The notes beneath the pieces are model-generated. The model saw nothing but the letters and a program-made list of their open reading frames with translations. It did not search any database and was not told the DNA's origin. Below are positions 1 through 20,695 of a stretch of 20,695 nt of DNA, in pieces. Each line of letters begins with the position of its first letter. Position 1 is the stretch's first letter. This stretch comes from a virus, in the IMG/VR virus record IMGVR_UViG_3300007344_000336, positions 1 through 20,695 of that record. The stretch is one strand, 5' to 3'. The position numbers were made by a program, and so were the translations under genes.

Positions 1-247
1 TATCCATTTTATTAGGATATTTTTCTTTTGTGCAGCTTAATAAGCCAACACATAAAATAAGAATAATTAATACACAAATAGTATAGGTTTCAAATTTTTT
101 AGGTCGTACAGGTTTATTTAAGATAAGTGGTTTATCTCTACAGGTGCATTCATTACAAGAACAACCCTCACAAAAGGTTTCACTAACATAATAACCTTTA
201 CCTAAACAATGACAACGATGTCCACATGTTTTACAAAAAAATTTCAT
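1..247 (-). CDS. Cys-rich membrane protein, 3' end cut by window edge
   Basis: An open frame of 82 codons runs from ATG at 247 off the left edge. The first 36 residues hold nine cysteines (C5, C8, C12, C14, C26, C29, C31, C34, C36), including the CxxC pairs C5/C8 and C26/C29, which looks like one or two small zinc-binding knuckles. A basic stretch (RPKK, about 48-51) precedes a hydrophobic segment at about 54-71, so the Cys-rich part should face the cytoplasm. The hydrophobic segment ends in LLSC, which resembles a lipobox but is far from the N-terminus. The start overlaps the stop of the upstream 71-aa gene by one base (TAATG), which argues for a real, translationally coupled gene at the end of the replication operon. 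I do not recognise the family. Confidence 0.75.
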   Translation of the reverse strand, partial: MKFFCKTCGHRCHCLGKGYYVSETFCEGCSCNECTCRDKPLILNKPVRPKKFETYTICVLIILILCVGLLSCTKEKYPNKMD

Positions 248-462
248 TAATGCCCTTCAATGTTTTCTATTCGTTTAATTCCATGTTGGTCCACATATAC
301 TTTTGCTTTGACGACAGCACATTGAACATGTGAATTACCACTATCAGTGTTTCGTTCTATTTTTCTTTTGGTCTCTAAACACTCCGATAATGATTCTTTG
401 TGCGAATGTTCTATCATTTTATCATTTAAAAATAAACACAAAGCTACAACCATTTCTACCAT
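247..462 (-). CDS. conserved small phage protein, function unknown (71 aa)
   Basis: A 71-aa protein beginning MVEMVVALCLF with a short hydrophobic N-terminus (about 3-12), then a charged, mostly helical-looking body with two cysteines (about 28 and 48). The layout resembles small proteins I have seen in uncultured marine phages, but no function is known to me. The hydrophobic stretch is short for a transmembrane helix, so location is unclear. The start overlaps the stop of the upstream 125-aa membrane protein by one base (TAATG), and its own stop overlaps the start of the Cys-rich gene in the same way. The three small genes are therefore probably made together. ATG at codon 4 is an alternative start. 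Confidence 0.75.
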   Translation of the reverse strand: MVEMVVALCLFLNDKMIEHSHKESLSECLETKRKIERNTDSGNSHVQCAVVKAKVYVDQHGIKRIENIEGH

Positions 463-839
463 TAATGTTTACCATTTCCATTTGCAAATTTAATATCTCT
501 TGTTGCATCCTTTAATTTTTCTACGTCTTTTTTCAATCTCTCAATTTCTTTGTCGTATTGTTTTAGCATTACCCCTGTATGGACATTATCTTCCAACATT
601 TTTGCATGTTTTTCTAACTGTTTTGTAATGTATTCAATCAGCATAAACTGTTCCTGGTCGATAGGTTTTTGTTTAGATGCTTCTAATAGGTCTTGTTCGA
701 ATAATTTATTTTTGGTTTCTAATTGATTGAGTCTCTCAATGACTCCAAAATAGGCCCATACTCCTAAACCAACAGCAGCAACGATAGCTAGTAAATTTCT
801 GATAGGTAAGGCAATACTTGTATTTTCGTTTAATTTCAT
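462..839 (-). CDS. single-pass membrane protein with coiled-coil tail (125 aa)
   Basis: The N-terminus MKLNENTSIALPIRN is followed by one hydrophobic segment at about 14-34 and then a long charged region (about 36-120) with heptad-like Leu/Ile/Met spacing, which suggests a coiled coil. One N-terminal membrane helix plus a coiled coil is the architecture of inner-membrane spanins and of several phage membrane-anchoring proteins. Positive-inside charge counts do not settle the orientation. I recall similar proteins being common in uncultured marine phages without assigned function. It starts 2 nt after the polA stop and ends in a TAATG overlap with the next gene, so it is co-transcribed with the replication genes. 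A lysis role is only a guess. Confidence 0.75.
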   Translation of the reverse strand: MKLNENTSIALPIRNLLAIVAAVGLGVWAYFGVIERLNQLETKNKLFEQDLLEASKQKPIDQEQFMLIEYITKQLEKHAKMLEDNVHTGVMLKQYDKEIERLKKDVEKLKDATRDIKFANGNGKH

Positions 840-841
840 AA

Positions 842-2698
842 TTATCCATAAATATCTCCCCAGGTTTCTCCAGATTCGTAGTCAACTTTGTTGGGGACCT
901 CTAGTGTAACAGCATTTTCCATAATCTCAATAATTTTTTTAGCATGTTCTGGAGATTCTACAGATACATCTAATTCATCATGTATTTGAATATGTGGAAC
1001 AATTCCCTCTTTATGTAGATCTAACATTGCTTTTTTAGTCATGTCTGCAGCACTACCTTGTATTAATTTATTTAATGCTTTGTAAGTCATAGCTCTCTTG
1101 ATCCCTGGTCCGTGTTCCAAGAGTGCATCTTCATGAGTCATAGCTTTATGCATACCGAAACTATTAGGTTCCCATAAATGAAACCTACATAATCTTCCAA
1201 GTAACGTTCTTATTTGGCCACGTTCTTGTGCTCTATTAGAAGCACTGTTCGTTAATTGTTTCACAAAGGGTACTTTAGCATGATACTGATCAAACAAGTC
1301 AGCAGCTTTTTCTTTCGACACTCCAAGTTCTGCTTGTAGTTTAGCTTTACCCATTCCATAAAATAAACCTAAGTTAATAGTTTTTGCTTGTGATCTAGGA
1401 ATCTGAGCCATGTCTGCTACTGTCTGGTGAAAGTCTGTAGAAGAATCATTACGATATCTTTCAATAACATCATACACAGATGGGAATTTATATAATGCTG
1501 CATAGTGAGCAACCAATCTTGGTTCTTGTTGTGAATAGTCAAAACATCCCCAGGTATGTTTGTCTTCTGGTATAAATAAAGAACGAATCAAAGGTCCTAA
1601 ATCTTTATTCCTAGCAGGTAACTGCTGTAGGTTAGGATTAGAATAACTAAATCGTCCTGTAACGGTTCCCCCTTGGTCAGATCGTATTTGATTAATATCA
1701 GCATGAATTCTACCTTTGTGTTCAAATTTAAGAATAGAATCAATAAAAGTGGAATGAGCCTTGTTTATTTCTCTAGCTTTTGCTATCATCTGTACTAAAG
1801 GATGACTGTGTTCTTGTAAAAAATTTTTAGTAAAGGAGGGTTCTTTTGATTTCTCAGTTCTATCGTATGGCAAAGAAAGTTTATCAAACATTTTGGCAAC
1901 AGATCGTGCTGCCATTATTTGAATATCTAATCCTGTTTCTTTTTTCAGTGTTAGCATTATCTCTTCTTCTTTTACAATTAATTGTTGTTTCGCTATGTGA
2001 GCTCTTTCACCATCCACGCGAACGCCTTTAAATTTCATATCTATTAAACAAGGAAATAAATCTGTTTCTAAATTAAAAATAGATTCTATATCTTGATGAA
2101 CAATTTCTTTTTTAAACATTTGCCATAGCTCCAAAGTAAGCTCGGCATCTTTTTCTGCATATGCTCCTACATACATAGCAGGTAGTTGCCACATGTCTGC
2201 TTTAGGATCTAATCCTCTAGACTTAGCTTCTTCATTCAATGCTGATTCGTTTTTACCATGACCTAAATAATCCCAGGACAAAGAATTTAATGAATACTGA
2301 AATCTGTTCTCATCAATTAGACTTGCTGCTATCATCGTATCTACGATTAAGCCATTGATTTTTATACCTAAATTACGTATCCAACATACGTCATACATTG
2401 CATTATGGAATATTTTTATAGAGTCCGTTGATAGAACATCTTTGAACCATTCTAATGTTTTCTTACGATCCATGTTGGGCCCTGATCCGTGAGCAATGGG
2501 AAAATAAAACTTTCTTCCAGGAACAGCTACAGCAATACCCACCACTTCACCATTACCAATAACCGATCCAGATCCTTTTGATTTTAAATCAGGATCTCTT
2601 GTCTCTAAGTCAATTGCAATTTCATCGTAGGATCGTAAATCAGGATACTCTTCTGGTTCAATCCATTCTGTCTGGGCTACGAATAAAGGTACTTTCAT
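842..2698 (-). CDS. polA: DNA polymerase I family (family A) with 3'-5' exonuclease domain
   Basis: Replicative DNA polymerase of 618 aa, lacking the 5'-3' nuclease domain of cellular Pol I. The proofreading domain (about 1-200) has exo I D30/E32 (AIDLET), exo II N99/D103 (HNAMYD) and exo III Y180/D184 (YAEKD). The polymerase domain has motif A around D387 (FDYSQQEPR), motif B with R435, K439 and Y447, and motif C H573-D574-E575 (IQIHDELD), so both activities look intact. The residue equivalent to E. coli Phe762 is Leu443. A short insertion (about 507-535) sits between the TLLGR and IQGSAAD motifs. The ATG overlaps the stop of the DUF3310 gene by one base (TAATG). Identity is near certain; the phage-lifestyle reading of Leu443 is a literature correlation only. 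Confidence 0.97.
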   Translation of the reverse strand: MKVPLFVAQTEWIEPEEYPDLRSYDEIAIDLETRDPDLKSKGSGSVIGNGEVVGIAVAVPGRKFYFPIAHGSGPNMDRKKTLEWFKDVLSTDSIKIFHNAMYDVCWIRNLGIKINGLIVDTMIAASLIDENRFQYSLNSLSWDYLGHGKNESALNEEAKSRGLDPKADMWQLPAMYVGAYAEKDAELTLELWQMFKKEIVHQDIESIFNLETDLFPCLIDMKFKGVRVDGERAHIAKQQLIVKEEEIMLTLKKETGLDIQIMAARSVAKMFDKLSLPYDRTEKSKEPSFTKNFLQEHSHPLVQMIAKAREINKAHSTFIDSILKFEHKGRIHADINQIRSDQGGTVTGRFSYSNPNLQQLPARNKDLGPLIRSLFIPEDKHTWGCFDYSQQEPRLVAHYAALYKFPSVYDVIERYRNDSSTDFHQTVADMAQIPRSQAKTINLGLFYGMGKAKLQAELGVSKEKAADLFDQYHAKVPFVKQLTNSASNRAQERGQIRTLLGRLCRFHLWEPNSFGMHKAMTHEDALLEHGPGIKRAMTYKALNKLIQGSAADMTKKAMLDLHKEGIVPHIQIHDELDVSVESPEHAKKIIEIMENAVTLEVPNKVDYESGETWGDIYG

Positions 2699-2940
2699 TA
2701 TTTCTCTTCCTCTCTCATCTGTTGTATTTCTAATTCACAATAATGAATTATTTTTTGTAAATCTTGTATTCCGTTTTTTTCTTTATAACGACAAACATAT
2801 TTAATAACATTTCCTTGAAAAAAATTCAAGTTATTGGTCCTGGTAAAAGTATAAGGTTGTATTTTAAATTGTTTATAATGAGCTCCACCTACTTGTTTAT
2901 TTAATGGAAATATTCTCTCAAAGTCTTCTTTAGTTGTCAT
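2698..2940 (-). CDS. DUF3310-family small phage protein
   Basis: An 80-aa protein whose core (about 18-72) carries the DUF3310 signature: GGAHYK, then IQPY, then GNVIKYVCRYKEKNG and DLQKIIHYCELEI. The family is widespread in phages and usually lies among DNA-metabolism genes. Some members have been labelled nucleotide-kinase-like, but I know of no firm biochemical role. It sits between the helicase and polA genes: its start overlaps the helicase stop (ATGA) and its stop overlaps the polA start (TAATG). Translation is probably tightly coupled, which is consistent with a job in nucleotide or replication metabolism. Confidence 0.87.
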   Translation of the reverse strand: MTTKEDFERIFPLNKQVGGAHYKQFKIQPYTFTRTNNLNFFQGNVIKYVCRYKEKNGIQDLQKIIHYCELEIQQMREEEK

Positions 2941-4364
2941 AGTTGATAACCGTTCCTTTCAATTTTTGCTCTATGTAAATAGAGTTTTTGTTTTGCTCTT
3001 GTGATGGCCACATACCATACACGATGTTCTTCGTCTCTTTTATTGAGACTATCTTGAACTGCTCTTCTTATTTTTCTAGCATTGTCTAAAATAAGAATAA
3101 CATTATCTTCCTCTCCTCCTTTAATTGCATGGATTGTAGATAACCTTACTCTTGCATCTTGAGACAATTTTTCACGATTCGATAACATCAATCTTATGTA
3201 TTGAATTTCATTTTGAGGAGCTTTAGAAAAAGCTTCATACCAGGGCACACTGGGATCTATAGTGTCCTTGTCCATAAATTCTTTTATGTCATCTAATTCA
3301 GAATCTGTTAAAGGATGTACTTTTGATTTCTCATAGTTAAGAATACATTTATATAAATGAACCTTAAAACTTTTTCCTTTTTTTGTTTGATAGAAAATAC
3401 CTTTTTGTTTCAACAGATCCATGATCTCCATTAACCTGCTTCCTGTCCTAGCTAAGATTAACCAATTACCTTGGTGTAAATCTATTTGATCTAGGTTAAA
3501 TATTTTTTCTACGGATCCATCTTCATCCCTAGGTAAGTATTGTTTTATTTTTCTTTTTCCCTCTATCCTATTCAAAACAACCTCGGACAATTCTTGAACA
3601 GACCTTGGTATTCTTCTAGATTGTTCTAATACTTTTTCATTCTCTGCAGACTCATCTATAAATCTATTTACATCTGCACCAGCCCAGGCATAAATAGCTT
3701 GATCATCATCCCCTGCTAAATAGATATCTTCAGATTTTTTCTTTAAGATATCAAACATTTTCCATTGGATAGGTGATAGATCTTGAGCTTCATCTATGAA
3801 AATAGCCTTGAATTTAGGGCATTTTTCTTCCTCTTTAATAAACATGTAGATCATATCATTAAAATCTATTAAATTATTTTTCTTTTTATATTGTTCTAAA
3901 TTAATATTTATATGGTTTAGTGTATCCCAATCTATTTCTTCTCTTGGATATTCATTAGTACAATACTCAGCCCTAACAGATATATCTTTATTTTTTGCTC
4001 TACCGATTAATTGGTAATATAAATTATCACAGGTTAGATAAAAAGATTCCTGATCATTATTTTTATCTTCAAAACAAACTCTTATATTTAAAATTTTCCC
4101 CAGGTCTTCATAATGATAGGGCTGCATAACATTCTCTTCTTTAAGACCTAATGTATGAAATGCTAATGAATGTAATGTTTGAAAGTATCTTAATTTTTTC
4201 TTTTCAAATGGCATTCTTTCCTTGGCTTCCTTGGCTGCCTTTTTAGTAAAAGCAAAATATCCTATTTCATTTAACGAAGCTCCGTTGTCTATATATTGTT
4301 TTGCCTTTTGAATTAATTCAAATGTTTTACCAGTGCCCGGAGGACCAAAGACTTTATAAATCAT
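2937..4364 (-). CDS. UvrD/Rep-like superfamily 1 DNA helicase
   Basis: A 475-aa SF1 helicase, likely ATP-dependent and ssDNA-translocating. Motif I (Walker A) is GPPGTGKT at 7-14. Motif Ia is around AFTKKAA (38-44). Motif II is IFIDEAQD (188-195), motif III LAGDDDQAIYAWAG (216-229), motif IV region EQSRR (247-251), motif V LSTIHAIKGGE (408-418) and motif VI VWYVAITRAKQKL (449-461). All canonical motifs are present, so it should be active. It is shorter than cellular UvrD (about 700 aa), with reduced 1B/2B subdomains, as in phage forms. It lies between primase (TAATG overlap) and DUF3310 (ATGA overlap), which suggests it is the fork or repair helicase of this phage. Confidence 0.94.
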   Translation of the reverse strand: MIYKVFGPPGTGKTFELIQKAKQYIDNGASLNEIGYFAFTKKAAKEAKERMPFEKKKLRYFQTLHSLAFHTLGLKEENVMQPYHYEDLGKILNIRVCFEDKNNDQESFYLTCDNLYYQLIGRAKNKDISVRAEYCTNEYPREEIDWDTLNHININLEQYKKKNNLIDFNDMIYMFIKEEEKCPKFKAIFIDEAQDLSPIQWKMFDILKKKSEDIYLAGDDDQAIYAWAGADVNRFIDESAENEKVLEQSRRIPRSVQELSEVVLNRIEGKRKIKQYLPRDEDGSVEKIFNLDQIDLHQGNWLILARTGSRLMEIMDLLKQKGIFYQTKKGKSFKVHLYKCILNYEKSKVHPLTDSELDDIKEFMDKDTIDPSVPWYEAFSKAPQNEIQYIRLMLSNREKLSQDARVRLSTIHAIKGGEEDNVILILDNARKIRRAVQDSLNKRDEEHRVWYVAITRAKQKLYLHRAKIERNGYQL

Positions 4365-5968
4365 TATAAGATATCTTCCTTATCCGTCATCTCTATTAAT
4401 TCATCCGGAGTTATTTCTTTTTCAAATCTATCTAGTGGTAAAGCTATACACTCTACTTGTGGATTAGATTGTTTCTGTGTATCTGATTTTGGATATCTTT
4501 TCTTTTTACCAAAGTCTGCCTTAAACCATTTTTTAATATAAGATCCTGTTTTACTATCATCTATCTTCCAATCTTTTCTTCGTAAGAAATCATAAAAACG
4601 TTCATATACAAAATAACACATATCATCTTTCTTGAGAGTAGCTCCACTAGCAAAAGATGCATGACTAGTTGCTGGAACTTGATGTATATATTCTTTTAAG
4701 TATCTAAATAATTTTTCTTTGTTCGTTGTTCCGATAGGTGGTTTTTGTTTTTCAATATTGTCAAACAATACTTTCATAATTAAAGAGTAATCTCTATCTT
4801 TAATCTTAGGTAAGAAAATACCTAATTGAGTAGCAACTTGTTTTCTAAAATCAGTTTGTACTAAAAGAGCATCTCCTTTTTTAAAAGACATCTGTTCTGA
4901 TAATTCATCACCATTCTTATCTCTATGAGAAACAGTTAATTCAAATTCAGGTTCATCAAAATCAATTTTAGTAAGACTAGAGAAATTAGGCCATTCCATA
5001 ACAGCATCTGTAGCTTTTCCAAATTTTCTTTTATGACAGATATCTTCCATACATTTAAGAGTAATGACACCATCATCACAAGTGTAACCAGATTCTGTTG
5101 CACTCCAGCTTTTAATTTTTTGTTCTACTTTTTTATCGTCCCACTTACCATCATTTTTAAAATATTCTCTAGCTGCAAATCTTACTTTATCTTCCCAATC
5201 ATCTGAATATTTTTTCTTAGCAAACACCATGTAATTATAAAGAAACCTATCTCTACCATCTTCTAATTTTTCTTTTGATAATTGTTGTAGGCAAGGAGGA
5301 CCATCTGTAAATTCTTCTGGACCACCTGATAATTCAGATCCAGTTAATTTATCCATGAAAGATTTTAATTCTTTTTCAGTTTTTCTATTAGCTTCTACTA
5401 CTTGAATATATTGCTCAAAAGAAAAGTCTTCACCAGTTTGAGGGTTAACTGCAACTCTTTCCTTTTTACCGAAGTAAGGAATATTAATAAAATTACCTAC
5501 TCTACCCTCTACGTTTGTTTGTTTTGGATATATCTCTGTCTTAGGTCCTAGTTTAAGAGTGTATAATAAATTCTTTAAAAATTGCCTTGCAAAGGCGGCA
5601 TTTACATAATGCTCAAAGTGAACATATAAATGAAAACCACCACTTTTAGATTTAACAGGTATGATTGGAATATCTAAATCTTGAATTGTTTTTAATAATT
5701 TTGGAATATCAAAGTTTTTATAAACATCTACATCTATTGCTCCAAATATAACTTTACCATCATCATTACATGGCTGTATTCCAATAGATACACTTCCTTC
5801 TAAATGTTTTAAATAATCATTGTCTTCAATAGGTCGGCCGCTCCAACCATAATCTCTATCTGGTATTTCTAGTTTTCCTGTTTCAGGATTTATTTTTGCA
5901 TTGGTTAAATCACATCTACCAAAGTTTCTATCTAACCCTGTAAAAAACTCTATAAATTTTCTTTCCAT
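4364..5968 (-). CDS. archaeo-eukaryotic-type primase (AEP/PrimPol-like)
   Basis: A 534-aa protein. The N-terminal 170 residues match the AEP catalytic core as found in phage and TOTE-type primases: FGAIDVDVY with D79/D81 as metal ligands, then KSKSGGFHLYVHFE (106-119) with the Ser-Gly-x-His nucleotide-binding motif, and GNFINIPYF (158-166). The middle (about 225-315) has cysteines C226, C297, C306 and C311 spaced as a possible metal site. The C-terminal third (about 340-500) is basic and helical-looking and may bind template DNA or a helicase. A strong Shine-Dalgarno core, GAGGAG, lies just before the ATG and follows a GC-rich hairpin. Its place upstream of helicase and polA supports primer synthesis; a polymerase activity is possible but not shown. 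Confidence 0.87.
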   Translation of the reverse strand: MERKFIEFFTGLDRNFGRCDLTNAKINPETGKLEIPDRDYGWSGRPIEDNDYLKHLEGSVSIGIQPCNDDGKVIFGAIDVDVYKNFDIPKLLKTIQDLDIPIIPVKSKSGGFHLYVHFEHYVNAAFARQFLKNLLYTLKLGPKTEIYPKQTNVEGRVGNFINIPYFGKKERVAVNPQTGEDFSFEQYIQVVEANRKTEKELKSFMDKLTGSELSGGPEEFTDGPPCLQQLSKEKLEDGRDRFLYNYMVFAKKKYSDDWEDKVRFAAREYFKNDGKWDDKKVEQKIKSWSATESGYTCDDGVITLKCMEDICHKRKFGKATDAVMEWPNFSSLTKIDFDEPEFELTVSHRDKNGDELSEQMSFKKGDALLVQTDFRKQVATQLGIFLPKIKDRDYSLIMKVLFDNIEKQKPPIGTTNKEKLFRYLKEYIHQVPATSHASFASGATLKKDDMCYFVYERFYDFLRRKDWKIDDSKTGSYIKKWFKADFGKKKRYPKSDTQKQSNPQVECIALPLDRFEKEITPDELIEMTDKEDIL

Positions 5969-5988
5969 AACTCCTCACAATATAATTT

Positions 5989-6014
5989 ATATGGGCGGTA
6001 TACACCGCCCATAT
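5989..6014 (-). promoter_or_regulatory. GC-rich perfect hairpin upstream of the primase gene
   Basis: An 11-bp perfect inverted repeat: ATATGGGCGGT at 5989-5999 pairs with 6004-6014 across a 4-nt loop, in an otherwise AT-rich 62-nt gap between the SSB-like gene (stop at 6031) and primase (start at 5968). On the transcribed minus strand the stem is followed by mixed A/T rather than a U-run, so it is a poor intrinsic terminator. It may be an RNA processing or stability hairpin that lets SSB be made in excess of primase, or a protein-binding site. Confidence 0.6.
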
Positions 6015-6030
6015 GTAGTACTTAAAAGAT

Positions 6031-6843
6031 TTAGAAGTGTGCTTCTGAATCTTTACTGTTTGTATTATTTGCGGGCTCACCATGCTTGACCTGAACATCT
6101 CCTTTAGAAACACTTTCAGAAAAAGATTTAGCTTGTTGGTATAATACAGCATCTTGTATTGGACCTACTCTTGAAACATCCCAACCAAACCATGTTCCTT
6201 TATCATTAGATAACTGAACTGTTTTTAGTTTGTAGACATGACTAAAAGAGGCAGGGGTATATAAACCATTTTTACCTTGTAGTTTAATTCCAGCCATCAT
6301 ACTGTTCCAACTTCTGCTAACTTTCAACTGTGTAGATTTCATAGTCAATAGAGCACTTGAAGGGGATTTACTATTTATGATTAAGAAATGATTAGCTGTT
6401 TTCTCAACATAGTTACCATTAGGTAATCTATCTTTCCAACTAGCATCTCTTTTTGTTTTGGACAAAATATCACTAGAAGCAGGATGTATTGCTACTGGAG
6501 CACCAGCACCCTCTCCTTTATCTTGCCATTCAACAAACTCTAATTTGTAATGACAAGGAATAACTTCTATTCCTTTTTCACCATCAAAGAGTTCTTTAGT
6601 AACAGTGTTGAAAATCATTCCAGGTTCAGCACCTTGAACATATTTTCCATCTCTCTTATTTACTTCAGGAGATAACTGTCCTAACACTTTTAAGAAAGGT
6701 AACGCTAAGTCCTCATGACTTAAATTACTCAATCCTCTATCTGCATCATCTTCAAAAGATATTGTAGACAATGCACCTGCAGCAGCTTTAACAGCTACTT
6801 CAGTTTTCTTTTCTTTTACCATTGTTTCTTGTTCCTTGTTCAT
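6031..6843 (-). CDS. putative phage single-stranded DNA-binding protein
   Basis: A 270-aa protein with no enzyme motif. The body (about 45-235) is beta-rich in appearance with many aromatic and Lys residues (LPFLKVLGQ, FVEWQDKG, WFGWDVSRVGP). The C-terminus (about 255-270) is polar and mildly acidic and ends SKDSEAHF. A C-terminal Phe on a flexible acidic tail is a hallmark of SSB and T7 gp2.5-type proteins, where it recruits partners. It is the third gene of the replication operon, after the 185-aa coiled-coil gene (2-nt gap) and before a hairpin and primase, as expected for an abundant early protein. I assign it by context and tail, not by a recognised OB-fold signature, so a recombination or other DNA-binding function remains open. 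Confidence 0.55.
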   Translation of the reverse strand: MNKEQETMVKEKKTEVAVKAAAGALSTISFEDDADRGLSNLSHEDLALPFLKVLGQLSPEVNKRDGKYVQGAEPGMIFNTVTKELFDGEKGIEVIPCHYKLEFVEWQDKGEGAGAPVAIHPASSDILSKTKRDASWKDRLPNGNYVEKTANHFLIINSKSPSSALLTMKSTQLKVSRSWNSMMAGIKLQGKNGLYTPASFSHVYKLKTVQLSNDKGTWFGWDVSRVGPIQDAVLYQQAKSFSESVSKGDVQVKHGEPANNTNSKDSEAHF

Positions 6844-6845
6844 TG

Positions 6846-7403
6846 TTATTGTTTCCTTGTTATTTTGGTTCGGTTTCCTGCGAACACATTAAATAGTTCC
6901 GCGGGCATCTCTTTTCCAGATTCGAGACGCTCACGGACTAATGCTTTAAGTGTCATAGGTTCAACCTTTAATTTCTGGATCGGTTGAAACCCCTGACCTT
7001 GTGCAAGGGTTGCATATTGCAACGCCTTGTTATCTTCGTTTCGGCCAAAAGAAACAGTAACCTCATTTTTAATAAGATCACCCAAGCCTTCACTACGAAG
7101 CCAGTTAAATGCTTCCTCTTTTTTCTCTGCACTGATGGAAGCACCGTAGACGGGTTTGACTTCTACAGCCGAACCGTCTGCTAATTTTAATGTTGAGATA
7201 TTCATTTCCTGCATCATAGTAGGAATGACTTCTCCGGAAATAGCATCTGCTTGCTGTTTTAGTTTTTTTAATTCTTCTTCTGCAGCAGCAATACTATCTT
7301 CTAAAACTTTTAATTTTTCAACTTGATTAGATAAAGATTTTTTATCATTGTCGCTAGACAAATCTAAAACTTCTTTTTTATCTTCTTCAAAATTTATACT
7401 CAT
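6846..7403 (-). CDS. conserved phage early protein with N-terminal coiled coil (185 aa)
   Basis: Residues about 22-55 form a charged heptad-like coiled coil (rich in Lys, Glu, Leu). It is followed by a compact domain with MQEMNISTLKLADG (64-77), EAFNWLRSEGLGDLIKNEV (about 97-115) and VEPMTLKALVRERLESG (146-162). I recall similar proteins next to SSB genes in marine podoviruses, without known function. The gene is preceded by AAAGGA as ribosome site and by a convincing sigma-70-type promoter with a palindrome, so it appears to be the first gene of the SSB-primase-polymerase transcript. Part of its coding sequence (about 6880-7200) looks less AT-rich than its neighbours. The product may help load or regulate the SSB-like protein; that is inference from position only. 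Confidence 0.72.
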   Translation of the reverse strand: MSINFEEDKKEVLDLSSDNDKKSLSNQVEKLKVLEDSIAAAEEELKKLKQQADAISGEVIPTMMQEMNISTLKLADGSAVEVKPVYGASISAEKKEEAFNWLRSEGLGDLIKNEVTVSFGRNEDNKALQYATLAQGQGFQPIQKLKVEPMTLKALVRERLESGKEMPAELFNVFAGNRTKITRKQ

Positions 7404-7441
7404 AACTTTATTCCTTTCTAGTTGTTATTGATATGTGTGTA

Positions 7442-7469
7442 TGTATATTTACATAAAATTTTATGTCAA
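7442..7469 (-). promoter_or_regulatory. sigma-70-like promoter for the 185-aa/SSB/primase operon
   Basis: Read on the minus strand: a perfect -35 TTGACA (7464-7469), a 16-nt spacer and -10 TATACA (7442-7447), about 40 nt upstream of the 185-aa gene start at 7403. It lies immediately beyond the stop of the 117-aa gene. The perfect -35 hexamer in non-coding DNA makes a host-RNA-polymerase promoter likely. Confidence 0.65.
7451..7466. promoter_or_regulatory. perfect 16-bp palindrome in promoter spacer (candidate operator)
   Basis: ACATAAAATTTTATGT is its own reverse complement over 16 bases. It fills the spacer and overlaps the last three bases of the -35 box of the SSB-operon promoter. A dimeric repressor or activator bound here would block or bend the promoter. 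The high A/T content lowers the significance somewhat; the outer ACAT/ATGT and the exact placement are the stronger evidence. Confidence 0.45.
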
Positions 7470-7471
7470 GT

Positions 7472-7825
7472 TTAATCTTCGATTTTTCCTTTTTCATATA
7501 AATTAATTTCTATTGGATAATATGTTTTTTCTTGTCTATCCCACTTTAATAAATTAAATCTACCGCCTGTTATATCTGCGACAATAGAGCACGCCACTCC
7601 AATTATTGCAGGATCTCCGGTTAATAATAAGTAATCTGTTTCTTTGTAATCTTTTAATAATTTTCTTAATTTAAAAATAAGAGGACCAGGAGATAATATA
7701 ATCTGAGAAAACTCTGGAAGAACTGTGACAATTTTACCATACTTTTGAGCACCCATAATATTAAATTTAGGGGCACCTGATCTAGTACCTGGTAATTCTT
7801 GTATAACGTAAACTGTGTTTTCCAT
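7472..7825 (-). CDS. conserved phage protein of unknown function (117 aa)
   Basis: A 117-aa soluble protein, MENTVYVIQELP at the start, with a hydrophobic strand-helix pattern and the stretch YLLLTGDPAIIGVACSIVADITGGRFNLLKWDR (starting near 84, given here in outline), ending in a charged tail. I recall similar proteins in uncultured marine phages, typically among replication genes, with no function. The frame could open at TTG 7840, but I chose ATG at 7825: the minus-strand -10 box lies at 7842-7847, so a transcript would begin near 7835 and miss the TTG. The leader would then be only about 10 nt. The gene faces away from the SNF2 gene across a shared promoter region. Confidence 0.75.
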   Translation of the reverse strand: MENTVYVIQELPGTRSGAPKFNIMGAQKYGKIVTVLPEFSQIILSPGPLIFKLRKLLKDYKETDYLLLTGDPAIIGVACSIVADITGGRFNLLKWDRQEKTYYPIEINLYEKGKIED

Positions 7826-7833
7826 ACTTTCGC

Positions 7834-7870
7834 TTGACAACTAAATACGTTTTATTGTATCTATTGTCAA
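7834..7870. promoter_or_regulatory. fully overlapping divergent promoters (117-aa gene left, SNF2 gene right)
   Basis: Plus strand: TTGACA at 7834-7839, followed after 17-18 nt by a weak -10 (GTATCT or TATCTA, 7857-7863). Minus strand: TTGACA at 7865-7870, 17-nt spacer, -10 TATTTA (7842-7847). The two -35 boxes form an inverted repeat (TTGACAA at 7834-7840 and TTGTCAA at 7864-7870), so the two promoters occupy the same DNA in opposite directions. The -35 boxes are perfect and the -10 boxes are weak, which leaves room for an activator. Confidence 0.5.
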
Positions 7871-7891
7871 TACAGAAAGAAGAATATTATT

Positions 7892-9325
7892 ATGAATTAT
7901 AAATTTAAAACTAAACCCTATGCACATCAAATTACTGCATTGGAAAAGTCATGGAATAAAGAAGCATTTGCATACTTTATGGAAATGGGAACAGGTAAAT
8001 CTAAAGTTCTTATTGATAACATTGCTATGCTTTATGATAAAGGCAAAATAAATGGGGCACTTATTATAGCACCAAAAGGAGTTTATCAAAACTGGTTTGA
8101 TATAGAAATTCCTAATCATATGGCTAGCCATGTAGAAAAAGATGTAGTATTATGGCGCGCCGCAATTAATAAAAAACAACAAACTGAACTCAATAAATTA
8201 TTTGAGTCCACAGAAAAACTCCATATCCTTGTCATGAACGTAGAAGCTTTTTCTAGTGAAAAAGGTTTGAAGTTTGCATCTAAATTTTTAAGTTGTCATA
8301 ATACTTTAATGGCCATAGATGAATCTACTACTATTAAAAATCCAGAAGCTAAAAGAACAAAAGCTATTGTTGGTTTAGGTAGACATGCTAAATATAGAAG
8401 AATACTAACAGGGTCTCCTGTAACTAAATCACCTTTAGATTTATATAAACAATGTGAATTTTTAGATGAAGGTCTGTTAGATTTTACTTCTTACTATGCA
8501 TTTAGGACTAGATACGCCATAATGAAATCTGCAAATTTTGGTGGTCGTTCTGTTCAAATAATTGTTGGATATAAAAACTTAGCTGAGTTATCAGAAAGAA
8601 TAGAAAAGTTTTCTTACCGTGTCTTAAAAGAAGATTGTTTAGATTTACCTGATTATACTTTCATGAAAAGAATTATTCAGCTATCTCCCGAACAACAAAA
8701 AATATATTATCAAATGAAACAAATTGCTTTAGCACAATTAGATGGAAAGTTAATGACAACTGCTACTGCTTTAGTCCAACTCATGAGACTACATCAAATT
8801 ACTTGTGGTCACTTTACTGCCGATGATGGAACCATAAAAGATATTAAAAATGAAAGATTAAGTACATTAATGGATATCTTAAAAGAAGTAGAAAACAAAG
8901 CGGTGATATGGGCTCATTATAAACATGATATTAAAGCTATTGTTGAAGCTATAGAAAAAGAATACGGGAAAGATTCTTATGTTACTTACTATGGAGAAAC
9001 TCCTTTTGAAGAACGTCAAGGTAATATTAAAAAAATACAAGACCCCAATAGTCCAGTGCGATTTATAATAGGCACACCACAAACTGGTGGTTATGGAATA
9101 ACTTTGACAGAAGCTAATACCATGATTTATTATTCTAATGGATATGATTTAGAGAAAAGAACTCAATCAGAAGCTAGGATAAATAGAGCAGGTCAAAAAC
9201 GTAAAATGACTTATATAGATATTATCGCTCAAGATACAGTAGATGAAAAAATCGTAAAAGCATTAGTTAAAAAAATGGACATAGCTAATGAAATTATGAA
9301 TGAAGATATGAAGGACTGGCTCTAA
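7892..9325 (+). CDS. SNF2-like superfamily 2 DNA helicase/translocase
   Basis: A 477-aa SF2 protein. Motif I is EMGTGKSK (31-38), motif Ia around LIIAPKGVYQNW (57-68), and motif II AIDESTTIKNP (141-151), with DEST in place of DEAH. Motif III is LTGSPVTKSP (172-181). The C-terminal RecA fold has AVIWAHYKHD (337-346), TPQTGGYGITLTEA (395-408) and motif VI QSEARINRAGQKRKM (425-439), the SNF2 arginine-finger region. All catalytic motifs are present. No nuclease or methylase domain is fused. It may remodel replication forks or protein-DNA complexes; stand-alone phage copies have no settled role. It is the only plus-strand gene, with its own promoter and terminator, which suggests separate regulation or later acquisition. 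Its Shine-Dalgarno is weak (AAGAAG). Confidence 0.93.
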   Translation: MNYKFKTKPYAHQITALEKSWNKEAFAYFMEMGTGKSKVLIDNIAMLYDKGKINGALIIAPKGVYQNWFDIEIPNHMASHVEKDVVLWRAAINKKQQTELNKLFESTEKLHILVMNVEAFSSEKGLKFASKFLSCHNTLMAIDESTTIKNPEAKRTKAIVGLGRHAKYRRILTGSPVTKSPLDLYKQCEFLDEGLLDFTSYYAFRTRYAIMKSANFGGRSVQIIVGYKNLAELSERIEKFSYRVLKEDCLDLPDYTFMKRIIQLSPEQQKIYYQMKQIALAQLDGKLMTTATALVQLMRLHQITCGHFTADDGTIKDIKNERLSTLMDILKEVENKAVIWAHYKHDIKAIVEAIEKEYGKDSYVTYYGETPFEERQGNIKKIQDPNSPVRFIIGTPQTGGYGITLTEANTMIYYSNGYDLEKRTQSEARINRAGQKRKMTYIDIIAQDTVDEKIVKALVKKMDIANEIMNEDMKDWL

Positions 9326-9347
9326 GGAATATCTTTATAGGAAAGAA

Positions 9348-9374
9348 AAGAGTGGGAAATAAATTCCCACTCTT
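9348..9374. terminator. bidirectional intrinsic terminator between convergent genes
   Basis: An 11-bp perfect stem (AAGAGTGGGAA at 9348-9358 with TTCCCACTCTT at 9364-9374) and a 5-nt loop. It lies 22 nt past the SNF2 stop and 18 nt past the hsp20 stop. On the minus strand the stem runs into a T-rich tail (CTTTTCTTTCC), and on the plus strand into TCTTCGTTG, so it should stop transcription from both sides, better for hsp20. Confidence 0.85.
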
Positions 9375-9392
9375 CTTCGTTGTACGGAAACA

Positions 9393-9800
9393 TTATTTAA
9401 TATCTACCTTCTGAGAATTTCTCTCAACTTCTTTGATACCAAATTGGATCTTCAACATTCCATCTTCCATTTTAGCTTCATCTACAATAGCTTCATTGGG
9501 TAATGAAAATTGTTTGAAGAAAGATTTAGTTGATAAACCTTTTTGTACATAGTCAACTGCTGCGTCGTCTACTTTTCCTTCAATAGTTAGAACACCATCA
9601 TTAACTTCTACAAGAACATTTTCTTTCTTGAAGCCAGCTAATCCTAATTCCAAACCATATTTACCTTTAGAATATTTCACAACATTCCAAAAAGGAAAAC
9701 CAGTTACTTTTGACCAAGAATCAAAAACGCCATCAAAGACATCTAATCCTTTGTTAAATAATTGTTTATGTACTGAATTTATTAAATCAAAACTTGTCAT
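9393..9800 (-). CDS. small heat shock protein, Hsp20/alpha-crystallin family
   Basis: A 135-aa ATP-independent holdase-type chaperone. The N-terminal arm (1-42) is hydrophobic and aromatic (VFDGVFDSW, FPFW), as usual for substrate binding. The alpha-crystallin domain (about 43-123) shows ELGLAGFKKENVLVEVNDG (51-69), LTIEGK (71-76) and KMEDGMLKIQFG (110-121), the last being the family's conserved A-x-x-x-n-G-v-L strand. A V-x-I motif (VDI, about 132-134) near the C-terminus matches the oligomerisation I-x-I motif. The Shine-Dalgarno AAGGAG (9807-9812) is 6 nt from the ATG. It has its own promoter and is the last gene of the leftward virion-side block. In marine phages Hsp20 is thought to aid virion folding; here that is inference. 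Confidence 0.95.
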   Translation of the reverse strand: MTSFDLINSVHKQLFNKGLDVFDGVFDSWSKVTGFPFWNVVKYSKGKYGLELGLAGFKKENVLVEVNDGVLTIEGKVDDAAVDYVQKGLSTKSFFKQFSLPNEAIVDEAKMEDGMLKIQFGIKEVERNSQKVDIK

Positions 9801-9856
9801 ATACTACTCCTTTGTTAAATTAAGCAAGTTAGTTGGCCGATCACATTATCGCACCA
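9801..9856 (-). promoter_or_regulatory. hsp20 5' leader, candidate ROSE-like RNA thermometer
   Basis: From the predicted start near 9856 the leader is about 55 nt. It contains UUGCU (9823-9827 on the minus strand) upstream of the Shine-Dalgarno AAGGAG (9807-9812). UUGCU opposite AGGAG reproduces the anti-SD pairing of ROSE thermometers, including the internal G-G. A second small stem (CGAT/ATCG, loop AAUGUG) lies at about 9838-9851. A competing hairpin, UUG-C-UUA with UAACAA, would instead expose the SD, so the assignment is tentative. Confidence 0.3.
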
Positions 9857-9862
9857 ATATGC

Positions 9863-9892
9863 AATATATGGGGGGTACCTGGGTATTGTCAA
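9863..9892 (-). promoter_or_regulatory. sigma-70-like promoter for hsp20
   Basis: Minus strand: perfect -35 TTGACA (9887-9892), 18-nt spacer, -10 TATATT (9863-9868, five of six consensus bases). The spacer is unusually GC-rich and includes the palindrome GGTACC (9874-9879). It lies in the 134-nt gap between the speD-like and hsp20 genes, the longest gap in the window, and gives hsp20 independent expression. Confidence 0.68.
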
Positions 9893-9934
9893 GGGGTGAT
9901 TTCGTTAATCTACGGGCTTCTATGAAAGACTTTT

Positions 9935-10516
9935 TTAAAGATTTTTCCTTGGAATTTGGATATGAGCCAAAACTTTCCCTTTGTTAGGACCTTCTTTAAT
10001 AGTGTATCCAGAACCATCTTTATTGATATCAACTTCTTTTCTATTCTTTAATAATAGTTTTTCTTTTGCTTCTTTTTCTTTTCTGTTGTGGTTTTGCACA
10101 ACTAAATCTTTTAATCTATCTTTGTATACATGGTATCCACCTGAGATATCTTTTAATTCATTTTCTCTATCTAAAAATTTATATTCTATTTTAACAACAT
10201 CAAAATCTTTTTGTATTAATCTACAAATTTGTTCTGCATCAAACTCACCACAAGAATATACATCAAATTGCATTAATGCTGGAGATGGTTCATCCCAAAC
10301 ATGCATGACAATATGTGAAGTTTCTATGATAGCAGCTCCTGTGATACCTCTATTACCTGGCACATCATGATAAATAACATAAGGACCCATTAATACTTTC
10401 ATATTAATATATTTAATAAAATCTTCTAACCACTTAGTTAAAAATTCTGGATTCATAGGTGGGCTGATTGCTTCAGCACGAACAATAAGGTGTTTATGTA
10501 CAAGTATTTCTTTCAT
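9935..10516 (-). CDS. speD: SpeD-family pyruvoyl-dependent decarboxylase (AdoMetDC-like) with C-terminal extension
   Basis: A 193-aa protein. Residues 1-127 match the prokaryotic class 1b S-adenosylmethionine decarboxylase fold: GPYVIYHDVPGNRGITG (44-60), then IIETSHIVMHVW (63-74), then FDVYSCGEF (84-92). By alignment to the T. maritima enzyme, Ser67 should become the pyruvoyl group, with His72 and Cys89 as the catalytic pair. The residue before the cleavage Ser is Thr rather than the usual Glu. Canonical enzymes make decarboxylated AdoMet for spermidine synthesis, but related SpeD proteins have switched to arginine or ornithine decarboxylation, so substrate is uncertain. A Lys-rich tail of about 65 residues (128-193) contains DINKDGSGYTIK (163-174), which resembles a Ca-binding loop. 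It lies 11 nt after the XhlA-like gene. Confidence 0.88.
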   Translation of the reverse strand: MKEILVHKHLIVRAEAISPPMNPEFLTKWLEDFIKYINMKVLMGPYVIYHDVPGNRGITGAAIIETSHIVMHVWDEPSPALMQFDVYSCGEFDAEQICRLIQKDFDVVKIEYKFLDRENELKDISGGYHVYKDRLKDLVVQNHNRKEKEAKEKLLLKNRKEVDINKDGSGYTIKEGPNKGKVLAHIQIPRKNL

Positions 10517-10527
10517 AACAAATAACT

Positions 10528-10746
10528 CTATCTAAGGTTTTCAATGATAGCAACTACACCACTAATAAGTGCACCTACTAAAACGTATAATAATTTATCT
10601 ACTTTACCGTGAATTTTTTCTATATCGTTATGAATATGTTTTTGTGTACAGCGGATACTATCTACATCACGTTTCACACCAGTGACATGACCATATAAAG
10701 CTATGATATGTTCTCCTGTTGTTTGTGCTTTTTTACCGTTTGCCAT
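10528..10746 (-). CDS. XhlA-like membrane protein, possible holin-associated
   Basis: A 72-aa protein. Residues about 12-50 form a charged helix with heptad spacing (VKRDVDSIRCTQKHIHNDIEKIHGKVDKL), followed by one C-terminal hydrophobic segment (about 51-68) and the tail ENLR. This is the organisation of XhlA/haemolysin-type phage proteins, which work with holins and endolysins in some phages. Its position between the virion genes and the speD/hsp20 pair fits a late function. The ATG lies 4 nt after the stop of the 231-aa gene. No endolysin or second holin gene is visible in the window, so lysis is a possibility rather than a conclusion; a virion membrane-contact role is also possible. Confidence 0.5.
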   Translation of the reverse strand: MANGKKAQTTGEHIIALYGHVTGVKRDVDSIRCTQKHIHNDIEKIHGKVDKLLYVLVGALISGVVAIIENLR

Positions 10747-10750
10747 AATA

Positions 10751-11446
10751 TTACCTTAATAAACTAACCAGTCCCCCTTGTAAATACCCTGCTCTACCAC
10801 CTGTTGCCATTTTAGGGAAGTATTTATTTGCAAAATCAATTAAACCTAAACCTGTGCCGGCTTCTCCACCAGCATTATCATACATTTCCTGAACCGTGAT
10901 CCAATAGTCTTGACCATCCGAACCATTTGAAAAACCAACTCTTCCGCCTTTTGCGAAAGAACCACCTGTATCACCACTATCATTAGCCCCTGCTGCACTT
11001 GCAGCAGCTGCGCCTGCAGCTCCACCTGCGGAAGCATCTGCTCCAACAGATTGAGAATTAACATCATCTACACCATGAGTAGGACCAGAAGTCATACCAG
11101 CTACAGAATCAACTCCATAACCTTCTGTTCTTCCTCCAATTCCTCTTCCTATTCCCATAGCATCCATTGCTCTCTCTGCAAGACTTAAACCTGTCGTGGT
11201 CCGTGATGCAAGATTTGCAACACCTGCAATAGGGTTTAAAGCTAAACTTACCATGTCCATCATTGTTGGTTGAAATGTACTTGGTACTCCCGTTGGAGTA
11301 GTTGTAGTAGTTGTTGTGCTATCTCCAGTACTCGCAACACTTGGTTGGATTTGTAAAGACCCAATACCTTGTACAGGAGCTAATGCATTAACTCCAGCGT
11401 AAGGATTTTGTAAATAACTTTGATATATTTCGCTAAATGTTGCCAT
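10751..11446 (-). CDS. Gly/Ala-rich phage protein with two GGRxGY motifs (231 aa)
   Basis: A low-complexity-rich protein of 231 aa. It has a short helical N-terminus, a Thr run (44-50), an aliphatic segment (about 62-80), a Gly-rich stretch (100-122) and an Ala/Gly tract (about 139-155). A compact C-terminal part follows, with FAKGGRVGF (164-172), YWITVQEMYDNAG (181-193), LGLIDFANKYFPKM (about 200-213) and MATGGRAGY (213-221). The GGRxG[YF] motif recurs in the 549- and 612-aa proteins, which links all three to one virion or assembly system. It starts 6 nt after the stop of the 1409-aa gene, whose end supplies a GGATAA ribosome site. I recall similar proteins only from marine phage genomes; function unknown. 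Confidence 0.7.
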   Translation of the reverse strand: MATFSEIYQSYLQNPYAGVNALAPVQGIGSLQIQPSVASTGDSTTTTTTTPTGVPSTFQPTMMDMVSLALNPIAGVANLASRTTTGLSLAERAMDAMGIGRGIGGRTEGYGVDSVAGMTSGPTHGVDDVNSQSVGADASAGGAAGAAAASAAGANDSGDTGGSFAKGGRVGFSNGSDGQDYWITVQEMYDNAGGEAGTGLGLIDFANKYFPKMATGGRAGYLQGGLVSLLR

Positions 11447-11452
11447 ATTTCA

Positions 11453-14400
11453 TTATCCAAATAATATATTATAACGTTCTCCCAGTGGAAGGCTAGCTAA
11501 ATTTTGTTGTGTTGGAGGCGCGCTTACTACCTGAGCATTAACAGGAGTTCCAGAAACCTGTGAAGGTAACTCAGGTTTAGGTGTTTGAGTTTGTGGTACT
11601 ACCGTAGTTGGCCTAATTAATTCCCTAGCTTGTTTTACTCCAGGGGTTAAAATTTCATCAATCGTAAGTTCTAAAGTTTCAACAGGACTATCTAAACTAA
11701 ATCCTTCTAAATCAAATTTTAAATCATCAAATATTTCTAAAACATTCTCTACTTGATTTTCAAATTTAGCAGCAGCAATAGGGTTTTCTTTATCTAATCG
11801 TTCTATTAAACTATCAAATCCTTTTTGACTTACTCCACGTATTTTAAAACTACCCTCTAATAGATCTTTACTAGTTGATTTTGTTAATCTTTGTTTTAAT
11901 AAATCTCCCATTTCTGTATCCTCAATACCTAAACGGGTAGCATCTTGTATTGTAGTAAACATTCTTTTTTGACTAATAAAACTTTCCAATAAAAACTGTT
12001 TATAAGATGCTATTTTTTCTTCAGGTGAATTAGCTGCATTGTAGATAGATCTTGAAAATTTACTATTAATATTTTGTCCATCTCTTTGAAAAGAATTAAT
12101 AATAAAAGGCATACTAGCTAAAGGTTTAGCTTCTTCTACACGTAACCCAGTCATTAAAGTAGTTAATTCAGTAGCTCCATCTCTCATGGTTCCTGTGTCT
12201 GTAAATTGTTGAGTAGCCCCTTGCCATACTCTAGTAGCAGAAGTAACAGCACCTGGAGTTAATCCTCCTAAAACATGTTCTATACTTTTAGTGATTTTTA
12301 CATCAGGAGAATCGTTTTCATAATAAATAGTTTTTCCGCTAGAGGTTTTACCTCCTCTTCCATAAGGAACTACATCTGTTACTCTTTCTGTACCAATAGA
12401 TTCAGATACAAAAGGAGAAATAAATTCAGTTAAGGCCCCTTGTCTACCTTGACCACCTAACATTCCTCCAAATAAAGCATTCATAACAATAGTGTCCACT
12501 GAATCTTTATTTAATTTACCATCTGCAAAATTTCTAAAAATAGCATTTACAGGAACTACTAAAGAATCATAAGGATTAGAATATGAAAAATTAAAATATT
12601 TAAAATTTCCTTTATCATCTGGTTTACTTAATGGAATTAGGGTTGAGTTTTTTTGATAAGGAGCAGAGAAAGATCTTTGGAAAGATTCCATTTGTTCTGG
12701 AGTCACACCCGTTATATGTTCTGCTGTTTTCTGTATAACAGTACCAGCGCCACCTAACACTGTAGAAACACCTAATAATCTTTTAGCACCCATTTGTCTA
12801 ATTAAAGGATTAGTACTTGTAAGTTCTCTAGCCCCGAAAGAAATAATATTAGCAGTAGTTCTTAATATCTCAGCCGGAAAGGCTATAAAATTACCTATAG
12901 GTAAATCTCTTATATTTTCAATAATACGAGGAACCTTACTATATGTAGGCATTGTATTGGTTACGATTTCCGCTGACATTTCTTCTAACATGTCTTTAAT
13001 ATTTTTTTTACGGTATCCACCTTCAGCAAAAATATTATCTGTGTTAAATTCTTTTTTTAAAACATCTCTGTAGTAATCTTTAACTTGTTTTTCAAACTCA
13101 ACTGTTTTAGCTAATCCAGCTGCTTTTACTTTAGGGTCTGCACTTTTAGTCATTGCTATAATTTCATCTGGATTACCAAAAGATGTTCTTAAAGCTCCTT
13201 GATAAAAATCATCTGCATAAATTTTCCAATAGTTATCTGCTCCTTGGTAAATAGATGTAAGTCTTTTCATTTGAGGTAATTCCATCATTTGTTCGTAACT
13301 TATTCCAGATGTTTGAGCTTTTTTCATAACCGCTCTAATATCTCCAAGGGCTACGTTTTGATCAATAACACCTCTTGATATTAAATTTTCTAACTTAGCA
13401 ATTTGTTCTACACTTCCTCTAGCAGAACCTAAAACATCATTAGATATAAGTCTCCAAGCATCTTTAAATCCTATCTTTCCTCCTATCAAACCATTGGCCA
13501 AAGCAAAGAAAGATGCAGTAGTAAAGTTTCTAACTTGAGTAGTAGGAGATAAAATTGTTTTACTAACCTGAGCCGCTGCTTTTAAATTCATATATGCTTT
13601 GTAAAAAGGTAATTTATATAGATTACTCGTTGCAGTTGGACTTTGCATAATAGCATCTGCAATTTCTGGTAAAGCAAATACTTGATCATCTTTAAGACCG
13701 CTAAACAAAATACTTTCATTAACTAAGGTCTTAGGACCACCTTGAGCTACAATAGGTTTTAAAGCAACTTTACCTATACTTCTAGCATCGGCTGCTTTTC
13801 TCCCTTGTACTAACCAACCATCTTTCAATCCTTGTTCTAGTGTATAGTCAGCAGCTTTTCTACTCATGTATTGTTCTGATTGAAATAATACAGTGTCCAT
13901 CACTGATCTTTTTAAATCAGAGACAGGTACATCAATCATCTTACCTGTTTGTATATCTTTAATTTGACTTCCTTTAGGAACAGAAAATAAATCTTGAATT
14001 CTTTTATCTAATAAACTTTCACCCGGTTTTACTTTAGTTGCATCTACTACAGTACGTTCAGATATACCTTTAAATGTAGTACGTAGATCACCTGCTGCAT
14101 CTGAATTAATCGCATATGATTTCAAAGCTAACATTTCTGTTTTAGCTTGTTCATCTACCAATCTATTATATACTTTTGTGTATTTTTCCCCTGAAGAAAC
14201 TCCTGTTTCTTTCAATGCTTTTGCAGCTATTTCTTTAGTAGATATGTCGCTGCTTAAAATTTTTTCTTTAAAAAATCCTACGGCTTTTTCTTCTTTTGTA
14301 GGATCGAATTTAAAATAAGGATTTCTAAACCCTGGTAATATTTGTTGAGCTCTTGTTTTAAAATCTAAAGCAACTTCTCCTTTAAAATCTAAAGTAGAAG

Positions 14401-15682
14401 CATAATTAGTAAGTCTTTTATCAATAGCATCTATTTTATTTTTTGCTCTTAAAGCATCTTTTCTAACCCTTGGATCTAAACTTAAAAAGGTTTCTTTAAA
14501 TTCTTGAGGTTGAGTTTTTTTATCTAATTTAAAGAAATTAAATACTTTATTGTTTTCTGCTTGTATGTAAGGTAAACTTTCTCCCTTATCAAAAAGTTTA
14601 AATTTATATCCTTTTACTACTTCTACATTTTGTTCTTGTATTTTATCTAGAAGATTTCCAATTGTTTTTTCTTCAGCACTGATTTTACTTATGATATTTC
14701 TTTGAACGTCACGTAAAGGTCCTACAACACTATCATCCGTAAAGTTATCTTTCCATACACCCAATTTTCTCAATATTTTATTTTTAACATTACCTTCTGT
14801 AGGTAATTCTTTCCATGTTTGTATATTGGGTATACCTGTTTTTTTAAATCCTTCATCAACCAAAGCACCTGTTTTAATAACTGCTTGTTGTAATAAACTA
14901 GTTTCGTTTTTACCTACCACCGCACTAATTGCTTTACTGACAGGATAATCAATAGCTCTAATTAATTTACCAGCTACAGGAGCAGAATATTGAATAGGTT
15001 TAATAATTCCATATTTAGCACCTAATGTTAATGCAGTTGGTAATAAAGGAATAGCACCTCCTACTACAGAACCTTCAGCTCCAAATTTTAATTTTGTTTT
15101 TAATGTTTCAGAAGCTCTTTCACTTCCCTCTAATTCACTTACGTCTTTTTGTTCTGTGATTCCTAATATATCAGATAATGTTCCTTGCTCTGAAGTAGAA
15201 GCTACAATATCAGAAGCACCTCCAATAGCTCCAAAGTAACCAGCTCTTTTAGCAAGTTCCATTCCTTTAGCACTTGCAGAAGGTAAAGAAGATAACTTAG
15301 TCATTGTACTAAGATTTTTTAATTTTGAAATACCCCCTGCTATTTTTAAAGCAGCTCCCCCGGGAACACCAAATTGTGTTATAAAAGATGTAACTTCACC
15401 TAATCCTGTTTTAGTTTCAGGGGTTTTTAAAAAACCTTCACTAAAGATTTGATCTATTCCTTTTAATAAATTTGTATTACCTATATAGTCTATAGGAAGA
15501 GCACCTAGTTCTAACAAACCTCTGACTGCATTACTTAATCCTTTTGCAGGACCTGTAATTAAAACATCTTGTATATATTCACCTATCCCAACATCTCCAC
15601 CTCTAGCCGGAGTTATTTCTTCTTCAGCAGCTGTATTATTAGATTGAGATAACTGCATTAATTCTTCGAACGAAAGAGCCAT
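11453..15682 (-). CDS. giant internal virion / DNA-ejection-type protein (1409 aa)
   Basis: The largest gene. The sequence is helix-rich with Ala/Gly/Leu segments that could contact membrane: about 45-65, 100-118, 146-162, 201-225, 722-737 and 964-983. The motif SPTTQVRNFTTASFFALANG (712-731) resembles the T-x-x-RN-type element of phage 'large polyvalent' and internal virion proteins. PIGNFIAFPAEILRTT (about 928-943) is a second feature I associate with these. The tail (about 1350-1409) is Pro/Gln/Thr-rich and ends LGERYNILFG. I see no lysozyme or transglycosylase motif. By size and position it may be the counterpart of T7 gp16-type ejection proteins. Good Shine-Dalgarno AGGAGA overlaps the stop of the upstream 549-aa gene, 7-nt gap. 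Function by analogy. Confidence 0.62.
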   Translation of the reverse strand: MALSFEELMQLSQSNNTAAEEEITPARGGDVGIGEYIQDVLITGPAKGLSNAVRGLLELGALPIDYIGNTNLLKGIDQIFSEGFLKTPETKTGLGEVTSFITQFGVPGGAALKIAGGISKLKNLSTMTKLSSLPSASAKGMELAKRAGYFGAIGGASDIVASTSEQGTLSDILGITEQKDVSELEGSERASETLKTKLKFGAEGSVVGGAIPLLPTALTLGAKYGIIKPIQYSAPVAGKLIRAIDYPVSKAISAVVGKNETSLLQQAVIKTGALVDEGFKKTGIPNIQTWKELPTEGNVKNKILRKLGVWKDNFTDDSVVGPLRDVQRNIISKISAEEKTIGNLLDKIQEQNVEVVKGYKFKLFDKGESLPYIQAENNKVFNFFKLDKKTQPQEFKETFLSLDPRVRKDALRAKNKIDAIDKRLTNYASTLDFKGEVALDFKTRAQQILPGFRNPYFKFDPTKEEKAVGFFKEKILSSDISTKEIAAKALKETGVSSGEKYTKVYNRLVDEQAKTEMLALKSYAINSDAAGDLRTTFKGISERTVVDATKVKPGESLLDKRIQDLFSVPKGSQIKDIQTGKMIDVPVSDLKRSVMDTVLFQSEQYMSRKAADYTLEQGLKDGWLVQGRKAADARSIGKVALKPIVAQGGPKTLVNESILFSGLKDDQVFALPEIADAIMQSPTATSNLYKLPFYKAYMNLKAAAQVSKTILSPTTQVRNFTTASFFALANGLIGGKIGFKDAWRLISNDVLGSARGSVEQIAKLENLISRGVIDQNVALGDIRAVMKKAQTSGISYEQMMELPQMKRLTSIYQGADNYWKIYADDFYQGALRTSFGNPDEIIAMTKSADPKVKAAGLAKTVEFEKQVKDYYRDVLKKEFNTDNIFAEGGYRKKNIKDMLEEMSAEIVTNTMPTYSKVPRIIENIRDLPIGNFIAFPAEILRTTANIISFGARELTSTNPLIRQMGAKRLLGVSTVLGGAGTVIQKTAEHITGVTPEQMESFQRSFSAPYQKNSTLIPLSKPDDKGNFKYFNFSYSNPYDSLVVPVNAIFRNFADGKLNKDSVDTIVMNALFGGMLGGQGRQGALTEFISPFVSESIGTERVTDVVPYGRGGKTSSGKTIYYENDSPDVKITKSIEHVLGGLTPGAVTSATRVWQGATQQFTDTGTMRDGATELTTLMTGLRVEEAKPLASMPFIINSFQRDGQNINSKFSRSIYNAANSPEEKIASYKQFLLESFISQKRMFTTIQDATRLGIEDTEMGDLLKQRLTKSTSKDLLEGSFKIRGVSQKGFDSLIERLDKENPIAAAKFENQVENVLEIFDDLKFDLEGFSLDSPVETLELTIDEILTPGVKQARELIRPTTVVPQTQTPKPELPSQVSGTPVNAQVVSAPPTQQNLASLPLGERYNILFG

Positions 15683-15689
15683 GTATCTC

Positions 15690-17339
15690 CTATGTTTGAG
15701 GTGGTAGTACTAAATTAACACCATATTTAACATTAAAATTACCTACGTCTTGTTGAGTTTGTAAGTAAGCAAAATCTTGTAAAGCTTGTTCATTGTTAGC
15801 AATTAAGTTCACTACATCATCTGTTATTTCTTGAGGAAGTCTTGCTCTTAATTCTGCATAAGATAATTTCATAACTGGTTTGACAGCAGTTTCATTATTA
15901 TTAGCAGCTACTTCAGAAGTAACTATTTCATCTACTGTTTCATCATCCATGGTACTACCGTCAGCATACTTAACTCTACCTCCGCTAGCATAACCACCTA
16001 TGTATTCAGGTTTTCTAAGACTAGGGCCATATACTGTTGAGAAACCTGGAAGTTTTGAAAGACCTCTAATATACTCTGTGCTTTTAAGTAAATTATCTTG
16101 TTCGGCTTTAGTTAAAGTTTCACCTCTTTCTACTTTACCCTGTAAGGTATTTATTTTTTGAATGTTTTTACTTATGTCTTCACTTTCTTTAGAAAGTCTT
16201 GTTTTGGATAGAGCTTCATCAAATTTATCTTCTCTAAAATAGTTAGAAAGGGTTCTTTCTTTAATTTGATCTTTTGTTAAACCATCGTAAAGAGTTTCTC
16301 CACTAGGACCTTTAGTAATGTTTTTAGCTGTTTTAACTGCAGACTCAACTCTAGCGTTAATCATTCTTTCTGCTGCATCTGGTTTACCGGCTTTTATTTG
16401 TTCGCGTTCTTTTTCTTTAAATCGTTTATAAGCTTCTAAAGTAACTGCCTTATCTTCTTTTCTTCTAGTCGCAGCAATACCCGCACCTAATTCTCTTGCT
16501 TTTGCTAATTTTTTATTAATTCCCCCCTTAACTGCTAAGGACTCTGCAAGAAGTAATGCCATTTCTCCCTTACTATATTTCTCATCTTTTAGTAAATCTT
16601 TTATAAACTCTGCTTCTTTTTTTACTTCTTCTTTAGCAGAAGACATACCTTCTTTTTCTTCAGAAGGTGGAGGTGTTATTTTTTCTTTAACTTCAGGTTT
16701 ACGATCAGGTATCTCTGTTAAATAATCTGAAAAATCTTCTGTAGGTATTTCAGTGTCTTTTCCTGTGTCTTTTCTTTTTGCTAATATTTCTCTAGATTTT
16801 GCTGTTCCCATAGCTCGTAGCACAGAATCAGGAAGTTGTTCTATACCTAATGGAGTTCCTGTTTCATTTAACGTTTTTAATGTTTCAGCATATTTTGTGT
16901 AATCATCTCCAGCAGAATCAACTCCAGCAGTTTCATCAAAAACACCACTTTCGTTCATTGATTTCATATATTCTAATGCTTCTACGGTTTTAGGTCTATT
17001 TAAATAAGCAAGACCTGCAACTGGTGCAAAAGTAGATCCCATTAAACCTAGACCAGCTAAACCTCTTCCGATACCTATACCAGATGGTTTCGGTTGATTT
17101 ACTACTGTAAGAGCTCTTCCTGTTGGTTGCGGTTGATTTACTACTGTAAGAGCTCTTCCTGTTGGTGTTTGACCAGAAAACATTCCACCCGTACCTGTTA
17201 ATCTAGAATCTACTCCTTGAAGTGATCCGCTACCTAAAGCAAAATTAGACCTTGGTTCAACATAAGACATGATCCCTGATCCCTGGGCCGCGCTTCCCCC
17301 TTTACGGAACATGGGTCTTTTTAAAACTCTATTGTACAT
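15690..17339 (-). CDS. virion/assembly-associated protein with N-terminal MFRKGG motif (549 aa)
   Basis: Residues 9-30 (PMFRKGG...GIMSYVEPR) form a motif I associate with uncultured marine phage virion proteins. A 13-residue unit, PTGRALTVVNQPQ, is repeated in tandem at 59-71 and 72-84. One hydrophobic Gly-rich segment lies at about 86-112. A long Lys/Glu-rich charged region (about 190-430) is probably mostly helical. GGRVKYADGS (453-462) is a variant of the shared GGRxGY signature. The C-terminal 60 residues (SYAELRARLPQEI to YGVNLVLPPQ) look like a separate small domain. It overlaps the upstream 289-aa gene by one base (TAATG). Likely structural or ejection-related; no enzyme motif seen. 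Confidence 0.65.
   Translation of the reverse strand: MYNRVLKRPMFRKGGSAAQGSGIMSYVEPRSNFALGSGSLQGVDSRLTGTGGMFSGQTPTGRALTVVNQPQPTGRALTVVNQPKPSGIGIGRGLAGLGLMGSTFAPVAGLAYLNRPKTVEALEYMKSMNESGVFDETAGVDSAGDDYTKYAETLKTLNETGTPLGIEQLPDSVLRAMGTAKSREILAKRKDTGKDTEIPTEDFSDYLTEIPDRKPEVKEKITPPPSEEKEGMSSAKEEVKKEAEFIKDLLKDEKYSKGEMALLLAESLAVKGGINKKLAKARELGAGIAATRRKEDKAVTLEAYKRFKEKEREQIKAGKPDAAERMINARVESAVKTAKNITKGPSGETLYDGLTKDQIKERTLSNYFREDKFDEALSKTRLSKESEDISKNIQKINTLQGKVERGETLTKAEQDNLLKSTEYIRGLSKLPGFSTVYGPSLRKPEYIGGYASGGRVKYADGSTMDDETVDEIVTSEVAANNNETAVKPVMKLSYAELRARLPQEITDDVVNLIANNEQALQDFAYLQTQQDVGNFNVKYGVNLVLPPQT
17091..17166 (-). repeat. 39-bp perfect tandem duplication inside the 549-aa gene
   Basis: The 37 bases at 17091-17127 recur exactly at 17130-17166, an offset of 39 bases (13 codons), so frame is kept. 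The lack of even silent differences within the shared 37 bases points to a recent slippage duplication. It encodes the PTGRALTVVNQP[QK] repeat. Confidence 0.9.
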
Positions 17340-18208
17340 TATTTACCGAATAAACTTCCTAAGCCGTAAACAGTAGCAGCTCCAGAAAGTGCTTGACTTA
17401 AAGGACTAGCTGTTCCAGCTCCTTGTTGTTGAGTCATGTAAGCTTGAGGTTGTCCTGCCAATAATCCTCCTGTTACAGAACTTAAAAATTGTAATCTATT
17501 ATATGGTTCATAAGCCGCTAACTGTCCAGCTTGAGCTTGAGCATCTCTAATAGCTTGTTCGTAAGCTAAGTTAGAAGTTCCAGTAGCACCTAACTGTTGA
17601 ATTCCTGATTGTGCTAATGAAGGTTGTAATGAAGCAAGACCCGCTTGTTGTTGTTGAGCAACAGCCGCAGCTTGTTGTGCTTGACCAAAACCTTGTTGTT
17701 GTAATTGTGCTTGTAGTAAAGCTCTGTTTAAATCTGATTGTGATTGATATTCTGCTGCTTGAATTTCACCTCTTCCTTGACCAAAAGCACCTTGAGCAAC
17801 TTGTTGTGCTGCTAATGGTTGCATTCCTTTTTGTGCTTGAATATCAAATTGTTTTAATGTCGTGTCTATTACATCTTGTTGATAAGGAGACATGAAAGAC
17901 TGATAAGCTTGTGGTCCAGAGTAAGCTGCTGCTTGTTGTAGATAAGGTTGATATCCTGCAACACCTGTTCCCGCACCAGCACCTGTAACAGAACCTGTAG
18001 TAGGATCAAAAGTTAATGTACCAAGTCCAGCTTGTGTTGCTGCTTGTTGTTGTGCAGCTTGTGTTAATACGTTTTGTCCAGCAATCGTTGGAGCAAATTT
18101 AGTAGTATCAACTGGTTGACCGGTTAACTGAGTAGTAAGATCTAATAATGTTTGTCCAGCGGCCTCTAAATAAGGTGCTGGTCTTGATATCGTTGTTTGT
18201 TCGGCCAT
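17339..18208 (-). CDS. Gln/Ala-rich virion protein, probable ejection or tail-associated (289 aa)
   Basis: A 289-aa protein dominated by Gln, Ala and Gly. A helical core (about 100-200) carries FMSPYQQDVIDTTLKQFD (105-122), GAFGQGRGEIQAAEY (140-154) and LQAQLQQQGFGQAQ (165-178). This series resembles a widespread phage family with [Y]-x-x-[D]VxDxTL and GAFGxxR motifs, found among tail and ejection genes. The C-terminus (about 233-289) has a Gly-rich weakly hydrophobic segment ending LGSLFGK. No Cys and no catalytic motif. Both ends overlap neighbours by one base (TAATG), so it is translated in step with the 612- and 549-aa proteins, as expected for parts of one virion structure. Exact role unknown. 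Confidence 0.65.
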   Translation of the reverse strand: MAEQTTISRPAPYLEAAGQTLLDLTTQLTGQPVDTTKFAPTIAGQNVLTQAAQQQAATQAGLGTLTFDPTTGSVTGAGAGTGVAGYQPYLQQAAAYSGPQAYQSFMSPYQQDVIDTTLKQFDIQAQKGMQPLAAQQVAQGAFGQGRGEIQAAEYQSQSDLNRALLQAQLQQQGFGQAQQAAAVAQQQQAGLASLQPSLAQSGIQQLGATGTSNLAYEQAIRDAQAQAGQLAAYEPYNRLQFLSSVTGGLLAGQPQAYMTQQQGAGTASPLSQALSGAATVYGLGSLFGK

Positions 18209-20046
18209 TATACTAATTTTCCTTCCAACATTTTCATTGTGTTATACATTTTTTGTGCTCCTTTTTGAACACTTCCACCACCAGCTGCTCTCACAGCATC
18301 AGCAGTAAATACAAATTCATTTTTAGATAACATTGCTGGAACGTCATCTGCCTTTTCTTTTACACCAATCGGAACAAAACCGCCAGTATTTCTATAGTCT
18401 AATTCAGTAATACCACCTTCATTTCTTCTAACTGGTACTTCGGATCCCATTGCATATCCCATTCGTTCATATCTAGGTGCTTGTTTATAGTCATATTTTT
18501 GATAAAATCTTCTCCTACCTTCTCTTTTATCTTCTACTTTATTTTGATAATCCATAGGCATTTTATCAAATTCTCTATAATTAAGTTCTGGGTTAGGTTC
18601 ACCAAAGAAAAATACATCTTCTCCAGTTTTTCTCATTAATTGTAATAAATAAGGATCGCTTTCATAATTAGATTTTTTCATACCTTTAGTTTCTTTTTCA
18701 GGTAAAGTAATACTAGGAGCTTCTGAAGTTAATCGTAACCATTCATTTTTAGTGATAGGTTCTCCTTTTTCATTTCTATAAATAACCCCTGATCCCTGGT
18801 CCGTTGGAGACATATATTGTTTATCTTCATCTTCTTGAGTTCTTCGTAAAAATTCTTCTTTTGTAATAGGTTCTTCTGTATCTGGATCTCTATAAATAAC
18901 ACCAGAATCTTCATCTGTTAAAGAAACAATACCTTCTCTAGGTGTTCCATTTTCATAACCAATTCTTCCACCATTAGCTTGACCAAGTACATCTTTAATC
19001 ATTTGATCAGATGCTCCTGTAATGCTTTTAATAGTATCTATATCTGCTCCTCTTTTGCTCATATCTTTAATTTGTGCAATTCTTCTATTAATAATTTCTT
19101 GAGAAGGTGTATTTTCTTCTGCTGATGGTTTGGTTCCATCTCCATAACCAATTCTTCCACCATTAGCTTTACTTTCAATACCGAAAGAAGAAGCAGGTAA
19201 ATTACCTTGGTATTTAGACATGTACTTATCTCTCTCAGCATTATATGCTGCTTCATCAAATTCTTCTAAACCAGCTTCATCAGCAGCTTTCTTAGCATCC
19301 AGATAACTTGGGATAGTAACTAAGGTTGCTAACAATGCTGTTTTGTCTAATTTAGATCCTACAATATCACCTTCTTTGTTTGTAATAGGATTGGTGTAAA
19401 TATCTTTTAATGCTTTACCACCTAATTCTGTTGCTGCACTTCCCATTTTAGTAAAATCACCGCTAAATAAATCTTTAGCTATATCCATGTAACCTCTAGA
19501 TTGTGCCGGAGTTTGAGATAATTGTTTTACCACATCTGTGGTTGATCCTAAATTAGTAGCTGCTTGGTCTTGTAAGTATGTTTGTGCTTGAGTAAGTTGA
19601 TTTGGATCAGCAGCAAATTGAGCTTGTCCAAACATAGGTGCGCCTGACACAGGTGAAGTAAATGTTTGACCTAAGCCAGACATAATACCACCAGAAAAAC
19701 TTACATTTGAAAAAGGATTAAAACCTTGTTGAAAACCTGCTCCACCAATACCTCTAGCTAATTGTCCACCACCATAGGTAAGTAAACCTCTTTTTAAAGA
19801 AGAACCAATACTACCCGTTTGATCAAAACCACCAATACCGGCCATATATCCTGCTAGTAATGGATTAAAAGGTGCTACAAAAGGAGCAGCTTTAACTGCT
19901 ATATCTGCTACCTCATTCGGTATGATATTTCTTACAAATTTTTTAAGTTTACTTCCAAGGCCAAATTTCTCTCTACCATTCTCAGGGGGGAAATAACTAC
20001 CTAGTCCATATAATTGTCTATTCATCTGCATTCTACCAATTGTCAT
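18208..20046 (-). CDS. virion protein with GGRIGY repeats and conserved DVPAMLS/AVRAAGGG C-terminus (612 aa)
   Basis: Regions in order: basic N-terminus (LGSKLKKFVRNIIPNEVA, 30-47); Gly/Ala hydrophobic part (about 50-130); GGRIGY at 296-301; a helical section, about 317-355, reminiscent of a helix-turn-helix; GGRIGY at 359-364; two copies of a roughly 38-residue unit beginning SGVIYR (381 and 419) and containing EPITKxExLR; charged section (450-540); and the C-terminus ADDVPAMLSKNEFVFTADAV (566-585) with AAGGG and KMYNTMKMLEG. That C-terminal pattern is widespread in phage structural proteins. Start is uncertain: ATG 20046 lacks a Shine-Dalgarno, while M6 (20031) or M8 (20025, GGTAGA upstream) would fit a leader. 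Stop overlaps the 289-aa gene (TAATG). Confidence 0.65.
   Translation of the reverse strand: MTIGRMQMNRQLYGLGSYFPPENGREKFGLGSKLKKFVRNIIPNEVADIAVKAAPFVAPFNPLLAGYMAGIGGFDQTGSIGSSLKRGLLTYGGGQLARGIGGAGFQQGFNPFSNVSFSGGIMSGLGQTFTSPVSGAPMFGQAQFAADPNQLTQAQTYLQDQAATNLGSTTDVVKQLSQTPAQSRGYMDIAKDLFSGDFTKMGSAATELGGKALKDIYTNPITNKEGDIVGSKLDKTALLATLVTIPSYLDAKKAADEAGLEEFDEAAYNAERDKYMSKYQGNLPASSFGIESKANGGRIGYGDGTKPSAEENTPSQEIINRRIAQIKDMSKRGADIDTIKSITGASDQMIKDVLGQANGGRIGYENGTPREGIVSLTDEDSGVIYRDPDTEEPITKEEFLRRTQEDEDKQYMSPTDQGSGVIYRNEKGEPITKNEWLRLTSEAPSITLPEKETKGMKKSNYESDPYLLQLMRKTGEDVFFFGEPNPELNYREFDKMPMDYQNKVEDKREGRRRFYQKYDYKQAPRYERMGYAMGSEVPVRRNEGGITELDYRNTGGFVPIGVKEKADDVPAMLSKNEFVFTADAVRAAGGGSVQKGAQKMYNTMKMLEGKLV
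18954..19169 (-). repeat. 27-bp direct repeat encoding the two GGRIGY motifs of the 612-aa protein
   Basis: Copies at 18954-18980 and 19143-19169 are identical over 27 bases and 189 bases (63 codons) apart, in the same frame. They encode ANGGRIGY. Sequence between the copies is unrelated to what follows the second, so this is a repeated motif rather than a recent block duplication. Confidence 0.9.
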
Positions 20047-20054
20047 TGTTAATA

Positions 20055-20083
20055 ATTATAATATAAAAAAGCAGGGAATGAAA
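20055..20083 (-). promoter_or_regulatory. possible promoter for the virion block
   Basis: Minus strand: a perfect -10 TATAAT (20055-20060), 17-nt spacer and a poor -35 TTTCAT (20078-20083, three of six). A start near 20048 would leave almost no leader for ATG 20046 but about 17-23 nt for the downstream ATGs at 20031 or 20025. AT-rich surroundings make a chance match possible. Confidence 0.3.
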
Positions 20084-20087
20084 CCTG
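20064..20087 (-). terminator. weak hairpin plus U-run after the glycosyltransferase gene
   Basis: Minus strand: CAGG and CCTG (20072-20087) flank an 8-nt loop and are followed at once by C and six T. The stem is only 4 bp, so it is at best a leaky terminator. It lies in the 52-nt gap between the glycosyltransferase stop and the 612-aa gene, overlapping the possible promoter. Confidence 0.35.
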
Positions 20088-20098
20088 AAAATGTTACT

Positions 20099-20695
20099 TT
20101 ACTTGGTTTTTTCGTTTTGGTCAATCTTTTTAGTGTGTAATAATTCATCATAAAAGCGACCGATATAAGGATACTCTCCAATATGTGTAATGTAATCCAT
20201 AATATAAATATGGCATTTCCCACCTATATTTGTCCATCTTTGACAAAAAGCAAAGTCTTCTCCATACCATTTTTTACTCTCTTTATCATGCATCGTATCA
20301 AAAAAATTATACATATATTCATGATCCTGTTCTTTACCATTTAAAATAGTCTTTTGATTAATCTTTAAATCTGGATATGATTTCATCATTTTTTGAAAGA
20401 CTTCTGCTTTAATTAACATACATCCAGTAGGAGCATGAGATACTTCCATCACTCCATTTGTCACTTGAATATCTTTAGTAAGATCTCCTATTTTAACAGG
20501 AAACATATTACCATCTTTAGCCATATCTTGTGGATCCTCTACATTGCCTTCTTTCATTCTTCTATGAATTTTATCCCAGGAAACAGTCTTTAATGGATAG
20601 GGACATGCAATGACATCTTTATCTTTTTCCAACATTCTAAAAATAGTATCTGGTTCAAAATCAATATCGGAATCAATAAATAAAAAATGAGAATA
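20099..20695 (-). CDS. phage glycosyltransferase (GT-A type), 5' end cut by window edge
   Basis: The frame has ATG at 20635 but stays open to the right edge. The 20 extra codons read YSHFLFIDSDIDFEPDTIFR, which contains the GT-A DxD-type metal/nucleotide-sugar motif (DSDID). The true gene therefore starts outside the window and the ATG at 20635 is internal (198 codons visible). Downstream are VIACPYPLK, a SHAPTGCMLIKAEVF element, FFDTM and WYGEDFAFCQRW, the last supplying the acidic catalytic region, then an IGG...THIG pattern near the end. This matches phage glycosyltransferases that may modify virion proteins, DNA or the host envelope; substrate cannot be read from sequence. It precedes the virion genes with a 52-nt gap. 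Confidence 0.85.
   Translation of the reverse strand, partial: YSHFLFIDSDIDFEPDTIFRMLEKDKDVIACPYPLKTVSWDKIHRRMKEGNVEDPQDMAKDGNMFPVKIGDLTKDIQVTNGVMEVSHAPTGCMLIKAEVFQKMMKSYPDLKINQKTILNGKEQDHEYMYNFFDTMHDKESKKWYGEDFAFCQRWTNIGGKCHIYIMDYITHIGEYPYIGRFYDELLHTKKIDQNEKTK

Follow-up and report, generated by a model that had tools for sequence, protein, structure and literature searches.

Phage T4 has an N-terminal capsid targeting sequence (CTS), which its prohead protease cuts off. Polyvalent phage proteins, such as those with ART-PolyVal domains, are large mosaics of exchangeable modules and enzymes, and they are thought to be delivered by the virion. The internal proteins of T4 form a highly diverse packaged set, and all that is common to them is a CTS (PMC3012670). 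Cargo of encapsulins carries C-terminal peptides such as TVGSLRR, GSLGIGSLR, and GSLNIGSLK (PMC10960027). In T7, proteins of the late block are ejected ahead of the DNA, and gp6.7 attaches around the portal (PMC11784390). In this study, we examined a short peptide in a 20.7-kb virus record, a fragment whose full stretch is called the window here. In our best reading, this motif behaves unlike chance Gly-rich sequence and like an address tag for virion-interior proteins.

The phage of the window is an HTVC023P-type podophage and a relative of Pelagibacter phage HTVC027P. The order of the genes for the 612-, 289-, 549-, and 1409-aa proteins is that of gp82-85 of HTVC027P and is likewise found in phage 023Pt_psg01; in both phages, these genes are followed by an SNF2-type helicase on the opposite strand. 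We use slot 1 for the interval between the terminase large subunit (TerL) and the portal (gp41/gp42 in HTVC027P) and slot 2 for the ejection block after the tail genes (gp82/gp84). By family matches, gp43 of HTVC027P is the portal and the capsid (gp59) belongs to a major head protein family, and gp83 matched a family of DNA ejection proteins (5.6e-6). Matches to the 1409-aa protein also include structural proteins from Cellulophaga phages. The DDVPAMLSKNEFV region of the 612-aa protein resembles the C-terminal part of tape measure proteins (E 1e-4 to 6.5e-6), and this match of the gp82-type C-terminus was found in HTVC027P gp82 and in 19 of 45 relatives. On these matches, we do not class the 612-aa protein as a tape measure protein, since only its C-terminal domain matches. 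The gp83 and gp85 families had no usable match among solved structures, and the text of the HTVC027P transcriptome paper names no expression stage for gp41/42 or gp82-86.

A twelve-residue unit conserved at the protein level

The sequence-only reading had listed five GGRxGY-type words in three proteins, and all of them were found in place (Table 1): the 231-aa and 612-aa proteins have two each, and the 549-aa protein has one. The carriers are otherwise unrelated, as had been claimed, and fell into three separate BLAST clusters once the motif was masked. MFRKGG, described earlier as the start of the 549-aa protein, actually occupies residues 10-15 (MYNRVLKRPMFRKGG); homologues of the gp84 family have the same RPMFRxGG behind a short leader near the N-terminus. 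The word GGRxGY is real, but the true unit proved longer than described. In each of the five window copies, Ala stands at the second position ahead of GG and xxG[GST] follows the aromatic residue, and the full unit is A-x-G-G-R-[IV]-G-[FY]-x-x-G-[GST], 12 residues. Shuffled window proteins contained a mean of 0.02 and a maximum of 2 copies of GGRx[GK][YF] (3000 shuffles) against the five observed, and DNA shuffles of the window gave 0 of 100. A chance origin of the five copies was ruled out by the protein and DNA shuffles.

Table 1. Motif copies, modules, and genes in the window
Feature	Position	Strand	Basis or detail
231-aa protein, two motif copies and C-terminal tail GGLVSLLR	10751..11446	-	ORF
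C-terminal tail GGLVSLLR of 231-aa protein, type GG[LIV]xx[LM][LF]	10754..10777	-	tail pattern
Motif copy 2 of 231-aa protein, ATGGRAGYLQGG, close to C-terminus	10772..10807	-	GGRAGY at 10784-10801
Small helical module (predicted) between the 231-aa copies, residues 178-209, common to slot-1 proteins	10820..10915	-	AF2, homology
Motif copy 1 of 231-aa protein, AKGGRVGFSNGS	10919..10954	-	GGRVGF at 10931-10948; pLDDT about 34-42
1409-aa gp85-like virion structural protein, without motif	11453..15682	-	PHROG_22602, 1.6e-15
549-aa protein, HTVC027P gp84-like, N-terminal RPMFRKGG, one degenerate motif copy	15690..17339	-	ORF, homologues
Motif copy of 549-aa protein, ASGGRVKYADGS	15954..15989	-	GGRVKY, residues 453-458
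MFRKGG of 549-aa protein, residues 10-15, conserved in gp84 family	17295..17312	-	ORF, homologues
289-aa gp83-like protein, without motif	17339..18208	-	ORF
612-aa protein, HTVC027P gp82-like, two motif copies	18208..20046	-	ORF
C-terminal DDVPAMLSKNEFV domain of 612-aa protein	18232..18387	-	PHROG_5448, E 1e-4
Motif copy of 612-aa protein, ANGGRIGYENGT	18943..18978	-	GGRIGY at 18955-18972
Motif copy of 612-aa protein, ANGGRIGYGDGT	19132..19167	-	GGRIGY at 19144-19161

The peptide [FY]AxGG[RS][IVM]G[FY]xxGG was then written as a degenerate DNA pattern and searched in viral contigs. At least 120 stretches were found, and among the matches listed, 119 of 120 were in frame within an ORF. The same pattern occurred in 10 stretches of 257 Gb of bacterial and archaeal genomes, a count close to the base-composition expectation, and a host-derived motif was ruled out by this number. 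Most of the cellular matches look unrelated; several were outside any ORF, and one was identical in sequence to a viral locus. The reversed peptide matched once in the viral collection, against at least 120 forward matches. A plain Gly-rich linker, in which composition rather than order is conserved, is disfavoured by this control.

The same proteins contained 126 further copies that had not been selected by the search pattern. Among these, Ala was present at -2 in 76%, Gly at +4 in 79%, then an aromatic residue or Leu, Gly at +8 in 94%, and Gly, Ser, or Thr at +9 in 75%. The GG pair is invariant, and the motif residues stay fixed even at 20-30% overall protein identity. Codons for the Gly and Arg residues of the motif varied about as much as the background of the same genes. 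This indicates that the constraint acts on the protein, and a DNA-level element was ruled out. With the motif masked, the carriers formed at least 26 clusters, the largest of which was chained by shared modules. No copy was found in the cultured phages HMO-2011 (first 50 kb) and HTVC010P. The peptide is undescribed in the literature searched: a full-text search for the motif words returned only one unrelated flavivirus paper, and nothing relevant was found on Gly-rich tape-measure motifs or twin-arginine virion proteins.

Gene slots and modules of the carriers

Among the motif-selected loci, 142 of 150 carriers were in slot 1 or slot 2. Since such a sample is biased, two further samples were drawn by other genes, one of 79 loci picked by gp83 alone and one of 79 loci picked by the portal alone. 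In the gp83 sample, the motif was found in 59 of 78 gp82, 17 of 57 gp84, 3 of 53 gp85, and 0 of 79 gp83, with just three carriers among other genes; these counts treat related sequences as separate and show the direction rather than exact odds, as do those of the portal sample. There, 33 of 95 genes of the TerL-portal interval had the motif and 25 of 95 the C-terminal tail, and the motif was present in 0 of 91 upstream genes, 0 of 41 TerL, 0 of 79 portals, and 3 of 429 downstream genes. About six carrier genes in both samples were outside the two slots, and TerL, portal, tail, and replication genes had none. The sequence-only reading had named equal frequency in non-virion proteins as evidence against its idea. 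When this comparison was run, the idea withstood it: apart from the six or so genes just mentioned, the motif stayed within slots 1 and 2. Roughly one in four gp82 genes and half of the TerL-portal intervals have no internal copy. A single phage group supplies nearly all of the carriers, and shared descent together with module shuffling inflates the carrier counts.

Slot-1 carriers mostly had no family match, and the phage collection contained nothing matching two of the slot-1 proteins. Most carriers had no known enzyme domain in family searches, and domain searches found no DNA-binding domain in them. Outside the HTVC023P-type phages, carriers have SLT, glucosaminidase, and ART-PolyVal domains, which are typical of ejected proteins. 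In locus L035, the portal runs through GGSIGFAEGG into a phage lysozyme, and the carrier of locus L016 has an ART-PolyVal domain (E 1e-34). From the protein families and gene positions, we infer that the carriers are located inside the virion.

AF2 modelling of the 231-aa protein from a shallow alignment gave a mean pLDDT of 43, and only residues 178-209 were folded. This is the stretch between the two motif copies, both of which lay in low-confidence stretches. As modelled, the motif copies sit in predicted disorder beside small modules. Slot-1 proteins of relatives share parts of the 231-aa protein (46-86% identity), whose module 176-215 recurs between motif copies of slot-1 proteins of other phages, with up to 86% identity over 35 residues and E down to 9e-18. 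A segment of the 612-aa protein, from between its motif copies, also recurs in a slot-1 protein (E 2e-4). These results indicate that the same small modules move between the slots.

Carriers may also end in a related second tail, AxGG[LI]xx[LM][LF]. C-terminal GG[LIV]xx[LM][LF] tails were present in 42 of 134 carriers versus 13 of 1579 other genes (P 3e-38, kinship ignored), and the first gene of complete TerL-portal intervals very often ends in such a tail (NASGGLPHILGV, NARGGLNYLMGM, and FAKGGLAKILEV). In three loci with split genes (L095, L113, and L120), the first gene ends RTLNAxGGRIGI(S/N)SLF(K/R)(R/K)K and MADKPK...RRGFL opens the next. The single, fused gene of L013, which is 76-81% identical to these, reads RTLNAKGGRIGFQDGSDFKGGPKIGRRAFL. 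Judged from these alignments, an internal copy can correspond to the C-terminal tail of another phage, AxGGRIGISSLFKRK at the very end of the protein, and within this split and fused family a copy inside a protein was once, or will be, a module's C-terminal tail.

A Tat-signal-like module was observed in slot-1 proteins of relatives, not of the window. Its start is [KR]RxF[LMI]K with a hydrophobic stretch rich in Gly and Ala (Tat-like segment, MDRRGFLKLLGG); a conserved domain, about 170 residues long, comes next. We aligned 45 instances; gp42 of HTVC027P ends in one, with KRKFIK. RRxF[LMI] was found 41 times in 150 carriers, whereas the 849 remaining genes of these loci had it 10 times. The combination expected of a Tat signal, RRxFLK with a moderately hydrophobic region, is present; Pfam TAT_signal matched 4 of 65 members (best E 4e-4), and TIGR01409 was just below its cut-off. 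The module is N-terminal in stand-alone genes and internal in fused genes. Between helices, AF2 predicted a beta meander with high confidence (pLDDT above 90 over residues 51-140). The matches of a fold search, p32/Mam33-like and others, were all weak (Foldseek E 0.04; Z at most 6.8) and allowed no assignment. The start of the module is a putative Tat signal, which would direct export through TatABC.

A proposed docking peptide and its alternatives

When otherwise unrelated proteins of one compartment share a conserved short peptide in their disordered tails and linkers, it is usually a docking motif. We propose, with about even confidence, that AxGGR[IV]G[FY]xxG[GST] (AKGGRVGFSNGG is a sequence of the motif peptide) is a short linear docking or packaging motif for virion-interior proteins. 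We infer the interior location, a common receptor, and a loading function. The motif would lie in disordered linkers and C-terminal tails of proteins carried within the virion, which would exit with or ahead of the DNA. It would bind one common partner, namely the portal, the core, or the inner capsid wall, so that one receptor could load many unrelated cargo and ejection modules, and the effects of several copies would sum. Since gp83 and nearly all gp85, which surely belong to the same block, are without the motif, it is not needed by every interior protein. Among the functions suggested in the sequence-only reading, the docking peptide and the retention signal of a capsid or ejection complex are best supported, and the head-protease cleavage site is weaker.

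Cleavage heads our ranking of the alternatives, and we consider it unlikely. A phage or host protease would cut beside GG and free the modules of polyprotein-like precursors, which is consistent with the invariant GG and with a motif often placed at module borders, such as GGM-DRRSFLK where other phages begin a new gene, or between portal and lysozyme in L035. However, many copies lie so near the C-terminus (7-25 residues) that cutting there would release nothing, the residues past GG are conserved as much as those before it, and relatives in which the junction is two genes retain the motif. No protease profile matched; gp56-58 of HTVC027P, in the portal-capsid interval, match no protease family, which is no proof of absence. 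Ranked next, and likewise improbable, is a flexible linker that unfolds easily, so that proteins of several modules can be threaded through portal and tail; its sequence would be favoured by composition only. The motif is indeed Gly-rich, and low-pLDDT stretches near small helical modules contain its copies, but the reversed control (1 versus at least 120) shows that order matters. A spacer also needs none of the conserved Arg, [IV], aromatic, and Ala(-2) residues, and C-terminal copies join nothing.

We give little credence to a scar of domain shuffling, by which the motif would spread through the exchange borders of modular genes with no function of its own. Modules flanked by the motif are indeed exchanged between slots, and the motif coincides with split and fused borders. 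Synonymous codons, however, vary about as the background, so an exchange sequence acting in DNA is unlikely, and the residues stay fixed in proteins of 20-30% overall identity. The Arg and aromatic residues between glycines recall RGG-like stickers, and many slot-1 proteins have membrane-like RRxFLK segments downstream, as might be expected of a peptide tethering proteins to packaged DNA or, during ejection, to the host membrane. This explanation seems very improbable to us, as the proteins have one to five spaced copies rather than RGG arrays and the searches revealed no DNA-binding domain.

If the docking proposal is true, a 12-residue tag predicts the virion-carried, injected proteins of a very common ocean phage group, most of which have no known family, and the proteins injected by SAR11 and related phages become searchable by sequence. 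The tag would also give a means to load such virions with foreign proteins. In addition, it could be tested whether phage capsid cargo tags and encapsulin targeting peptides share a docking principle. A wider proposal, tentative and on the whole doubtful, is that one peptide family addresses HTVC023P-type cargo (AxGGRxGY inside, AxGGLxxLLG or GVGSLFRKK at the end) and docks on the inner capsid or portal as encapsulin peptides do on the HK97-fold shell, and that the TerL-portal interval is a swappable cargo bay, including the Tat-signal-like membrane module delivered into the host.

Comparison with known systems

Like the T4 CTS, the motif is a short sequence common to unrelated proteins, here presumably packaged, and the carrier genes are in late, head-related positions. 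Unlike the CTS, it is found inside the protein or at the C-terminus in nearly all carriers. It is also often multiple, has another sequence, and gives no sign of processing. Membership in the family of the T4 CTS or of encapsulin peptides cannot be claimed, because the sequence of T4 is N-terminal and the receptor of the present peptide is only putative.

Like the core and ejected proteins of T7 (gp6.7, gp7.3, gp14, gp15, and gp16), the carriers come from a late block of presumably ejected proteins. The best solved match of the gp82-family N-terminus was T7 gp7.3 (E 7.6e-4), through a Lys-rich low-complexity stretch, and AxGGRxGY is not known from any T7 protein. Mosaic carriers, among them the L016 protein with its ART-PolyVal domain, resemble polyvalent proteins, whereas most carriers here are without a known enzyme domain.

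Encapsulin Family 1 peptides offer a further likeness: they are short, Gly/hydrophobic, and C-terminal, and they bring unrelated cargo into an HK97-fold shell. For the GGRxGY half, encapsulins have no counterpart, and the C-terminal-peptide feature was present in 42 of 134 carriers, the GGRxGY copies being mostly internal. Tails such as GGGVGSLFRMK and GISSLFKRK resemble encapsulin peptides by eye only, and [LIV]G[ST][LM] was found in 8 of 70 tails versus 12 of 1622 other C-termini. This resemblance is a lead, not a test, and by analogy the peptide may bind the capsid, as in encapsulins.

Motif carriers outside the two slots

Among the 79 loci picked by portal alone, the AxGGR[IV]G[FY]xxG[GST] motif was found in three small proteins downstream of the portal, two of which are gp49-like. 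These were the sole carriers in this sample beyond the TerL-portal interval and the ejection block. The identical motif-bearing sequence RNDDGPRFADGGRVGYEAGGFTPP (L018, L137) is shared by an SLT-domain viral contig and an Azospirillum tabaci scaffold. The motif is thus also borne by a likely prophage from a non-oceanic setting.

Coordinates of the features
Feature	Location	Note
Small motif carrier	L284:9486-9788	86-113 aa
Small motif carrier	L341:9965-10225	86-113 aa
Small motif carrier	L294:3929-4270	86-113 aa
Protein with Tat-signal-like module	L006:6912-7751	TerL-portal slot
Protein with Tat-signal-like module	L077:3602-4282	TerL-portal slot
Protein with Tat-signal-like module	L063:957-2924	TerL-portal slot
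Protein with Tat-signal-like module	L060:1005-3605	TerL-portal slot
S-adenosylmethionine decarboxylase gene	window 9935-10516	PF02675; between ejection block and helicase
Small ORF	window 9393-9800	Hsp20-type chaperone-like by eye; between ejection block and helicase

Motif copies in large proteins

In the gp82-like 612-aa protein of the window, the two GGRIGY copies (18955-18972 and 19144-19161) were the same in all 18 bases of DNA. A long C-terminal extension with GGSIGFAEGG inside was observed on the portal protein of L035 (1-3405), and also in L061 and L081; in L035 the extension has a phage lysozyme domain at its end (PF00959, 6e-21). The 1531-aa carrier L016:4191-8786, with a portal upstream, contained ART-PolyVal (E 1e-34).

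Tat-signal-like module between TerL and portal

In proteins of the TerL-portal slot, a putative Tat-signal-like segment (RRxFLK and a hydrophobic stretch) heads a conserved domain of ~170 aa. The segment and domain either stand alone or are fused after GGRxGYxxGG. HTVC027P gp42 is a further example from this slot.
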